Both the position numbers and the translations under genes were made by a program. Below, in pieces: positions 1 to 64,000 of a stretch of DNA of 64,000 bases (the first letter of the stretch is position 1; each line of letters begins with the position of its first letter). The notes under the pieces are model-generated. The model made no database searches and had not been told where the DNA came from. It saw only the letters and a program-made list of their open reading frames with translations. The DNA is from Nitrosomonas mobilis (GTDB lineage: Bacteria; Pseudomonadota; Gammaproteobacteria; Burkholderiales; Nitrosomonadaceae): the NCBI RefSeq assembly GCF_900103035.1, contig NZ_FMWO01000048.1, positions 186,001-250,000 on the forward strand, in the 5' to 3' direction.

Positions 1-1
1 G

Positions 2-70
2 TCTGGTGTTGCATGCCAGATCATCAATGTGTGGCATCCACCTGACCATGTGGAATTTATAAGAGCATGA
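2..70 (+). CDS. 3' end of an unidentified gene upstream of mltD (partial)
   Basis: The second forward frame is open from the left edge to a TGA whose first two bases are the TG of the mltD start codon (ATGA overlap). The 22 visible residues (ending HVEFIRA) are too few to name a family. The four-base overlap is typical of translationally coupled operon genes, so this is probably the C-terminus of a gene co-transcribed with mltD. That is an inference from spacing alone. Confidence 0.4.
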   Translation, partial: SGVACQIINVWHPPDHVEFIRA

Positions 71-1437
71 AAAACAATAACCAGAACATGATGCAATGGA
101 TGGTCCGGGCAGCAAGTGTTTTTGCTCTGATCATGATATCGGTTACAGCAGCAATGGCTGAGACTTTAGTGAGCAATCACAGGAATATCGTCGCTCGAGA
201 AACCGTACGTGCTGAAGCATACAAACTTCAGGATGACTTGTGGGTGCGGATGCGCTCCCGGTTTTCCCTGGGCAATCCTCCTGGTCTGGAAACAGGCAGT
301 TACGAAAAAAACTTCAGTAATCAGCGATTCATCAATCAGATAGTCGAGCGAAGCCAGCGTTATCTTTACTATATTCTGGGCGAAGTCGAGCGCCGTGGCA
401 TGCCGGCTGAGATTGCGCTCGTGCCAATTGTCGAAAGTGCGTTCGATCCGGATGCCTATTCACGCAGACATGCCGCCGGGTTGTGGCAATTTGTTCCTGC
501 AACCGGAAAAGCGTTCGGGCTGGAGCAAAACTGGTGGCATGACGAGCGTCGCGATATCGTAGCGGCAACCGATGCCGCGCTGGATTATCTGCAAATGCTG
601 TATCGCATGTTTGGCAATTGGCAACTGGCATTGGCCGCTTACAACTGGGGGCAGGGCGCGTTGTTAAAAGTGATCAATGAAGATCACGGTGGCGAGAAAT
701 CGGTCAGCTTCACTGCTATTCGCATGCCGGCAGAGACGCGCCAATATGTTGCGAAATTACTCGCCATCCGCAATATCATTGCACACCCCAGACGCTATGG
801 AGTCAGGCTTACGCCCATCCCCAACCATCCCTATTTTGAGCAGATCGAATTGACGGAGCAGATTGATGTGCATCTGGTAGCGAGACTGGCGGGAATTTCC
901 GAAAAAGAATTTAATGCTCTTAATCCAGCCTATAACCGGCCAGTTATCCGCATCAGTAACGCACCACGCCGGCTGTTGCTACCGGTCGCCAATGTGATGA
1001 ACTTTGTCAAAAATATGGAAAACTATGACAAGGAACTCGTTTCATGGCGAATTCATGAAGTGAAAGATAAAGAAACTTTGCCGGAGCTGGCGCAGCGTTA
1101 TCGTATCAACGTATCAAAATTGAAAGAAATCAATGGCCTGCATTCACATTCGGCATTGAAAAATGGACAGCTTTTATTGGTGCCACGTGATGGCCGCAGC
1201 ACACGGGAAAGAACCTATCTGGCATACGGGCCGGACGGTATTCGCCATCATGCTGGGAACGGGCAGTTGATTCATGTGGTCAGGAAAGGCGATACGCTTC
1301 ATGGCATTGCGAAGCGTTATGGGATTGATATCAAGATCATTCTGTCCTGGAATGGCGGTAGTACGCGTTTGTCAGTTGGTCAACGGCTGATACTCAAACT
1401 GAATTCTCCGGATAAATCTCCTCTCTACTCATCCTGA
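67..1437 (+). CDS. mltD: Membrane-bound lytic murein transglycosylase D (MltD-type)
   Basis: This enzyme cleaves the MurNAc-GlcNAc bond of peptidoglycan in the periplasm, producing 1,6-anhydro ends. Residues 1-31 form a signal peptide ending in an AMA-like site, without an obvious lipobox. The SLT catalytic domain spans about 95-240. It has the catalytic glutamate in VESAF (Glu123), the GLWQF motif at 138-142 and an AYNWG motif near 191. Two LysM peptidoglycan-binding modules follow, at about 327-373 and 401-445, as in MltD of other proteobacteria. The length of 456 residues is normal for the family. The start overlaps the stop of an upstream partial gene. A MITE-like repeat begins nine bases after the stop codon. 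Confidence 0.9.
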   Translation: MKNNNQNMMQWMVRAASVFALIMISVTAAMAETLVSNHRNIVARETVRAEAYKLQDDLWVRMRSRFSLGNPPGLETGSYEKNFSNQRFINQIVERSQRYLYYILGEVERRGMPAEIALVPIVESAFDPDAYSRRHAAGLWQFVPATGKAFGLEQNWWHDERRDIVAATDAALDYLQMLYRMFGNWQLALAAYNWGQGALLKVINEDHGGEKSVSFTAIRMPAETRQYVAKLLAIRNIIAHPRRYGVRLTPIPNHPYFEQIELTEQIDVHLVARLAGISEKEFNALNPAYNRPVIRISNAPRRLLLPVANVMNFVKNMENYDKELVSWRIHEVKDKETLPELAQRYRINVSKLKEINGLHSHSALKNGQLLLVPRDGRSTRERTYLAYGPDGIRHHAGNGQLIHVVRKGDTLHGIAKRYGIDIKIILSWNGGSTRLSVGQRLILKLNSPDKSPLYSS

Positions 1438-1445
1438 TTTATATA

Positions 1446-1583
1446 GGGCACTCCTGAAAATTCATATTTTTTCACAATACTTTGATATACAAAAATTTTT
1501 TTTGTATATCAATTATATGATTCGTAAAATATTTTTTATTCAAGCTTGGCCTTGCTTAGAGTCCTGCATTTTTAGAGGGACCC
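1446..1583. mobile_element. MITE-like repeat, copy A
   Basis: This is a 138-bp element with imperfect terminal inverted repeats: left end GGGCACTCCTGAAAATTC, right end (reverse complement) GGGTCCCTCTAAAAATGC. Internally it shares AATATTTTTTATTC and CTTGCTTAGAGT with the copies near 7.0, 14.0 and 24.7 kb. It carries no gene. Its right half overlaps the 3' end of the minus-strand acyltransferase gene and supplies that protein's last residues and stop. The size and terminal repeats fit a non-autonomous miniature transposable element. No parent transposase is present in the window. Confidence 0.75.
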
Positions 1584-2322
1584 TGCAGTGTATCAATTCT
1601 TTCTGAATGTCTTCAGCAATACAGCGATAAAGCGAACGAAAGATAGGCCGCATATTACTGACAAGCTTGTCAATATCCACCATCGATGGAAAGCGTGTAC
1701 CGCGATGTTCGATTGGCCCCCCGATGAATTCAGGCTGGGCGCCCAGTCTGCCGAAATGGTTTACCAGCCGCTCTTCAGTCAGCATAAACAATATTTTAAT
1801 GCCATTCAATCGCGCTAGTTCGACCGTGCCTATGTACAGTCCCAATGGAATGTAGGGAAAGCGTGGCAAGGATTCTTCACGATAATCTTCTTCCGAAAGA
1901 TTGATCGGCTGCGCAGCTTCTCCCTTGCGTCGACGGAACGAGGCTACGACAGCCAGGCGGGAGACTTCGCCAATTTTGTCACGAGGTAATTTCATTGGAT
2001 CGATAATGGTGCGATCCAGCGTATCGGCACAAGTACGCTCAAATGGCAGCAAACCCTGGTTTGTATCCAGGGTAGGGCGAATGATACGAGTGCAGCCGAT
2101 AAACGCATGATTTTTAACATTACGGATCAGTAAGTGAATCGCGCTGTGATCGTATTGGTCTGTTTCCAGTTTATTAATTCGTGCAGGCTCGAATCCCAGA
2201 TCTTCGCAATAAACAGCATGGCGTACGCGGTATGCTTCCGCCTTCAGGGATTCATTGAGTGCAGGCACAATTTCAAAATACTGTTTGAAGGATGTGCCCA
2301 GATTCTGTTCTTTTGAAAACAT
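1540..2322 (-). CDS. PEP-CTERM/exosortase system-associated acyltransferase (FeeM-like)
   Basis: A 260-residue protein of the GNAT-fold family related to N-acyl amino acid synthases such as FeeM and to autoinducer synthases. These transfer an acyl chain, usually from acyl-ACP, to an amine. The pattern YFEIV, then RHAVYCEDLGFEP near 33-45, DQYDHSAIHLL near 55-65 and FIGCTRIIRP near 75 is shared with the second acyltransferase at about 19 kb, and so is an EVSRLAV segment near 119 (EISRFAI there). The last 14 or so codons and the TGA lie inside MITE-like copy A, so the native C-terminus has been replaced or extended. It lies alone, about 17 kb from the exosortase-type cluster. The substrate is unknown. 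Confidence 0.8.
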   Translation of the reverse strand: MFSKEQNLGTSFKQYFEIVPALNESLKAEAYRVRHAVYCEDLGFEPARINKLETDQYDHSAIHLLIRNVKNHAFIGCTRIIRPTLDTNQGLLPFERTCADTLDRTIIDPMKLPRDKIGEVSRLAVVASFRRRKGEAAQPINLSEEDYREESLPRFPYIPLGLYIGTVELARLNGIKILFMLTEERLVNHFGRLGAQPEFIGGPIEHRGTRFPSMVDIDKLVSNMRPIFRSLYRCIAEDIQKELIHCRVPLKMQDSKQGQA

Positions 2323-2351
2323 AATGATGTCTCGTCTGGATGGGTATGCCA

Positions 2352-2369
2352 GGCTGGATTAATCCAGCC
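2352..2369. terminator. Perfect 18-bp palindrome between two minus-strand genes
   Basis: GGCTGGATTAATCCAGCC is a perfect palindrome between the LolA-like gene and the acyltransferase, both on the minus strand. It has no T-run. It could be a terminator of the LolA-like gene, an operator, or both. The role is not settled by the sequence. Confidence 0.4.
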
Positions 2370-2383
2370 CAGTAATCAATCAA

Positions 2384-3157
2384 TTATTCAAGTCTTTTTA
2401 AGTAATTTTTTGTAAACAATTTGTTGGGTAGATCGCGTAACTGCATCCCGGAATAATTCAATACTGAAATTTCACCCTGCTTGAGCGCGTCTTCCATGAC
2501 CATTTGTGTTGGCCGTAGTTTGCCAAGAACCATCTCGAAGTTTTCATAACGACTGGTTTTGAGCAGGCGGCCGGATAGCGAATAAAACTCGGCCTTGAGC
2601 GGCTGGTCATTCTCCTGATTGACCCACAGTAATACCCGCTGATACGTCACCGAACGATCGACGCCAGTCAGCTCAAGCACGTGGTAGTGTTCACCGTCTA
2701 TTGTGTCGCTGCGTAACAACTTTGGATCGTAATCACCGGTGAAATTAGCGCGGGCAATGTCGCCATTGGCAACCTGGCCAGTCAGCCGCTGCGAGAGTGA
2801 TAGTCGTATCGGTTGCGAGACGCTTGGCATGAAAACCCATAGATCGCGCCCTTTCATCAAAATGGCCTGCCCTCGTTCGGCAGCCGGTTCGGTGGTCAGT
2901 ACAATACTGTTTTCATTACCTTTGGAGAGCACCCGGTATTGACGTAGCTCGTCAGCTCGGCCAGGTGAAGTAGTGCGAATAACGACTTCCACCTGAAAGC
3001 TATCGCGCGGAAAGCGAATTTCATCCGCTTTTTCCAGTATACTTTTTGCCATTGCATCCGGACCTGTAGGTTCGGTTGGCGTGGTGGACTGCGCCTGTGT
3101 GTGAAATAAGAGCAATAATGTCGCCATAATTGGCAGTAAACCTGTTCGTAATATCAT
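2384..3157 (-). CDS. LolA-like outer membrane lipoprotein-sorting protein
   Basis: A 257-residue exported protein with a signal peptide at about 1-22. The body resembles the COG2834 / LolA-like fold, an open beta-barrel that carries lipids or lipoproteins through the periplasm. Typical features are an ERGQAILMKGRDLWVFMPS stretch near 94-112 and an LRLSLSQRLTGQVANGD-type segment near 119-135. The start is supported by AGGAG about seven bases upstream. Members of this subfamily are usually encoded beside an ABC ATPase, FtsX-type permeases and a DUF1302 outer-membrane protein. Here the ATPase and DUF1302 genes are divergent and adjacent, but the permease is missing. It is not the housekeeping lolA. 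The role is inferred from family and context. Confidence 0.7.
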   Translation of the reverse strand: MILRTGLLPIMATLLLLFHTQAQSTTPTEPTGPDAMAKSILEKADEIRFPRDSFQVEVVIRTTSPGRADELRQYRVLSKGNENSIVLTTEPAAERGQAILMKGRDLWVFMPSVSQPIRLSLSQRLTGQVANGDIARANFTGDYDPKLLRSDTIDGEHYHVLELTGVDRSVTYQRVLLWVNQENDQPLKAEFYSLSGRLLKTSRYENFEMVLGKLRPTQMVMEDALKQGEISVLNYSGMQLRDLPNKLFTKNYLKRLE

Positions 3158-3225
3158 ATGTAATCTCCTGAGTTGAGTTCGTCTGATTTACTGATCCTTG
3201 AAACTGTCCGTACAGAATAAAACAG

Positions 3226-3921
3226 ATGAATATTGTTCGCTTCGAAAAAGTCTGCAAAGAATATATGCTGGGTGCGGAGCATATCCAGGCACTCAAGGAC
3301 ATCGATTTACAAATCAAAGAGGGCGAGTTTCTGGCCATTGCCGGACCGTCTGGCAGTGGTAAATCCACGCTGTTGAATTTGATTGGTTGCATCGATATTC
3401 CTTCCTCCGGCAAGATCTATATCAACAATGTGGATACCAGCGGGCAAACGCCCGATCAGTTATCCGCGCTTAGAGCTAGAACTATCGGCTTTATCTTTCA
3501 GACATTTAATCTTTTCTCAGTATTATCGGCGGAAGAGAATGTGGAATACCCGCTGCTGCAGTTCAAGGAACTGAGTGTTGCCCAGCGCCGGGAGCGGGTT
3601 ACGAAGTTTCTTGATATCGTTGGTCTGTCTAAATTTGGGCGACATCGCCCAAATCAGCTGAGCGGCGGCCAGCGACAACGTGTTGCGATTGCCCGTGCAC
3701 TGGCCACACATCCGAGCGTCATCCTGGCGGATGAGCCGACTGCCAATCTCGATCACAAAACTGGGGATGGGATATTGCAGTTAATGAAAGCAATTAATGA
3801 AGATAACGGTACTACCTTCGTTTTTTCAACGCATGATGCCAAGGTAATGGCGATGGCTGGACGATTGGTGAGAATCGAAGATGGTCAACTCATCCATGAA
3901 AATGCCGTTATGCATGCTTGA
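3226..3921 (+). CDS. ABC transporter ATP-binding protein (LolD/MacB type)
   Basis: A complete 231-residue nucleotide-binding subunit. The Walker A motif GPSGSGKST lies at 40-48, the ABC signature LSGGQ at 145-149, Walker B VILADEP at 165-171, and an H-loop histidine in STHDAK near 202. The sequence class is that of LolD, FtsE and MacB, which pair with FtsX-like permeases rather than with import systems. It starts 68 bp from the divergent LolA-like gene and is followed after 29 bp by the DUF1302 gene. No permease is encoded nearby, so the ATPase must use a permease encoded elsewhere or is a remnant of a larger operon. Confidence 0.85.
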   Translation: MNIVRFEKVCKEYMLGAEHIQALKDIDLQIKEGEFLAIAGPSGSGKSTLLNLIGCIDIPSSGKIYINNVDTSGQTPDQLSALRARTIGFIFQTFNLFSVLSAEENVEYPLLQFKELSVAQRRERVTKFLDIVGLSKFGRHRPNQLSGGQRQRVAIARALATHPSVILADEPTANLDHKTGDGILQLMKAINEDNGTTFVFSTHDAKVMAMAGRLVRIEDGQLIHENAVMHA

Positions 3922-3950
3922 TGTTTGATCAACCTGCTTTCAAATAATAC

Positions 3951-5354
3951 ATGAGATTTTTATGTAGTATATTCAACTGTTTGATTCTGCTGCTATTATG
4001 GTTGCCCTGTTGGGAGGGGGTGTATGCCCAGACTGGTAGCTTGGCCAGGGTACCGAACAGCCCGATTCGTGTCGCACAAAACCCTACCCTGGAAAATTTA
4101 TTTAATGACAGTGGCTCGCCAGTAGCAAATCAGCTTGCTCGCGCCTTTCAACCCACTGCTGCCTGGCGTGGGTTTTCCCAACTGGAATTTGCCAATGTCT
4201 TTGCCAGTCCTGCACACGCTTCCAAGTTGCGTTTACGTTCTGAGCTTGCCAATCTTGGGCAGTTAAATCCCAATGTAAAATGGAAGTTGAGTGCACGCCT
4301 TGACTATGATGCTATCCATGATATTTCCAATTTCTACCCGCGTGATGTGCGCCGCGATCAGCGTTTCGAATTCGTTTTGCGGGAGAACTATCTGGATGTA
4401 TCAGCTGGTGACTTTGATGTGCGCATTGGTCGTCAACACATCATCTGGGGGGAAATGGTCGGTCTGTTTTTTGCCGATGTGGTTTCCGCCAAGGATATGC
4501 GTGAATTTGTATTACAGGATTTTGACCAGATGCGTATTCCGCAATGGGCAATCCGGACTGAATATTCGAAAGAGGATTTTCATGCGGATTTCGTATGGAT
4601 TCCCTTCGCCAGTGTGGATAAAATCGGTCGTCCCGGTGCGGAATTCTATCCATTTGCACTGCCGGGCAATCTGCCGGTTAATTTTCTGCATGAAGATCGC
4701 TCGGGGTTGAATCCGAGTAATAGTAATTATGGCGTGCGTTTATCTCAATTGATCAGCGGGTGGGATTTGGCCGCATTTTATTACCATAGCCGAGATGCCA
4801 CTCCAACCTTTCACCTTGTCAGCCAGCCGGGTGGACCGCTAACCTTTCAGGCGCGCCACGAAACCATCGACCAGATCGGCAGCACGCTTACCAAAGACCT
4901 GGGGCACGCGGTACTCAAAGGTGAATTGGTTTATACCGATGGTCGGCGCTTCAATGTTGCCCGCCTGACGGCGCCAAGCGGCCTGATAGCGCAGGATACG
5001 ATTGATTATGCGCTCGGACTGGACTTCACCATGCCACGTGACATTCGTCTTAATTTGCAATTTTTTCAGCGGGTATTCCTGAATCATGATCGGGATATTT
5101 TTGCAGACAAACGGGAAAGTGGCGGCAGTATTTTTTTACAGAGTGATCTCTGGCGGGATATCGAAGCGCAGGTACTGTTCATTCACAGCTTCAATCGCAG
5201 TGAGTGGATGCTGCGTCCCCGTATTACCTGGAATCTTGCGCGAGACTGGAGGCTAGCAATGGGCGCCGATCTGTTCGATGGCCCAGCTACCGGCTTGTTT
5301 GGGCGTTTTGCTAATAATGACCGGGTATATACCGAACTGCGTTTCTCATTCTGA
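3951..5354 (+). CDS. DUF1302-type outer membrane protein
   Basis: A 467-residue protein with a signal peptide at about 1-26 (hydrophobic LLLLWLPCW, then VYAQ). The rest is rich in alternating aromatic and polar residues and ends in aromatic-rich TELRFSF, the hallmark of an outer-membrane beta-barrel. The segment around GRQHIIWGE (about residues 163-171) is characteristic of the DUF1302 family. It is co-directional with the ABC ATPase and probably co-transcribed. In other bacteria this family accompanies LolA-like and FtsX-type genes, suggesting lipid or hydrophobic-compound trafficking to or from the outer membrane. The substrate is unknown. Confidence 0.65.
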   Translation: MRFLCSIFNCLILLLLWLPCWEGVYAQTGSLARVPNSPIRVAQNPTLENLFNDSGSPVANQLARAFQPTAAWRGFSQLEFANVFASPAHASKLRLRSELANLGQLNPNVKWKLSARLDYDAIHDISNFYPRDVRRDQRFEFVLRENYLDVSAGDFDVRIGRQHIIWGEMVGLFFADVVSAKDMREFVLQDFDQMRIPQWAIRTEYSKEDFHADFVWIPFASVDKIGRPGAEFYPFALPGNLPVNFLHEDRSGLNPSNSNYGVRLSQLISGWDLAAFYYHSRDATPTFHLVSQPGGPLTFQARHETIDQIGSTLTKDLGHAVLKGELVYTDGRRFNVARLTAPSGLIAQDTIDYALGLDFTMPRDIRLNLQFFQRVFLNHDRDIFADKRESGGSIFLQSDLWRDIEAQVLFIHSFNRSEWMLRPRITWNLARDWRLAMGADLFDGPATGLFGRFANNDRVYTELRFSF

Positions 5355-5397
5355 GCGACATCATAATGCTATAGCCATTGCTGTAGCCATGATAGAT

Positions 5398-5420
5398 AAG
5401 CTGAATTTAATTTTCAGCTT
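5398..5420 (+). terminator. Hairpin after the ABC-DUF1302 genes
   Basis: AAGCTGAA and TTCAGCTT form a perfect 8-bp stem around a 7-base loop, about 45 bp after the DUF1302 stop. It is followed by TAAATTT rather than a clean T-run. This is a probable terminator separating this unit from lemA. Confidence 0.5.
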
Positions 5421-5478
5421 TAAATTTCCCCTCCTTTGCCGTTAAAGAATCATTTCCTGAAAATTTGTGGAGGTGATA

Positions 5479-6057
5479 ATGGATCTATCAATCTATTTTT
5501 TTGGTTTTCTGGCAGTGGCGGTGATTTTGCTGGTCATTGCTATTATGATTTACAACAATCTGGTCAATATCAAGCATACCGTCTCACAAGCTTGGTCAAA
5601 CATCGATATTCTGCTCAAACAGCGCCATGATGAACTGCCCAAGCTGGTCGAAACCTGCAAGCAATACATGCAGTTTGAACAGGAAACCCTGAACAGGGTT
5701 ATGCAGGCGCGGGCACGTATTGCCAGTGCACGTGAAGCAGGTGATATCTCTTCTCTGGGGGCAGCAGAAGGCATGCTCAGGATGGGACTGGGGAATCTGT
5801 ATGCGGTCGCGGAAGCTTATCCGGAACTGAAAACCAGTGAAAAATTTCAGCATTTACAGGCGAGGATCTCCAGTCTCGAAAATGCAATTGCTGATCGCCG
5901 CGAGTTTTACAATGAGGCCGTCAAAAATAATAATGTTCTGATTGACCAGTTTCCGGAAATCATCATTGCCAGATGGCTGGGATTCGGCGCGCGTGATTTG
6001 CTGGAATTTTCTGTTGAAAACAAGGCTGACCCCGATCTCAGAAGACTCTTTGCCTGA
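5479..6057 (+). CDS. lemA: LemA family protein
   Basis: A 192-residue protein with an N-terminal transmembrane helix at about 4-26. It is followed by the long alpha-helical LemA bundle, including the typical NLVNIKHTVSQAWSNIDILL region (about 29-48), HDELPKLVET and ARA-rich helices. The start chosen is the ATG at 5479, because GGAGG lies seven bases upstream; an in-frame GTG four codons earlier falls within that ribosome-binding site. LemA proteins are envelope proteins of poorly defined function. The next gene encodes a GIDE-domain membrane protein, a recurrent partner of LemA. Confidence 0.85.
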   Translation: MDLSIYFFGFLAVAVILLVIAIMIYNNLVNIKHTVSQAWSNIDILLKQRHDELPKLVETCKQYMQFEQETLNRVMQARARIASAREAGDISSLGAAEGMLRMGLGNLYAVAEAYPELKTSEKFQHLQARISSLENAIADRREFYNEAVKNNNVLIDQFPEIIIARWLGFGARDLLEFSVENKADPDLRRLFA

Positions 6058-6092
6058 TCTTGTCACAATTTTTTGCCTGAGCCAAGATTGCC

Positions 6093-6989
6093 ATGATCGA
6101 AGACCGCGAAACGCTTCTGTTGGCAACTATTGCAGCTATTACAATCTGCTTTTATTTTTTTGTGCGAGCTTGGAAATACTGGCGTCTGATTCAGGATACC
6201 CCAACATCCCGTCTGCGTTCCGCACATCAGGGTTTTGTCGAAATTGAAGGCAAAGGTAAGTTTTCGCAGGATCGTGCCATCTATGCGCCATTATCCAATC
6301 ATCGTTGCCTCTGGTATCAGAGTGTGATCGAATGCAAATCGAGTTTCAAATCACGAAATGCCTGGCGGGTCGTTTACCAGAATACGAGCGAATCGCCGTT
6401 CCTGCTCGACGATGGTACGGGGACCTGCCTGGTTGATCCGTATGGAGCGGAAGTCGTCAGTAATGAAAAACTCGTCTGGTATGGGGACACTGAATGGCCG
6501 GTCCGCACCGGCATCATGGACAGTGCACTGTTTGCCATGTCGCTGAAAAGTGGATATCGCTATACTGAGCGCCTGATATTGCCGGGGCAGCGACTTTACG
6601 TGCTTGGGCAGCTGTCGACTCATTCACCGGCTACCCACCATTCATCGCGCGATATCATGCGTGATCTGCTCGACAGCTGGAAGCTGGACAACAAACAACT
6701 GTTGTTACGCTTTGATAGCAACCATGATGGTGAAATTGATCTGAACGAGTGGGAGGCAGCTCGCCAAGCAGCTCGATCAGAGGCGGAAGTGCTGCATCAG
6801 ACACTACAGTTTGAGCCTGCAACCAATCATGTTTTTCGGCCAGAAGACAAGCGACAGCCATATATCATCTCTGTGCAGCCGCAAATGACCATTATTGGCA
6901 GCTTTCGCCATCATGCTGTTGCGACGCTGCTCTGTTGCCTTGGTTCGATTGGCTACCTTGTCTGGCAACTGCACGCATATTGGCAGTAG
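6093..6989 (+). CDS. GIDE-domain membrane protein with an EF-hand-like loop
   Basis: A 298-residue protein with a transmembrane helix near 8-26 and another at the C-terminus (about 272-294). The central part resembles the GIDE domain (PF12483) first named from eukaryotic membrane E3 ligases, here without a RING finger. A DSNHDGEIDLNE segment near 208-219 fits an EF-hand calcium-binding loop (D-x-N-x-D-G-x-I-x-x-x-E). It lies 35 bp after lemA on the same strand. LemA-GIDE pairs recur in bacteria. The function is unknown, and calcium binding is inferred only from the loop. Confidence 0.65.
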   Translation: MIEDRETLLLATIAAITICFYFFVRAWKYWRLIQDTPTSRLRSAHQGFVEIEGKGKFSQDRAIYAPLSNHRCLWYQSVIECKSSFKSRNAWRVVYQNTSESPFLLDDGTGTCLVDPYGAEVVSNEKLVWYGDTEWPVRTGIMDSALFAMSLKSGYRYTERLILPGQRLYVLGQLSTHSPATHHSSRDIMRDLLDSWKLDNKQLLLRFDSNHDGEIDLNEWEAARQAARSEAEVLHQTLQFEPATNHVFRPEDKRQPYIISVQPQMTIIGSFRHHAVATLLCCLGSIGYLVWQLHAYWQ

Positions 6990-7012
6990 CTGTCAGCCAA
7001 CTTACGCATATA

Positions 7013-7153
7013 GGGCACTTCTAAAAATTTATATTTCGTCACAATACTTCGTTACTCACAAAAGATGTTTCCTCGTATACCAATCATATTTTGCGTTAAT
7101 ATTTTTTACTCGCACTTGGTTTTGTTTGGAATCCTAAACTTTTAGAGGCGCCC
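7013..7153. mobile_element. MITE-like repeat, copy B
   Basis: A 141-bp element, the longest copy. The left end is GGGCACTTCTAAAAATTTAT and the right end (reverse complement) GGGCGCCTCTAAAAGTTTAG. It shares AATATTTTTTACTC internally with the other copies. TA lies on both outer flanks, which would fit a TA target duplication. It begins 24 bp after the GIDE gene and has no coding capacity. Confidence 0.75.
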
Positions 7154-7360
7154 TAATGATTTTATCGATACCTGTCTTGCCATTCATCCCAGAAGGAGCT
7201 GTGATGCTTTTGCAATGGCTACGCTTCAACAGTATCCATATGGCAAGACAATCATTTTCCTAAAGGCCTTTCATTGAAAGAATTACAGGAATGGGTAATG
7301 CCGTTGGTAGAAGAAGAAAAGTCTGGAAAATTTTCAGGCAACCCTTTTGCGTAGATTTTC
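7154..7360 (+). pseudogene. Possible 3' remnant of a gene beside MITE copy B
   Basis: One forward frame has no start codon but is open from about 7160 to a TAG near 7355. It reads like coding sequence at its end (KGLSLKELQEWVMPLVEEEK, then SGKFSGNPFA). No family is recognised. It could be the tail of a gene cut by the repeat, or chance. The remainder of the gap, to 7625, shows nothing recognisable. Confidence 0.2.
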
Positions 7361-7625
7361 AAGAAAATAGCATAGCAAAGTGCTGCCTGGAGCAAACCTT
7401 CGTTTCGCCTCGAGTTATCCCAGAGTATGGCGTTAGACGTCATGGACAATAGGAGTATGCTGAATGAAAGCCTGTATGACCTTTACCTGTGAGACTTGTA
7501 AGATTTGGCTCATGATAAAGGTGCTGGAGAATGACGTCTACCAAGTGGGTCAAATATGTTCCGATTTGCTCCACCGGACTTGCTACACTGCGTTTCGCAA
7601 GCCGTTTACCCAAGGCGTTATACGA

Positions 7626-8405
7626 CTATCTCTGGTTGGTTTTCTGTTTAAACTTCAATTTGTTGTCCAGCCAATCCCGTGCTTCTTTCTGTGCGGCTTT
7701 CAGCTGAGCAGCACTCAAGGCGCGCATAGCCTTGTCGCGTGCTAGAATGGCTTGCTCGACCCCGGCAGCTGCCGCAATGTTGAACCAAATATAGCTTTTT
7801 TCCATATCCAGTTCCACACCTTGGCCAATCTGATAAAGTAACCCCAGTTCATACTGAGCAAGGGAATGGTTCTGTTCTGCAGCCAGAGTTAACCATTCTG
7901 CAGCTTCTGAAAAATCCTGCAGCGTGCCTCTGCCGGCCAGGTAAAGCAGCCCTAGCTGATATTGCGCATCTGCACTGCCTTTGATTGCCTTATCCAGAAA
8001 CAGGCTGGTAGTGTAGTAGCGTGGATTATTGGCGTCTGGTATCGATGTTTCCTCATCATTGAGGGTTTTTATATCAATTTCTTCACCACGTGCAATAGCG
8101 GAAGAAAGCAGCGGATTTGAAGCGGGTGCTTCTGACATAGCAGCTGGTTGAGAATCCGATAATAATTTGATTGAACCGGGTTCATCATGGAGAAGGGCAA
8201 ACCAGATGATCCAACCGATGAAAAGTGTGAATCCCCCGCCTGCCAGGGTAACAATATACGCACCCGTGTTGCGTCCCCAGAAGCGAGTTTTGCAATCACG
8301 GCAACGGAAAGGTATCTGAAAAAGATTGGCTGCAGTGCGCTCTCCTGGTCTGACTCGTGACTGATGCACGCGTTCACTACCACACTCCGGGCAATGGAAA
8401 GTCAT
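7626..8405 (-). CDS. Zinc-ribbon / Sel1-repeat membrane protein
   Basis: A 259-residue protein. A zinc ribbon at the N-terminus has CPEC near 5-8 and CRDC near 35-38. A transmembrane helix lies at about 50-72 (VTLAGGGFTLFIGWIIWFAL). From about 130 to 225 there are Sel1/TPR-like repeats (AQYQLGLLYLAGRG, then AQYELGLLYQIGQG). Sel1 proteins act as scaffolds for protein contacts; the partner here is not indicated. It is transcribed alone, with a divergent hydrolase gene upstream. Confidence 0.65.
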   Translation of the reverse strand: MTFHCPECGSERVHQSRVRPGERTAANLFQIPFRCRDCKTRFWGRNTGAYIVTLAGGGFTLFIGWIIWFALLHDEPGSIKLLSDSQPAAMSEAPASNPLLSSAIARGEEIDIKTLNDEETSIPDANNPRYYTTSLFLDKAIKGSADAQYQLGLLYLAGRGTLQDFSEAAEWLTLAAEQNHSLAQYELGLLYQIGQGVELDMEKSYIWFNIAAAAGVEQAILARDKAMRALSAAQLKAAQKEARDWLDNKLKFKQKTNQR

Positions 8406-8548
8406 GGATTGTTTTGTTTAAGCATTAAATGGTATCTGCATGAATAGTAGTGCAATATTATACGGTACATTCTGCAAAGTGGATATTCGCGGATAGGTAT
8501 CGCTTAAAGGCGTATATCACTGCTTTGGAAACCTGATGGAGAACAGCT

Positions 8549-9517
8549 TTGAAGCAAAGACGATATAAGGGGATTATCGAGATATTGCTTGGCATCGTAG
8601 TCGGTGGGTTACTTTTACTGAATGTGCTGGCCTACCAACATGCCTATGCTTTTTTGCATTTCTCGACATCCGATGCGGTTCCGGGAAAATATGATACGAC
8701 TTCCATTAGTGGAAAGTTAGCTTTATTGTTACAAGGACAGTCCATTTCAAGACCGCAGCCGTCGACGAATCCAACCAGCGTGCATCCGGACTGTCGTAAT
8801 CAGATCATTACCATAAGTACTCAACTGGATTTGGGTGCATGGTATTGTGCCGGTAGTTCGAATAAGCTGATTATTCTGTTTCATGGCTATGCCATGGAAA
8901 AATCTGCATTGATCAACGAAGCCAAAGCGTTGCTTGCTATTGGTCATGCTGTCTTACTGGTGGATTTTCGAGGCTCTGGCACGTCTTCGGCTGCCTATAC
9001 CACGATTGGTTATGTAGAAGCCGAAGATGTCGCTGCGAGTGTTCGTTATGTACGCGAGCACTATGCATATAAAAAAATTATTCTTTATGGCCAATCAATG
9101 GGCGCAGCTGCAATTTTCAGAGCTGTCGATCAACTGGGTATCGCACCGGATGCACTGATTGTAGAAAGTATTTTTGATAGTTTGTTCAATACGGTGATCA
9201 ATCGTTTTGATAATCTCGGTGTGCCTTACTTTCCGAGCGCATTTTTACTGTTATTCTGGGGAGGAGTGCAGGCTGATTTTAATGCATTCACACATAACCC
9301 GGTTGATTATGCTCAGGCTATCGCCTGCCCAGTGTTATTTCTGCATGGGGAACAAGATAGCAAGGCACGATTGCCAATGACGATGCGGGTATACAACACT
9401 GTGCCAGTACAGCAAAAAAAAATCGTAGTCTTTCCGGAAGCACGTCACGAATCCCTATACAGGCATCACCCGACGCTATGGCAATCGACAGTCTTGAGTT
9501 TTCTGGCAAGGATTTGA
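8549..9517 (+). CDS. Alpha/beta hydrolase, membrane-anchored
   Basis: A 322-residue protein with an N-terminal hydrophobic helix at about 9-27. The catalytic elements are in order: oxyanion region LFHGYA near 110, nucleophile elbow GQSMG near 181-185, an acid in LHGEQDS near 271-277, and the histidine in EARHES near 302. It resembles the BAAT/YpfH-like and Abhd-type serine hydrolases. The start is a TTG preceded by TGGAGA, as no suitable ATG lies nearby. The substrate is unknown. It converges with bfr, and a 10-bp inverted repeat covers its last codons. Confidence 0.75.
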   Translation: MKQRRYKGIIEILLGIVVGGLLLLNVLAYQHAYAFLHFSTSDAVPGKYDTTSISGKLALLLQGQSISRPQPSTNPTSVHPDCRNQIITISTQLDLGAWYCAGSSNKLIILFHGYAMEKSALINEAKALLAIGHAVLLVDFRGSGTSSAAYTTIGYVEAEDVAASVRYVREHYAYKKIILYGQSMGAAAIFRAVDQLGIAPDALIVESIFDSLFNTVINRFDNLGVPYFPSAFLLLFWGGVQADFNAFTHNPVDYAQAIACPVLFLHGEQDSKARLPMTMRVYNTVPVQQKKIVVFPEARHESLYRHHPTLWQSTVLSFLARI

Positions 9518-9531
9518 CTAGTCCTTGCCAG
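9503..9531. terminator. Hairpin between convergent hydrolase and bfr genes
   Basis: CTGGCAAGGA and TCCTTGCCAG form a perfect 10-bp inverted repeat around a 9-base loop. It overlaps the hydrolase stop and sits six bases from the bfr stop. There is no T-run. Its position between convergent genes suggests a bidirectional terminator. Confidence 0.55.
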
Positions 9532-9536
9532 GCCGG

Positions 9537-10001
9537 TCAAATCTGGCTTTGTAACCAGTTCTGGATGCCCACTTTTTGTACCATATCCCTTTGTGTTTCC
9601 AGCCAATCAATATGATTTTCGGTATCTTCCAGGATGCGCTCGAATATTTCACGCGAGACAAAGTCTTGTGTAGATTCACACGCTGCGACAGCTTTGATCA
9701 ATGTTTCACGTGAGGTATACTCCAGGTCGAGATCACAAGTGACGCATTCCTGCGCGGTTTCCCCAATCAACAGCTTTCCTAGTTCCTGCAGATTAGGCAA
9801 TCCTTCCAATAACAGAATACGTTCGATCAGTTGATCAGCATGCTTCATTTCGTCAATAGATTCATGATATTCATGATCAGCAAGTTTGTTGAATCCCCAG
9901 TTTTTATACATACGGGCGTGTAGAAAATACTGATTGACAGCGGTGAGTTCATGTTTGAGCTGGGCATTTAGCCAGCGTATGATGTCAGTATTGCCTTTCA
10001 T
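9537..10001 (-). CDS. bfr: Bacterioferritin
   Basis: A 154-residue iron-storage protein of the 24-mer bacterioferritin family. It oxidises Fe(II) at a di-iron centre and stores it as ferric mineral. Glu18, Glu51 and His54 of the ferroxidase centre are in place, and the haem-ligating Met52 is present (IDEMKHAD). The C-terminal part keeps the ENHIDWLETQ motif with the remaining Glu and His ligands. A strong AAGGAG precedes the ATG. It lies downstream of bfd on the same strand, so the ferredoxin that releases stored iron is probably co-transcribed. Confidence 0.95.
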   Translation of the reverse strand: MKGNTDIIRWLNAQLKHELTAVNQYFLHARMYKNWGFNKLADHEYHESIDEMKHADQLIERILLLEGLPNLQELGKLLIGETAQECVTCDLDLEYTSRETLIKAVAACESTQDFVSREIFERILEDTENHIDWLETQRDMVQKVGIQNWLQSQI

Positions 10002-10054
10002 GAGATCTCCTTGTGCGGCTAGCCAAAAATGATTTTCAATAATAACATATTGCT

Positions 10055-10252
10055 TTACCCTTTGCAGGAAACTGCTGTTGCGTCGGTTTGTTGCTGTGCT
10101 TTATCTAGCACTATTTTGGCATGGCAGGCACAGGCACCACATTGCTCAGACACGCCCAAACCAATTCGTATGTCACGCATTCTTATGGCGCCATTCAAGG
10201 CGGCCTCATGAATATCGCGATCAGTTATTCCCTTGCACACACAAATATACAT
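10055..10252 (-). CDS. bfd: Bacterioferritin-associated ferredoxin
   Basis: A 65-residue [2Fe-2S] protein that reduces the ferric core of bacterioferritin to mobilise iron. The iron-sulfur ligand pattern is C4-x-C6 and C38-x-x-C41, as in E. coli Bfd, and the sequence starts with the characteristic MYICVC. It is followed after about 53 bp by bfr. A probable Fur box lies about 80 bp upstream, which fits induction under iron starvation. Confidence 0.92.
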   Translation of the reverse strand: MYICVCKGITDRDIHEAALNGAIRMRDIRIGLGVSEQCGACACHAKIVLDKAQQQTDATAVSCKG

Positions 10253-10330
10253 AATCAGAAGTTCTTAATGAATAAGTTTTGAGTTGAATCGGGATGGATC
10301 AGTTAATCAGTAAGTGCCATCCAATAACAA

Positions 10331-10345
10331 TGAGAATGATTCGCA
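10331..10345. promoter_or_regulatory. Probable Fur box upstream of bfd
   Basis: TGAGAATGATTCGCA fits the 7-1-7 inverted-repeat Fur model (TGATAATnATTATCA), with the two 7-base halves matching at six of seven positions. It lies in the 224-bp region between bfd and the divergent RpfE-type gene, so it could act on either. Confidence 0.6.
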
Positions 10346-10484
10346 ATTCTATACTTATTTGACAGATTTGCAAGTAATCGTTCAAATGAATGTGCTGGGT
10401 GAGTAATAATAGTTCCGTGGTTATTGTATAACTATATGATGTATAGAGTAGTTATAGGAATTTGTTTTCTTAAGGATGTGGTTC

Positions 10485-11519
10485 ATGCATATTGACATAG
10501 TCGTTCCCGCTTTATTTTGGCCTGACCCTGGTGAGCCAGGGGTTTATCATCAACTGCGACTGCCGGCCCTTGAGAAAATACTGGAAAAAAGTCGATGTAG
10601 TGAGTATGCGACAACATCGATCGAAGCCTGGTTGTGTCAATTTTTTAAGATTGAGAAGCAGCAGGATTGGCCGGTTGCGCCCATCATGGTGGAAATGGAC
10701 AGCAGGAATACCAGCAGGGCTTGCGATGATGGTTATTGGTTACGAGCTGATCCGGTGCATTTACGAATCGAGAATAACCATATTCTTCTGGTCGATGGTC
10801 AAATGTTGAATATTTCACCTAAAGAAGCCGGTGATTTAGCCGATAACATTAACGAGCTGCTTACAGAGGAAGGGCTGACCTTGTTGCCGCTTCATCCGCA
10901 TCGCTGGTATGTGCATAGTGGTGAGGTGCCAGTCATGCAGACCAGGCTTTTGAGTGAAGTCGCGGGCAAAAATATCAATAACCAATTGCCAGTGGGTGAC
11001 GGCAGTTTGGTGTGGGTAAGGCGAGTCAATGAGATTCAAATGTTGCTGCATGAACATCCCATCAATCAACGACGAGAAATGCATGGGGAACCAATCATCA
11101 ATAGTTTATGGATATGGGGAGGTGGTGTCATGCCGCAGAACTTGATGGCAGCACCTTGCGAAATATGGAGCAATCATGATTTTACGCAAGGCCTGGCTAA
11201 TGCTGCTGGTATGAAATGTCAATCTCCACCATCAAATGCCTATGACTGGTTATCCAGCGCGCAAGATAAGAAGCAATTAATTATGTTGGATAATTTATGG
11301 AACTCTGTTTGCTATCGAGATTTTACCGCGTGGCGCAATGAACTCACGAAACTTGAAAGTGCCTGGTTCTCGCCCTTGCTGGATTTACTGAAAAAAAGGC
11401 GAATTGCAAAGTTGACAATAACCGCATTGGGCGAGAGATCAGTCAAAGTATTCAGCTTGACTCCCAATAGTCTCTGGAAGCTGTGGACAGTTAACCAGTC
11501 AATAGCCAAGCACAGTTAG
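10485..11519 (+). CDS. RpfE-type regulatory protein / phosphoglycerate mutase-like protein
   Basis: A 344-residue cytoplasmic protein that resembles the betaproteobacterial RpfE-type family, often labelled cofactor-independent phosphoglycerate mutase-like. Recognisable pieces are the N-terminal IVVPALFWPD, the central WLRADPVHLR near 87-96, LPLHPHRWY near 131-139, and LWIWGGGVMP near 206-215. I chose the ATG at 10485 because AAGG lies about ten bases upstream; the ATG at 10476 overlaps that site. The family often sits beside recJ, but recJ is not present here. No enzymatic activity can be asserted. Confidence 0.6.
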   Translation: MHIDIVVPALFWPDPGEPGVYHQLRLPALEKILEKSRCSEYATTSIEAWLCQFFKIEKQQDWPVAPIMVEMDSRNTSRACDDGYWLRADPVHLRIENNHILLVDGQMLNISPKEAGDLADNINELLTEEGLTLLPLHPHRWYVHSGEVPVMQTRLLSEVAGKNINNQLPVGDGSLVWVRRVNEIQMLLHEHPINQRREMHGEPIINSLWIWGGGVMPQNLMAAPCEIWSNHDFTQGLANAAGMKCQSPPSNAYDWLSSAQDKKQLIMLDNLWNSVCYRDFTAWRNELTKLESAWFSPLLDLLKKRRIAKLTITALGERSVKVFSLTPNSLWKLWTVNQSIAKHS

Positions 11520-11568
11520 TATGAGATCATTTAGCCAGTTTGAAATTAAATTTTGATGAAGTTACAAA

Positions 11569-13080
11569 ATGAGTACGCACATCGGTTCCAGGATAAATAC
11601 GATCAAACCTTTTCTATCGGTAATTATTGCGATGGCCGTAGCGGGATCGCTGATTCTATTGGAGAATCTGAAGCTGACGGCAGAGCCGCAAATTGAAGCT
11701 ATATTGTGGGCAACATTAATCTTGACTCTCTGTACGACAATATTGCAAATTGCCCGAGCAGAAAAAGATTTTTCTAGATACCTTGCTCAATTAGGTTCAC
11801 AAAGAGAACGACTAGCCAACGAAATTAAATACCGGCTTTGGGCAGAGAAAACTTCTGCAGAAAATAAAACAAAATTGCAAATTATCGATGAAAATTTTCC
11901 GGTTATGCTCGCGTACTTCAATCGAGAGCTGCAATGCTGTTACCACAATCGAGCTTTTCGTCAGTGGTTCGGGCTGAAACCGGAGCAAACAGATGGCAAG
12001 TTTATACATGAGTGTCTAAATGAAAGTTTCTACCTGGGTGTAAAACAGTTCCTTGAAAAAATCCTTGCCGGAGAAACATTCCAGGCTCAGCATACCCAGC
12101 AGTTAGCCAACCAATCTGCTTGCCTTATTATCGGGCAGTTTGTGCCACATTTTGATGCCAATGGCAAGGTGACCGGATTCTATGCCCTCTACACACCGCG
12201 CCTTCTGAAAGAAGGGGAACAGATTGTTGCTTCTGGAGGTGTCTCGTCAGCAAATACTGCTGAAACAAACGAAGAAAAAAAAAGTATCCGGAATCCATCA
12301 AGCTATCAGATTTCGCATAAGCAGCAAAAATCATTGCTAGATTTGCCTGAGCGGATTCTCCAAGCCATAGAGCGGGAGGCTTTTCATCTGCATGCTCAAA
12401 AAATCATTCCAGTAGAGGCGCATCAGGACGATGAAATTTATTACGAAATCCTGATTCGTATGGCAGAGGAAGAATCCAACATGATTCCTCCTGGGGCGTT
12501 TCTGCCAATGGTTGAAAATTATAATCTACTACCCAGACTAGACCGCTGGGTGGTCAGCAAGTCGATCGAGTGGTTACAAAACCACGCAGGTAATACGAAT
12601 AATATACTTTGCCTCAATGTAGCGAAAAGCACCTTGGAAGACAAGGTGTTTGTTGTGTTTATTCAAGAACGACTAAATGCTGCCAAGATTAAACCACGCA
12701 GGTTATGTTTTGAAATAGAGACAGCGGATGCCGCTGCTAACCTGCCTGCTTGTGCAATTTTTGCTAGAAATGTCAGGAGCCTTGGATGTCAGGTTTCCCT
12801 GTGCAGCTTTGACTACGACCGGGAATCATTGCATCTGTTAAGAAATATAAAAGCGGATTTCATCAAGATCAATGGTAGCCTGATTTGTAATATTCTCAGA
12901 AGCGAGGAAGATTTTAATAAGGTTGCAGATATTAACCGTTTTGCGCATGCGCAGAAAATAAGAACAATTGGTGAGTTGGTTGAGACGCCTGAGATACTGG
13001 AGAAATTGGCTGAAATCGGTGTGGACTACGCGCAAGGATTTGGTATTAATCGGCCCCATCCACTCAGCACGATAAACTAA
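11569..13080 (+). CDS. Membrane PAS-EAL domain protein with a degenerate EAL site
   Basis: A 503-residue protein with two N-terminal transmembrane helices (about 12-30 and 38-60). A PAS-like region follows at about 105-215 (IDENFPVMLAYFNRELQ, then FYALYTPRLLKEGE), and a C-terminal EAL-type phosphodiesterase domain at about 265-500. The EAL motif reads EIL, and the usual DDFG metal-binding segment is replaced by CSFD near 410. The NVAKS, FEIET and KING segments are recognisable. Loss of the aspartate pair suggests it binds rather than hydrolyses cyclic di-GMP, or has lost both activities. No GGDEF domain is present. Confidence 0.75.
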   Translation: MSTHIGSRINTIKPFLSVIIAMAVAGSLILLENLKLTAEPQIEAILWATLILTLCTTILQIARAEKDFSRYLAQLGSQRERLANEIKYRLWAEKTSAENKTKLQIIDENFPVMLAYFNRELQCCYHNRAFRQWFGLKPEQTDGKFIHECLNESFYLGVKQFLEKILAGETFQAQHTQQLANQSACLIIGQFVPHFDANGKVTGFYALYTPRLLKEGEQIVASGGVSSANTAETNEEKKSIRNPSSYQISHKQQKSLLDLPERILQAIEREAFHLHAQKIIPVEAHQDDEIYYEILIRMAEEESNMIPPGAFLPMVENYNLLPRLDRWVVSKSIEWLQNHAGNTNNILCLNVAKSTLEDKVFVVFIQERLNAAKIKPRRLCFEIETADAAANLPACAIFARNVRSLGCQVSLCSFDYDRESLHLLRNIKADFIKINGSLICNILRSEEDFNKVADINRFAHAQKIRTIGELVETPEILEKLAEIGVDYAQGFGINRPHPLSTIN

Positions 13081-13120
13081 AAATATTTAAGGCAAGTACT
13101 ATTATATTGCCATAGCAAGG

Positions 13121-14005
13121 TTACTTTGCCAGTATTTCGTACGCCTGTTGATATTTCTGAATGGTTTTTTCCAATATGTCGGGTGGAATAGATGGTGCTG
13201 GAGGCTGCTTATTCCAGTTGATTTTTTCCAGCCAGTCACGAATAAATTGCTTGTCATAGCTTGGAGGATTACTTCCCGGCTGATATCCCTCCGTTGGCCA
13301 GAAACGTGAAGAATCTGGCGTTAGCGCCTCGTCGATCAGATAAAGCTGGTTAGTTTTGTCGAGTCCAAATTCAAATTTGGTATCTGCAATGATAATGCCA
13401 CGTGAATAAGCATGCTCTGCCGCTTCTTCATAAAGTGAAATTGCGTACCGGCTAACCTTGTCGGCGAGTACTACGCCTAAAAGTTCTTTATATTCAGTTT
13501 GTAAAATATTTTCATCATGTAGCCCAGATGCGGCCTTGGTGGAAGGAGTAAAAATTGCTCCACCAGGAATTTTCTCTGCTTCCTTTAATCCACTGGGTAA
13601 AGCAATACCGCAAATTGCGCTGATACGTTTATAATCTTTCCATCCAGAACCCGAAAGATAGCCACGTACAATCGCTTCAACAGCGAGTGGCCTTAACTTC
13701 CTAACTACGAAAGCGCGATTTGTAACCTGATTTCTTTCTTTGGCGGATACTACCGACTCAGGCGCTATGCCAGTAAGATGGTTTGGCATGATGTGCGCGA
13801 GCTTATTGAACCAGAATTGAGAAATTCTTGTCAGAATTACCCCTTTCCCTGGTACCGGTGTTGGCAGTACAACATCGAATGCGGAAATACGATCAGTCTG
13901 TATTATCAATAAGTTGTCTTGATCAATATCATAAATATCGCGTACCTTGCCGCGATGAAGCAGTTTCAGGCTGGAGATATTCGTTTCAAAAAGCGCAGTG
14001 ATCAT
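13121..14005 (-). CDS. purC: Phosphoribosylaminoimidazole-succinocarboxamide synthase
   Basis: A 294-residue SAICAR synthetase. It condenses CAIR and aspartate with ATP in purine biosynthesis. Diagnostic segments are the RGKVRDIY loop near 18-25, the SAFDVVLP strand near 41-48, AVEAIVRGYLSGSGW near 107-121, and IIADTKFEFG near 194-203. The ATG at 14005 (MITALFETN) matches the usual N-terminus; an in-frame ATG at 14047 would run into the adjacent MITE-like repeat and is unlikely. That repeat (copy C) lies 37 bp upstream of the start, so it occupies the promoter region. Confidence 0.95.
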   Translation of the reverse strand: MITALFETNISSLKLLHRGKVRDIYDIDQDNLLIIQTDRISAFDVVLPTPVPGKGVILTRISQFWFNKLAHIMPNHLTGIAPESVVSAKERNQVTNRAFVVRKLRPLAVEAIVRGYLSGSGWKDYKRISAICGIALPSGLKEAEKIPGGAIFTPSTKAASGLHDENILQTEYKELLGVVLADKVSRYAISLYEEAAEHAYSRGIIIADTKFEFGLDKTNQLYLIDEALTPDSSRFWPTEGYQPGSNPPSYDKQFIRDWLEKINWNKQPPAPSIPPDILEKTIQKYQQAYEILAK

Positions 14006-14041
14006 GATGACTCTATATTCCCTTGTGTAAACTTGATTGTT

Positions 14042-14145
14042 GGGCACCTCTAAAATCCATATTTCGTCACCATACTATGTATATGTGTCAATATTTTTTA
14101 TTCATATCTAGTCTTGCTTAGAGCTTTGGATCTTTAGAGGCGCCC
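14042..14145. mobile_element. MITE-like repeat, copy C
   Basis: A 104-bp copy that lacks about 35 bp of the interior present in copies A and B. The left end is GGGCACCTCTAAAATCCAT and the right end (reverse complement) GGGCGCCTCTAAAGATCC. Its right end forms the last codons and the TAA of the GGDEF-EAL gene, and its left end lies 37 bp upstream of purC. Confidence 0.75.
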
Positions 14146-17072
14146 CCGTTTTGATCGGGAAAGAAGCTTTCTGCTGGTGCAGGTTTGCCAATGTGATAAC
14201 CCTGCGCAAAATCAATTTCAAGACTTTTTAGCATATCCTGTATCGACTGATTCTCTACAAATTCAGCCGTAATTTTTTTGCCAAAGCCTTTTGCTACACT
14301 ACAAAGAGCGGCAACCAGTATTCGATCATCGGGATTATTATCGAGATTACGAATGAAAGAGCCGTCGATTTTAACGGCATCCACGGGTAATTCGCGTAAA
14401 TAATAAAACGAGGAAAAGCCAACGCCAAAATCATCCAGAGTAAAACCGCAACCGAGCGTTTTGAGTTTACGCAGCAGATTACGGGTACCGGGCAGATTAT
14501 CCAGCGCCGCTGTTTCGGTGATCTCAAACATCAACAAGGAAGGGTCGATCTGACGGGATGCGATGGCGTCGTTGATGATAGGTAATAACTCGGGATCATT
14601 AAAGGCGTGCGCGGATAAATTGATCGACAACCCAATTCGGCGCTCATTCTGGTGGCTGATCCGCGCAGCTAATGTGACTGCTTTGCGTAATACCATGTGA
14701 TCGATTTTATGGATAAGGCCGGTTTGTTCCGCGGCAGAGATAAATTGAGCTGGCGAATGAATGATTCCATTCTCATCATGCATGCGCAGAAGTACTTCGT
14801 AGTGATTGATTTGACCATCATTTAACGACAAAATGGGCTGTAGATAAAGTACGTACTGATTGTGTAAAAAGGCATACTCAATCTTCTCACGCCAATGCAC
14901 TAATGTATGGATGCGCTCGCGTGACTTATCGCTATCCGAGAAAAGATGCCAGGTGCCGCGCCCGGTCTCTTTGGCCTGGTACATGGCTAAGTCAGCCGCA
15001 GCAAGCAGATCATGAACATTGTCGCCATGATCGGGAAAAATAGCGATACCGATGCTGGCTGCGATACTATAAGTCCGGCCTTTGAATTTGAACTGTGCTT
15101 CGTTCAAACGGGCAAGAATCTTCTTGGCAACTTCAATGGCCGCATCCGGAGTGATTTCCGGCAGGATAACCGAAAACTCATCTCCACCCAATCGGCCGGA
15201 AATATCTGCCTGACGAATGGTTTGTGACAAGAGGTTGGCTACCATCCGCAGTAGCGCATCACCGGTCTGGTGACCGCTGGTATCATTAATATACTTGAAA
15301 CGATCCAGATCAAAAAATAACAATGCGCCCGGATGCTGATAGCGTTTTGCCCATTCGAGGATCTGTTCAAGCTCTTCGCTGAAACGGCGTCTGTTATAGA
15401 GATTTGTCAAGGGATCATGATCCGCTAGCCATGCCAGGTGTCCCTCAACACGCTTATATTCAGTGATATCCAGTCCAACCGATAAAACCTGAGAGGAATC
15501 ATCATTGGCATCCCAGTTAAGGCGTGAATGTAGCCAGGCAATATGGCGTTTCGAGTGATTCTTACACAGTACAATAGCTTCATGCCGTAACTGATCACGC
15601 TGCCCCTGCTGAATATCCAACAGATGGGTATCTATAAGCTGATTTTCATTGTCAGATGATAGCAGCGCCAGAAAGTGTTTGCCTTGTAACTCACTTTCGC
15701 TGTAATGGGTCAATCTTTCGCCAAAGGCATTCATCATTACGATTCTGCCTTCCACATCCTGAGTCAGAATGATGACTTGTGCCGTATCCAGCAGGTGCTC
15801 GACAAAATTCTTCTCCTTGCTGAGCGCATCACGTTGTCCGACCAGCATTTTTGTACGATAGGCAATTTTTTCCTCCAGTTGCTCTAGTCGGTGAGACAAC
15901 GTTAGCGAAGCATCGTAGAGGAAATCGATTTCATCATTGAGGTAGTGTTTTCGCCGGGAGGTAGTAAGTGTGTTGCGAAAACCGCTGAAATTCCCGCCGG
16001 CCAGTCGCGGCAGGATTGATGCAATATGGGTTAGACGGGATAGCGGTCTGGATAGCAGACTAAACAACACAATCTCTGACAGTATCAAGCCTATTAGACC
16101 GATCACGACAATACGCCAGACCGATTCCTGAATCGCCTGAACAGTCTGGGAGATTTCAGTGACGATAATCAGTTGCGCCTGATCAGCGGTGCTAATACTC
16201 TTGAGTGGCAATGATTGTATCCGGTAATACCGTTTGTTGGATTCAATTTTTACGCCATCAGTGATTACTTGCAGATCAGGATATTGTTTTGCTGCCTGAT
16301 GTATTAGTGCCAGGTTATTCTGATTACTGGTCAACGCGGTGATATGGCCATCCCATTCAGGAATATGCATGTCGCTGGCAGACTGCAGATCGAGCATTAC
16401 ATCCGGATGTTTGACAATTAGCCCAATATCGGCTCCAGCTGCACGCCGGAAGTTCAGGAATACGTCGATCAGAGATGAGCCGATGGCAATGACTCCCACG
16501 CGAGTACCGTTGATCAGCAAGGGTTCAATGGTATATTGTGTGCAATTATCCACACAAATCATCGCCCTTTCTGGCTGTTCCCGTTGATTGGCTTCGCGAA
16601 CATTTTCAAGTATCAGGCTGTCTCGCCTCAGACTAGGGTCCAGATTACTCCAGCTTGCTAACAATAAATCATCGGCATCATAAAAGCGAATATCTTCAAT
16701 ATCGTTCTGAATCTGGAATACCGTCCAATAGCGATCAAAATTCTCGAATAACGTATCGGCATTTTTGGTCAGCAAACTATCTTCCATACCTTTGAGATAA
16801 GGGATGATTTTGATGAGTTGGTGCAGATTTTGTGAACTGCGTGCAATCAAGCTTTCAACTTCCCGGGCATGGCGTTGATACTGCGTTTTGCGCTGTTGTT
16901 CGATAGTGCCGATCAAGCTGTTGTAGTTGATCCAGCTGAAAGTGGTTACAACCAACAGCAAAATCAGACTACTTAGTAAGGAAACCTTCCAATTCAGCCC
17001 AACAAAAATTCCAGGTAATTCATGGTTATGATTGTGTGATGCGTGACTATGTTTGGGAATAGCAGGTTTCAT
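14118..17072 (-). CDS. Membrane sensor PAS-GGDEF-EAL protein
   Basis: A 984-residue cyclic-di-GMP signalling protein. In order: a transmembrane helix at about 31-54, a periplasmic sensor region to about 310, a second helix near 320-345, a HAMP-like segment and coiled coil, a PAS domain at about 425-545, a GGDEF domain with an intact RLGGDEF near 627, and an EAL domain with YEVLL near 759, NLS, FEITET, LDDFG near 880 and KIDGSF. Both catalytic signatures look intact, so it may synthesise or hydrolyse cyclic di-GMP. The ATG at 17072 is preferred because earlier in-frame starts lie inside the porin gene. It is the last gene of an operon with a porin and a PstS-like protein. Its last residues (GASKDPKL) are encoded by MITE copy C. 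Confidence 0.85.
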   Translation of the reverse strand: MKPAIPKHSHASHNHNHELPGIFVGLNWKVSLLSSLILLLVVTTFSWINYNSLIGTIEQQRKTQYQRHAREVESLIARSSQNLHQLIKIIPYLKGMEDSLLTKNADTLFENFDRYWTVFQIQNDIEDIRFYDADDLLLASWSNLDPSLRRDSLILENVREANQREQPERAMICVDNCTQYTIEPLLINGTRVGVIAIGSSLIDVFLNFRRAAGADIGLIVKHPDVMLDLQSASDMHIPEWDGHITALTSNQNNLALIHQAAKQYPDLQVITDGVKIESNKRYYRIQSLPLKSISTADQAQLIIVTEISQTVQAIQESVWRIVVIGLIGLILSEIVLFSLLSRPLSRLTHIASILPRLAGGNFSGFRNTLTTSRRKHYLNDEIDFLYDASLTLSHRLEQLEEKIAYRTKMLVGQRDALSKEKNFVEHLLDTAQVIILTQDVEGRIVMMNAFGERLTHYSESELQGKHFLALLSSDNENQLIDTHLLDIQQGQRDQLRHEAIVLCKNHSKRHIAWLHSRLNWDANDDSSQVLSVGLDITEYKRVEGHLAWLADHDPLTNLYNRRRFSEELEQILEWAKRYQHPGALLFFDLDRFKYINDTSGHQTGDALLRMVANLLSQTIRQADISGRLGGDEFSVILPEITPDAAIEVAKKILARLNEAQFKFKGRTYSIAASIGIAIFPDHGDNVHDLLAAADLAMYQAKETGRGTWHLFSDSDKSRERIHTLVHWREKIEYAFLHNQYVLYLQPILSLNDGQINHYEVLLRMHDENGIIHSPAQFISAAEQTGLIHKIDHMVLRKAVTLAARISHQNERRIGLSINLSAHAFNDPELLPIINDAIASRQIDPSLLMFEITETAALDNLPGTRNLLRKLKTLGCGFTLDDFGVGFSSFYYLRELPVDAVKIDGSFIRNLDNNPDDRILVAALCSVAKGFGKKITAEFVENQSIQDMLKSLEIDFAQGYHIGKPAPAESFFPDQNGGASKDPKL

Positions 17073-17083
17073 TAGCTGAGAAA

Positions 17084-18319
17084 TCAGAAACGGTAGGAAG
17101 CTTGAAATGAAAACAGGTTCCAATGCTGCTTGGCATGAGTAATATCGGGGTTGTCCAGGCTGGAAAGCCAGGCAGTGCCGTTGACACGATGATACTCGGT
17201 CGCCAGCATGATGGATGGCGTGACGTTCCAGCGTAACCCGATCGTCAAGTCCTTGGCAAAACGGGAATGCGCCGGTCCTTTAGCGTCGGCAGCATATTTC
17301 TTCCCGCTGCGGTCGGTTCTGTCAGTAAATAGCAGGTCATAGCGTAACATGGCTTCCCATTTAGGGGTGAAGCGATAAGTGCCCTGCAGATAAATACTTT
17401 CCCCAGTAAATTTTTTCTCGAAAGCAGGAACACCAAAATCTTGTAACTGGAATATACGGAGCGCATATTCGGAGGTGATACTCCAGCGTTCCGCATTGTA
17501 TTGCGCTGACAGGATCAGGGGGGTGAATTTGAGCAAACCCGAGTCAAGTCGGTCATTGATACCGGGGTCATAACCTGCATTGACCCGTGCACCGCTTACC
17601 GCAAACCGGAAACGTCCATTCGGCAGTTCATATGCGACTCTGCCAATATAAGAGAGCCTTGTTTTCAGATCACCCGGGCGGTTTGCACCGAGAATTGATA
17701 CCTCGGTATCACGATCATGCACTTGAGGGAAAACCGTACCGAACTGTGCAGTGAGATTGCCCCAGTCAGTGCGTGATTCGCCATAAAGTTGCGCACCATC
17801 GGATGCCAACGCCAGATTGCGCGTGCGGTCAAAATAGATCGATTGGGGTAGTATGATACTGGGACGGGTAAAAGGGACATCACGCGTATCATTATAGAAC
17901 CCCAATGGGTTTTTGGTTCTGCCCAGACGAATTCCAAATTCGCCTGCTGGCTTGGTAATAATGCTGTAATCCAGGAAACCAAAATCGATACTGATACCAT
18001 GTCGGCTGCCTTTACCTGCTCTGCGCCACAAGAGCTGTCCGGAGAGCTGCAGTTTTCCGATGGGTCGCAGTGATGCAGTCAGACCCAGCTCACGAAAGTC
18101 CAGACTGCCTTTACCGTCACTTTTTCCAAAAAAATTATTCTTGTCGGTTTTGACGTAACCTTGACTCAAAAAGCCATTGATACGCAAAGGATTAAGATTT
18201 TCATTTTGTGCAAGTTGATCAGCAAGACTGCTAGCAGGGAGAAACCATATTCCAGTCAGTATCATGCTATATTGAAATAAATGACGGCGAACTACCTGGC
18301 AGATGCGGCTAATCGACAT
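17084..18319 (-). CDS. Outer membrane porin-like beta-barrel protein
   Basis: A 411-residue exported protein with a signal peptide ending about residue 33 (SSLADQ). The mature part consists of amphipathic beta-strand-like segments and ends in the aromatic QASYRF, the classical outer-membrane C-terminal signature. Segments such as FGIRLGRTKNPLGFYNDTRD near 127-146 resemble OprO/OprP-like porins. It overlaps the upstream PstS-like gene by 11 bases and is followed 11 bases later by the GGDEF-EAL gene. The three are almost certainly one operon, so the barrel may deliver or report an anion or other ligand. Confidence 0.75.
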   Translation of the reverse strand: MSISRICQVVRRHLFQYSMILTGIWFLPASSLADQLAQNENLNPLRINGFLSQGYVKTDKNNFFGKSDGKGSLDFRELGLTASLRPIGKLQLSGQLLWRRAGKGSRHGISIDFGFLDYSIITKPAGEFGIRLGRTKNPLGFYNDTRDVPFTRPSIILPQSIYFDRTRNLALASDGAQLYGESRTDWGNLTAQFGTVFPQVHDRDTEVSILGANRPGDLKTRLSYIGRVAYELPNGRFRFAVSGARVNAGYDPGINDRLDSGLLKFTPLILSAQYNAERWSITSEYALRIFQLQDFGVPAFEKKFTGESIYLQGTYRFTPKWEAMLRYDLLFTDRTDRSGKKYAADAKGPAHSRFAKDLTIGLRWNVTPSIMLATEYHRVNGTAWLSSLDNPDITHAKQHWNLFSFQASYRF

Positions 18320-18761
18320 GAATCACCTTGACATGTTCATCAATCCTGGCTTCGCTCAAATAACCAATTGCACCCGGAGTGCTGGCTACCAGCGCATACA
18401 TCTCATCTTCTGATTGAACGGTAATGGGAGCCTGTCCGGTTCCAGTGAAGGTTAGTCGATCCCATGTGGCGCGTAATTGGTAGGGAAAGATATTAAGCTG
18501 CTGTTTGGAAAATACGTTATGGATAGGTGCGTTATCTGGCAAAACAAATACCCGGATAGGAGAGCCATCTTGCCAGATGCGAAGCCGCATGCCAAAAATG
18601 GAGCGTAACAGATTACAGGATAGGTGATCCACGCCAACACCTGGATGGGTAATCGGTCTAACAGTTTTAACAGCCTCTCCAGCTACTGCTACATTACAAA
18701 AAAAAATAAGACTAGCCAGTAGGATGCACTTGAGGCTGGAAGATAAATGATTTCCTGTCAC
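18309..18761 (-). CDS. Small PstS-like periplasmic substrate-binding protein
   Basis: A 150-residue protein with a signal peptide at about 1-27. It resembles the short periplasmic phosphate-binding-like proteins (PBP-like domain), with the conserved C-terminal TPGAIGYLSEA motif near 127-137 and an FGMRLRIWQDGSPI segment near 56-69. It is about half the length of true PstS. The first codon is GTG, a start inferred from signal peptide placement. It overlaps the porin gene. No Pst permease or ATPase is nearby, so it more likely presents a ligand to the operon's membrane sensor than serves transport. Confidence 0.65.
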   Translation of the reverse strand: MTGNHLSSSLKCILLASLIFFCNVAVAGEAVKTVRPITHPGVGVDHLSCNLLRSIFGMRLRIWQDGSPIRVFVLPDNAPIHNVFSKQQLNIFPYQLRATWDRLTFTGTGQAPITVQSEDEMYALVASTPGAIGYLSEARIDEHVKVIHVD

Positions 18762-18779
18762 GTCCCAGTCTGGTAAGCG

Positions 18780-19583
18780 TTAGTCATGCAAGCGGGCATA
18801 TTCGTTAAGTTTGATTGTGTCTACTGATCGATGATGGTTGCATCGAAGTGATGAAAGATCGGCTGGCCAGAATTTGCCATGGTCGGTAACCAACTCCCAG
18901 ATATTCCGATGGCATCGATACATTCTGTCCAGCATATCGAATATGGAAACGTGATAGGGGCAACGAATGCCATGATAGTCAACGGTTGGTCCAATTGGAT
19001 TAAGCTGTAGGCCGTAGAATCCCAGTAGCTTGTTTAAAGCCGGATCCATGGACGAGAGCAGGTAATAAATTTTATGCTTGGCACATAAGCGGATGATGCC
19101 TACCACTAATGCAAGCATTGGGTGAGGGAAACGGCGGCGATCATGTTTTCCAGTGGATACCATGCTGTTAGACGGCGTGACTTCTTGATCTTTTTTTCTT
19201 CTAAAAAAATCGCTGAGAATAGCAAAACGAGATATTTCACAGGTTTGCCGGCGAGAAATTTTATCAAGTGTAAATCCTGGAAAAAAACGGGTATGCAGCT
19301 CGGTTGGAAATTTTCTTTCGTTATATTGTCTATCCGGCAAAATTAGCCGGGTTGTTCCCACAAAAATACCGGATGAGCGGTGCCGTAATAAAATGTGCAC
19401 AGAGTGGCGGTCATATTCATCATGCTCGAGTCCATCCGGAAATCTTGAGCCGTTGAAGTCCGGAAAGGTATTGTGCACGCATAATATGCGGTAACGAAGA
19501 TCAAAAACCTTTTTAAGCAGTTCCGGAGTACCAGCATTAACAATTTCAAAATATTCATTGAAAGCAGCTTCGATATCATTCAT
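18780..19583 (-). CDS. PEP-CTERM/exosortase system-associated acyltransferase (second copy)
   Basis: A 267-residue FeeM-like acyltransferase, paralogous to the protein at 1540-2322. Shared landmarks are YFEIVNAG near 11-18, FDLRYRILC near 27-35, HDEYDRHSVHILL near 54-66, VGTTRLILPD near 74-83, and CEISRFAI near 115-122. In related systems such enzymes join a fatty acyl group to an amino group. Its location between the c-di-GMP operon and the asparagine-synthetase-like, decarboxylase and ligase genes supports a role in the exosortase-linked pathway. The actual acceptor is unknown. A strong hairpin at 19681-19721 separates it from the gene upstream. Confidence 0.8.
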   Translation of the reverse strand: MNDIEAAFNEYFEIVNAGTPELLKKVFDLRYRILCVHNTFPDFNGSRFPDGLEHDEYDRHSVHILLRHRSSGIFVGTTRLILPDRQYNERKFPTELHTRFFPGFTLDKISRRQTCEISRFAILSDFFRRKKDQEVTPSNSMVSTGKHDRRRFPHPMLALVVGIIRLCAKHKIYYLLSSMDPALNKLLGFYGLQLNPIGPTVDYHGIRCPYHVSIFDMLDRMYRCHRNIWELVTDHGKFWPADLSSLRCNHHRSVDTIKLNEYARLHD

Positions 19584-19680
19584 GGTGTTCTCTGAAAAGT
19601 AGCTAATTGAAAGGTATTCACAATTAAAATTGAATAAACCGAATTCTAATGCGTCAATCAGCCATCAAATCAAAGAACAT

Positions 19681-19721
19681 AATCATGATTGCCAGTCATA
19701 CTTTGACTGGTAATCATGATT
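19681..19721. terminator. Strong hairpin between the acyltransferase and asparagine-synthetase-like genes
   Basis: Two 18-base arms (AATCATGATTGCCAGTCA and its complement, with one G-T wobble) enclose a five-base loop and are followed by TTTTT on the plus strand. It lies in a 270-bp gap between two minus-strand genes. It likely terminates the upstream amidotransferase transcript, although the T-run favours plus-strand readthrough control. Confidence 0.65.
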
Positions 19722-19853
19722 TTTCTAATCGTAGATAGTTGCTCTTCGTAATTAAAGGCCAGATGAAAAATAAAGCTGTCGTCGCAATGAGACACTGGAA
19801 AGTTAGCAATCTATCATAAATTGATTGAAATGCCATGAGGAAAATCAATATAA

Positions 19854-21710
19854 CTAGGTATTTTGTGTGGCGATATGTTGTTTATGCCAATATTCCAGCA
19901 TCATTAGCAGCCAGACCATGGTGCCATGATAGCTTGCATGTTCGTGTAAATGCTGATTTAGTAGGGTGTCTATAAACCCGTCACGGATGATGTGGCGCGA
20001 CTTCAGGTCGTGCAGACTGTCCGCCGCAATTTCCTTGAGCCCTTTGTCGTTTTGTAACCACACACCGAATGGCAGTCCAAAACCCTGTTTTTGTTTGGTA
20101 ATGATTTCATCGGGCAGAAAGTCACGCAGCGCTTCCTTGAAGAAATAGCGTAGCTGGGTACCTTTCAGTTTTAGTTGCGGCGTTAGTCCTGCAGAAAAAG
20201 TAACCATTTCATGGTTAAGAAATGGAAAGGCAACTTCCATATTGGCCAGCTGGCAAGCTTGCACTACTTTTGGCAAGTCATTGTCTGCCAATGTAAATTT
20301 CCAGTCGTGCGCCAGCATACGGTTGATCAGACTGCTTGCTCGGGATTCGTTATAAGTCTGTTCAAGCAGGTCAGCAGGATACTCTGGTCGAATCTGCGTC
20401 AGAAATTCGTCAGAAAAAACTGAATTGACGCCATAGCGTACCAATAAGTTATAAGTTTCCATTCGATGTGGCATGGGAACCGTTGCCTGTGCGACATAGC
20501 TCCGTGCCTTTTTGGTAAGTGCGGGACCGGACTCGGATGGTAACGACAAAACCAGTGGGGTAATGACGCCATTGCGCAACCAGGCCGGAATTCTCTCATA
20601 TAGCGAGAAAATGTACTGTTTGGCATAGCGTGTATTGCCGCCAAAGAGCTCATCGCCACCATCCCCTCCCAGCAATCTGTCCAGTCCGTCCTGTTTCGCC
20701 ATACGTGCGCAGTAGTAAGCCGGGATAGCAGAAGCGTTGCCAAAAGGCTGATCAAAGATCGAGGCAATTCTGGGAATGGCTGCTACCACATCATCGGGCG
20801 TGACATAGTATTCGTGATGATCAGTTGAAAAATGACGGGCAGCAATGCGTGCGTAAGACATCTCGTCATAGCCTTCAGCCTCGAAGCCAATTGAATAGGT
20901 TTTTGCCGGCTTACCTGTCACCTCGGTCAAAATGCCTGCCAATGTGGAGCTATCCGTGCCCCCGCTCAGAAAGGCGCCAACCTGCTGGTTTTGTGCTGCT
21001 TCACTGACACTGGATTTCAGCAGCGCTAGAAATTCCTGCTTAAGCTCCGGGAGGGGGCGTTCGTTGGTTTCATTGAATCGTGTTTGCGCATAATGCTCAC
21101 ATTGAATCTGTCCACGGGCAAAAGTCAGTAATTCACCCGGGAGCAGTTTTTTTTGCGCCTGATAAATGCTATCGGGCGAAGGAATCATGTGAAAATAAAA
21201 ATAATTGAAGATACCTTGAGGATTGATGTCAGCAATGGCTTGCGGATGCGCCAAGATGGAATCGGCACGGGTGGCAAATAGAAGCCCGTTTCTTATGGGT
21301 TGATAATAAAAGGTGCGTGTACCCATTGGATCGATGGCCAGATTCAGCTCACCCGCTTTTCGGTCAAGCACGCAGCATACAAATTCTCCGGCAAGGTTCG
21401 CCAGAATCGCTTTCCCACGCTGCCGCCATTGATTGGCGAGGACTGCCGCCACGTTATCCGCTGGAATATTTGCTTGGGGTGTGGTCTGTTTGAATCTGAC
21501 GTCACCATAGATTGCAACCAGCACATCATCGACTTCATACAGATGGGCAAGATGAGGCGCTGCAGCTATGGCTAACGCACAGTCGCCCTTGATAACCGTT
21601 TGTATTGGACTGTTGTCGAAGCCAGCCAGTGGTTTCGTCATGCGTTCTATTATTTGCCGACGCTCGCTTGCGGCACAGTCTGTCTCCAACCAACCACAAA
21701 TACCACTCAT
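19854..21710 (-). CDS. Asparagine-synthetase-like enzyme lacking the glutaminase cysteine
   Basis: A 618-residue protein with an N-terminal Ntn-type glutaminase fold and a C-terminal ATP-pyrophosphatase domain (P-loop SGGTDSS near 247-253, and LGGDGGDELFGG near 343). Family members start MCGI, with Cys2 as nucleophile. This one starts MSGICGW, so residue 2 is Ser and the nearest Cys is residue 5. The start is secure because AGGAGG lies directly upstream. It may use free ammonia or another amine, or form an amide or lactam bond, as in beta-lactam-synthetase relatives. It heads the transcript containing the acyltransferase. It belongs with the exosortase-linked group by position. Confidence 0.8.
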   Translation of the reverse strand: MSGICGWLETDCAASERRQIIERMTKPLAGFDNSPIQTVIKGDCALAIAAAPHLAHLYEVDDVLVAIYGDVRFKQTTPQANIPADNVAAVLANQWRQRGKAILANLAGEFVCCVLDRKAGELNLAIDPMGTRTFYYQPIRNGLLFATRADSILAHPQAIADINPQGIFNYFYFHMIPSPDSIYQAQKKLLPGELLTFARGQIQCEHYAQTRFNETNERPLPELKQEFLALLKSSVSEAAQNQQVGAFLSGGTDSSTLAGILTEVTGKPAKTYSIGFEAEGYDEMSYARIAARHFSTDHHEYYVTPDDVVAAIPRIASIFDQPFGNASAIPAYYCARMAKQDGLDRLLGGDGGDELFGGNTRYAKQYIFSLYERIPAWLRNGVITPLVLSLPSESGPALTKKARSYVAQATVPMPHRMETYNLLVRYGVNSVFSDEFLTQIRPEYPADLLEQTYNESRASSLINRMLAHDWKFTLADNDLPKVVQACQLANMEVAFPFLNHEMVTFSAGLTPQLKLKGTQLRYFFKEALRDFLPDEIITKQKQGFGLPFGVWLQNDKGLKEIAADSLHDLKSRHIIRDGFIDTLLNQHLHEHASYHGTMVWLLMMLEYWHKQHIATQNT

Positions 21711-21832
21711 ACTACCTCCTGAATTGATGTCGCTGAATTGATGTCAATATGATGCCTGCGCTGACAGCAGCACAAGTTGCCAGCATGACAGATGATAACG
21801 TGCGGAAATATGAAGGATGCGTGCTCTGCCAC

Positions 21833-23071
21833 CTAAACCAGCACTTCAGTTGGAGCAGGATGGCCAAGGAAAGCCAGGGGACTTGCGGTCAGTCCATAAG
21901 CGCCGGACTGAAAAACAACGACAAGATCGCCAGGCTCTGCTCTGGTAAGCATCATCCGATCAGCCAGTAAATCAAGCGGGGTGCATAATGGACCGACCAC
22001 CGATACTATTTCGGTATCCGTCATGCTCATTTTGTTTCCGATTGCAACAGGATAGTTTTTACGGATTACCTGGCCAAAATTTCCCGAGGCGGCCAGATGA
22101 TGGTGCAAACCACCATCAGTCACCAGGAAAACTTGTCCTCTGGAAACTTTTTTATCCAGAATCTTACAGACGTAGATTCCCGCCTCACCAACGAGGTAAC
22201 GACCCAGTTCCATTACAAACCGTACGCCAGGCAGTGCAGGTGCAACTTCTGCCAGCAGTTTCCCGAGATTACTGCCAATCACAGCCAGATCCAATGGCTG
22301 TTCACCCGGAAAATAAGGGATACCGAGACCGCCACCGATATTGATGGTGCGCACTCTAACCGGAGAGGCGGTAGTGAGCTGCACAGCAAGTTGTAGTGTT
22401 TTTTCGTGTGACTCTTGGATGGCTTCCGCTTTCAGGTTTTGCGAACCGCTGAAAATGTGCAACCCTTCAAAATCGATATTAGTTCTGGCAATACGAGCCA
22501 GTATTGTTGGAACCGTTTCGGCATCGATACCAAACTGCTTGGCGCCCCCTCCCATTTTCATGCCGGATGACTTGAGTTCAAAATCCGGGTTGACACGGAT
22601 GGCCACTTTGGGGCGGAGAGACATCTGTTCAGCCAGTTCGATGATGGCTGTCAATTCCTGCTCAGATTCGATATTCAGGACAATACCGGCAGCGATGGCA
22701 CAAGCCAGTTCCTGACGGCTTTTGCCAGGTCCCGCAAAACTGATATTTTCCGGCGTAATGCCGGTATCCAACGCAATTTTCATCTCACCCGCCGATGCCA
22801 CGTCGATTCCATCCACCAATTGTGCCAGATGCTGTACGACGGCAGGCATGGGATTGGCTTTCATTGCGTAATGCAGGTGAACGCCTTGTGGAAGATGTTG
22901 CCGCAGCAGGCTGACACGCTCGCGGATTAGCCGCCGGTCATAAGCGTAGAACGGAGTTCGTCCAATCCGCTGCATCAACCGGGTGAGAGGTATGCCGCCA
23001 ATGACGAGACAGTGATCTTCTACTGGATAAGGTTGCAGCAAAGCGTTGTGCAGTGGCTGGCTGGTTTTCAT
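21833..23071 (-). CDS. PLP-dependent decarboxylase, exosortase A system-associated
   Basis: A 412-residue fold-type III, group IV decarboxylase related to DAP and ornithine decarboxylases. The PLP lysine is Lys71 in HYAMKAN. The glycine-rich phosphate site is NIGGGLG near 246-252, and a GPLCTPLD segment near 355-362 carries the usual active-site Cys. Relatives of this subfamily sit in exosortase A loci with the acyl-CoA ligase and FeeM-like acyltransferase. The start overlaps the stop of the ligase by four bases (ATGA), indicating translational coupling. The amino acid substrate is unknown. Confidence 0.88.
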   Translation of the reverse strand: MKTSQPLHNALLQPYPVEDHCLVIGGIPLTRLMQRIGRTPFYAYDRRLIRERVSLLRQHLPQGVHLHYAMKANPMPAVVQHLAQLVDGIDVASAGEMKIALDTGITPENISFAGPGKSRQELACAIAAGIVLNIESEQELTAIIELAEQMSLRPKVAIRVNPDFELKSSGMKMGGGAKQFGIDAETVPTILARIARTNIDFEGLHIFSGSQNLKAEAIQESHEKTLQLAVQLTTASPVRVRTINIGGGLGIPYFPGEQPLDLAVIGSNLGKLLAEVAPALPGVRFVMELGRYLVGEAGIYVCKILDKKVSRGQVFLVTDGGLHHHLAASGNFGQVIRKNYPVAIGNKMSMTDTEIVSVVGPLCTPLDLLADRMMLTRAEPGDLVVVFQSGAYGLTASPLAFLGHPAPTEVLV

Positions 23072-24657
23072 GGTTGCGTTGCCTCAAAAGAATGTACGAA
23101 TTCTGCAGCCAGGTTTTTTCGGTCAATTTTGCCATTGGGATTACGCGGCAAACTGGCTTGCCTGAGTTCGACCAGGGCCGGCTGCATGAAAGCAGGTAAC
23201 TGTTGTTTGCAAGCAGAAAAAATCTTTTCTTTGACCGTATCTGCTCCAGCCACGGGTAATGCCACCACAACAATCGCCTGACCGAGCGTGGGGTGGGGAA
23301 CACCGAAAGCTGCTGCCTCGACGACGGTTTCAGTGGCATAAACCACTTCTTCTATTTCGGTCGGACTGACCCGATAGCCGGAAGTCTTGATCATGTCATC
23401 ACGACGACCGATGAAATACAGATATCCTTCCTCATCCATTCGTACGGTATCACCAGACCATACCGCCAGTTCGGGAATGGTCAATCCCGACTGACGTGGC
23501 GTAATCGGTCTGAAACACATAGCGGTTTTGTCGGAATCATTCCAGTAACCCAACGAAACCAGCGGACCGCGATGCACCAGTTCGCCTGGTTCGCCGGGTG
23601 CGCAGTGAGAGCCATCTTCACGCAGCACCATTACTTCAGCGTTGGGAATCGCCTTGCCCATGGAATCAGGACGTTTATCGACCTGATCGGGCGGCAGAAA
23701 AGTCGAGCGAAAGGCTTCAGTCAAACCGTACATCAGATAGATCTGTGTGGCAGGTAAGACACCGCGCAGCCGCGCCAATGTTGCTTGTGGCATCGCGCCA
23801 CCGGAATTGGTGATGTAGCGTAACGAATCAGTTTTCTGCCAGTCCAGTTGCGCCAGTTGCACCCACAATGGTGGTACTGCCGCAAGCCCGGTAATTTTTT
23901 CCTGCCGGATGATGTTCAGAATATCCCTGGGTAGTAAGTAATTCATCAGCACGGCGGTCGCACCCACATAAAAAGCAGTATTCAGCTGGTTCAACCCGTA
24001 ATCAAAACTTAGCGGAAGAACGGACAGGATGCGATCCTGCGGATGGTTGTTGAGGTATTGCGCAACGCTCTTGGCACCAGTAACGAGATTGCGGTGCGAG
24101 AGCACCACTCCCTTCGGCTTGCCGGTACTGCCGGAGGTATACAAAATGGCTGCCATATCGCTATCGATCACGTGCGGGTAACAATATTGATTGGATGCAG
24201 TCGTCAGGAATGACTGCCAATCGGTGACTTCCAGACCGGGAGGCACAGATAATGGTATGACATCGTCCACGAGGATAACCATGCGCAGATCGTGACAGGA
24301 TGGCAGAGCAGATAGCAGAAGTTTGTAGCGCTCGACTGAAGTCACCAGTACCCTGACGTTACAGTCCTGCAGGATATAGGCGACTTGTTCAGTTTTGAGT
24401 AACGGATTGACTGGCACGAATACTCCGCCAGCAGCACAGGCCCCAAACATGGCGATAATGGCTTCAGTGCGTTTTTCGAGGTAAACAGCCAGACGTTCTC
24501 CGCGAGCAAGCGCATGGACATTTAAAGCATTCGCAAATGAGCAGGTGGCATTGGCGAGCGTGGCATAGTCGAGCTGCTGCTGACGATCGATCAATGCAAC
24601 AGCATGGGCGGAACGGTCAGCTGATTTTAAGATCAGTTCATGATACAGAGTGGGCAT
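23068..24657 (-). CDS. Acyl-CoA ligase (AMP-forming), exosortase A system-associated
   Basis: A 529-residue member of the ANL superfamily of adenylating enzymes, which activate a carboxylic acid to acyl-AMP and transfer it to CoA or a carrier protein. The phosphate-binding motif YTSGSTGKPKG spans 173-183, the YGLTEAFRST motif lies near 304-313, the DTVRMDEEGYLYFIGRRDDMIK hinge lies near 424-445, and the C-terminal catalytic lysine is in NPNGKIDR near 512-519. It is translationally coupled to the decarboxylase. The usual acyl carrier protein gene and the two alpha/beta hydrolases of complete exosortase A loci are not found in the window. Confidence 0.88.
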   Translation of the reverse strand: MPTLYHELILKSADRSAHAVALIDRQQQLDYATLANATCSFANALNVHALARGERLAVYLEKRTEAIIAMFGACAAGGVFVPVNPLLKTEQVAYILQDCNVRVLVTSVERYKLLLSALPSCHDLRMVILVDDVIPLSVPPGLEVTDWQSFLTTASNQYCYPHVIDSDMAAILYTSGSTGKPKGVVLSHRNLVTGAKSVAQYLNNHPQDRILSVLPLSFDYGLNQLNTAFYVGATAVLMNYLLPRDILNIIRQEKITGLAAVPPLWVQLAQLDWQKTDSLRYITNSGGAMPQATLARLRGVLPATQIYLMYGLTEAFRSTFLPPDQVDKRPDSMGKAIPNAEVMVLREDGSHCAPGEPGELVHRGPLVSLGYWNDSDKTAMCFRPITPRQSGLTIPELAVWSGDTVRMDEEGYLYFIGRRDDMIKTSGYRVSPTEIEEVVYATETVVEAAAFGVPHPTLGQAIVVVALPVAGADTVKEKIFSACKQQLPAFMQPALVELRQASLPRNPNGKIDRKNLAAEFVHSFEATQP

Positions 24658-24717
24658 GTCGGTTGGTCAGGGAGGTAATTTGTAAAATGTGCAAGTAGCT
24701 AGCTTGATACAGTTCGA

Positions 24718-24844
24718 GGGCGCTTCTAAAAATTCATATTTGGACGCTCACAAAAAATGTTTCCTTACATATCAATCATACGCTGCATTAACATTTTTTA
24801 TTCACGCCTGGTCTTGCTTAGAACTCTGTATTTTAGAGGTTCTC
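24718..24844. mobile_element. MITE-like repeat, copy D
   Basis: A 127-bp copy in the 314-bp gap between the acyl-CoA ligase and prsR. The left end is GGGCGCTTCTAAAAATTCAT. The right end is diverged (reverse complement GAGAACCTCTAAAATACAG). It retains CATTTTTTATTCACG and GTCTTGCTTAGAA. The rest of the gap shows nothing recognisable. Confidence 0.7.
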
Positions 24845-24971
24845 TTAAGCGCTTCTTTCTAAAAACCACTTCATACTCCGCAACGCGTTACTATTCTTCG
24901 CTGCGTTTTAAAATTGTTATGTGCAGAAAAACTATATGCTGATTAATATACTTACCCGTATCTGACTCTGC

Positions 24972-26351
24972 TTAATGTGTAATATTTTTAACATTGCCTT
25001 TAAGACCGTGCCTGTTCATTAAATCGTAGAGAGTCGGTCGGGTCACACCCAATATTTCTGCTGCTTTGGCAACATTTCCATCTACTCTGGCGAGAGCTTT
25101 GACCAAGGTTTCACATTCTGCTTTTTCCCGTATTTCACGTAGAGTGGTCAATTCAATTGGTTTGTTGGCAGGCATCAGACCCAGATCTTCCACCGAGATC
25201 TGATTACCTTGCGCCATCACGACCGCACGTTTGACGCTGTTCTCAATTTCACGCACATTACCTGGCCACTGGTGACGGTCAATCGCGTTCAGTGCTTCCT
25301 GGCTAAAATTCAATCCTTGACGTTTATCCTTGACGCAAAATCGGTTTTTAAAAAAATGTGCAAGTAATACAGCATCTCCCACACGGTCACGTAATGGGGG
25401 TATTTGAATCGTGGTCTCGCTCAAGCGATAAAATAAATCTTCCCGGAAGGTTTTGGCGGCAATCATGTCTTTCAGGCTCTGATGAGTTGCGCATACGATT
25501 CGAACATCAACCGGGATTTCCTCACGTCCTCCAATTCGCTCAATTTTACGTTCCTGCAGAAAACGCAATAATGAGGATTGTAATGAGAATGGCAGGTCTC
25601 CGATTTCGTCGAGAAAGAAAGTGCCTCCCTGAGCCAGCTCAATTTTACCTGGTGTTTGTTTTACTGCACCGGTAAACGCTCCTCTTTCATAACCAAATAA
25701 CTCGGATTCCAGCAAGTTTTCCGGAATGGCTGCGCAGTTAACTGCTACAAAATGATGTTTCTTTCGATTACTCAGTTCATGTAGTGCGCGCGCCAGCAGT
25801 TCCTTTCCAGTGCCACTTTCTCCCAGCAATGCGACGGAAATATCTGATGATGCAACACGTTGTACTTGCTGACAAAGCTTGACCATACCCGGATCATTGG
25901 AAATGAAACCAGGTATGGTTGTATTTGCGGAGGGCTCGAGCAGTTCGCGGTTCTCGCATTGTAGTTGATGCAGATAGAATGCCCGGTTGACAATCAGGTT
26001 GAGCACGTTTGCATCAAAAGGTTTCTGATGGAAGTCATACGCTCCCAAGCTAATGGCTTTTAATGCATTCTCGCGATTCTGATTGCCGGTTAATACGATA
26101 ACCTTGGTATCGGGGGCCAGCTCCAGAATCTGTTGCAAGGTGGCAAGTCCTTCTGTTGCGCCATCTGTATCTGGTGGCAGACCGAGATCCATGGTAACAA
26201 CTGCAGGCGTATGCCGCCGCATCTGGGCCAGCGCACTTTCCCGGTCAGTGGCAGTTACCACAGTGAAGTTATCAAAGCTCCAGCGTAGCTGTTTTTGTAG
26301 TCCTGGATCATCTTCCACTACCAGCAATTTTTTTTGTGTATTAGTTGTCAT
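24972..26351 (-). CDS. prsR: PEP-CTERM-box response regulator, sigma-54 activator PrsR
   Basis: A 459-residue NtrC-family response regulator. The receiver domain (about 1-125) has acidic VEDD near 12-15 and the phospho-acceptor in VTMDLGLP near 54. The AAA+ domain has Walker A GESGTGKE near 178 and the sigma-54 contact loop GAFTGA near 224-229. A Fis-type helix-turn-helix closes the protein (GNVAKAAEILGVTRPTLYD). Proteins of this type switch on genes for PEP-CTERM export targets. Its usual partner kinase PrsK is not next to it. The ATG at 26351 is chosen because the receiver domain starts just after it; an in-frame start seven codons upstream is possible. Confidence 0.9.
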   Translation of the reverse strand: MTTNTQKKLLVVEDDPGLQKQLRWSFDNFTVVTATDRESALAQMRRHTPAVVTMDLGLPPDTDGATEGLATLQQILELAPDTKVIVLTGNQNRENALKAISLGAYDFHQKPFDANVLNLIVNRAFYLHQLQCENRELLEPSANTTIPGFISNDPGMVKLCQQVQRVASSDISVALLGESGTGKELLARALHELSNRKKHHFVAVNCAAIPENLLESELFGYERGAFTGAVKQTPGKIELAQGGTFFLDEIGDLPFSLQSSLLRFLQERKIERIGGREEIPVDVRIVCATHQSLKDMIAAKTFREDLFYRLSETTIQIPPLRDRVGDAVLLAHFFKNRFCVKDKRQGLNFSQEALNAIDRHQWPGNVREIENSVKRAVVMAQGNQISVEDLGLMPANKPIELTTLREIREKAECETLVKALARVDGNVAKAAEILGVTRPTLYDLMNRHGLKGNVKNITH

Positions 26352-26458
26352 CACTTGAATCGTGTCAATCATTGAGAATGTAAATTATATCGACACGATT
26401 TCAAATATATTGAGATATTGTTATCTGATAAACATTTGTAGCCGGTTAACTGCAGTTT

Positions 26459-26938
26459 CTAATGCTTGTGATGGGGTTTATCTAACTCTGTATGGCCAGA
26501 TGATGCGCGTAACCTGATCTGGTAACCGGCATGACAATCTGCGCAGATACGGGTGATATCACTCAATCGTTGCAGGATGGTCTCAGGATGTCGTGATGTT
26601 TCGGCTTCTGTTGCAATCTGGTCAAATCCCCGATGAACCTGCATACCCATCGCAACGAAAGGTTTTGGCAGAATTCCGTGTAAGTGTTGCTCGCCAGTAT
26701 GGGGCATTTCTGTACCCAGGCTGCGTGCGTGTTTGGCAATTGCAGCCATGTCCTGTTTAGCGAGAGATTGCAGGATAACTTGCGTACCTTCAAGCAAGGC
26801 ACGCATCTCGGATAAAATATGATGGCGCTGCATCATATTGAGTGGGATGATGTGACGCGTATCTGGATCGCTGGAGATAGCGCTGGTTGAGAATAGACCG
26901 ATGCACACACTGATCAGTATCAGGAAAAATTTTTTCAT
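26459..26938 (-). CDS. Cytochrome c'-like periplasmic protein
   Basis: A 159-residue exported protein with a signal peptide at about 1-22 and a single haem c site CADCH at 132-136, near the C-terminus as in cytochromes c'. The helical body, RHHILSEMRALLEG near 38-51, fits the four-helix family. Such proteins bind nitric oxide and are common in ammonia oxidisers. It lies 14 bp after the penicillin acylase-like gene on the same strand. A histidine-rich tail (HHKH) is unusual and may bind metal. Confidence 0.75.
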   Translation of the reverse strand: MKKFFLILISVCIGLFSTSAISSDPDTRHIIPLNMMQRHHILSEMRALLEGTQVILQSLAKQDMAAIAKHARSLGTEMPHTGEQHLHGILPKPFVAMGMQVHRGFDQIATEAETSRHPETILQRLSDITRICADCHAGYQIRLRASSGHTELDKPHHKH

Positions 26939-26952
26939 ATCAGACCTTATAA

Positions 26953-29316
26953 TTAATTAGCGGGAATTAATAACAACCTGTATTTGCCTGCGCTGGGCAA
27001 AAACGGGCTGGCATGTCCGGTTACCCAGTCAGCATGACCATTTCCATAGTAGGGGGCGAGTGGGTGGCCGCTTTGTCCGCCTGGCATGTGAAAATATCCG
27101 GCGGCTTCATCACCCGGCGCTACTCCAAATCGTATTGAAGCTCCAAAATCGGGCGCCTGGACGCGTGGCATATGATGATCGCCAGGTAATGGATCAGCCG
27201 GCATGTCCAGCCATCTGGCCAGCCATTCGGGTAGCGCCTGGCTGAGTGGATGCCGGATTTCTGCGGTATTTTCTTTTCCCCAGGAGTAAGCTGCTATTCC
27301 TCCTGGTTGCGATCGAGCTATTCTGGCAATACGTTCAGCACCTGACGCAAGCAGATTTGGCCAATTTTGATAGCCTGGTGGTAGCAAGTGCAGTGGCTGA
27401 TGTTCGAGTAGCTGCCAGACGGCATGTTCGATCTGATTCAGTCGTGGTAATGTGAAATCAGGCTGACTGGCTTTTATTTTTGCGGCAAATCCACTCAATG
27501 TGCTTCGCATGACTTCATGGCGAAAATTCCTCACCAACCGGTAGGATACCGACTGGGCGGAGGCATGTCCATCCCAATCACGTAATCCCTGCTGCATGGC
27601 CTGACTCCAGCCAGCCGTCTGATTCAACAGGACATCATCAAGTAACTGCTTCCAGCGTTCCAACAATATTGCGCGGTCATCCAGCTGTATCGCCAGCAAA
27701 TCCGTAGGTGAGAGCTGATTGCGCATCAGTAACCCATCACGAATCTGCTGGCTGCGGGCACCTAATTCATAACCGCCATCCCCCAACCACTTGAGCATGT
27801 TACCGTCGATCATGCGTGAATTGCCATTCCAGATCCGCCTGCCAGGGGGATTATTGATGCGCGGGTAGTCTTCGGCTGCTGCCCAGCCTTGCCAACCGAT
27901 GTCGCCTTTCCCCCAGTTCGCGGGTAGAGTGCTATCGAAATTACCATGACGCGCGGGTACGCGGCCAGCGATTGTCCATGCAATATCACCAGCGCTGTCT
28001 CCGAGAATGAAATTTTGCGCCGGAATGCCAATATCTGGAGCAATTTTGACAGCATCATGAACGGTTTTGGCTGATTCGAGCCGAATAAGATCAAGATTGA
28101 CGGCACCAGTACGATGCGCAGTCCACGCGAGTGCAAGCGGGGTGCCATCGTGATCATTTTCCAGAATTGGCCCCCAATCAGTTTCAGCGATTGTGAGTGT
28201 TTCGACGGGAGCTCCCTTGACGTTTATCGTTTCACTATAAACTGTCAATGGTTTCCATTCGCCTCGATCATGATAAAGGGAAGGATCCTCCGGATGAAGG
28301 GTGATCCGCACCCAGTCGGCAAAATCACCGTAAGCATTGGTAAATCCCCAGGCAATGTGACGATTTGCACCTGCTACGATTGCGGGTGCGCCCGGCAGGC
28401 TGACACCGGTAATATCAATCATATGCTCCGGGTACTCAGGATCAGGGTAAATCAGGCGGGTGCGAAACCATAAATTTGGCACCCTTAGGGAAAGATGCAT
28501 GTCATTGGCAATCAATGCTTTGCCATCTGCCATACTGCCCATGACGGCAAAGCCGTTGCTGCCCGCCGAATAGACCTCCTCAAATTCGATATCCTGCAAC
28601 AGGTCTTTATCGAGTGTGCGCAGATCCAGCTCACTTTCAACTGGAAAGGGTGGCCATTCGAACGGCTTGCCATCGAGCGGGGCATCCCATTCACCGCCAC
28701 TGGCAGTTAGAAAACGATAGGCAGTCGCCGGCAGGATAGAGCGCATCACGGAAAATTTTGGCTCACGATGGATGCTGGCTTCCTGTAAGGTCAGGTACAT
28801 GGCCATGATTACGAGCAGACTGTCTTCGTTGAGCCAGCTTTGAGGAGCAGTCTGTGTCAGCAGATAAGAAAATGGCCGGATCGCGAGATCTGCCAGACCC
28901 TGATTGATCCCTGATGTATAGGCATTCAACAGCGCACGTTGATTACTTGGCAATGTTATAAACATCGCTTGTGCGCGGCTGCGGAAACGGTGCACGCGTG
29001 CGTGTCGGTCTGCCGGCAGGGCCAGGCTGCCAAACAGTTCTGCCAGTTCGCCGGCGGCTTTGCGACGCAATAAATCCATTTCAAAGAATCGTTCCTGGGC
29101 GTGAACATAACCCAGGGCCCGTGCCAGATCCAGCCGGTTATCGCCAGTCAGCGTAACGCTACCGGCGATATCCCGCTCTACTGTTACGGTGTGCAGCAGT
29201 CCAGTTACTGGTTGTTTTCCTTCATGGCGTGGCAAACTGCCCCTCAGAGATAACCACCCGGCAATGGCTATCGCGACAACCAAAAAAGACAATATGACGA
29301 CTGATTTCCGCAGCAT
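26953..29316 (-). CDS. Penicillin acylase-family (Ntn hydrolase) protein
   Basis: A 787-residue member of the self-cleaving Ntn hydrolase family that includes penicillin acylases and acyl-homoserine-lactone acylases. There is an N-terminal hydrophobic segment at 7-24. The alpha chain is followed by the autocleavage site AGSNGFAV, placing the catalytic Ser at 253 as residue 1 of the beta chain. GDHHMPRVQAPDFGAS near the C-terminus matches the family. The enzyme cleaves amide bonds of acyl side chains. It sits in a run of minus-strand genes with short spacing. Its substrate could be an N-acyl compound, but nothing in the sequence proves this. Confidence 0.85.
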   Translation of the reverse strand: MLRKSVVILSFLVVAIAIAGWLSLRGSLPRHEGKQPVTGLLHTVTVERDIAGSVTLTGDNRLDLARALGYVHAQERFFEMDLLRRKAAGELAELFGSLALPADRHARVHRFRSRAQAMFITLPSNQRALLNAYTSGINQGLADLAIRPFSYLLTQTAPQSWLNEDSLLVIMAMYLTLQEASIHREPKFSVMRSILPATAYRFLTASGGEWDAPLDGKPFEWPPFPVESELDLRTLDKDLLQDIEFEEVYSAGSNGFAVMGSMADGKALIANDMHLSLRVPNLWFRTRLIYPDPEYPEHMIDITGVSLPGAPAIVAGANRHIAWGFTNAYGDFADWVRITLHPEDPSLYHDRGEWKPLTVYSETINVKGAPVETLTIAETDWGPILENDHDGTPLALAWTAHRTGAVNLDLIRLESAKTVHDAVKIAPDIGIPAQNFILGDSAGDIAWTIAGRVPARHGNFDSTLPANWGKGDIGWQGWAAAEDYPRINNPPGRRIWNGNSRMIDGNMLKWLGDGGYELGARSQQIRDGLLMRNQLSPTDLLAIQLDDRAILLERWKQLLDDVLLNQTAGWSQAMQQGLRDWDGHASAQSVSYRLVRNFRHEVMRSTLSGFAAKIKASQPDFTLPRLNQIEHAVWQLLEHQPLHLLPPGYQNWPNLLASGAERIARIARSQPGGIAAYSWGKENTAEIRHPLSQALPEWLARWLDMPADPLPGDHHMPRVQAPDFGASIRFGVAPGDEAAGYFHMPGGQSGHPLAPYYGNGHADWVTGHASPFLPSAGKYRLLLIPAN

Positions 29317-29339
29317 GTTTGTTTTTAAAACATTGACTC

Positions 29340-29846
29340 TCAGTCGATACTGTTTTCAGAAAACTGCTGGAGTGCCGATCGAGTCGTTTCAATGCGCCGA
29401 CGATTGACGCCAAGATCACTTTTGCCCAGACGAGATGCGGAACGGACGTGAATCACGTTCATGCCGGGATCAAGCCAGAATTCGACATCATCGACAAATT
29501 TCAGGATAGGTGTGGTGAACTGGGCGTAGAGATAATCCGGAGTACTCTCGACGATCTGTGCGCCCGGTGTGGTTGCAACAATAGTTTTGATCTTCGCCAA
29601 CATGACTTCTCCGCTACGATCAATTTTAATGGGAGCAATGGTGGCATAGTCTTTTTGGGGATGCTCTGGGTAGAGTGCGGTCTGGCTGGAAACACTGTTA
29701 GGTGTCGGTGCTGGCGGCTTTAATCTGCCATCGTGTACTCCAAGATCATCGGGCGGGTTTCCTCTGAACAGCCCTAGCTGGCCCGCTGCGACCATAATCA
29801 CTGCCATTACAAAGATAATGATAAGCAGCCATTTAATGAATAGCAT
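29340..29846 (-). CDS. DUF1499 domain protein
   Basis: A 168-residue protein with an N-terminal membrane helix at about 5-27. The DUF1499 domain follows: LGVHDGRLKPPAPTPNSVSS near 36-55, and the family-typical DDVEFWLDP near 118 and VRSASRLGKSDLGVN near 134-148. The function of the family is unknown. It is in the minus-strand series between the LOV gene and the penicillin acylase-like gene, 28 bp and 23 bp from them. Confidence 0.8.
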   Translation of the reverse strand: MLFIKWLLIIIFVMAVIMVAAGQLGLFRGNPPDDLGVHDGRLKPPAPTPNSVSSQTALYPEHPQKDYATIAPIKIDRSGEVMLAKIKTIVATTPGAQIVESTPDYLYAQFTTPILKFVDDVEFWLDPGMNVIHVRSASRLGKSDLGVNRRRIETTRSALQQFSENSID

Positions 29847-29873
29847 GGAACTATTTTCCGGATTTCTGGGGTG

Positions 29874-30335
29874 TTATGAACGAGTCCCAGACAAGGTAGC
29901 TATCTGTTCTTTCAGCTGTGCAATTTCTATTTCGGCATTATGCTGACCAGTCACGTCATATTGAACTCCCAGGAAATAAAGCAATCTTCCGTCAGTATCG
30001 AACAGCGGAGTGATGTTCAGGTGGTTATAAAACAATTCTCCGTTTTTACGGTAATTGCGCAGTACGATTTTAACTGGTTGTTTATTTTTAATCGCTTCTT
30101 TCAAGCGCAGGCGCTCGGGCTGGTCATGATCGGTACCCTGTAAAAAGCGGCAATTGCGTCCAAGCGTTTCTGCCTGGGAGTAACCGGTAATAATTTCGAA
30201 AGCCTTGTTGGCATATACCAGCGGCAGATCTTCCTGATCGGGATCGGCCAGAGTAATGCCATTGACACATGAATCCAGGATTTTTGACAATACCTGTGGA
30301 ATGAGCCCTGGGTCTTTTTCAACGATAAAATCCAT
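29874..30335 (-). CDS. Short LOV blue-light photoreceptor protein
   Basis: A 153-residue PAS-fold protein that matches the LOV signature GxNCRFLQ exactly (GRNCRFLQG, 59-67). Cys62 is the residue that forms the flavin C4a adduct on blue-light excitation. Downstream segments NHLNITPL near 104-111 and FLGVQYDVT near 121-129 complete the flavin pocket. A short helix with coiled-coil character follows (IEIAQLKEQIATL). There is no output domain, so it resembles the short LOV proteins that signal by dimer changes. The ATG at 30335 has GGAG about nine bases upstream and is preferred over an ATG nine codons earlier. Confidence 0.88.
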   Translation of the reverse strand: MDFIVEKDPGLIPQVLSKILDSCVNGITLADPDQEDLPLVYANKAFEIITGYSQAETLGRNCRFLQGTDHDQPERLRLKEAIKNKQPVKIVLRNYRKNGELFYNHLNITPLFDTDGRLLYFLGVQYDVTGQHNAEIEIAQLKEQIATLSGTRS

Positions 30336-30397
30336 TATTTTTCTCCAATATTGTACCTGCAACCGTCGTGTGACAATTTCAAGTGGGTGTTCTAAAA

Positions 30398-30426
30398 ACT
30401 AGGCCGCGGTTTTTCCTGACCCTAGT
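30398..30426 (-). terminator. Possible terminator overlapping the SRPBCC stop codon
   Basis: On the minus strand ACTAGG and CCTAGT pair around a 17-base loop and are followed by TTTT. The left arm contains the TAG stop of the SRPBCC gene. It would separate that gene from the LOV gene or attenuate readthrough. Confidence 0.35.
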
Positions 30427-30889
30427 GCTCTGCCTCTATCAGCTTGCGGATATTACGCACGGTGCGCTCGCTGCCATCCTGAACCGCAAATCGTATTAAT
30501 TTTTCAAAAGGACGCATGTGCAGCTCTAAGCGTAGCAGTTCAAAAGTAAATGATATGCGCGTTGCGTTCTGATCAGTTGCTTCCAGTACATAATCACAGC
30601 GAAAAGGGTTGGATACCCCTTCGAAGCAGATTCTGGATGTCGGGTTGAAAATGACCACCTTGAAAGTTGATTCCGATTGATTTCCCTGATCTACTCGAAC
30701 CTGGCGGCATAAGGTGCCCTGTGTAATAGAACCCGTAGTGAGTTGTTCCAGTTCCCGGACTTCGGGCGACCATCGTGGGTAGTTCGTCAGTAACTGGTTG
30801 CCGATAAAATCAAACAGCTTTTCGTTTGAACATTGAATTTCTGTGCTGGCTGTACCGGCAACCACAGTATCGTTAAACAAATTAAACAT
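30422..30889 (-). CDS. SRPBCC-fold (polyketide cyclase/START-like) protein
   Basis: A 155-residue cytoplasmic protein with the features of the SRPBCC ligand-binding superfamily. There are an early TASTEIQCSNEKLFDFIG segment near 13-30, a PRWSPEVRELEQL motif near 38-50, a hydrophobic core strand with VVIFNPTSRICFEGV near 78-92, and a long C-terminal helix. It lies 47 bp after the NDH-2-like gene on the same strand. The bound ligand is unknown. Related cyclase or dehydrase-like proteins act as lipid or quinone chaperones, so pairing with a quinone-type oxidoreductase is suggestive only. Confidence 0.65.
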   Translation of the reverse strand: MFNLFNDTVVAGTASTEIQCSNEKLFDFIGNQLLTNYPRWSPEVRELEQLTTGSITQGTLCRQVRVDQGNQSESTFKVVIFNPTSRICFEGVSNPFRCDYVLEATDQNATRISFTFELLRLELHMRPFEKLIRFAVQDGSERTVRNIRKLIEAEH

Positions 30890-30936
30890 GAAACAGTCTC
30901 CTGCTGGCGCGACACAATCATGAATCTATGGCTGAT

Positions 30937-32091
30937 TTATATCAGATAGGTATCCACGCCGGTTAACAATAAGTCGTACTGTGCTTCGACCACTTCCTTG
31001 ATCAGCAATGCGGGCATGCCTGTCACGACATTGTTTTCAATTGCCAGCCAGCCGACCGCATCTGTGGCCCCAAGGCTGACGACATAGCCAATATCTCGAT
31101 GCAGATAAGGCTCCATGATTTTGATGATACCAGAGTGGCGCAGCAGGTTGCGCGCCGCGAGCTTTCCCTTGCGTACTGCGGATTGCGCGGTCATGGCGTT
31201 GGAGCCGAATGACTGATAATGCGTGCAATCACCTGCAGCGAAGATGTTGGTCAGGATATCCTGATCAGCTACGACCTGTCCGAAGCTGTTGGTTTTGAGT
31301 GTTTCCGCCTGCTTGCCCGAAAATACCAGTGATAGCATCGAAGGTAGAGTAAAGTCTTGGCCGGTCGTTTTATGCTTGAGCAATAATTGATTTCCCTGCT
31401 GGCCGACAAAACGAACCGATGGATGGAATTCGATGCTTTCTTCCTGCATGCGGGCTTGCACATACCGGGAGAAATCAGCTGGAAACTGGCGCAAAACGTG
31501 CTCACCGCTATCGATCAGTCGCAGCCTGCAAGCACTGCGCATACGGCGAAGGAAATCGGCAATCTCGAATAGAAACTGGATGCCAGTCGCACCGCCACCC
31601 ACAATGGTAATGAAAGTCTCCACATCACTCGATGCAGACAGATATGAATCAAGCAAGTCTGATCCTGCTGTTCTGGAAAAATCATCCAGCCCCAGTACCT
31701 GTTCCCCAAAGTTGTTCTGATTGGCGTGTACACCGGTTGCAATCAGCAGATAATCGAATGGCAGGGTATGCTCATCGATCTGGATACATTTTCCTTGCTG
31801 CCATTGTTTCAGGTGACCAGCAGTGATATTCAGTGAATGTTGAACATGGCGGCAGCCAAATTGCTGCGTCAATATCGAAAAAGGTACTAGAAAGTCGGTC
31901 AGAGGATAACGGAAAGTCTCATGCAAATGCGTTATCTTGAGATGCTCCGTTTTCGGATCGATCAACGTGACTTCCGCTTCAGGCATATACCGATACAGCG
32001 TCGTCATTGCGGCAATGCCGGCATAGCCACCGCCCGCAATCACAATCTTCAGCCGCTTGCTACCTGGTATATATAATGGCAGAAAAGCCAT
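30937..32091 (-). CDS. NDH-2-like FAD/NAD(P)-dependent oxidoreductase
   Basis: A 384-residue flavoprotein of the pyridine nucleotide-disulfide oxidoreductase class II fold. The FAD Rossmann motif GGGYAG lies near 20-25 and the second dinucleotide motif GGGATG near 165-170. The FAD-binding ATG motif (LLIATGVH) and the FAAGDCTH motif near 287-294 are present. It resembles type II NADH:quinone oxidoreductases and sulfide:quinone reductases, but lacks a conserved cysteine pair for the latter. It heads the minus-strand run that includes the LOV gene. Confidence 0.75.
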   Translation of the reverse strand: MAFLPLYIPGSKRLKIVIAGGGYAGIAAMTTLYRYMPEAEVTLIDPKTEHLKITHLHETFRYPLTDFLVPFSILTQQFGCRHVQHSLNITAGHLKQWQQGKCIQIDEHTLPFDYLLIATGVHANQNNFGEQVLGLDDFSRTAGSDLLDSYLSASSDVETFITIVGGGATGIQFLFEIADFLRRMRSACRLRLIDSGEHVLRQFPADFSRYVQARMQEESIEFHPSVRFVGQQGNQLLLKHKTTGQDFTLPSMLSLVFSGKQAETLKTNSFGQVVADQDILTNIFAAGDCTHYQSFGSNAMTAQSAVRKGKLAARNLLRHSGIIKIMEPYLHRDIGYVVSLGATDAVGWLAIENNVVTGMPALLIKEVVEAQYDLLLTGVDTYLI

Positions 32092-32587
32092 TTGCTGCCC
32101 TCTTCAGTGGTTTCTGGAAAAGCAAGCGTAGCATAGCAAGCAGTATAACGCTGTAATTTTCCTGTTCAGATACCATATAATTTCCCAGGTAGCGCACACA
32201 ATTTTTGCCATTTTCTTCCGAGCGGCTCAGTGCCTGGTCAGCAGGATCGACCGGAAACGGTAGATCGGGTATTGACGGAGTCAAAGATGCGACTCCAAAA
32301 CTTGAGGTTACCGCATTCGGTTATTCTGCTTGAACCGCGGTGCTAGCGAATTGCTGAATGTTGCTCGAATACGTTCGGCGCGATATGCCAGGTTTCTTCA
32401 GCGGGAGTGTTTTTCAGGGGGAAATATAGCGTTTCTATTTTTCAGAACGACATAATAGGTAGGTTTCACGGAATTCCTCAAATAAGGCTTGTACAATGGT
32501 GATGACCACCGTGTCCCCCCAGCATGGTCATAGGTATCGTTAAGCCGCTTAAAACGATCAATATGATAGGCTGGTCATTTTATTGTT
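32092..32587. other. Intergenic gap, no gene recognised
   Basis: About 496 bp between the NDH-2-like gene and dapF, both on the minus strand. A 74-residue minus-strand open frame ends inside the NDH-2-like start but has no recognisable motif or ribosome-binding site. The gap must hold the promoter of the LOV-containing run if that is a transcript, but no promoter is recognisable. Confidence 0.4.
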
Positions 32588-33415
32588 TTACAGTTTGATT
32601 TCACCGGTAAATACCGTTTCTGCTGGTCCCGTCATCCACACTGGCTGGCCTGCTCCTTGCCAGCGGATGCGAAGCGTGCCGCCTGATGTGGTCACCAAAA
32701 CATCGTTATCCAGTTTCCGCAGCAGAATGCCGCAAACGGTTGCAGCGCAGGCACCGGTGCCACAGGCAAGTGTTTCACCCGCACCTCGTTCAAAAACTCG
32801 CAGTTTGATATGTGAGCGATCTACGATTTGCATAAAGCCAGCGTTGACGCCGTTTGGAAAATAAGGATGAGTTGCGATCAGCGGTCCTTCACCGGCAACG
32901 GGCGCATGCTCGATATCGGGTACGATTTGTACGGCATGGGGATTGCCCATGGATACAATACAAATCTCGGTCTGCTTACCATTGATAGTCAATGGATAAG
33001 TGAGGGAACGCTGGTTTGCATGAAAGGGAATATCCGCCGGTTCAAAGCGGGGAACACCCATGTTGACCGATATTTCACCATCTGCTCTCAGTGTAGGGGT
33101 AATGACTCCTTGAAGAGTTTCGACCTGGATAGTTTTTTTGTCAGTTAATCCCTGTTCATGCACAAAGCGCACAAAGCAGCGTGCGCCATTGCCACATTGT
33201 TCCACTTCTTCGCCATTCGCATTGAATATTCGATAACGAAAATCAGCATCACCCTTGGCTTTTTCTACCAGCAACAGCTGGTCAAAACCGATACCGAAGT
33301 GGCGGTCTGATAAACGGCGGATTTGCTCTGCATCCGGTACAAACGTCTGGTGAATGTTGTCGATGATAATAAAATCATTGCCCAGGCCCTGCATTTTCGT
33401 GAATTTTAGCTTCAT
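32588..33415 (-). CDS. dapF: Diaminopimelate epimerase
   Basis: A 275-residue cofactor-independent epimerase that interconverts LL- and meso-diaminopimelate for lysine and peptidoglycan. The two catalytic cysteines sit in EQCGNGARC (near 73-82) and [10 protein letters not shown] (near 214-223). The N-terminal [13 protein letters not shown] is typical. The length matches the family. Confidence 0.95.
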
Positions 33416-33738
33416 AAATGTAATATTATTTTGATAAACTTCGGCGTTTACCTGATGGCTCGTACAGGCGAGTAAGTATAATTATTGAGCGACGAAGTGT
33501 TGTGGCGAATGGCAGACTTTTGGCGGTATCCCTAAATTAAAATTCCCGCTTGACCAGGAAGGAACGCGACTCTACTATTGTCATCCAATTAAACGTAAAA
33601 AGTTCTGTTCGTTTATTGTTGTCACCCATGCCAGCAAGACTATTTGCTGTGATTCTCATGTAGCACGATGCTTGACTATGTGCTGGCTTGCAAAGAATTG
33701 TCCAGATACTCAATTTCAAAATCAAAGGTTATCTAAAT
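33416..33738. other. Intergenic region upstream of the secretion cluster
   Basis: About 320 bp between divergent dapF and the first pseudopilin gene. No coding sequence or repeat was recognised. It must carry promoters for dapF and probably for the secretion operon. A TTGACT hexamer lies near 33672, but no convincing -10 box accompanies it. Confidence 0.4.
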
Positions 33739-34173
33739 ATGAAGCATGTTTGCGTGTTGCCGCGTATGGCTAGTATACGTGGATTTACTTTGCTGGAATT
33801 ACTGGTAGTAATGGTCATTATTGGCCTGCTGGCTGCCTATGTCGGTCCCAAATATTTTTCACAGGTGGGTAAATCGGAAGTCAAAATGGCGCAGGCACAG
33901 ATTGATTCTCTTGAAAAAGCCCTGCACCAATATCGGTTGGATGTCGGGCATTACCCCAGCACCGAACAGGGATTGAATGCGTTGCTCGCCAATCCTGGAA
34001 ATGAGCCGAGGTGGCAGGGGCCCTATTTGAGCAAGCGTTTGCCGGCGGATCCGTGGAACAATCCTTATCAATATAAATATCCGGGCGAGCGAGGCGATTT
34101 TGATCTACTTTCATTCGGTAAGGACGGTCAGCCGGGTGGGACAGGTGAAGATGCAGATATCACCAATTGGTAA
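33739..34173 (+). CDS. GspG-like major pseudopilin
   Basis: A 144-residue type II secretion-like pseudopilin. The prepilin peptidase site is RG|FTLLELLVVMVIIGLLAAY with Glu at +5 of the mature protein. The C-terminal part carries the GspG pattern of HYPSTEQGLNAL, LPADPWNNPYQYKYPG and a DGQPGGTGEDADITNW end, which is the calcium-binding loop of GspG. It is the first gene of the cluster. An in-frame start 17 codons upstream is possible but would give an unusually long leader. Confidence 0.85.
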   Translation: MKHVCVLPRMASIRGFTLLELLVVMVIIGLLAAYVGPKYFSQVGKSEVKMAQAQIDSLEKALHQYRLDVGHYPSTEQGLNALLANPGNEPRWQGPYLSKRLPADPWNNPYQYKYPGERGDFDLLSFGKDGQPGGTGEDADITNW

Positions 34174-34198
34174 CCGGTAAATTGCATCACCAATAATC

Positions 34199-35386
34199 AT
34201 GCGGTATCAGGTCAAGGCGTTGATGGCCAAACAGGGAACCGTATCGCTGGAGCTGGAGGCGAGCAGTGAAGCTGAGGTTCGTGAGAAAATCAGTGCCCAG
34301 GGTGGAATGGTGCTCAGTGTGCGGCGAAATTTCTCAGAACTATTGCCGAGTTTCTCCAATACCCGTTTCCCCCTGCCCAATTTTTCACAGGAACTGCTCG
34401 CGTTACTGAACGCGGGGCTCAGTCTGGTAGAAAGTATCGAGACGCTGGCTGAAAAAGAAGAAGATAACGCGGTACGTGAACTGTTGCATAATCTGCTGAC
34501 ACGCCTATACGAAGGCATGACATTTTCACGTGTACTGGAATTTCACCCACAGGCATTTCCGGCGTTGTATGTTGCCACGGTACGGGCAAGCGAGCGCACG
34601 GGTGATCTTGCCGAAGCGTTGACACGTTACCTGGTTTATCAATCGCAAATGGACCTGGTGCGCAAAAAACTGGTGGGGGCGTCAATTTACCCCGTGCTGC
34701 TGTTGGTACTGGGTTTGTTGGTGGCAGTTTTCTTGCTGGTATTTGTCGTACCTAAATTCAGCGCAATCTACGAAGACATCGGCACGGATTTACCATGGAT
34801 GTCGATGCTGCTGATTCAGTGGGGGCATCTTGTGCAGGAAAATGGCTGGGTGCTGGCGGTTATTGCCACGGGAGTGCTGACTGTGATTGCTTATACCTTC
34901 TCCCAGCCACAGATTCGGGCACAGATGCTACAGGCGTTATGGCGAATTCCTGCTGTTGGTGAAAGAATGCGGGTATATCAACTTGCACGCTTCTACAAGA
35001 CGCTGGGCATGCTGCTTCGTGGCGGCATTCCGGTTACGCAGGCGCTGGAAATGGTCAGTAATCTGTTACAACCGCATTTTCGCCCCAGGGTAAAGATTGC
35101 CGCGACCCTGATTCGGGAAGGGAGAACCATTTCCGAGGCTATGCAAAGCGCCGAATTAACGACTGCGGTTGGCAGCCGCATGTTGCGTGTCGGAGAGCGC
35201 ACCGGCATGATGGGCGACATGATGGAGCGCATCGGCAATTTTCATGATGAAGAGATTAACCGATGGGTCGAGTGGACAACCAAGCTGATCGAGCCGCTGC
35301 TGATGGCGGTGATTGGAATCGTTATCGGAGGCATCATTATTCTTATGTATCTTCCCATTTTTGAGCTGGCGGGCAGTATTAATTGA
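34199..35386 (+). CDS. GspF/PilC-type inner membrane platform protein
   Basis: A 395-residue protein of the T2SSF family, with two homologous cytoplasmic domains. Transmembrane helices lie near 158-185, 205-225 and 362-385. The LLNAGLSLVESIETLAEKE segment near 68-86 and its repeat LLRGGIPVTQALEMV near 272 are typical. It anchors the ATPase and the pseudopilus at the inner membrane. Its last codon overlaps the start of the ATPase gene. Confidence 0.9.
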   Translation: MRYQVKALMAKQGTVSLELEASSEAEVREKISAQGGMVLSVRRNFSELLPSFSNTRFPLPNFSQELLALLNAGLSLVESIETLAEKEEDNAVRELLHNLLTRLYEGMTFSRVLEFHPQAFPALYVATVRASERTGDLAEALTRYLVYQSQMDLVRKKLVGASIYPVLLLVLGLLVAVFLLVFVVPKFSAIYEDIGTDLPWMSMLLIQWGHLVQENGWVLAVIATGVLTVIAYTFSQPQIRAQMLQALWRIPAVGERMRVYQLARFYKTLGMLLRGGIPVTQALEMVSNLLQPHFRPRVKIAATLIREGRTISEAMQSAELTTAVGSRMLRVGERTGMMGDMMERIGNFHDEEINRWVEWTTKLIEPLLMAVIGIVIGGIIILMYLPIFELAGSIN

Positions 35387-37074
35387 ATCAGACAGACACC
35401 ATTTTCTCAACCGCTCCGGCAATTGACCTGCAGCAGATTACGCTGGCACGCGAGCAATCCGCCGCTCGTGGAACTTCGTTGATCAAGGCGCTGGAAGAAG
35501 AATTTTCCGGTACACCAGAAGAACTGACGGCTGCACTTGGTAAGATGTTGTATATGCCGGTGCTGACCATGCAGGATTTGCACGCGGCAACAACGGCTTT
35601 TGACCTGTTACCTTTTGCCCAGTCGGTCAAGCAGGAATGTGTGTTGTTACAAAAGGATTCGACTTACTTACTGGCGGTCAGTGATCCGTTTCGTCCGGGT
35701 TTGCGCGCATGGGCAGAAGAATTCATCCCGGTGAACGCATTGTGGTATCTGGTACATCCGGCCGATCTGGCTGCATTTTTTGCCCAGCAGGAAGCCAGCA
35801 TGCGCGCGATGGACAATGTACTGCCCGCTTCACAGGAAAACCTGCTGCATGCCGGTATCGAGGAGCTGTCGCTCAAGACTATTCATGAAGGGACCAGTCA
35901 GGTCGTACGGCTGGTGCAGTCCACCTTATATGATGCACACAAATCCCAAGCCAGTGACATTCATCTTGAAACTGCGCCAGGTGCACTGTCGATCAAATAT
36001 CGCATCGATGGCGTTTTGTCAACGATTGGCGTGATGCAGGGCGCGGATCTTGCTGAACAGGTCATTTCGCGTATCAAGGTCATGTCCGATCTCGATATTG
36101 CCGAACGCCGCATTCCCCAGGATGGTCGTTTCAAGGTCAAAATTCAGGGGCGGGAGATTGATTTTCGCGTCTCTATCATGCCCAGTATTTTTGGTGAAGA
36201 TGCTGTGCTGCGGATACTTGACCGGCAAGCATTGACCGATCATGTTGATGGTTTGACGCTCAATCAACTTGGTTTTGACAGTGCGGCCATTGCCAGCATT
36301 CGCCGCCTCAGTTCCGAGCCTTATGGCATGCTGCTGGTGACAGGACCGACCGGCAGCGGCAAGACGACTTCTCTCTATGCCGCTATTTCGGAAGTCAATC
36401 ATGGTCATGACAAGATCATCACTATTGAGGATCCGATTGAATATCAATTGCCGGGTGTGCTGCAGATTCCCGTCAATGAAAAAAAGGGGCTGACGTTCGC
36501 GCGTGGCTTGCGTTCCATCCTGCGGCATGATCCCGATAAGATCATGGTCGGCGAAATCCGGGATGCCGAGACAGCCCAGATTGCCATTCAGGCGGCGCTC
36601 ACCGGTCATCTGGTATTTACTACGGTGCATGCCAATAATGTGTTTGACGTCATTGGCCGCTTTGCACACATGGGCGTGGATCCTTACAGCTTTGTTTCGG
36701 CGCTGAATGGCATCGTTGCGCAACGCCTGGTGCGGGTGTTGTGTTCGCATTGTACGGTGGCGGAGCAGCCTGATGATGTAATGATCGAGGTTTCCGGCAT
36801 ATCGCTGGAAGAAGCGAAACAGTATAACTTCCAGGTATCGAAAGGCTGTGGACAGTGCCGAGGGAGCGGCTATCGGGGACGTAATGCTATTGCGGAAATT
36901 TTACTGCTGAACGACGAAATCCGGGAGCTGATCGTTGCCCAGGCGCCGATTCGCCGCATCAAAGAGGCAGCACGCAATAACGGTACGCACTTCTTGCGTG
37001 AGGCAGCCCTGAATATGGTCAAATCCGGGCAAACGAGCTTACAGGAGGCGAACCGTGTCACGATTGTGGCGTGA
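35383..37074 (+). CDS. GspE/PilB-type secretion ATPase
   Basis: A 563-residue AAA-like ATPase that drives pseudopilus assembly. The N1E domain occupies the first 150 residues. The P-loop GPTGSGKTT lies near 320-328, the Asp box ITIEDPIEYQLPGV near 346, Walker B KIMVGEIRD near 386, and the His box LVFTTVHANN near 412. The tetracysteine zinc motif is CSHC near 455 and CGQC near 488. The start is TTG, overlapping the gspF stop in TTGA. Tetracysteine-bearing ATPases belong to type II secretion and type IV pilus systems. Confidence 0.92.
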   Translation: MNQTDTIFSTAPAIDLQQITLAREQSAARGTSLIKALEEEFSGTPEELTAALGKMLYMPVLTMQDLHAATTAFDLLPFAQSVKQECVLLQKDSTYLLAVSDPFRPGLRAWAEEFIPVNALWYLVHPADLAAFFAQQEASMRAMDNVLPASQENLLHAGIEELSLKTIHEGTSQVVRLVQSTLYDAHKSQASDIHLETAPGALSIKYRIDGVLSTIGVMQGADLAEQVISRIKVMSDLDIAERRIPQDGRFKVKIQGREIDFRVSIMPSIFGEDAVLRILDRQALTDHVDGLTLNQLGFDSAAIASIRRLSSEPYGMLLVTGPTGSGKTTSLYAAISEVNHGHDKIITIEDPIEYQLPGVLQIPVNEKKGLTFARGLRSILRHDPDKIMVGEIRDAETAQIAIQAALTGHLVFTTVHANNVFDVIGRFAHMGVDPYSFVSALNGIVAQRLVRVLCSHCTVAEQPDDVMIEVSGISLEEAKQYNFQVSKGCGQCRGSGYRGRNAIAEILLLNDEIRELIVAQAPIRRIKEAARNNGTHFLREAALNMVKSGQTSLQEANRVTIVA

Positions 37075-37918
37075 TCAATTAGCGGTTTTTCTGGCGCCCG
37101 ATCAGGTGATTGTCGCCGGGCAGTCACGTGGCTTCAAACCGTTTCCCTTGTTCCGGCAGCGCGTTATGTGCCCACAATTGGCTGATCCGACTACAAAGCC
37201 ATTGCCATGGGAATTACCGTTGCATCAGCTGGAACAGCTTATGGAACTCCTCAATACGCAGATCAAGGCTGGTAGCGACTTACGGATAACGCTGGCAGAT
37301 GATTTTGTGCGTTACGGAGTGATTGCGCCACAATCAGCTTTGGCGAGTCCTGACGAACTGATAACTTATGCCAGTTTTCAGATGCGCGAGACTTATGGGG
37401 ATCGTGTCGAAGAATGGGCACTGAGCATAAGTAGTTGGGATCCGCTGGATGGGGGCCTATGCGCTGGAGTTTCACTGGGGTTACTGGCGGCACTTGAGCA
37501 TTTTGCCGTACGCCACGAATTGAAACTTAAATATACCGAACCCTATCTAGCTGCAGCACTTGATTATTGGTCCAGGAAGCTGTCCAGCGAGCAGCTGTGG
37601 TTTGTGCTGATCGAAAACAATCGTTTCTGTCTGGCATCTATTCTGGCTGGACGTTGGCGGGGTATCCGCAATCAGCGGATTGTCGACAATCTTGAGCAGG
37701 AGCTGTTGTCCGCACTGGAACAGGAAGCAATCCTGTCTGGTCAGCCGGCTGATACTCGACCGCAACGGGTACAGGTATTTGCCCCTGCTACGATCGAATG
37801 GCAGCTACCGCAAGTACAGGGATGGTATTTTGAACGACTGATACAATCAGAACAGCCTGTTCCCGCCCAGTTCCCATTTACAGCATTGCCAGAAAGTCAA
37901 GTGAGCGCCTATGCGTAG
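37055..37918 (+). CDS. PilM/GspL-like cytoplasmic platform protein
   Basis: A 287-residue protein without a signal or membrane helix. It starts with GTG after a strong AGGAGG, overlapping the ATPase gene by 20 bases. The position, and segments LAVFLAPDQVIVAG near 9-22 and LDYWSRKLSSEQLWFVLIENNRF near 168-190, suggest an actin-like PilM or GspL cytoplasmic domain. Similarity by eye is weak, so this call rests mainly on gene order: PilM-, PilN-, PilO- and PilP-like genes follow one another. Confidence 0.55.
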   Translation: MSRLWRDQLAVFLAPDQVIVAGQSRGFKPFPLFRQRVMCPQLADPTTKPLPWELPLHQLEQLMELLNTQIKAGSDLRITLADDFVRYGVIAPQSALASPDELITYASFQMRETYGDRVEEWALSISSWDPLDGGLCAGVSLGLLAALEHFAVRHELKLKYTEPYLAAALDYWSRKLSSEQLWFVLIENNRFCLASILAGRWRGIRNQRIVDNLEQELLSALEQEAILSGQPADTRPQRVQVFAPATIEWQLPQVQGWYFERLIQSEQPVPAQFPFTALPESQVSAYA

Positions 37919-38447
37919 CCTTAAATTAACTTTCCCTTATCGAAAGCGACCAATAGGCGTGGTCGACTATCTGCTGCTGTTGTTAGGAATACTCGCACTG
38001 ATCGTGGTTTTCTTCCAACTTAAAATCACCATGGGCAAAATGGCTAAATGGGAAACGCGCGAAGCACAATTGCTCCAACAGCAAAAACAGCGTATCTCTC
38101 CCAGAGCTGCATCGACACGTGTCACTCAGGTCACCCAGCAGGAGGTGAAACAGGCGAGGGAAATTATCAGCTGGCTCAATCTACCGTGGGAACCGGTGTT
38201 TGATTCTCTGGAGCTGGCAGCCAGCAAAGATGTCTCATTACTGTCGCTACAACCTAACGCTGCCAATCGTGCCATTCGCATTTCAGGTGAGGCAAAGAAC
38301 CTGCAAGGGCTGGTTGAGTATGTTGAAGCGCTGGAACGGGAACCAGTTTTTAAAAATGCTCATCTGGTCAATTACCGCATTAGGCAGGATCACCCACAGC
38401 GCCCGGTCAATTTCCTGATTGCACTTACCTGGTTGGACTCCATTTAG
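37911..38447 (+). CDS. PilN/GspL-C-like inner membrane protein
   Basis: A 178-residue bitopic protein with a single transmembrane helix at about 20-41 (LLLLLGILALIVVFFQL), a coiled coil to about 80, and a C-terminal alpha/beta part with SISGEAKNLQGL-like features (IRISGEAKNLQGLVEYVEAL, near 121-140) typical of PilN-like ferredoxin folds. It overlaps the previous gene by eight bases. Confidence 0.65.
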   Translation: MRSLKLTFPYRKRPIGVVDYLLLLLGILALIVVFFQLKITMGKMAKWETREAQLLQQQKQRISPRAASTRVTQVTQQEVKQAREIISWLNLPWEPVFDSLELAASKDVSLLSLQPNAANRAIRISGEAKNLQGLVEYVEALEREPVFKNAHLVNYRIRQDHPQRPVNFLIALTWLDSI

Positions 38448-38449
38448 GC

Positions 38450-39004
38450 ATGGCGAAATTCAATTTCAGTCATTCACTGATCAGACTGCGCTGGCGTCTT
38501 GCGTGTTTGAGTAATGTCGGTAAGTTGGGTTTGGGTATGCTGGTGCTGGCGCTGGTAGTCTTATTCGCAGCGGTCCTGCCGCAGGAGCAAACCAAAAATA
38601 CATTGAAAAAGAAAGTAAAAACAGCGGAAAGTATACGAGCTGAGTTTCCGGAGCAGATCCAATTGAATGATGACCAGGCGCTGCAGGTGTTCTATGATTT
38701 TTTCCCACGCAGCGATTCTTCTCCATTCTGGATCAACGAACTGGACAAGATTGCCAAAAACCGGGGAGTTGAAGTCAGCCGGGGAGATTACCGTCTGGTG
38801 CTGGAAAAAGAGGCAAAGCTAGCGCGTTACGAAATCCAGCTGCCAGTGCGGGGCAGTTATCCCCAACTCCGGGCCTTCATTGCCGATGCACTGCAGGCAG
38901 TGCCTGCCCTGGCATTGGCGAGTGTTGTCATTAAACGTGAGAACATCCAGGCTGGCAGAATCGATGCCAGCCTGGGGATGTATCTATATTTGAATGATTA
39001 TTAA
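38450..39004 (+). CDS. PilO/GspM-like inner membrane protein
   Basis: A 184-residue bitopic protein with a transmembrane helix at about 25-45 (LGLGMLVLALVVLFAAVLP), a coiled coil, and a ferredoxin-like C-terminal domain (RYEIQLPVRGSYPQLRAFI near 125-143) typical of PilO and GspM. It starts two bases after the previous stop. It probably heterodimerises with the PilN-like protein. Confidence 0.65.
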   Translation: MAKFNFSHSLIRLRWRLACLSNVGKLGLGMLVLALVVLFAAVLPQEQTKNTLKKKVKTAESIRAEFPEQIQLNDDQALQVFYDFFPRSDSSPFWINELDKIAKNRGVEVSRGDYRLVLEKEAKLARYEIQLPVRGSYPQLRAFIADALQAVPALALASVVIKRENIQAGRIDASLGMYLYLNDY

Positions 39005-39066
39005 GTTTTTCTCTGTTTACCCTGTGCCGCTGCACGGCCTCGTTTTCTGCCATCCGGAACATAAGC

Positions 39067-39660
39067 ATGACTAACCCGCTAGTGCGTAAAATTGTCCTTT
39101 GGAGTGCGCTCGCTGCTACCTTGCTAGCAGTCATCGCGATAGACGAGGAACCGGAGGAATCGCGAGTAGATACCGCAGCAGAAGCGGTATTACCCACCCG
39201 CAATGTGGACAGGCGTACACGCGCTTCTGATAACCGGTCTAACCAGACACTTCCGGTTGATCAACTGGGGAAACGCACTTTCAAGGCAGAAGCGGATGAT
39301 ATTTTTGCTGTGAATTCCTGGCAGCCCCCACCCGTAAATGCAAGAAAAAAGGCAGGGGGGGATGAAGAGGATGAAGATGATCCCTTTTTTGTCGCCAGAA
39401 GAGCGAGTAAACCGCTTCCTGCACCCACACCTGTCGCGCCCCCATTAGCAATTAAATATCTGGGCCGGGTTAGCGATGGCCGTGTCACACGAGTATTTCT
39501 GGTACATCAGGAAAAGAATTATGCCACCAAAGTCGGAGAGCGGATCGACGGCCTATACCGTTTGGACAGTATCCGTGATGACGTCCTCGAATTGACTTAT
39601 CTGCCATTGGGAATCAAACAAAAGCTTGTCATTAATGAAAAAACGTCTGGAAAAACCTGA
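39067..39660 (+). CDS. PilP/GspC-like inner membrane protein
   Basis: A 197-residue protein with a membrane helix at about 7-22. A proline- and acid-rich linker follows (DEEDEDDPF near 99-107). The C-terminal beta-sandwich resembles the HR domain of GspC or PilP (IKYLGRVSDGRVTRVFLVHQ near 128-147, and GERIDGLYRLDSI near 157-169). This domain normally contacts the N0 domain of the secretin. Its stop overlaps the secretin start by one base. Confidence 0.65.
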   Translation: MTNPLVRKIVLWSALAATLLAVIAIDEEPEESRVDTAAEAVLPTRNVDRRTRASDNRSNQTLPVDQLGKRTFKAEADDIFAVNSWQPPPVNARKKAGGDEEDEDDPFFVARRASKPLPAPTPVAPPLAIKYLGRVSDGRVTRVFLVHQEKNYATKVGERIDGLYRLDSIRDDVLELTYLPLGIKQKLVINEKTSGKT

Positions 39661-41942
39661 TGAATGCTAGTAAACCCCTGTTGGTGCTTTTATTGCTTAT
39701 CTGGATGGCAGGTTGTGCGAGTTACACCACGAAGAACCCTGCTTTTTTACAGGGCAAGCAATTGATTACAGAGGGGCAGTTCGAAGCCGGTCTGGGTAAA
39801 TTGCAACAAGCCGCTGATGAAGAACCGGAAAATATCGAGATTCGCGTGGCCTTGGTGCGGGAACTGGATTCAGTGGCCGGACAATTGCTGCTCCAGGCAG
39901 ACAATGAACTGCTGACTGGTAATATCGACGCAGCCGAGCAGGCTTATCTGCGGGTTCTGGGAATTGCGCCGAATAATGAACGCGCCATTGCCGGACTGGA
40001 AGCGGCCGCAATCGACAGAAAGCATAACGGACTCGTCAAGCAGGCTAAAGAATATATGGCGAACGATCAGATCGAGGCGGCAGAAAAAATCATCCGCGGT
40101 GTTCTTGCCGAAAATCCGGCACAGGCTGACGCCAGGCAGCTGGTCAATGAACTGAGCGAACGTATCTCACGTGCTGAAATGTCGCAATTGTCACTGGTCT
40201 CGGCTTTCCGTCAGCCGATTACCATGGAATTTCGCGATGCACCGCTAAAAACCATTTTTGAACTAATTTCGCGTACCGCTGGTATCAATTTTATTTTTGA
40301 CCGCACTGTACAGCAGGAAGCCAAAACCTCAATTTTTGTACGTGATAATCCGATCGAGGATGTATTAAAGCTGATTCTGCTGACGAATCAGCTGGCGTAT
40401 AAGGTACTCAACGAAAATTCCCTGTTGATTTATCCGGATACGCCCGCTAAGCAAAAGGATTATCAGGAACTGGTCGTGCGCAGCTTTCACATCAATAATA
40501 CCGACGTCAAGCAGATGGTCGCGATGGTGCGCGGACTGGTCAAGGCACGAGATATCTATGTTAATGAACGCCTTAACCTGTTTATCATGCGCGACACACT
40601 GGAAATGATCCGGCTGGTGGAGCGGCTGGTGACGATCAACGATTTTCCCGATCCGGAAGTGATGCTGGAAGTTGAGGTGCTAGAAATCAACCGTAATAAC
40701 GCCTTGAAGCTTGGACCAGACATGCCAACACAAACCAGTTTTAGTTTTTTACCGGGAGTGGGTACGGCTGCCCCTGTCCTTGGTGCCGATGGGCTTCTTA
40801 AACTGACTCAAACCAGTATCGATGGGTTGCGTAATTTCTCTATTGCCAACCAAGTGTTGGTTGAATTCAGGAAAACTCTGACAGCTAATGACATATTGGC
40901 AAATCCGCGCATCCGCGTGAAGAGTCGGGAGAAAGCTAAAATTATGATCGGTGATAAAATTCCTATTTTCTCTTCAAACGCAACTTCAACCGGAGTTGTA
41001 TCGCAAAATGTCACTTTTCTTGACGTTGGGCTTAAGTTGGAGGTTGAGCCCGTTATCTCACCGAACAGCGAGGTTTCCATAAAAATTTTACTGGAAGTAA
41101 GTACGCTCGGAGCAAGAGAAACATCTGGCACTACTACCGCTTTCAGGATCGGCACTCGATCAGCTGAAACATTGCTTTTCTCGCGCGATGGCGAAACCCA
41201 GGTACTGGCAGGGCTGATTCAGGATCAGGATAGGAGAGGGCTTAGCGGGATAGCTGGCCTGGTAGATATACCGGTGCTGGGCAGATTGTTTGCCAGTCAA
41301 AATCTGACTCGCGATAAAACAGAGATAGTTCTGCTGATCACGCCGCGTATTGTGCGTAATGTGATTCAACCCAGCAATTTCGAGAGCGAGTTTCATTCCG
41401 GTACTGCCAGTGCGGCTGGGAATATTCCGGTCAACATTCGCAAAACCGCACCGCAATCGTTGAGTTTGCTGCCCAGCGGAGGCGCAGGTGGGCTGGGAGG
41501 GAGCAATGTATTCGGACAGGCATTGCGCTCTGGATCACGAGATAATGAGGAAACAGTCAATCCTTTTGAAGCTGCTGCAGCGCAGGCGCGCTCGCCGGTG
41601 CCGACACTTAACCTGCAAGCACCAGCCAGTGTGGCAATGGGACGGGAATTTACCGCCACGGTACGCCTGATCACGCAAAACACCCAGTTAACCGGCGAAG
41701 TTGATCTGGGTTATGACCAGAGCGCGCTTGAGCTGATGGATGGCGCCGAAAACTCGGGGTCGCGCACGCTTAAATTCGGTCGCGAACAGCCGACGGGTAT
41801 GACCAGTATTTTGCGTTTCAAAGTCATTGGGGCTAATACTGGCACAACCACTATTTCAGTTGATGGCGTGCGGGTACAGGATGAGAAGGGTGAAGCTGTC
41901 GAGATTCAGGCTCCTCCCGTAGCGAGTATAACGTTGCAGTAA
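39660..41942 (+). CDS. Lipoprotein secretin with TPR repeats and a C-terminal cohesin-like domain
   Basis: A 760-residue outer membrane pore protein. Residues 1-19 form a lipoprotein signal with WMAGC at the lipobox. TPR-like repeats cover about 30-155, an N0/STN domain about 185-255, and a single N1 domain about 265-335. The secretin core extends to about 565, with the typical VLAGLIQDQDR and GLVDIPVLGRLFAS segments. After a Gly-rich linker, residues 648-760 resemble a cohesin domain (PF00963-like beta-sandwich, TGEVDLGYDQSALEL near 680-694). Type II secretins carry N0 to N3; this one has only N0 and N1, closer to PilQ. The TPR and cohesin parts suggest protein-protein docking at both ends. 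Confidence 0.85.
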   Translation: MNASKPLLVLLLLIWMAGCASYTTKNPAFLQGKQLITEGQFEAGLGKLQQAADEEPENIEIRVALVRELDSVAGQLLLQADNELLTGNIDAAEQAYLRVLGIAPNNERAIAGLEAAAIDRKHNGLVKQAKEYMANDQIEAAEKIIRGVLAENPAQADARQLVNELSERISRAEMSQLSLVSAFRQPITMEFRDAPLKTIFELISRTAGINFIFDRTVQQEAKTSIFVRDNPIEDVLKLILLTNQLAYKVLNENSLLIYPDTPAKQKDYQELVVRSFHINNTDVKQMVAMVRGLVKARDIYVNERLNLFIMRDTLEMIRLVERLVTINDFPDPEVMLEVEVLEINRNNALKLGPDMPTQTSFSFLPGVGTAAPVLGADGLLKLTQTSIDGLRNFSIANQVLVEFRKTLTANDILANPRIRVKSREKAKIMIGDKIPIFSSNATSTGVVSQNVTFLDVGLKLEVEPVISPNSEVSIKILLEVSTLGARETSGTTTAFRIGTRSAETLLFSRDGETQVLAGLIQDQDRRGLSGIAGLVDIPVLGRLFASQNLTRDKTEIVLLITPRIVRNVIQPSNFESEFHSGTASAAGNIPVNIRKTAPQSLSLLPSGGAGGLGGSNVFGQALRSGSRDNEETVNPFEAAAAQARSPVPTLNLQAPASVAMGREFTATVRLITQNTQLTGEVDLGYDQSALELMDGAENSGSRTLKFGREQPTGMTSILRFKVIGANTGTTTISVDGVRVQDEKGEAVEIQAPPVASITLQ

Positions 41943-41971
41943 CATGGGAATGATAGTTTCTAAACGAGTTG

Positions 41972-42454
41972 ATGTTGCCGAAATCTAATAGCCGTGGTTT
42001 CACATTAATTGAGTTGATGATCGTGGTGGCCATCATGGCTATTTTAGCGTCTGCAGCCATGCCTTTGCAGGAGATGATGGTCAAACGGGAAAAGGAACAG
42101 GCGCTGCGGACTGCATTACGACAGATCCGTACCGCGATTGATGCCTATAAGTTGGCGGCTGACGAAGGCAGGGTAGAGAAAAAGGCGGATGAAACGGGTT
42201 ATCCCCGCAAGCTCGAAGATTTAGAGGCAGGAGTGCCGGATATCAAAACACCTGACAAGAAAAATATTTTTTTTATGCGTCGACTGCCACGTGATCCAAT
42301 GTTTGCCGATTCCGAAGTACCGGCGGCAGAAACCTGGGGCAAGCGCAGCTATGAAAGCCCGCCGGATAACCCCGATGAAGGAGACGACATATTTGATGTT
42401 TACTCTTTGTCGGAACAAAAGGGTTTGAACGGTATTCCCTATAACCAATGGTAG
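41972..42454 (+). CDS. GspG-like pseudopilin
   Basis: A 160-residue pseudopilin with leader MLPKSNSRG followed by FTLIELMIVVAIMAIL, including the conserved Glu at +5. The C-terminal part is acidic (NPDEGDDIFDVYS near 139-151), as in calcium-binding pseudopilins. A TTG immediately upstream is in frame, but the ATG is preferred. It starts 30 bases after the secretin stop. Confidence 0.85.
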   Translation: MLPKSNSRGFTLIELMIVVAIMAILASAAMPLQEMMVKREKEQALRTALRQIRTAIDAYKLAADEGRVEKKADETGYPRKLEDLEAGVPDIKTPDKKNIFFMRRLPRDPMFADSEVPAAETWGKRSYESPPDNPDEGDDIFDVYSLSEQKGLNGIPYNQW

Positions 42455-42846
42455 CTATGCTCAAGCGTTTAGCATTTCCTGTTGCACGAGGTTTTACTCT
42501 GATTGAGCTACTGGTGGTGATGGCAATCATCGCTACCTTATTGAGCATTGTGGCGCCTCGTTATTTCACATCGGTAGATCGTGCTAAGGAGACGGTCCTC
42601 AAGCAGAATCTCAGCATTATGCGCGATGCGATTGATAAATACTTTGCGGATACTGGCAAATACCCACAGGATCTGCAGCAGTTGGTTGATGAGCGTTATA
42701 TTCGCGCCATTCCAGTGGATCCCGTCACGGAGCAGCCGGTGTGGGCAGAAATACCGCCGCCTGATGAGGAAATGGAAGGAGTGTATGACGTCCGCACTAC
42801 TTCAGACAAGCAGGCGCTTGATGGAACTTTTTACGAGAAGTGGTAG
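42448..42846 (+). CDS. GspG-like pseudopilin
   Basis: A 132-residue pseudopilin with ARG|FTLIELLVVMAIIATLLS at the N-terminus (Glu at +5). It ends YEKW, with a DVRTTSDKQALDGT pattern like the preceding pseudopilin. The start codon overlaps the stop of the previous gene, so translation is coupled. A second ATG three codons later is possible. Confidence 0.85.
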   Translation: MVAMLKRLAFPVARGFTLIELLVVMAIIATLLSIVAPRYFTSVDRAKETVLKQNLSIMRDAIDKYFADTGKYPQDLQQLVDERYIRAIPVDPVTEQPVWAEIPPPDEEMEGVYDVRTTSDKQALDGTFYEKW

Positions 42847-42847
42847 G

Positions 42848-43453
42848 GTGATAAGCAGCTACCGGGAACAAGGGTACGTCTATATATGGACATTGTTTGC
42901 CACCCTGCTGGCAGGCGTGATGCTGGCGGCTGCCGGAGAGGTCTGGCAGACCACTTCCCAGCGGGAGAAAGAATTGGAGCTACTTTTTATCGGTGATCAG
43001 TTTCGTCTGGCCATCACGTCCTATCATGATGCTGCGCAGGTAACGACCGCCACCAGCCGTTACCCGGAAACACTGGAGCAGCTTCTTGAAGATAAGCGGG
43101 GACCCAAGCCACTGCGGCATTTGCGGAAAATTTTTTTTGATCCGATGACCAACAGTTTTGAATGGGGATTGATCGAACAGGAAAATGGAGGAATTACAGG
43201 AGTGTATAGTCTGGCTACAACGCAACCAATAAAACGAGCAGGATTTCCGGAGGATTATACCAAATTTGAAAAAGCCAAAAGCTATCAGGACTGGCGGTTT
43301 GTACATGCCGGAGCAGTAGCGAAAGATGCCGGTCGCGCGCAAGAAAAGACCCAGGAAAGGCCTGCTAATCCTTTTGAGCAACTTGGCACTCAACCCGCCG
43401 ATAATCCATTCTCTCAATCCCCACCAGCAGAGAATATCAATCCATTCCAATGA
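42848..43453 (+). CDS. Minor pseudopilin-like protein without the +5 glutamate
   Basis: A 201-residue protein that begins SSYREQGYVYIWTLFATLL. The hydrophobic helix follows an EQG|YVYIW site where the usual +5 glutamate is absent (Trp), as seen in GspK-type minor pseudopilins. A globular part contains RYPETLEQLLEDKRGPKPLR near 70-89. The tail is Pro-, Asn- and Gln-rich (NPFEQ, NPFSQ, NINPFQ). The GTG at 42848 directly follows the previous stop; an ATG at 42821 inside the preceding gene is an alternative. Confidence 0.7.
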   Translation: MISSYREQGYVYIWTLFATLLAGVMLAAAGEVWQTTSQREKELELLFIGDQFRLAITSYHDAAQVTTATSRYPETLEQLLEDKRGPKPLRHLRKIFFDPMTNSFEWGLIEQENGGITGVYSLATTQPIKRAGFPEDYTKFEKAKSYQDWRFVHAGAVAKDAGRAQEKTQERPANPFEQLGTQPADNPFSQSPPAENINPFQ

Positions 43454-43570
43454 TAGCTCCGTAAACCTGTTGGGATAATTTCGATATGCCGTAAAATAAG
43501 AACCAAGCGGATATAGGTCGGGTCTCAAACAGGTATTGAGCACTACTAAGGTTGAAATAAGGTTAACTAG

Positions 43571-45307
43571 ATGAACATTAAAATAATGATGTTGTTGCTT
43601 GGTCTGATAGGATGCGCGCCGTTGCCCAAGGTTGACAGCCAGGCTGGATCCAGTTCAGCAATCGAACACAATCCAGGCGATTTGACCAATGCGATTGCGA
43701 GAAGCAGTCAGCATGCTGACTCGAGTCTGACTGAGGAAATATTGTTTGATTTTTTGCTGGCGGAAACGGCACTACAGCGGGATCGACTGGATATTTCTGC
43801 AGAAAGCTACGCAAGGTTGGCGCACATCACCCGGGATGCCAGAATTGCTGAGCGGGCAGCCGACATTGCCCTGCGTACCCGGCAACCAGCACTTGCGCAA
43901 GAGGCAATTGATTTGTGGGTAACGCTTGAGCCACAGTCGCAAGCGGCGCATCAGGCTGCGGTTATTTTATTTATTGATGTGGGTCAATTAAACAGAGCGC
44001 GTCCTCATCTCGAAAAGTTGCTGGCTTCGCAACCGGATGCAGTGGGTAAATCCTTTATGCAAATCAACAAGCTGCTGTCGCGTCATCCTGACAAACAAGA
44101 AGCGCTGACACTGGTTCGGCAGTTGGCGCGATCCTACGATAAACTGCCAGAAGCACATTTTGCCGTCTCTCAGGCCGCCTGGGCGGCAGATCAGCCGAAG
44201 CTGGCATCCGATGCCATGCAAAAGGCGCTCAAGTTGCGGCCAGAATGGGAAATGGCGGCAATTCATCAAGGCCGCATTCTGCAAAAACTCGATAACCCGG
44301 CTGCAATAAATTTTTATAAGCGTTACCTTGATCAGTATTCGAAAGCTAATGATCTGCGGATTGCTTATATCCGTGCGTTAATGGAAAACAAAAAATTCAG
44401 TCTGGCCCGTGAGCAATTTCACCGGCTGGAAAGCGAAAATGCTTCCAATCCGGATATAGCACTGGCTATCGGTTTGCTCTCCGCTGAACTGGATGACTAC
44501 GGCAATGCAGAACGCTATTTCAAAAAAGCGCTTGAACTGGGATTTGAAGACACTAATTCCGTCAACTTCAATTTGGGACGTATTTATGAAACATCGCAGC
44601 GTAACCGCGAAGCAATGGATTCATATCGTAGAGTAACCGGTGGGGAGCGCTATATTCCGGCACAAATACGCTATGCTTTTCTGCTGGCTGGCCAGGATGG
44701 ACTGACTCCTGCCAGACAGCACCTGCAAACGGTTCGTTATCTCGATGAAGAACAACGTATTCAGTTGATTCTATCCGAGGCACAGCTATTACGGGAGCAG
44801 GGCGCTAACCCTGAAGCATATGATTTACTCAGCACACAATTAGATGAAACTCCCCAACAACCCGAGATACTTTATGATCGAGCGCTGATTGCCGAGAAAC
44901 TTGGCAAACTGGATATTCTGGAACAGGATTTACGTAAACTGATCGAATTAAAACCGGATAGTGCACATGCTTATAATGCCTTGGGTTACAGTTTGGCAGA
45001 TCGTGGTTTGCGTTTGCCGGAAGCCCTCTCATTAATTCAGAAGGCCATCGAGTTATCTCCTGATGATCCCTATATCATGGATAGTCTGGGTTGGGCTTAT
45101 TACCGTATGGGCAATCTGAAAAAAGGGTTGGATTATTTGAATACTGCTTTTGCCGCACGACCGGATCCGGAAATTGCCGCCCATTTTGGTGAGCTGCTAT
45201 GGATGAATGGCCGGACTGAAGAAGCAAAGCAAATATGGCAATCAGCACTGGATAGTCATCCCGGAAATGAAGTATTACAGGACACCATGAAACGCTTCAT
45301 ACCCTGA
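43571..45307 (+). CDS. TPR-repeat lipoprotein of the secretion cluster
   Basis: A 578-residue protein with a lipoprotein signal (LLGLIGCAP, lipidated Cys about 15). The rest is tetratricopeptide repeats from about 45 to 560, such as AHAYNALGYSLADRG near 465 and DPYIMDSLGWAYYRMGNL near 500. It lies 118 bp after the last pseudopilin on the same strand. It could serve as a pilotin-like or assembly factor for the secretin, but it is also similar to general TPR lipoproteins. The link is by context. Confidence 0.75.
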   Translation: MNIKIMMLLLGLIGCAPLPKVDSQAGSSSAIEHNPGDLTNAIARSSQHADSSLTEEILFDFLLAETALQRDRLDISAESYARLAHITRDARIAERAADIALRTRQPALAQEAIDLWVTLEPQSQAAHQAAVILFIDVGQLNRARPHLEKLLASQPDAVGKSFMQINKLLSRHPDKQEALTLVRQLARSYDKLPEAHFAVSQAAWAADQPKLASDAMQKALKLRPEWEMAAIHQGRILQKLDNPAAINFYKRYLDQYSKANDLRIAYIRALMENKKFSLAREQFHRLESENASNPDIALAIGLLSAELDDYGNAERYFKKALELGFEDTNSVNFNLGRIYETSQRNREAMDSYRRVTGGERYIPAQIRYAFLLAGQDGLTPARQHLQTVRYLDEEQRIQLILSEAQLLREQGANPEAYDLLSTQLDETPQQPEILYDRALIAEKLGKLDILEQDLRKLIELKPDSAHAYNALGYSLADRGLRLPEALSLIQKAIELSPDDPYIMDSLGWAYYRMGNLKKGLDYLNTAFAARPDPEIAAHFGELLWMNGRTEEAKQIWQSALDSHPGNEVLQDTMKRFIP

Positions 45308-45332
45308 ATACCAATGAGGTCATGAAATCGTA

Positions 45333-45364
45333 ATCGCCTGAATATCAATATGTAATTCAGGTGA
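45333..45364. terminator. Hairpin between convergent TPR lipoprotein and norD genes
   Basis: Arms ATCGCCTGAAT and ATTCAGGTGAT pair with one G-T wobble over 11 bases around a 10-base loop. It overlaps the norD stop. Convergent placement suggests a bidirectional terminator. Confidence 0.55.
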
Positions 45365-47303
45365 TTAATTGTCGATACAAGGCCGGTACAATTTCGACAA
45401 GTCGCTCCGGTTGACTGACAATGGCATGACCTCCACGACCAAACAGATAGGGAAAGTAATCCTTTGCATCATCATCAATGGTGATACCAAATAGGCGTAA
45501 ACCAGTGCGCCGTGCTTCCAGAATGGCCTGTCGAGTGTCCTCGATCCCGTAACGACCTTCATAGTGATCCAGGTCATTGGGTTTACCATCACTTAATAAT
45601 AGCAACAGGCGATGGCGTTCCGGACGGGAAGCCAGTATGTTACTAGCATGGCGTAGTGCTGCTCCCATGCGGGTGTAGTAACCGGGTCGTAATGCCGAGA
45701 TTCGAGACAGTGTCTGCTGATTAAATGGGGAAGCAAACGTTTTGATAGTTGAAAACTTGACATACTGGCGTTTGCGCGATGTAAAGGTATATATCGAAAA
45801 CCGATCACCACAAGTGGCGATACTGGAGGCTAACGCTATCAATGCCGCTTTTTCGATATCCAGAATTCGCTGATTATTGATCCAGCTATCCGTTGAGAGC
45901 GATACATCCACCAGAATCAGCACGGCCAAATCTCGTGCCTGTTCCCGTGCAGCCAGATACAAACGGTCAGAGCTGCTACCGTTCGAAATCCGATCGGATT
46001 GGTTACGCACAACCGCATCCAGATCGAGTTCTTCGCCGTCCAGTTGACGATGCAATATTGCTTTTTGTGGCCGGAACGCTTCAAATTGGCGGCGAATCCG
46101 GCGAATCTGCCTTCTGGTCTTGTCATCAGGCACCCAGTGTTCCCCATGCTCAGCAGCGACCTGGCACAATACCTGACAATGATTGGGATGATATTGCTTG
46201 CGGCGGTAATCCCATTCTGGATAGGTTGGTTGCGCAATAATAGCAGCAGGATCGACATCGCTTGGTGCCAGATCAAGATCAAATTTTAGTAGTGTTGCAG
46301 CAGGGCGCTGATGGGTTGTGACCACCAATTCTTCCATCGCTTCGGCAACATCACACGCAGTTGCTTCTTCATCGTCTTCCACCGGCCGATTAAGATCGAT
46401 CATTTCTGACCAGGTAATAAGTTTTTCAAAACGATTGAGCAGTAGGGGATCATCGCGCTCGCTTTGCTCAAATTTATCGCGACGGGCTTGTTTGGCGCGT
46501 TTGTCTGATTCATTGTTTCTTGGTTGATTCAGGCGATCTTCTGCATCGGACTGGACGTTACCCGGCTTCTGGAGTGGGTTGGCTTCTATCTGCCCCCATA
46601 ACGGGACCGGTAGAAAAGTATGATAGCCTCTTGCAGCGCGACAATCACTGAAATCAGCTGCTATTTGGCGCAGACGCGTGAGCCACGTCATTGCTCCGAC
46701 ATGATTGCAAGTTCCGCCGAGTAGCCCAACAATGACGTTCTCGACCATCTGTTCCTGAACTGGAAGCGTGCGACGTGGCCTTAAGTGCAATAATTGCGTA
46801 CAAAGTATCTCGTAGTCTTGTTGCAAACCCGGGTAGCGCTCGATAATTTTCAAGCTGGTCCAGTAAGACCGGTGTAAAAATAGCAGATCTGCTTGTAAGG
46901 GATCCATCCCCGGTGGAAATGAATGGGTGCGTTTTCCCAATGCAAAAAAAGCGGCAAGCCAGAAATAAAGTTGCCGGTTGAGTGAGTGCTGTGGATAGAG
47001 GCTGATGCTGTCCGGGAGCAGTATGCGTTCGATAGTCAGCGCTGCGAGGGGAAGCTTTTCGTGATCACGAGCGAGTTTCTGCTTCCAATTGAGACGGTGG
47101 TGGGCAGTACGCGGCATTCCCGTAGTCAATGGTATCCCGGGGTCTCCTCCCAAACCACGAAAGAAAATACACAATGAGGAATGGATAGATGCCAGGGTAA
47201 CTCTTGCGGCAGGATATACGGGATAACTTCCAGCGTCCTGATGCGCTATCAGGCGATGCCAGTAGCGACCAACCTGTTCTTCCAGTTCCAGCCAGTGCCA
47301 CAT
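45357..47303 (-). CDS. norD: NorD-like VWA domain protein (nitric oxide reductase activation)
   Basis: A 648-residue protein. The C-terminal 200 residues form a von Willebrand A domain with the MIDAS motif VDVSLSTDS near 462-470. The N-terminal half matches the NorD/CbbO-like helical region. NorD normally works with a MoxR-type ATPase, NorQ, to mature the cytochrome c-dependent nitric oxide reductase. No norQ, norC or norB lies in this window, so this copy is unlinked. CbbO of Rubisco activase is the main alternative, but is usually longer. Confidence 0.75.
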   Translation of the reverse strand: MWHWLELEEQVGRYWHRLIAHQDAGSYPVYPAARVTLASIHSSLCIFFRGLGGDPGIPLTTGMPRTAHHRLNWKQKLARDHEKLPLAALTIERILLPDSISLYPQHSLNRQLYFWLAAFFALGKRTHSFPPGMDPLQADLLFLHRSYWTSLKIIERYPGLQQDYEILCTQLLHLRPRRTLPVQEQMVENVIVGLLGGTCNHVGAMTWLTRLRQIAADFSDCRAARGYHTFLPVPLWGQIEANPLQKPGNVQSDAEDRLNQPRNNESDKRAKQARRDKFEQSERDDPLLLNRFEKLITWSEMIDLNRPVEDDEEATACDVAEAMEELVVTTHQRPAATLLKFDLDLAPSDVDPAAIIAQPTYPEWDYRRKQYHPNHCQVLCQVAAEHGEHWVPDDKTRRQIRRIRRQFEAFRPQKAILHRQLDGEELDLDAVVRNQSDRISNGSSSDRLYLAAREQARDLAVLILVDVSLSTDSWINNQRILDIEKAALIALASSIATCGDRFSIYTFTSRKRQYVKFSTIKTFASPFNQQTLSRISALRPGYYTRMGAALRHASNILASRPERHRLLLLLSDGKPNDLDHYEGRYGIEDTRQAILEARRTGLRLFGITIDDDAKDYFPYLFGRGGHAIVSQPERLVEIVPALYRQLIT

Positions 47304-47371
47304 AGTTTTAATCTATGTTTCTGGAGGAAAAGGGTATCCCTGAAGGAAGCAAGCAATTAGCATATTGTTCT

Positions 47372-48673
47372 CTAGCCCATCATTTTACGGAATTTGTGGA
47401 TGACAAAAAATACCAGTGAAACAATTACGGGAATCGCAAGACCTGTCGCCAATTCAACATTGACTGCGATTCCGGCAGCCTTGAGCGCTTTGAGACCATA
47501 ACCGGTAATACCGAGTAGATAATAGCTCAATACCACGACGGATAGTCCTTCCACGGTCTGTTGTAAACGTAATTGCAAGTGCGCTCGGTTGTCCATTGAT
47601 TTGAGGAGATCTCGAATCTGGGATTCCATCGAGATATCCACTCGTGTGCGCAGCATGGAGGTGGCGCGTTCGACGCGTAGAGACAGTATTTCGAGTTTGG
47701 AGCGCACCAGATCAAATGTCCCCATGGCAGAAGTGACACGCTGTTTGCGGTATTTATACAGCATCTGCAGCCCCTCAATACGCTCTTCACGCAACTCAGT
47801 GATGCGTTGCTGCATGATCGCATGATAGGTTTGCGAGGCACTGAAACGATGACTGGATCGTGTCGACATTTTCTCTATTTCCGAAGCGAGTTTGGTTAAT
47901 TCAACTAGTAATTTCTGTTCGTCCTCTATATCGTTGAGCGCATTATTGGTTGCAATCAAATTGGCGAGTTGATCTTCGTATTGTTCCAGATGGAGAATAA
48001 GGTTACGCGTCATGGGTAGTGGCAAAATGGCCAGCATTCGATAAGTTTCGATTTCCAGTAGACGTTGTACCAGTCTGCCAACCTGGCGACTGCGCAGATT
48101 GTCATCATGAATCAGGATGCGAGTGAAGCCATCCGAATGAATCTGGTTATCGCTCCAGACGCTTGCGCCACCAGCAGAAACTTTTGAGCCGATTACCGTG
48201 TTTGATGAAAACAATACTGCCAGTTCGCTCAGACTGCGACTCGGACGCCTGCGGTCATCCAGCGCGATGTGAGTGGCAACCAATACTTCTCCAGGTAAGC
48301 GTGCCAGCCAGTCCCGCGGAACATATGCAATGGCAGGTGTGGCGAAAGGAACATCAAACTGGCCTTTGTAGTAAAGAGTGTAGGTTGAATACTCAGTATG
48401 GCGCTCCCAGCGCATGCGTAAATCTCCCAGGTCAATGCTGATCTGATCAAAACTGTCGTTGGGAGCGCTGATGTTGAATTGTTCGCATAGCTCAATGATG
48501 AGCTCACGTTCGTGATTGATCCATTGCCGGTCGGATAGCAATACCAAGTGTGAAAGCTGTAACGGAATGTTGATCAGTTCGGGAATATCAGTGCTGAGTT
48601 CCATATGCAGCAACTGTCGTTCTGCATATTCCGCAATACCCAATAAATTTTCATTGACTGAATCGTTTGGCAT
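47372..48673 (-). CDS. DUF3422 family membrane protein
   Basis: A 433-residue protein with an N-terminal globular domain, long coiled-coil helices at about 215-370, and two C-terminal transmembrane helices at about 372-425. Signature segments are ATHIALDDRR near 134, VIGSKVSAGGASVWSDNQ near 160 and ILIHDD near 186. The family is widespread in proteobacteria and functionally uncharacterised. It lies 68 bp upstream of norD on the same strand. Confidence 0.85.
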   Translation of the reverse strand: MPNDSVNENLLGIAEYAERQLLHMELSTDIPELINIPLQLSHLVLLSDRQWINHERELIIELCEQFNISAPNDSFDQISIDLGDLRMRWERHTEYSTYTLYYKGQFDVPFATPAIAYVPRDWLARLPGEVLVATHIALDDRRRPSRSLSELAVLFSSNTVIGSKVSAGGASVWSDNQIHSDGFTRILIHDDNLRSRQVGRLVQRLLEIETYRMLAILPLPMTRNLILHLEQYEDQLANLIATNNALNDIEDEQKLLVELTKLASEIEKMSTRSSHRFSASQTYHAIMQQRITELREERIEGLQMLYKYRKQRVTSAMGTFDLVRSKLEILSLRVERATSMLRTRVDISMESQIRDLLKSMDNRAHLQLRLQQTVEGLSVVVLSYYLLGITGYGLKALKAAGIAVNVELATGLAIPVIVSLVFFVIHKFRKMMG

Positions 48674-48706
48674 GATTTTCTAAATTTTTTGATAATGATG
48701 CTTGGG

Positions 48707-49507
48707 TTAAATCCAGAATTCCAACAGTAGTTTTGTTCCCAATAAATAAAGTAGTCCTACAAAAATGCTTTTCAGTCTGTTTGTCGGCATAGTATGCGCG
48801 GCTCTGGCGCCAAGTGGTGCGGTTAATATTCCTGCCAGAGCAGCCATTGCAAACGCGGGCAAATAAATATAGCCTAATGTATATTCTGGTAGAAGCTGTG
48901 GTTGCAATAACCCGTTTGCAGCATAGCCAATGGCGCTCGCCAGCGCAATTGGAAAGCCGACAGCAGCGGCCGTTCCCATCGCTTGATGCAGCCTGATCTG
49001 GCAGGCAGTAAGAAAGGGCACGGTCAATAACCCTCCGCCGATCGCTACCAGACTCGATATTGCCCCAATCATACCACCTGCTGCGAGCATACCCGGACTG
49101 CCGGGAAGCGAAAAACCAGCTTTGGGATGCAGATTAAGCCACATTTGCGTCGCTGCACAATAAATAAATATGACAAAAATGATCCCGAGTGCCTGGCCGG
49201 AAAGTTGACCAGCGAGCGTCGCACCAGCCAGCGCACCGAGAAAAATACCCGGCGTGAGATGACGCACAATCCACCAGTTTACGGCACCACGTACGTGATG
49301 AGCGCGTAGACTCGATATGGATGTCAAGGTAATGATAGCTGTGGTTGTGCCCAGCGCCAGATGCATCACCAGATCTGCGGCAAATCCTTTACTGATAAAT
49401 ACAGTCATTAATATTGGCACCATCAGTAAACCGCCGCCTATTCCGAGCAACCCGGCAAGGAAACCGACAAGCGCGCCGGCCAGCAAAAAAATCCACCAGG
49501 CCTCCAT
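48707..49507 (-). CDS. Sulfite exporter TauE/SafE family transporter
   Basis: A 266-residue polytopic inner-membrane protein with about eight hydrophobic helices arranged in two similar halves. The glycine-rich motifs GFLAGLLGIGGGLLMVP near 15-31 and ISSLVAIGGGLLTVP near 150-164 are the repeats of the TauE/SafE family (PF01925). These export small organic anions or sulfur compounds; the substrate is not predictable. Confidence 0.88.
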   Translation of the reverse strand: MEAWWIFLLAGALVGFLAGLLGIGGGLLMVPILMTVFISKGFAADLVMHLALGTTTAIITLTSISSLRAHHVRGAVNWWIVRHLTPGIFLGALAGATLAGQLSGQALGIIFVIFIYCAATQMWLNLHPKAGFSLPGSPGMLAAGGMIGAISSLVAIGGGLLTVPFLTACQIRLHQAMGTAAAVGFPIALASAIGYAANGLLQPQLLPEYTLGYIYLPAFAMAALAGILTAPLGARAAHTMPTNRLKSIFVGLLYLLGTKLLLEFWI

Positions 49508-49566
49508 GACTAATGCATTACCGGGCTTTGCTGTTTTATAAAAAAACCATTAGTTCTAGACAGCAC

Positions 49567-50022
49567 TTACAATTTTTTTGAAATGAATTCCCATTCATTG
49601 GGATCAACCGGAGTAATGGACAATCGATTACCCTTTTGCAGAATACGCATACTGGTCAGCTCAGGATAGGTGCGCAGTTCCTGCAGGGGAAGCAAGCGTG
49701 TTTTTTTTAGAAAAGTGACTTCAACGTTGAACCAGCGCGGGTTTTCCAACGAGGATCTGGGGTCGAAATATTTGCTGTTGGGATCGAACTGTGTTGCATC
49801 AGGGTAAGCCAGCCTGGAAACCTGCACAATACCGGCTATTCCAGGTTGCGGGCAACTGGAATGGTAAAAAAATACCAGATCGCCGATTTGCATCTGATTA
49901 CGCATGAAATTGCGTGCCTGGTAGTTACGCACGCCATCCCAAGCCACGGTTTGTCCCGGTAAAGTGGCCAGACTGTCAATACTCATTTCCGATGGTTCGG
50001 ATTTCATTAGCCAGTATCGCAT
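49567..50022 (-). CDS. EVE domain protein
   Basis: A 151-residue protein beginning MRYWLMKSEPSE, the characteristic EVE-domain start. The conserved WDGVRNYQARNFMRNQMQ near 29-46 and VFFYHSS near 52-58 form the putative modified-base-binding pocket of this PUA-like fold. It lies directly downstream of the 6S RNA gene, as often in betaproteobacteria. An ATG three codons upstream is less likely. Confidence 0.88.
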   Translation of the reverse strand: MRYWLMKSEPSEMSIDSLATLPGQTVAWDGVRNYQARNFMRNQMQIGDLVFFYHSSCPQPGIAGIVQVSRLAYPDATQFDPNSKYFDPRSSLENPRWFNVEVTFLKKTRLLPLQELRTYPELTSMRILQKGNRLSITPVDPNEWEFISKKL

Positions 50023-50049
50023 CACCAACATGAATTAACATACTTAAAA

Positions 50050-50236
50050 GCAGGGTCCCCGCGAATGCCGTCAGGCTGATATCTTGAACCTGATGGTTCA
50101 AGATGGTCGCCAACCGGTTGCATCAGGTGCATCTCGTTAATGCAAGATGCTCACAACAGCAGCCATCTGGTCAGCAACCCGGTACAAAAATTGGTTCAAA
50201 GAATACAGACCTTAACCAACACCGCAGGGATAATCG
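50050..50236 (-). ncRNA. ssrS: 6S RNA
   Basis: On the minus strand downstream of zapA, the region reads ATCCCTGCGGTG at its 5' end and GCATTCGCGGGGACC at its 3' end, which pair to form the closing stem of 6S RNA. Between them a TTGAACC hairpin (TTGAACCATCAGGTTCAA), followed by CAGCCTGACGGCAT, matches the conserved 3' part of proteobacterial 6S RNA. The estimated length is about 187 nt; both ends are approximate. 6S RNA binds the sigma-70 holoenzyme as a promoter mimic during slow growth. The location after zapA is the usual one. Confidence 0.88.
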
Positions 50237-50267
50237 ATTGATGGCCGATCGTTGTTAGAGGTGCTCT

Positions 50268-50576
50268 TTAAAGCTGATGATCACTCTCTAGCAACGCATC
50301 GTCCAGCTTAGATTCGATGAGTCCGATTCTACGCCTAAATTCCTTGATGTCAAAACCTTTGCCAGCATGCATATTCAGGAGCTCATGTGTAATATTCAGT
50401 GCGGCCGCAATCGTAATTCGTTCGGTGCCAACAATTTTGCCGCCACTTTTGATTTCCTGCATTTTTTTATTGAGGAAATCGACCGCCAATAGCAATCCCT
50501 CGCGTTCATCTTCAGCGCAATGAATCCGGAATTTCTGTCCCATTACATTTATATCTATTGTCGTTTCTGTACTCAT
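50268..50576 (-). CDS. zapA: Cell division protein ZapA
   Basis: A 102-residue FtsZ-bundling protein. The N-terminal globular part has IDINVMGQKFRIHCAEDER near 8-26. It is followed by a long helix for tetramerisation. It lies just upstream of the 6S RNA gene and four bases downstream of the coiled-coil gene. Confidence 0.93.
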   Translation of the reverse strand: MSTETTIDINVMGQKFRIHCAEDEREGLLLAVDFLNKKMQEIKSGGKIVGTERITIAAALNITHELLNMHAGKGFDIKEFRRRIGLIESKLDDALLESDHQL

Positions 50577-50579
50577 TTT

Positions 50580-50780
50580 TTAACACTCAGGAAGATTGTC
50601 CAATAGTTTCTGCAGTCGTTCGGCAGTCAGATCAATGCGGTTTTGCAACTGGCGTCTGGCTGCCTGCTCAGCTGTTAATAAATCACGTAATCTGGCGTTT
50701 TCCTCGCGTATAGCCTGATGCAACTTCAGTAGCTGGTCAAGTTTGTCTTCAAGCACTTTTAATTCCGAATCGATTAACAC
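50580..50780 (-). CDS. Small ZapB-like coiled-coil protein (TIGR02449-type)
   Basis: A 66-residue protein almost wholly coiled coil (LEDKLDQLLKLHQAIREEN near 9-27, then QLQNRIDLTAERLQKLLDNL). It is placed immediately before zapA, as in many beta- and gammaproteobacteria. The start is taken as the GTG at 50780, because longer in-frame versions would overlap nadB. Probably a division-ring-associated protein, by context. Confidence 0.75.
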   Translation of the reverse strand: MLIDSELKVLEDKLDQLLKLHQAIREENARLRDLLTAEQAARRQLQNRIDLTAERLQKLLDNLPEC

Positions 50781-50790
50781 CGTTCTTGAT

Positions 50791-52410
50791 TCAGCCGATG
50801 TTGATTTTAGATTCAGTTTGAGTGCGAGCCAGTATCGTATCCACTCCTTGTGGCAGAGTATCAGGAAAATCCCGGCTATAGTGCAGTCCCCGGCTCTCAT
50901 GGCGCAGCATCGCGCTTCGAACAATGAGATCAGCGGTACAAACCAGATTGCGCAGTTCCAGCAAATCAGTACTTACGCGAAAATTGGCATAGTATTCGTT
51001 GATTTCTTCGTGCAACAGATCAATACGATGCTGTGCACGCTGCAGGCGTTTGTTAGTGCGCACAATTCCAACGTAACTCCACATGAAGCGGCGTAGTTCG
51101 TCCCAGTTATGCGAGATCACGATTTCCTCATCAGCATCGGTAACGCGACTCTCGTCCCAATCCGGCAATACCGGGTTTGCGAACGGATGTTGTTCAATGA
51201 TGTGTCTGGCAGCCGACATGCTGATGACCAGGCATTCCAGCAGGGAGTTGCTTGCCAGGCGATTGGCGCCATGCAGTCCGGTATAGGCGACCTCTCCGAC
51301 AGCATAAAGGCGGCCAATATCGGTGCGGCCATGTCGATCCGTCATCACGCCACCACAAGTATAATGCGCTGCTGGCACCACCGGAATAGGTTCGCGAGTA
51401 ATGTCGATACCCAGATTCAGGCAGAATTGGTAAATCGTTGGAAAGTGCTGTTTCAAGAAGTCGGCCGGCTTGTGAGAAATATCCAGAAAAACACAGTCCA
51501 GGCCGCGTTTTTTCATTTCAAAATCAATGGCGCGCGCGACAATATCGCGCGGTGCAAGCTCGGCACGCGTATCATGCTGTAGCATAAAGCGTTCCCCGTC
51601 CGGCAGTTTCAGCAAACCACCTTCTCCTCTGACCGCTTCGCTAATCAGGAAAGATTTGGCATGAGGGTGATACAGGCAGGTAGGGTGGAACTGAATAAAC
51701 TCCATATTGGCTACGCGGCAACCGGCACGCCAACCTATGGCGATGCCATCTCCAGTCGCTACATCAGGATTGGTTGTATATAAGTACACCTTGCCTGTGC
51801 CGCCGGTTGCAAGAATCGTATTTTGTGCCCCGATCGTGCGGACTTTACTCGCTACCTTGTCCAGTATGTAAGCACCATGGCAGTGATTTCCTTCTGTAAG
51901 CCGGTGTTGAGATAATTTTTGATTTGTAATCAGATCAACCGCGATATGCTGTTCCAGCACATCAATATTGGGATGCTGTAAAACCTGTTCTCCGAGAGTC
52001 AGTTGAATTACTTTACCGGTTGCATCATCGGAGTGAATAATGCGACGTACGCTATGTCCACCTTCGCGCGTTAGATGGAAACCGGTTTCATGATGATCGT
52101 CACGTGTAAAATTCACACCATGTTCTATCAGCCAATTGACTGCTGCCGGCCCATTTTCGACGATATAACGTGTCATGGCCTCATCGCATAAACCAGCGCC
52201 AGCCATCAGAGTATCGCGAATATGCGCATCAGGCGAATCCTCAATTGACAGCACTGCTGCAATGCCCCCCTGCGCCCAGGCGCTGGCGCTGTCATTCAGT
52301 TTCTTTTTGGTTACTACGGCCACCCTGAGAGTCTTTGCCAGATTGAGAGCCAGTGTCAGGCCGGCCAATCCGCTGCCAATAATCAATACGTCATAATATT
52401 TTGCTTGCAT
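50791..52410 (-). CDS. nadB: L-aspartate oxidase
   Basis: A 539-residue FAD enzyme that oxidises aspartate to iminoaspartate in NAD synthesis. The Rossmann motif GSGLAGL lies near 12-18. [19 protein letters not shown] near 35-53 is the NadB-type substrate segment. HPTCLYHP near 242-249 and [11 protein letters not shown] near 348-358 also fit. The ATG at 52410 gives the usual N-terminus; a start 18 codons earlier is unlikely. Confidence 0.95.
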
Positions 52411-52660
52411 TGAAACAGGTTCGCAGTGGGATTTGATTAAAATGACTTTCTGGGAAAATAGCAAATTATCACATTTTCAAACAAACTTCAGCGATAGCTG
52501 AGCGTGCTTACACCGACACAGGCGTAAAAAAACGCTAGAATACGATCAAGGGTTGAAATTAATATATTCGGCTGCGCAAGACTGGAAAATGCACTCCTGG
52601 TCAGGTAGAAGGCAGGATATTGTTTTTCTCAAATAATTGATTAATAAAAGGAGTGTTGGG

Positions 52661-53581
52661 ATGTCAATGGCGGATCGTGATGGGGTTATCTGGTACGATG
52701 GTGAACTGGTTCCATGGCGCAATGCCACTACACACGTACTAACCCATACATTGCACTATGGAATGGGTGTTTTCGAAGGCCTGCGGGCTTATGAAGCTGC
52801 CAAGGGTCCCGCTATTTTTCGCCTGACAGAGCATACCCAACGCCTGTTTAATTCTGCCCATATTTTCAAGATGCGTATTCCTTTCGATCAGGCGACACTC
52901 AATGATGCCCAGCGGGCCGTCGTTCGTGAAAACAAGCTCACTTCTGGTTACATCCGTCCAATCGTCTTTTATGGTTCGGAAGCGATGGGGCTGTCCGCGA
53001 GGAATCTGTCCGTGCATGTCGCGGTAGCGGCCTGGCCATGGGGGGCCTACCTTGGTGCCGACGGTCTGGAAAATGGCATTCGAGTCAAAACCACATCATT
53101 TACCCGTCACCACGTGAACATCAACATGTGTCGCGCCAAATCGGTTGCTACCTATACTAATTCGATTCTGGCGCACCAGGAAGTTGCGCAGGATGGCTAT
53201 CATGAAGCGCTGCTGCTGGATGTCGACGGCTATGTCGCGGAAGGTTCGGGAGAAAATATCTTTATCGTCAAACAGGGCAAGCTTTATACGCCGGACCTGA
53301 CAGCCTGTCTGGAAGGCATTACCCGTGCATCGGTCATGCAGTTGGCGCAGGAAATAGGAATCGAGGTTATTGAAAAACGTTTGACCCGCGATGAGGTTTA
53401 TTGTGCGGACGAAGCTTTTTTTACCGGCACGGCAGCTGAAATCACTCCCATCCGCGAACTCGATTGCCGTTCGATTGGCAGTGGTACGCGCGGACCGATC
53501 ACCGAACGGTTGCAAACCCTTTTTTTTGATTGTGTCAACGGCAGGTCAAATGATCATGCTGACTGGCTGCACTATGTTTAA
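52661..53581 (+). CDS. ilvE: Branched-chain amino acid aminotransferase
   Basis: A 306-residue fold-type IV PLP enzyme transferring the amino group between glutamate and branched-chain 2-oxo acids. The PLP lysine lies at about 160 in NMCRAKSVATYTNS. Family segments are HYGMGVFEGLRAY near 32-44 and EGSGENIFIVKQGK near 196-209. The ATG at 52661 follows AAAGGAG at good spacing and is preferred over a start eight codons upstream. Confidence 0.95.
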   Translation: MSMADRDGVIWYDGELVPWRNATTHVLTHTLHYGMGVFEGLRAYEAAKGPAIFRLTEHTQRLFNSAHIFKMRIPFDQATLNDAQRAVVRENKLTSGYIRPIVFYGSEAMGLSARNLSVHVAVAAWPWGAYLGADGLENGIRVKTTSFTRHHVNINMCRAKSVATYTNSILAHQEVAQDGYHEALLLDVDGYVAEGSGENIFIVKQGKLYTPDLTACLEGITRASVMQLAQEIGIEVIEKRLTRDEVYCADEAFFTGTAAEITPIRELDCRSIGSGTRGPITERLQTLFFDCVNGRSNDHADWLHYV

Positions 53582-53602
53582 CCGACTTAATTGAAATATT
53601 TC

Positions 53603-53809
53603 ATGAATAACGCCACATCCAAAACTTACCCGCAAGCAGTTGACATCACGGCAGACGATTTGCCATTGCATTGTCCCAACCCACATATGGATCCAGCCAG
53701 CTGGCATCCACGCGTATTTCTGACATTGGATGCGAGCGGCCGTGCGATGTGCCCGTATTGCGGGACACGTTACACGCTCAAAGGTGGCATGCCTCATAGT
53801 CATCATTGA
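53603..53809 (+). CDS. Small zinc-finger protein (zf-CHCC type)
   Basis: A 68-residue protein ending with a zinc-binding arrangement: LHCPNPH near 22-28, then CPYCGTRY near 50-57. This fits the zf-CHCC fold, also found in the NDUFS6 complex I subunit. It follows ilvE after 21 bp, a common betaproteobacterial order. The ATG at 53603 is chosen over an in-frame TTG at 53591. Confidence 0.8.
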   Translation: MNNATSKTYPQAVDITADDLPLHCPNPHMDPASWHPRVFLTLDASGRAMCPYCGTRYTLKGGMPHSHH

Positions 53810-53848
53810 AGTTCTATCCTGGCCTCAATTTAATTAAGGGTTCGCCTT

Positions 53849-55225
53849 ATGAATAGCATTCCGCATGAGATATTCAAAGCTTATGACATACGGGGTATCG
53901 TTGCAACTGCTTTGACTCCGGCAGCGGTAGAGTTGATTGGTCAGGCAATCGGCTCAGAAGCCCGCGCCCGCAAGCTTGGTACCATTGCGATTGGTCGTGA
54001 TGGTCGTTTGTCTGGGCCAATTCTGACGCAAGCGTTGACTAATGGCATTCGCAAAAGCGGGGTCGACGTCATCGATGTCGGCATGGTCGCTACGCCAATG
54101 CTGTATTTTGCAGCGTATGAATTATGCGATTACTCTGGTGTGATGGTAACAGGCAGCCACAACCCCCCCGAATACAATGGACTCAAGATGGTTCTGGGCG
54201 GCGAGACACTTGCAGCAGAAGCCATTCAGGCATTGCGCCACCGGATCGAGAAACAGGATTTCACCCTTGGACAAGGTAGTTATCGCCAGCAGGAGATTGG
54301 CGAGCGCTACCTGCTGCGTATCACGAGCGACATCAAGCTGGCACGTCCGGTCAAGCTGGTCGTCGATTGTGGCAATGGCGTGGCAGGCGCATTTGCGCCT
54401 GAGCTCTATCGCAGGCTGGGTTGCGAAGTAACGGAGCTGTTTTGTGAAGTGGATGGTACTTTCCCTAATCATCATCCGGATCCTTCCGTGCCGGAAAATC
54501 TGCGGGATGTCATCCATGCGCTAGAGACGACTGATGCCGATATCGGCTTTGCCTTCGACGGAGATGGCGATCGCCTTGGCGTCGTTACCAAGGATGGCCG
54601 CATTATTTATGCTGACCGCCAGCTGATGCTCTTTGCCGCCGATGTGCTGTCGCGCAATCCCGGTGGGCAAATCATCTTTGATGTCAAATGTACACGCAAT
54701 CTTGCGCCGTGGATTGAGGATCATGGGGGTGTCCCCGTGATGTGGAAAACGGGACATTCGTTTATCAAGGCCAAGCTGAAAGAAACCGGTGCTTTGCTGG
54801 CAGGGGAGATGAGCGGGCATATTTTTTTCAAGGAACGCTGGTATGGGTTCGATGACGGACTCTATGCCGGTGCGCGCTTGCTGGAACTGTTGAGCAAGGA
54901 AAAGGATCTTGGCGCGACCCTTAATGCTCTGCCGGATTCTCTCAATACTCCGGAACTGCAAATCAGACTGGCGGAAGGGGAAAATCATACTCTGATCGCC
55001 CAGCTGCAGCGCGAAGCAAGTTTTCCCAATGCTGATCGGGTGATCACTATTGATGGTTTGCGGGTGGAATATCCGGATGGTTTTGGATTGATTCGTGCTT
55101 CCAATACCACGCCAGTTGCGGTGCTGCGTTTTGAAGCAAAAGATGAGGCCGCACTCAAGCGTATTCAGCAAGACCTCCGCCAATGCATCCTGCAAGTCAA
55201 ACCTGATGCGGTTTTACCTTTCTGA
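53849..55225 (+). CDS. Phosphomannomutase / phosphoglucomutase
   Basis: A 458-residue alpha-D-phosphohexomutase. The catalytic phosphoserine is Ser103 in VTGSHNPP. The metal loop DGDGDR lies near 236-241, the sugar-binding GEMSGH near 320-325, and the phosphate-binding RASNTTP near 414-420. It resembles AlgC/ManB-type enzymes supplying mannose-1-phosphate or glucose-1-phosphate for envelope polysaccharides. Confidence 0.9.
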   Translation: MNSIPHEIFKAYDIRGIVATALTPAAVELIGQAIGSEARARKLGTIAIGRDGRLSGPILTQALTNGIRKSGVDVIDVGMVATPMLYFAAYELCDYSGVMVTGSHNPPEYNGLKMVLGGETLAAEAIQALRHRIEKQDFTLGQGSYRQQEIGERYLLRITSDIKLARPVKLVVDCGNGVAGAFAPELYRRLGCEVTELFCEVDGTFPNHHPDPSVPENLRDVIHALETTDADIGFAFDGDGDRLGVVTKDGRIIYADRQLMLFAADVLSRNPGGQIIFDVKCTRNLAPWIEDHGGVPVMWKTGHSFIKAKLKETGALLAGEMSGHIFFKERWYGFDDGLYAGARLLELLSKEKDLGATLNALPDSLNTPELQIRLAEGENHTLIAQLQREASFPNADRVITIDGLRVEYPDGFGLIRASNTTPVAVLRFEAKDEAALKRIQQDLRQCILQVKPDAVLPF

Positions 55226-55235
55226 CGGAATCAAA

Positions 55236-55276
55236 AATGAACGACTGGTCATGATCAGTCTGACCAGTCGTTCATT
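55236..55276 (+). promoter_or_regulatory. Perfect 16-bp inverted repeat directly before nadE
   Basis: AATGAACGACTGGTCA and TGACCAGTCGTTCATT are exact reverse complements around a 9-base loop, ending six bases before the nadE ATG. No T-run follows. It may terminate the phosphohexomutase transcript or shape nadE translation, as the usual ribosome-binding position falls inside or beside the hairpin. Confidence 0.6.
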
Positions 55277-55282
55277 GCCACC

Positions 55283-56890
55283 ATGAAAATTGCCCTGGCA
55301 CAGATCAATCCCATCGTTGGCGATCTACAGGGAAACGCAGACAAAATTCTCAATACATGCCTGCAGGCACACGCAGCACAGGCCAGTTTGCTCATCACCC
55401 CGGAAATGTCGTTGACGGGTTACCCGGTTCAAGACTGGTTGTTTCGTCAGGACTTCATTTCAGCCTGTGGACAGATACTGCGGCAGCTTGCCGCAGAACT
55501 TCCACCCGTAACAGTGGTGATTGGCCACCCGCATGCCGAGAATGGCAGGCTGTTTAATGCCGCTTCGGTTATTCGAGATGGCAAACTCATTGCCCGCTAC
55601 TACAAAAAATACCTGTCGGTGGGCAGGGTGTTCGACGAGCAGCGCTATTTCACGGCAGGTGAGGTTTCTTGTACTTTCGCGCATGCCGGGCTGATTTTTG
55701 GATTGACAATCGGTGAAGATGTTCACCAGTTACCTTACCTGCAAACGATACAACAGCAAGGAGCACAAGTGCTGCTCGCCATGCGCGCATCTCCTTATAG
55801 TGTTGGTCAGCATAATGAGCGGCTGAGTATGGCGAAAGCAGCTTCCAGTCAGATCGCTTTGCCTGCCATCTATATCAATCTGGCTGGTGGGCAGGATGAG
55901 CTGGTATTCGATGGCGCATCATTTGCTGTTGATAGTCGCGGTGAGCGTACTCATCAGTTTGCGGCGTTTAAAGACATGCTTGGCATCATCGAATTGAATA
56001 ACGATCAACTGCATAAAGGCACAAAAATCGACCTGCCGGAGCAGTTGGCGAGTATTTACGCCGCGTTATGTCTGGGGGTGCGTGATTTTATCGGTAAAAA
56101 TGGATTTCCAGGAGCGTTGATCGGTTTGTCAGGCGGCGTTGATTCCGCACTGGTATTGGCGATCGCGGTCGACGCGCTCGGGTGTGACCGTGTCAGAACC
56201 GTGATGCTGCCATCACCCTATACCGCCGATATCAGCCGACAGGATGCCCGCATAATGGCGCAGAACTTGGGTGTCGAACATATTGAAATCCCGATAGATA
56301 CCATTTTTGCAGAGCACAGGCAAATTCTCTCAGTGCCTTTACAATTGCTGCCGGCCATTCCTGCTCCCACCACTGAAGAAAATCTGCAGGCTCGTATCCG
56401 CGCCATCCTGTTGATGGCGCTTTCCAACCAGAGTAGCCTGCTGCTGCTCAACACCAGTAACAAATCTGAGACGGCGGTTGGCTACAGTACGCTGTATGGT
56501 GATATGGCAGGTGGTTTTGCAGTATTGAAAGATGTCAGTAAAACTCTGGTTTATGCGCTTTGCCACTACCGCAACCGGATCGCCCCGATCATTCCGGAAC
56601 GCATTTTGCAACGACCGCCATCTGCAGAGCTGCGTCCCAATCAGACAGACCAGGACAACCTGCCGCCGTATCCGGTGCTGGACGCGATGATCGAAGCCTA
56701 CGTCGAACAGGGATGTTCCGTCGAAGAGATCGTCGCGATGGGTTATCCACAATCACTCGTGCAGCGAGTGATTCATTTGATTCACGGCAGCGAATATAAG
56801 CGTCAACAAGCTGCCCCCGGTATCCGGTTGACCCGGCGAGATTTTGGGAAATCGTGGCGTTTTCCGCTGACTTCCAGATTTCTGAAATAA
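55283..56890 (+). CDS. nadE: Glutamine-dependent NAD+ synthetase
   Basis: A 535-residue two-domain enzyme. The N-terminal carbon-nitrogen hydrolase (nitrilase) domain supplies ammonia from glutamine (catalytic Glu in TPEMSLTGYP near 41, and KKYLSV near 109). The C-terminal synthetase carries the P-loop GLSGGVDSA near 276-284 and SNKSETAVGYSTLYGD near 391-406. The length matches bacterial glutamine-dependent NadE. Confidence 0.95.
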   Translation: MKIALAQINPIVGDLQGNADKILNTCLQAHAAQASLLITPEMSLTGYPVQDWLFRQDFISACGQILRQLAAELPPVTVVIGHPHAENGRLFNAASVIRDGKLIARYYKKYLSVGRVFDEQRYFTAGEVSCTFAHAGLIFGLTIGEDVHQLPYLQTIQQQGAQVLLAMRASPYSVGQHNERLSMAKAASSQIALPAIYINLAGGQDELVFDGASFAVDSRGERTHQFAAFKDMLGIIELNNDQLHKGTKIDLPEQLASIYAALCLGVRDFIGKNGFPGALIGLSGGVDSALVLAIAVDALGCDRVRTVMLPSPYTADISRQDARIMAQNLGVEHIEIPIDTIFAEHRQILSVPLQLLPAIPAPTTEENLQARIRAILLMALSNQSSLLLLNTSNKSETAVGYSTLYGDMAGGFAVLKDVSKTLVYALCHYRNRIAPIIPERILQRPPSAELRPNQTDQDNLPPYPVLDAMIEAYVEQGCSVEEIVAMGYPQSLVQRVIHLIHGSEYKRQQAAPGIRLTRRDFGKSWRFPLTSRFLK

Positions 56891-57190
56891 CTGCCGACAG
56901 AGTCAATTTTTTGCTATTTTGAGCTGTACTTACAGATGAATATTTCACAGATAAAATATTCGTTCGTCTGGCATCCCAGAACCAATTAAAGGAAATAACA
57001 CGAAAATACAATGCGGTTCATGCAAGTAATGGTAATTCTGGCTTTTATCCTCCCTACCCAGACGTGGGTGGCTGTCAAAGTAATTGCTGACGTCGGCCAG
57101 CCTGCAGCAGATTTTCCACCTGAGTATATTTACTGGATTATTGCACCCAATCCGGTCATTGGCGCATCCGGCCATAATGAAGGGAGCGGG
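56891..57190. other. Gap after nadE, uncertain content
   Basis: About 300 bp. A forward open frame (57011-57229) encodes a short hydrophobic N-terminus, MRFMQVMVILAFILP, then unrelated sequence, and runs into the opposite gene. It may be a truncated exported-protein gene. No motif identifies it. Confidence 0.25.
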
Positions 57191-57853
57191 TCAGTCTACC
57201 AAAAGAGTGTTGTTGATCGTGGACCGTGAGTCTCCACGCCTTGGAGCTTTAAGCTTTTCGAGATGGTTGATATATGTCTCAAGGCTACGACCTGCGATGC
57301 TGCCCTTAATGCCTGATACGTGCTTGATGAAATTCTCTCGATCAACAGCATCAGTGGGATCTGGCGTGCCATCCTTCCAGTTTGAAAAGTCCATGATCAC
57401 CAACGCTGATCTTATCTCGATGTTTTCCGGCCATGCAGGTGCTTCTTTGTCTATGAAGTAGTGCCAGTCTCTAAGTGCAGGATCAGCAAGAGCCATATAG
57501 AACTTGTGGCGCCAGTATTCCTCAAATTCATCTGCAATTGTCTTGTAGGTGGGATGTGTGATCTGAGAGGCTATCTTCTTGGCTCTAAGAATGTGCCTGG
57601 CTGCAGTTAACCAATTTAATCTGTCTGCCATTGGTGGCATCGAGCGGCCGTCGTCCGTCAGGGAGTTGAACGACCACTCCAAAGACTTTTGGAATTGCGT
57701 CACATATTCCCTGTCACGTTCTCGAGTTTTATCGTCGCGGATCTTCTTTAGGTTGGCGCGATAAGCAAGAAAAGCAAGAAAAATTGACACCGGCGTCAAT
57801 GCGCTGATGCCAATCTTGATCCATTCGATGCAGTCTGCCGAGCAAGCGATCAT
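57191..57853 (-). CDS. Unknown membrane protein
   Basis: A 220-residue protein with one transmembrane helix at about 11-32 (IGISALTPVSIFLAFLAYR), then a charged region (RDDKTRERDREY) and a helical C-terminal part with EEYWRHKFYMALADP near 131-145. I do not recognise the family. An in-frame ATG 12 codons upstream is possible. It lies alone in a gene-poor stretch. Proteins of this plan are frequent in accessory regions. Confidence 0.5.
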   Translation of the reverse strand: MIACSADCIEWIKIGISALTPVSIFLAFLAYRANLKKIRDDKTRERDREYVTQFQKSLEWSFNSLTDDGRSMPPMADRLNWLTAARHILRAKKIASQITHPTYKTIADEFEEYWRHKFYMALADPALRDWHYFIDKEAPAWPENIEIRSALVIMDFSNWKDGTPDPTDAVDRENFIKHVSGIKGSIAGRSLETYINHLEKLKAPRRGDSRSTINNTLLVD

Positions 57854-57889
57854 GTTTGTCCGCGGTCTAACGTTTAAATTGAGAGGCAC

Positions 57890-58169
57890 TTCACGGTTTG
57901 GAAAAAAGGGAGCGCTATCCTATATTATTCTCGCCGATTTCCTCGCTGTATGATGTGATACGGTATCCCGACAAATACAGTTCTGCTTAGTCTTGGCATT
58001 CATGAATTCACCTAAATTATTCAGGCGACAACTGACTTGGCAATTACCGGGTTCCGTCGTGGAGTTGTCAGTTTGAGTGATAATTAGCCAATTCTAGTGC
58101 TCTGTTGCGTTAAGGTTTTCCGTCTAACTATCCCATTTATTTCGTTGAAGAAAAATTTTCCTTAATTAC
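57890..58169. other. Gap with no gene recognised
   Basis: About 280 bp between two minus-strand genes. GCGTTAAG near 58106 and CTTAACGC near 58169 form an 8-bp inverted repeat at its right edge, overlapping the stop of the TPR gene. No other feature seen. Confidence 0.35.
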
Positions 58170-59756
58170 TTAACGCGATAGAACCTTTTTTGTGAGCTGA
58201 TGATATTGCTGTTCATATTGACTGACTTTGGATAAGTTACCTGCTTTTTTTGCTGCTTGAGCTGCGAGTAGAATCGCGTTGCGACGGTTCGGTGTGCGTT
58301 GCAGCGAGGTTTCCAGCTCTTTTAATGCAGCTGTTGGATGGTTTAATGTCAGCAGCAATTCGCCAAGTAATTCCCGTGCCGGGATGATGGCACCGGGAGT
58401 GACATTGTCTTTTTCGGTCGAATCTTCCAAATCAGCGGATGCATGCATCAGTTGTAGCGCCTCTTCAGTTCGATTCTCGGCAGCTGCGATCCAGGCAGCA
58501 ACGGCCAGACGCTGAATTTCAATTTGACCGGCAGTGTAGTCTTGATGTGCCGAGCGGTCGAGTTCGCGCAGTGTCTCCAGGTGCTTCAGGTTTTTTTTTG
58601 CATCAGCGACGTTATCGGTTCTGGCTGCGCCAATTCCTTTGGCAAAATACGTGATCGCTTCACACCAACCGAATTGCTGCCACGGAAAATCCGCCGGATG
58701 AGCATTCAATTTTGCCGCTTCATGCCAATCGCCGCGCTCAACAGCAAAGCGTGCCGGGATGGCAGCGTGGGCATAGGCAATGGTGGTATTGTGCGGGTAT
58801 GCGTTGTCGATAGCACGCACTTCTTGTACGATGGCACGGGCTTTTTCTATTTCATCCAGCTGCAAATAAGCATACAACAGATAGTCTTTAGCGTGGATGT
58901 CATCCCCGTAATTGTCAGATGCGTGTTCCTGTGAAGCCTGGTATGCCGCCAGATTGGATTGCACTACATCCGGCCATAGGCCCAGGCGGACAAAGATATG
59001 GGATGACATGTGCAAAGCATGCGGTACGGTGGGTGCGATATCTCTATATGCCCGTGCGGCATCAAGTCCGAGTTCCGCCAGTTCAGGGTAATCGCTGCTG
59101 TGGATGATGTAGTGAGCGACGCCGGGGTGTTGTGGCTCGTCTTTCAAGACACGTTGCAGCAACTGTAACGCCTGTTTTTGCCTGGTAAAGGTTTTATCGC
59201 CTGGCGAAACATTTGAAATCAATGCCAGTGCGTAAAATAGTGTGGCCTCATTATCGTCTGGAAATTGTTCGGTAATACGCTTCACGGCCTGTTCATACGC
59301 GAGTTTCCGCGCACTGTAATCGCGACCGTCATCTGTTGCTGGATACAATATGGCAATCGCATCCAGATAGGCCTTTTCCCGGGCAGTTTTGATTGTTAAT
59401 GATCGCGCTTGCGCAAGGGCATTGCGTGCCCGCTGTACTTCCATTGGCGTCGGGGTGGTCGCCCATAATTGCTGATAAAGACTCATTGCGATACCCCAGT
59501 ACCCCATGGTGCAGTCGGGATCAGTAGAGGTGACCCGTTGGAAAGCTTTTTCAGCTTCGTCGTACCAGAATGAATGCAGCATCGCCAGTGCTTGATTGAA
59601 TTGAGCTTGTGCAACAGATGTGCAGGAGACGGGAAACTGCACTTTTCCGAGTTTCTTTTGATCGATGTTAACGGCAGGGTGATGATCGCCATCAGCGATT
59701 GCAGATCCGGCCCATAACAAAATGGTGATGGTAAAAATGCGTGTAAGTGTTGTCAT
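58170..59756 (-). CDS. Exported TPR-repeat protein
   Basis: A 528-residue protein with a signal peptide at 1-21 (SAIADG). TPR-like helical pairs run through most of it, including LAMLHSFWYDEAEKAFQRV near 53-71 and GYWGIAMSLYQQLW near 80-93. The combination resembles exported TPR proteins found in many betaproteobacteria. The ATG overlaps the stop of a short upstream frame in an ATGA arrangement. Confidence 0.7.
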   Translation of the reverse strand: MTTLTRIFTITILLWAGSAIADGDHHPAVNIDQKKLGKVQFPVSCTSVAQAQFNQALAMLHSFWYDEAEKAFQRVTSTDPDCTMGYWGIAMSLYQQLWATTPTPMEVQRARNALAQARSLTIKTAREKAYLDAIAILYPATDDGRDYSARKLAYEQAVKRITEQFPDDNEATLFYALALISNVSPGDKTFTRQKQALQLLQRVLKDEPQHPGVAHYIIHSSDYPELAELGLDAARAYRDIAPTVPHALHMSSHIFVRLGLWPDVVQSNLAAYQASQEHASDNYGDDIHAKDYLLYAYLQLDEIEKARAIVQEVRAIDNAYPHNTTIAYAHAAIPARFAVERGDWHEAAKLNAHPADFPWQQFGWCEAITYFAKGIGAARTDNVADAKKNLKHLETLRELDRSAHQDYTAGQIEIQRLAVAAWIAAAENRTEEALQLMHASADLEDSTEKDNVTPGAIIPARELLGELLLTLNHPTAALKELETSLQRTPNRRNAILLAAQAAKKAGNLSKVSQYEQQYHQLTKKVLSR

Positions 59757-60065
59757 TGGATGTCCCCAGAAATGGCGTGGCTTGATAATGGGAAATAGCG
59801 TTGAAAAGTATCCGCTCTAAGATCCGACGGAAAAAATTGCTTTAGTACTTCAAAGCTTAAACTGGCAAATGGATTGTGTCGCTCCGAGTCCCAGACACGG
59901 AGCGAGTAGCCGCTTCGTGCTTTAGCACTCGATGCGCCTCGCGAAACGGTAGCGAGGTGGCTGTTCTGCAATGCGTTGCGCTGTGTCGAGTCCATAGTGA
60001 TCAATAAGTACGGGGTCTGGATCACGGTCATAAGGAATGACGACTTCGTCAACATAGCCCGCCAT
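59753..60065 (-). pseudogene. Possible frameshifted short gene upstream of the TPR gene
   Basis: A well-placed ATG at 60065, with GGAGAG about seven bases upstream, opens a 47-codon frame (MAGYVDEVVIPYDRDPDPV) that stops near 59922. A second frame continues with coding-like sequence (SLRVWDSERHNPFASL) to a TGA overlapping the TPR start codon. A third contains REAHRVLK, a segment seen near the end of class I methyltransferase domains. Together they look like one decayed gene with frameshifts, but each piece could be chance. Confidence 0.3.
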
Positions 60066-60132
60066 AGATGACTCTCCGCAGAATGGAATTGATAAAGTAT
60101 AAAACAGGGCTCAATCGCTTATTTCGCTATTG

Positions 60133-60158
60133 TTCAGCACCGTATATTCGGTGCTGAA
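60133..60158. terminator. Hairpin downstream of the urea transporter unit
   Basis: TTCAGCACCG and CGGTGCTGAA form a perfect 10-bp stem around TATATT, about 70 bp after the stop of the unknown membrane gene. It probably ends the minus-strand urea transporter transcript. It has no T-run. Confidence 0.5.
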
Positions 60159-60230
60159 TGTGTCTGTCGCGCGCTGATTTATAGTGCGTGATTAATGCTG
60201 TCATTGATCCAGGTAATTGAAATTAAGGCA

Positions 60231-60863
60231 TCAACTAAAAATTTTTCTAATATTGTAGAGAACAGGTACCGACACAATCAGTAGGAGCATGGGCCAAAAT
60301 TCAACAATGGTTTCATGCCATTGTGTTCCCACTGTGATTGGAATTTCTAATACAAATTCGACTTGATCCGTATTTTTACCAGAAAGATAAAGCCCGTATT
60401 CTCCGGTTTCGTCGATGCTTAATACCTGAGTGATGATGCCGGATTTGTGGATTTCCGGAGGAATTGTCAGTAGTGTTTTTGTCGGTTTATTATCTTCTGT
60501 TTTAGCAAGCGTCATGGTCAGCGGCCATTCGCGCGCAGATTTAGGATAAAGAAGATCAATCGTGACAGCCAGCGTCCCCGGACTGGGTATTTTTCCGCAT
60601 AGAACAGGAACGGGCATCGCACTCATTGCGTCACTGGGAATTGCATAATCGGTGGAAATGAAATAACCCGAATAGCCAACCAACAGGTGTTCGGATTCGA
60701 TTGTGCACGTGCCACCTCGAAAACCCTTCGGATAGGTGGCCGACGTATCCCCCTGCGAACCTACATGAAACTGCAAGCCAATTACGGCAATAATCGAGAG
60801 AGATCCGATCAGAATCAGAAAACGTTGTGCATTCTTAGGTAAATTTCCCCAAATAAAATTCAT
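60231..60863 (-). CDS. Unknown membrane protein linked to a urea transporter
   Basis: A 210-residue protein with a transmembrane helix at about 14-31 and another near the C-terminus (about 189-206). The region between is probably periplasmic, with Cys pairs such as GGTCTIE near 50 and PVLCGKIP near 86. AGGAG precedes the start. It lies 23 bp after the urea transporter gene on the same strand. I do not recognise the family; it could be an accessory subunit. Confidence 0.6.
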   Translation of the reverse strand: MNFIWGNLPKNAQRFLILIGSLSIIAVIGLQFHVGSQGDTSATYPKGFRGGTCTIESEHLLVGYSGYFISTDYAIPSDAMSAMPVPVLCGKIPSPGTLAVTIDLLYPKSAREWPLTMTLAKTEDNKPTKTLLTIPPEIHKSGIITQVLSIDETGEYGLYLSGKNTDQVEFVLEIPITVGTQWHETIVEFWPMLLLIVSVPVLYNIRKIFS

Positions 60864-60886
60864 ATTTTTCTCCTGTAAATATGAGG

Positions 60887-61876
60887 TTAGGCAGATTCAG
60901 TCGATTTTTTAAACCGTGACTGGTATCGCTTCCATTGACCTGTTACGAACAGGATGGCCCATAAAACGGATAAAAAGGGAGCCGCTAGAACTGGCAGACC
61001 GACTGGAACAAGAATCTGAGAAAGTCCAATTTGAAGCGCTGGTGTCAGCATGCTAGCCAATATCGCCAGGAACGCACTTTTTGCATCTGGCTTTAGGAAA
61101 ACTTGCCCCACTGCGATGGCGGCCAGCCCAGCATTGAACCCATACAATCCGATTCCAATGGCATGGTGATCGGCGTCGAGTAAGGCCGCAACCAGGCTTC
61201 CGCATAAAGCTCCTCCTCCAAGCAGCAGCGAGCTGCGCAACGATATGACCGCGACTCCAATTAGGATCAAGATGCCCGTCGCGAAGCTATCAACAAGGAA
61301 TATTTGGCTTACACCCTTTATTAGCAGAGTCGGCCACATACCTGGCGGCACTCCTTCACTCACAATGCTCTGCGATGAATCGGGGATTGATAGGCCGGGA
61401 TCTGCTGTTCGCAGATCGTGTCCTGGATCAAGAGTTGGGTCGAATGTAGGTGCAGCCAGTATGAATATCCAACTAGTCAGAACGAATGGAGCCGCAGCTG
61501 GAGGAATCCCGAATGGAATCTTCCTTATCATTGCAAACACTACACTGGAGAGCATAGCCGCCAGAATGATGTATAGCCAAAGTTGAGGAGCATGAGCAAG
61601 AAACGTCCATAAACCCACTCCTGTAAGTGTTCCGTTGAAGCCGTACAACCCTGCGCTTATGTCGCTTTTTGCGCTTTTAAAGACAGAGGCCGCCGCAGTA
61701 CTGCTAATGGCTCCCACAATCGCAGCCAGGCCGGTCATCACGTCATACGCACAAAATGCCACCAGAAAAATAAAACCCGAGACTGCATTGCCGCAAAAAA
61801 TGACCTGCCCGACCCCCATGAGGATTACCCGAAGAGGCTGTGGTAATGCACTCTCAATTTTTATGAACCATGCCAT
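60887..61876 (-). CDS. Urea transporter
   Basis: A 329-residue polytopic membrane protein of the UT family. Two homologous halves each carry the urea-slot motif: LYGFNGTLTGVGL near 58-70 and LYGFNAGLAAIAVGQVF near 242-258. Such transporters give facilitated urea passage into the cell. The ATG at 61876 is chosen because GGGAGGAGG lies seven bases upstream. No urease genes lie in the window. Confidence 0.88.
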   Translation of the reverse strand: MAWFIKIESALPQPLRVILMGVGQVIFCGNAVSGFIFLVAFCAYDVMTGLAAIVGAISSTAAASVFKSAKSDISAGLYGFNGTLTGVGLWTFLAHAPQLWLYIILAAMLSSVVFAMIRKIPFGIPPAAAPFVLTSWIFILAAPTFDPTLDPGHDLRTADPGLSIPDSSQSIVSEGVPPGMWPTLLIKGVSQIFLVDSFATGILILIGVAVISLRSSLLLGGGALCGSLVAALLDADHHAIGIGLYGFNAGLAAIAVGQVFLKPDAKSAFLAILASMLTPALQIGLSQILVPVGLPVLAAPFLSVLWAILFVTGQWKRYQSRFKKSTESA

Positions 61877-61970
61877 GATCAGCCCTCCTCCCAATTAGGG
61901 CAGAAATTCGTATATAAAAGGTAGCAGCCATGGCGGGCAGTACGGCCCACTCTCGAGACAGAGAGAGTAA

Positions 61971-62549
61971 TCATTCCATACCTCGAAGAATATCCTCGGC
62001 GGCAAGGCGTGCGATATGTGCTGCCTCGCTGCTTCCGGTGACCATGGCGGTCACGATTGCCCCATCGATGATCAAGCTTAATTTCTCGGTGATCATATCC
62101 GGATCCCTTGCCCCGCTTTCCGTAACTATTGCCCGGAGTCGGTCATTTATTTTTTCCCGGTGCGCAACAGCCACATCTTTTACCCAGCCACCCTCCTTCT
62201 CGTGCTCCGCGACCGCGTTGATAAAGACGCATCCGAAGTAGTCTTCTTTTTCGAACCATTTCTCTATCAGGTCGAACAGGAGCATGATGCGCTCTTTGGC
62301 GGAGCATTCTAGATCCGACAAATCCCGGTCGAACCATCGATACCACATGTCCGCCTCCGTATCTAATACTGTCTTCAGTAGATTTTTTTTCGAGCCGTAG
62401 TGCTTATAAAGGCTACCGCGAGCGACACCTGCTTCTTTAAGGATCCGGGAAATACCAGTTGCGTTTATCCCCACTCGACAGAACAGGTAGCGCGCGGCCA
62501 GCAGCAATTTTTCACTCGGTGATTTGCGGTGTTCGACTATCCTTGTCAA
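61971..62549 (-). CDS. TetR/AcrR family regulator
   Basis: A 192-residue regulator. The N-terminal helix-turn-helix is of TetR type (KLLLAARYLFCRVGINATGI near 14-33, then GVARGSLYKHYGSKKNLL near 42-59). The C-terminal part is the ligand domain. It lies 35 bp after the flavin monooxygenase gene on the same strand and probably controls that cassette. Confidence 0.88.
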   Translation of the reverse strand: MTRIVEHRKSPSEKLLLAARYLFCRVGINATGISRILKEAGVARGSLYKHYGSKKNLLKTVLDTEADMWYRWFDRDLSDLECSAKERIMLLFDLIEKWFEKEDYFGCVFINAVAEHEKEGGWVKDVAVAHREKINDRLRAIVTESGARDPDMITEKLSLIIDGAIVTAMVTGSSEAAHIARLAAEDILRGME

Positions 62550-62584
62550 TCTCTTTCTCCGTGATTAGTGATGATCAAAGTGAG

Positions 62585-63778
62585 TTAGGGTAGTCGAGGG
62601 CGGTTCTCTGCCAACTGTTTTTTGATTTTTCGTGCGATTTTTCCCGCTTCCAGACGGATTTCGCGTAACTGCCCACTCAGGGGATTGACGTGCCCGATAA
62701 AGTACAGGCGAGGTGCATCCGAAAATTCCTGTTCCCCTAGGACCACCGGCCGATCATCCGGGCTGGTAATACCGGGAATCTGGATCAATTTCGTAAGACC
62801 AGTCCGAAAACCTGTTCCAGCAACGATCACATCTACGTTTAGGGCTATTTCATTTTGCTGATCGCTAGGTTTCGCTTCGACGGAATTGAGTGCATGTACA
62901 GTCTGCCCTTCAATTTTTCTGATCGGGCCAACTACCCGAATACGCCCCGCTCGGATATCGTCCACAAAGGGATAATAGAGAATTGGTACAACCTGGGTTC
63001 TGGCGAACTGCTGCGACACCCGAGTGACAGGAAAGGGGAGGCCGTATTGCGTCAAATTACCTATGAACAGTCGCCGTAAAACATACAGAAGGCCATCAAC
63101 CCATGCGGCTGGCAGATATCGCGTTGCAAGGCCAATCCCTACCAGTGGAATGCCAAAGATGCTTTTGGGAAGGATGTGGGGCGGCGTTCTGACAGAGAGG
63201 GTGACCGATTTCGCGTGCTCGGCGAGTCGGCTTGCAATTTCGGCGGCTGAATTACCACTACCGACAACCAATACATTCTTTCCCGCATAGGTCTTGGCAT
63301 GCTTGAATTTTGAGGAATGGATGATTTCACCGGAAAAGGTTTCCGCTCCTACCCATTCCGGGGTAACGGGGGTATGTGCTCCTCCTGTCGCAACGACCAC
63401 TGCTAGTGACTCAAATTTTTTACCATCATGGCTAGTGATAGACCAGGTATCGCGTAGGCGATCATATTCGACTTTCTCAATATTGATCCCGGTTTTAACC
63501 GTGAAGCCTCCTCGTTCAGGAAATGTTTCGAGAATACGCACAACCTCGTCACGTGAAGGCCAGCTACCGGCCGAGCGAGGAATCGGACTCCCGGGAAGCC
63601 GCGATAAGGCGCGCCCCGAATTCAGACGCAGACCGTCATAATGATTACGCCAGACATCTCCAACCGCAGCGGTTTTCTCCAGCACTAACGGATTGAGTCC
63701 AAGTCTTTTTAATTCATATGCTGCCGATAATCCCGCTGGACCAGCCCCAATTACCGCGACATCATGCACTCCGCTCAT
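62585..63778 (-). CDS. FMO-type flavoprotein monooxygenase
   Basis: A 397-residue FAD/NADPH oxygenase. The FAD motif GAGPAGLSAAYEL lies near 11-23, the FMO-like motif FSGEIIHSSKF near 147-157, and the NADPH motif VGSGNSAAE near 172-180. It resembles flavin-containing and YUCCA-like monooxygenases, and CzcO-like proteins. The start overlaps the stop of the upstream OsmC-type gene by four bases (ATGA). Confidence 0.85.
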   Translation of the reverse strand: MSGVHDVAVIGAGPAGLSAAYELKRLGLNPLVLEKTAAVGDVWRNHYDGLRLNSGRALSRLPGSPIPRSAGSWPSRDEVVRILETFPERGGFTVKTGINIEKVEYDRLRDTWSITSHDGKKFESLAVVVATGGAHTPVTPEWVGAETFSGEIIHSSKFKHAKTYAGKNVLVVGSGNSAAEIASRLAEHAKSVTLSVRTPPHILPKSIFGIPLVGIGLATRYLPAAWVDGLLYVLRRLFIGNLTQYGLPFPVTRVSQQFARTQVVPILYYPFVDDIRAGRIRVVGPIRKIEGQTVHALNSVEAKPSDQQNEIALNVDVIVAGTGFRTGLTKLIQIPGITSPDDRPVVLGEQEFSDAPRLYFIGHVNPLSGQLREIRLEAGKIARKIKKQLAENRPRLP

Positions 63779-64000
63779 CTTTGTTCCCCTTCTTGCGAGT
63801 GTGAGAACTCACTGTTGCGTTCGTTCTCCTTGCAGATGATCTCAATATCAAGTGGTACCGGGCGGATTATCGTATCTGGAATGGGCGCAGTTTTTAGTAG
63901 TTTGGTTAGAATCTCTTTCACATCTTCTGGGGAAGAATCTGTTCGGATATCCACTGTTATCCCGATGTTCTCAAACCCGGGATTGCCGGTTTCAAGACCA
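63775..64000 (-). CDS. OsmC-family protein, C-terminal part (partial)
   Basis: The minus-strand frame entering from the right edge encodes 74 residues ending at a TGA that overlaps the monooxygenase start. Segments SSPEDVKEILTKLL and TAPIPDTIIRPV resemble the last third of OsmC/Ohr-fold peroxide-handling proteins. The N-terminal part and the first catalytic cysteine lie outside the window. Confidence 0.65.
   Translation of the reverse strand, partial: GLETGNPGFENIGITVDIRTDSSPEDVKEILTKLLKTAPIPDTIIRPVPLDIEIICKENERNSEFSHSQEGEQR

Follow-up and report, generated by a model that had tools for sequence, protein, structure and literature searches.

The window, meaning the whole 64,000-nucleotide stretch of Nitrosomonas mobilis DNA that was analysed, carries eleven consecutive plus-strand genes at positions 33739–43453, in the order G, F, E, M, N, O, P, secretin and minor pseudopilins pp1–pp3. 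All eleven frames are open. Neighbouring genes overlap at F/E (4 nt), E/M (20), M/N (8), P/secretin (1) and pp1/pp2 (7), and are separated by gaps at G/F (25 nt), N/O (2), O/P (62) and secretin/pp1 (26). The original prediction had described one plus-strand block with overlapping junctions, and this holds for the eleven genes, five of whose junctions overlap by 1–20 nt; a TPR lipoprotein that it also counted as a member does not belong (see below). Its proposal that the locus recurs agrees with a comparison of gene order: the N. mobilis order is kept in 52 of 67 loci, the remainder being cut by contig ends (nine) or of other kinds (six), and the conserved arrangement spans several genera. The P-like gene was detected in 141 of the 399 genomes sampled from the order and, within the family, in 103 of 125, with an in-frame stop in one listed match.

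Pseudopilins, platform, motor and secretin

The first gene (33739–34173) encodes a major pseudopilin of 144 aa, predicted earlier to be of GspG type and confirmed as such by model TIGR01710 (183.7 bits; cut-off 88.85). Near its C-terminus lies a calcium-type motif, G.DG..GG.G..AD, which is present in 43 of the 57 loci in which an upstream pseudopilin was read. Three further pseudopilin-like proteins had been proposed at the other end of the block. Two of these, pp1 (41969–42454; PF07963, 41.0 bits) and pp2 (42448–42846; PF07963, 33.3 bits), are clear members with a canonical GFTLIEL and Glu5; the glutamate is found in 63/64 loci for pp1 and, by a crude pattern, was read in 55/64 for pp2. The third, pp3 (42821–43453, starting at ATG 42821 or GTG 42848), has no Pfam match in the family scan, and we assigned it by position and local profiles. 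Its N-terminus is hydrophobic and pilin-like, it lacks Glu5 (no glutamate at position 5 in 61/64 loci, again by a crude pattern), and it is a candidate for a GspK-like tip subunit.

The F gene (34199–35386) encodes a GspF/PilC-type inner-membrane platform protein (PF00482, 178 bits) and the E gene (35383–37074) a GspE/PilB-type assembly ATPase (PF00437, 427 bits). As predicted, the ATPase carries a tetracysteine motif, C..C...C..C, which is present in 63 of 66 gspE-labelled ORFs. The next four products had been called PilM-, PilN-, PilO- and PilP-like, and this description fared unevenly. The M protein (37055–37918) matches no Pfam or NCBIfam family, but its predicted structure (pLDDT 86.7, pTM 0.86) is that of a free-standing actin-fold protein resembling PilM (Z 17.3/16.8) and the cytoplasmic domain of GspL (cyto-EpsL, Z 15.7), with FtsA close behind (Z 14.5). 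The N protein (37911–38447) is PilN-like above the cut-off (PF05137, 27.4 bits; cut-off 22.8). The PilO/GspM-b-like assignment of the O protein (38450–39004) draws on two matches under their cut-offs (PF04350, 19.9 bits against 22; PF10741, 14.5 bits against 21.7) and on a position conserved in other loci.

The P protein (39067–39660) is, in its predicted fold, closer to the homology region (HR) of GspC than to PilP. It has no Pfam or NCBIfam match and no GspC family match, and we saw neither a PDZ domain nor a lipobox. Alignment A1 and a model of 39088–39657 indicate an N-terminal TM-like helix, a disordered linker and an HR-type beta-domain, and suggest a putative GspC-HR/PilP-like clamp protein. 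The beta-domain aligns with the HR domains of GspC (3oss_C, TMt 0.80) and PulC (6hcg, 0.76) and less closely with PilP domains (TMt mostly 0.45–0.65), although no match in either comparison reaches E 0.001.

The secretin (39660–41942; PF00263, PF07660, PF03958, TPR_19) has a lipoprotein-type signal (MAGC), N-terminal TPRs, one STN (N0) and one Secretin_N (N1) domain, the barrel and a C-terminal Ig/cohesin-like domain; the earlier description of a lipoprotein secretin with two N-domains was therefore correct. The family scan found no AMIN match in it. The best match of its C-terminal domain is Big_3_5 (E 0.034). Cohesin matches occur in secretins of relatives (L117, 3.6e-10; L120, 2.9e-10; L009, 1.1e-4 but below the cut-off; L018, 0.05). 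We rejected cohesin–dockerin recruitment of cargo in N. mobilis, whose genome has no dockerin (PF00404) and whose secretin has no cohesin match. The only other secretin found in this genome is PilQ-type. A single prepilin peptidase was found, encoded away from the locus (C12). On an Aliiroseovarius plasmid carrying a distant relative of the locus, an A24 peptidase gene adjoins the F gene.

The downstream TPR lipoprotein is a lolB-linked gene

The gene at 43571–45307 on the plus strand encodes a lipoprotein whose TPRs were confirmed by family scan. It had been included in the unit; however, it is preceded by a 117-nt gap, is present at only 8 of the 67 loci, and is elsewhere a neighbour of lolB. 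Homologues linked to lolB were found in five of the eight genomes searched, lying within about 0.1–0.2 kb of it in four (G003, G004, G005 and G006) and 2.3 kb away in G002. In G000 and G001 the lipoprotein gene is found at this locus, with lolB on a different contig, and G009 yielded no clear homologue and no match to lolB. Since its homologues adjoin or lie near lolB in five other genomes, we rejected the possibility that this lipoprotein is the pilotin of the system, and we do not regard it as a part of the machine.

The locus combines features of type II secretion systems and type IV pili

With the canonical type II secretion system (T2SS; Gsp/Xcp) the locus shares GspG, GspF, GspE, the GspC HR-domain fold and minor pseudopilins. 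PMC6668835 gives GspC as mandatory in the final T2SS model; the locus has no GspC family match, though its P protein has a GspC-HR-like fold. Canonical GspL fuses the actin-like domain to a TM/periplasmic part, whereas here the actin-like and PilN-like genes are separate; canonical GspD has domains N0–N3, whereas this secretin has N0 and N1 only; and there are three minor pseudopilins rather than four. Separate PilM-, PilN- and PilO-like proteins are shared with the type IVa pilus (T4aP; PilM–PilQ). Unlike that system, the locus has a GspG major subunit, a TM-anchored HR protein in place of the PilP lipoprotein, a secretin without an AMIN match, and no retraction ATPase among its genes. The hybrid anatomy originally proposed (separate PilM/N/O-like proteins, a GspG-type subunit and a two-N-domain lipoprotein-type secretin) is thus upheld.

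In phylogenetic trees of F, E and the secretin alike, a branch with SH-aLRT 100 separates the group from the T2SS, type IVa and MSH pilus references. These trees contain 28–29 of the 67 loci, together with four rows for second copies, and leave out Tad (all trees), short frames (including one T2SS GspF) and L114 (the E tree and a further analysis). Follow-up trees used fewer loci. In a 12-locus comparison of sister groups, which also omitted L080, L114, L090, lone ATPases, HofB/C, L063 and L113, the group branches with T2SS and its variant in the F tree (support 94) and with T4aP in the E (93) and secretin (67) trees; the tree program warned of long branches joining. The nearest group thus differs between the three proteins, and no completed test rejects an alternative, T4aP and MSH being retained as sisters for F and T2SS and MSH for E. 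Five reference MshL-like secretins (three over the cut-off, two just under) form a separate group in the secretin tree.

Giant exoprotein genes often adjoin the locus outside Nitrosomonas

In relatives outside Nitrosomonas, giant exoprotein-type proteins are often encoded beside the locus; Nitrosomonas loci lack them. We counted ORFs in unselected flanks, which were long enough at 36 of 41 non-Nitrosomonas and at 22 of 25 Nitrosomonas-like loci, and in 20 control regions positioned manually across 12 of the genomes. ORFs of at least 1000 aa numbered 24 in 390 kb of non-Nitrosomonas flank, against 6 in the 240 kb of control regions (p 0.028). This mechanical count includes antisense frames, one of which, from L054, falls on the GH64 gene of L137. 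There was no enrichment at 700 aa or more (40 in 390 kb against 19 in 240 kb; p 0.21) or, for ORFs of at least 1000 aa, in Nitrosomonas-like flanks (5 in 252 kb). We discarded an apparent enrichment at 2000 aa (7/20 flank regions against 0/20 controls) as biased because several of the flank regions had been picked for a giant ORF already seen.

Among 18 scanned neighbours, eight have exoprotein-type domains, eight are ordinary (DnaE, Cas3, LuxR-type, MCP, two histidine kinases, UvrA-like and a Zn peptidase), and the remaining two are a protein with no more than a sub-threshold match and an antisense frame. RHS/YD ORFs, detected by a crude pattern, occur at 3/41 unselected non-Nitrosomonas, 0/25 Nitrosomonas-like and 0/56 control and reference loci (p 0.07), and in 5/36 further, partly selected regions; a link to the locus is suggestive only. 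Frame listings for relatives of gammaproteobacterial class (L174–L178) contain no giant exoprotein gene that stood out. In N. mobilis, we recognised no cargo among the genes adjoining the locus and therefore take it to be encoded elsewhere. A cargo like OmpB or MofA was rejected, as a search of the genome with one family, PF07731, gave no multicopper oxidase frame of matching size (the largest has 492 aa). Our literature search found no secretion result for any Nitrosomonas locus.

Discussion

We conclude that the locus probably specifies a type II-like exporter of proteins, with every part but the prepilin peptidase, of the Xcm/OxpG kind ("Gsp-related" or "atypical type II"). We infer assembly, transport direction and cargo as follows. 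The GspE ATPase, acting on GspF, would polymerise a GspG pseudopilus from the PilM–PilN–PilO platform, primed by the three minor pseudopilins, with the Glu5-less third at the tip, as for GspK. The pseudopilins would be processed by the prepilin peptidase encoded elsewhere. The P protein may dock through its HR domain onto the N0 domain of the secretin, which would reach the outer membrane through the lipid anchor and TPRs that it carries itself and would release folded periplasmic proteins exported by Sec or Tat.

Such a machine was originally proposed to be perhaps undescribed. The Xcm pathway of Pseudomonas putida GB-1 reportedly comprises XcpT-, XcpS-, XcpR- and XcpQ-like genes and a pseudopilin-like XcmX, and is said to lack XcpP, XcpY and XcpZ. 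Its genes are said to be split, with xcmT1–xcmS apart from xcmX-T2-T3 beside csg-like genes, whereas the N. mobilis locus is one block; its cargo is reportedly a Mn-oxidising factor. We take PP3483 to be the Xcm ATPase of P. putida. In a published BLAST table, N. europaea NE1609 ("type II secretion protein E"), presumably the ATPase of the N. europaea locus (L016) and so the counterpart of the gene described here, has among its best hits PP3483 (6.1e-159), RSp0148 (4.3e-149) and GSU1783 (3.1e-132), with a drop to 1.2e-91 after Pelobacter; GSU1783 is Geobacter PulE by its published name. The tie to Xcm, likewise a Gsp-related exporter, and to OxpG rests on this table, on the presumed identity of NE1609 and on taking PP3483 as the Xcm ATPase.

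Atypical or Gsp-related type II systems have been published for both P. putida (Xcm; de Vrind et al. 2003, Mol Microbiol 47:993) and Geobacter (OxpG/Pul; Mehta et al. 2006). Xcm of strains GB-1 and KT2440 is cited as a T2SS in PMC4509608, and PMC3543383 states that the Geobacter Pul system is needed for OmpB secretion and includes, besides the GspG-like PulG, the pseudopilins OxpG and TklG. The Geobacter genes are named pulGPQF. The Geobacter system likewise has a GspG-like pseudopilin, and its ATPase is tied to ours by the NE1609 table; its cargo OmpB is a multicopper oxidase, of which no frame longer than 492 aa was found in N. mobilis. Because these systems are published and NE1609 matches GSU1783 and PP3483, the tie to Xcm/OxpG is probable and "undescribed" probably wrong. 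What this ammonia oxidiser carries is a compact and apparently complete version of the type II machine. It probably belongs to a type that has been described from bacteria handling manganese and iron and that is common in betaproteobacteria.

Could the locus instead be a canonical T2SS with some parts lost or diverged, that is, a degenerate gsp locus? GspG, GspE and GspF score best with T2SS equivalog models, and one F tree joins the group to T2SS and its variant. However, GspF (256.5 bits; cut-off 424), GspE (489.8; 630.25) and the secretin (148.5 with GspD model TIGR02517; 351.35) fall well under the T2SS cut-offs, the group stands by itself in three trees, and its arrangement is kept across genera, with canonical gsp loci obtained from 7 of the 14 genomes looked at. 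We consider a degenerate T2SS unlikely.

A short surface pilus of type IVa or MSH-like form, for attachment and not protein secretion, would fit the PilM-, PilN- and PilO-like platform, an ATPase scoring 485.7 with PilB against 489.8 with GspE, and the T4aP affinities of the E and secretin trees. It strikes us as improbable, given a GspG pseudopilin with a calcium-type motif as major subunit, a locus without a retraction ATPase, named relatives reported as exporters, and a secretin that scores 79.4 bits with MshL model TIGR02519 (cut-off 250.2); with PilQ model TIGR02515 it scores 150.5 (cut-off 284.35). That the locus is a non-functional relic in Nitrosomonas might explain why neither an adjacent cargo gene nor a large multicopper oxidase was recognised, but with eleven open frames and a P-like gene in most genomes of the family a relic is very improbable.

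Returning to an exporter of Xcm/OxpG type, we tentatively raise a wider possibility, which we think rather doubtful as a whole: such systems could form a lineage of their own among exporters derived from type IV filaments, distinct from the canonical T2SS, present in about a third of the sampled genomes of the order and specialised in the export of very large modular exoproteins (GH64/F5-8C glucanases, CarboxypepD-repeat giants and RHS/YD-repeat proteins). Their TPR-lipoprotein secretin would pilot itself and, in those with a cohesin-like domain, that domain could bring in cargo or a partner in the outer membrane.

If our assignment is right, it replaces an "undescribed machine" with a testable identity and names a candidate secretin-based protein exporter of N. 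mobilis beside its PilQ-type secretin. It further suggests a wide distribution within the order (141/399 sampled genomes) of an exporter type that has received little study and that may be the exit route for some giant exoproteins.

Gene content and predicted folds

The locus comprises eleven plus-strand genes spanning 33739–43453 of the window, which is G000:C104:186001-250000 of a 3.08 Mb genome. Family scans assigned GspG, GspF, GspE, PilN, the secretin and two canonical pseudopilins, as originally predicted from the gene block, whereas the third minor pseudopilin had no Pfam match. Because the PilM-like and PilP-like genes had no match in Pfam or NCBIfam, we predicted the folds of both products. 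The PilM-like protein is predicted to have an actin-like fold (pLDDT 86.7), with PilM as its nearest structural match (3jc8_Ma, Z 17.3; 2ych_A, Z 16.8), followed by a Bacteroides protein of unknown function (Z 16.1), cyto-EpsL (15.7) and FtsA (14.5). In the PilP-like model, a disordered linker joins an N-terminal helix to a beta-domain modelled at a pLDDT of ~97; neither a PDZ domain nor a lipobox was seen in this protein. Its beta-domain scored TMt 0.80 against the HR domain of GspC (3oss_C) and 0.76 against that of PulC, versus 0.45 (2ivw), 0.61 (4av2) and 0.52–0.65 (2y4y) against PilP domains, with none of these matches reaching E 0.001. Of the proposed PilM/N/O/P-like set, PilN is assigned by family and PilM by predicted fold, the P-like protein has a GspC-HR/PilP-like predicted beta-domain, and the PilO-like protein matched its family below the cut-off.

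In the secretin we found a lipobox-like MAGC and N-terminal TPRs, single N0 and N1 domains, the barrel and a C-terminal domain, in agreement with the predicted two-N-domain lipoprotein. The C-terminal domain matched cohesin in relatives only, not in the window copy. The downstream TPR lipoprotein (43571–45307), which had been counted as part of the block, does contain TPRs in a family scan; we reject it as a component of the machine, since it is a separate gene, next to lolB in four of the eight genomes searched and 2.3 kb from it in a fifth. Elsewhere in the window, a short minus-strand PAS protein (PAS_9; 29877–30362) carries the sequence GRNCRFLQG, which we take to resemble the LOV photoreceptor signature.

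Distribution and conservation

The secretin was searched against 84,980 species, each represented by one genome, using exact-peptide seeds that favour close relatives, and this yielded 66 related loci; the nearest relatives of the secretin are from Nitrosomonas. Local profiles recovered the order pp-F-E-M-N-O-P-Q-pp-pp-pp (pp, pseudopilin; Q, secretin) in 52 of 67 loci, counting that of the window, so the locus recurs as anticipated. Nine others are broken by contig ends and six deviate: an extra frame is present in two, the order is permuted in one, no G-F-E adjoins the rest in another, and two have one gene unrecognised. Second copies were retrieved from three genomes (L110–L112), one of them permuted. 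Permuted orders, such as O-P-Q-pp-pp-pp-(G)-F-E-M-N, occur in L063 (the same locus as L113), L112, L118, where GspG ends the order, and L120, which is flanked by FG-GAP and RHS gene pairs.

At E ≤ 0.001, a profile of the P-like protein matched 103/125 genomes of the family, 141/399 of the order and, counting the window's genome, 11/369 of the class (eight at E ≤ 1e-30). In one congeneric genome, this gene contains an in-frame TAA (G468:C1:1298722-1299252).

The C4 motif is present in 63 of 66 gspE-labelled ORFs, and a lipobox-like pattern in 58 of 67 secretins, as read with a loose pattern and uncurated starts. Using a crude pattern that at times selects the wrong site, we found Glu5 in minor pseudopilin 1 of 63/64 loci and minor pseudopilin 2 of 55/64; it was absent from the third in 61/64. 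GspK, which forms the tip of the T2SS pseudopilus, typically lacks Glu5. We conclude that the locus is real, complete-looking and widespread.

Flanking genes

Some non-Nitrosomonas flanks encode large exoprotein-type proteins, many with hydrophobic N-termini: GH64 glucanases with F5/8 C domains, an LTD-nuclease with RTX repeats, CarboxypepD-repeat giants of up to 3652 aa, RHS proteins and an M4 peptidase. Eighteen scanned neighbours comprised eight exoprotein-type and eight ordinary proteins, one sub-threshold case and one antisense frame. ORFs of at least 1000 aa numbered 24 in 390 kb of unselected non-Nitrosomonas flanks versus 6 in 240 kb of control (p 0.028), with no difference for ORFs of at least 700 aa (p 0.21). 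Nitrosomonas-like flanks had five ORFs of at least 1000 aa in 252 kb. A PF07731 search of the window's genome found no large multicopper oxidase.

Relationship to known systems

Reference loci came from 14 system-bearing genomes, the window's genome and E. coli K-12, and were typed by gene order; when ten reference secretins were also checked with NCBIfam, three scored above cut-off as GspD, one as PilQ and three of five as MshL, and the single Tad-type secretin as none of these. In the F, E and secretin trees a branch with SH-aLRT 100 separates the locus group from T2SS, a T2SS variant, T4aP and MSH. It stayed one group when class-level and plasmid relatives were added (support 100 for F, 91 for the secretin), with L119, on an Aliiroseovarius plasmid, and L181 (G253:C30) as a more distant sister pair. 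L119 carries its own A24 prepilin peptidase, and L181 lies beside a 1341-aa RHS protein. The nearest group differs by gene, with F leaning to T2SS (94) and both E (93) and the secretin (67) leaning to T4aP, and no finished test rejected any alternative sister placement.

A further pseudopilin-F-E cluster in N. europaea (L080, G001:C35) clustered with T2SS variants for both F and E, subject to long-branch warnings; its ATPase had no visible counterpart in the window's genome. As noted for L087 (G000:C60:16142-17383) and homologues, that genome shows, in addition to the locus, two PilT/PilU-size ATPases and one GspE-like ATPase of ~800 aa, and no separate PilB-size ATPase was seen. Frames of similar size (790–823 aa) occur in 7 of 14 related genomes.

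A standard, complete gsp locus was considered and rejected: GspF, GspE and the secretin fall below the T2SS equivalog cut-offs and, unlike in canonical T2SS, the secretin has only two N-domains and the actin-like protein is free-standing. MSH identity was likewise rejected (79.4 bits versus a cut-off of 250.2). The original prediction went further and suggested an undescribed machine. In our literature search we met no account of the Nitrosomonas locus other than the label of NE1609. PMC6668835 leaves Geobacter unnamed in its main text and foresees few additional families within the superfamily. NE1609 is the ‘type II secretion system protein E’ of N. europaea, whose best matches include proteins of P. 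fluorescens, P. putida (PP3483), Ralstonia solanacearum (RSp0148), Geobacter (GSU1783) and Pelobacter, before a drop to ~1e-91 (PMC1569441). GSU1783 is the type II ATPase PulE (PMC8557921), and OmpB secretion in Geobacter depends on the Pul system, which has the pseudopilins PulG, OxpG and TklG (PMC3543383). The Xcm cluster is cited as a second T2SS of P. putida GB-1 and KT2440 (PMC4509608).

Since NE1609 matches PP3483 and GSU1783, and both Pul and Xcm have been reported, this kind of system has most likely already been described. PP3483 is, we presume, the Xcm ATPase; Xcm, as described by de Vrind in 2003, reportedly has XcpR/XcpQ-like genes and lacks XcpP, Y and Z. The locus is thus most likely a new member of a reported kind rather than a new machine, and its probable role is protein secretion through a T2SS-like, Xcm/OxpG-type mechanism.
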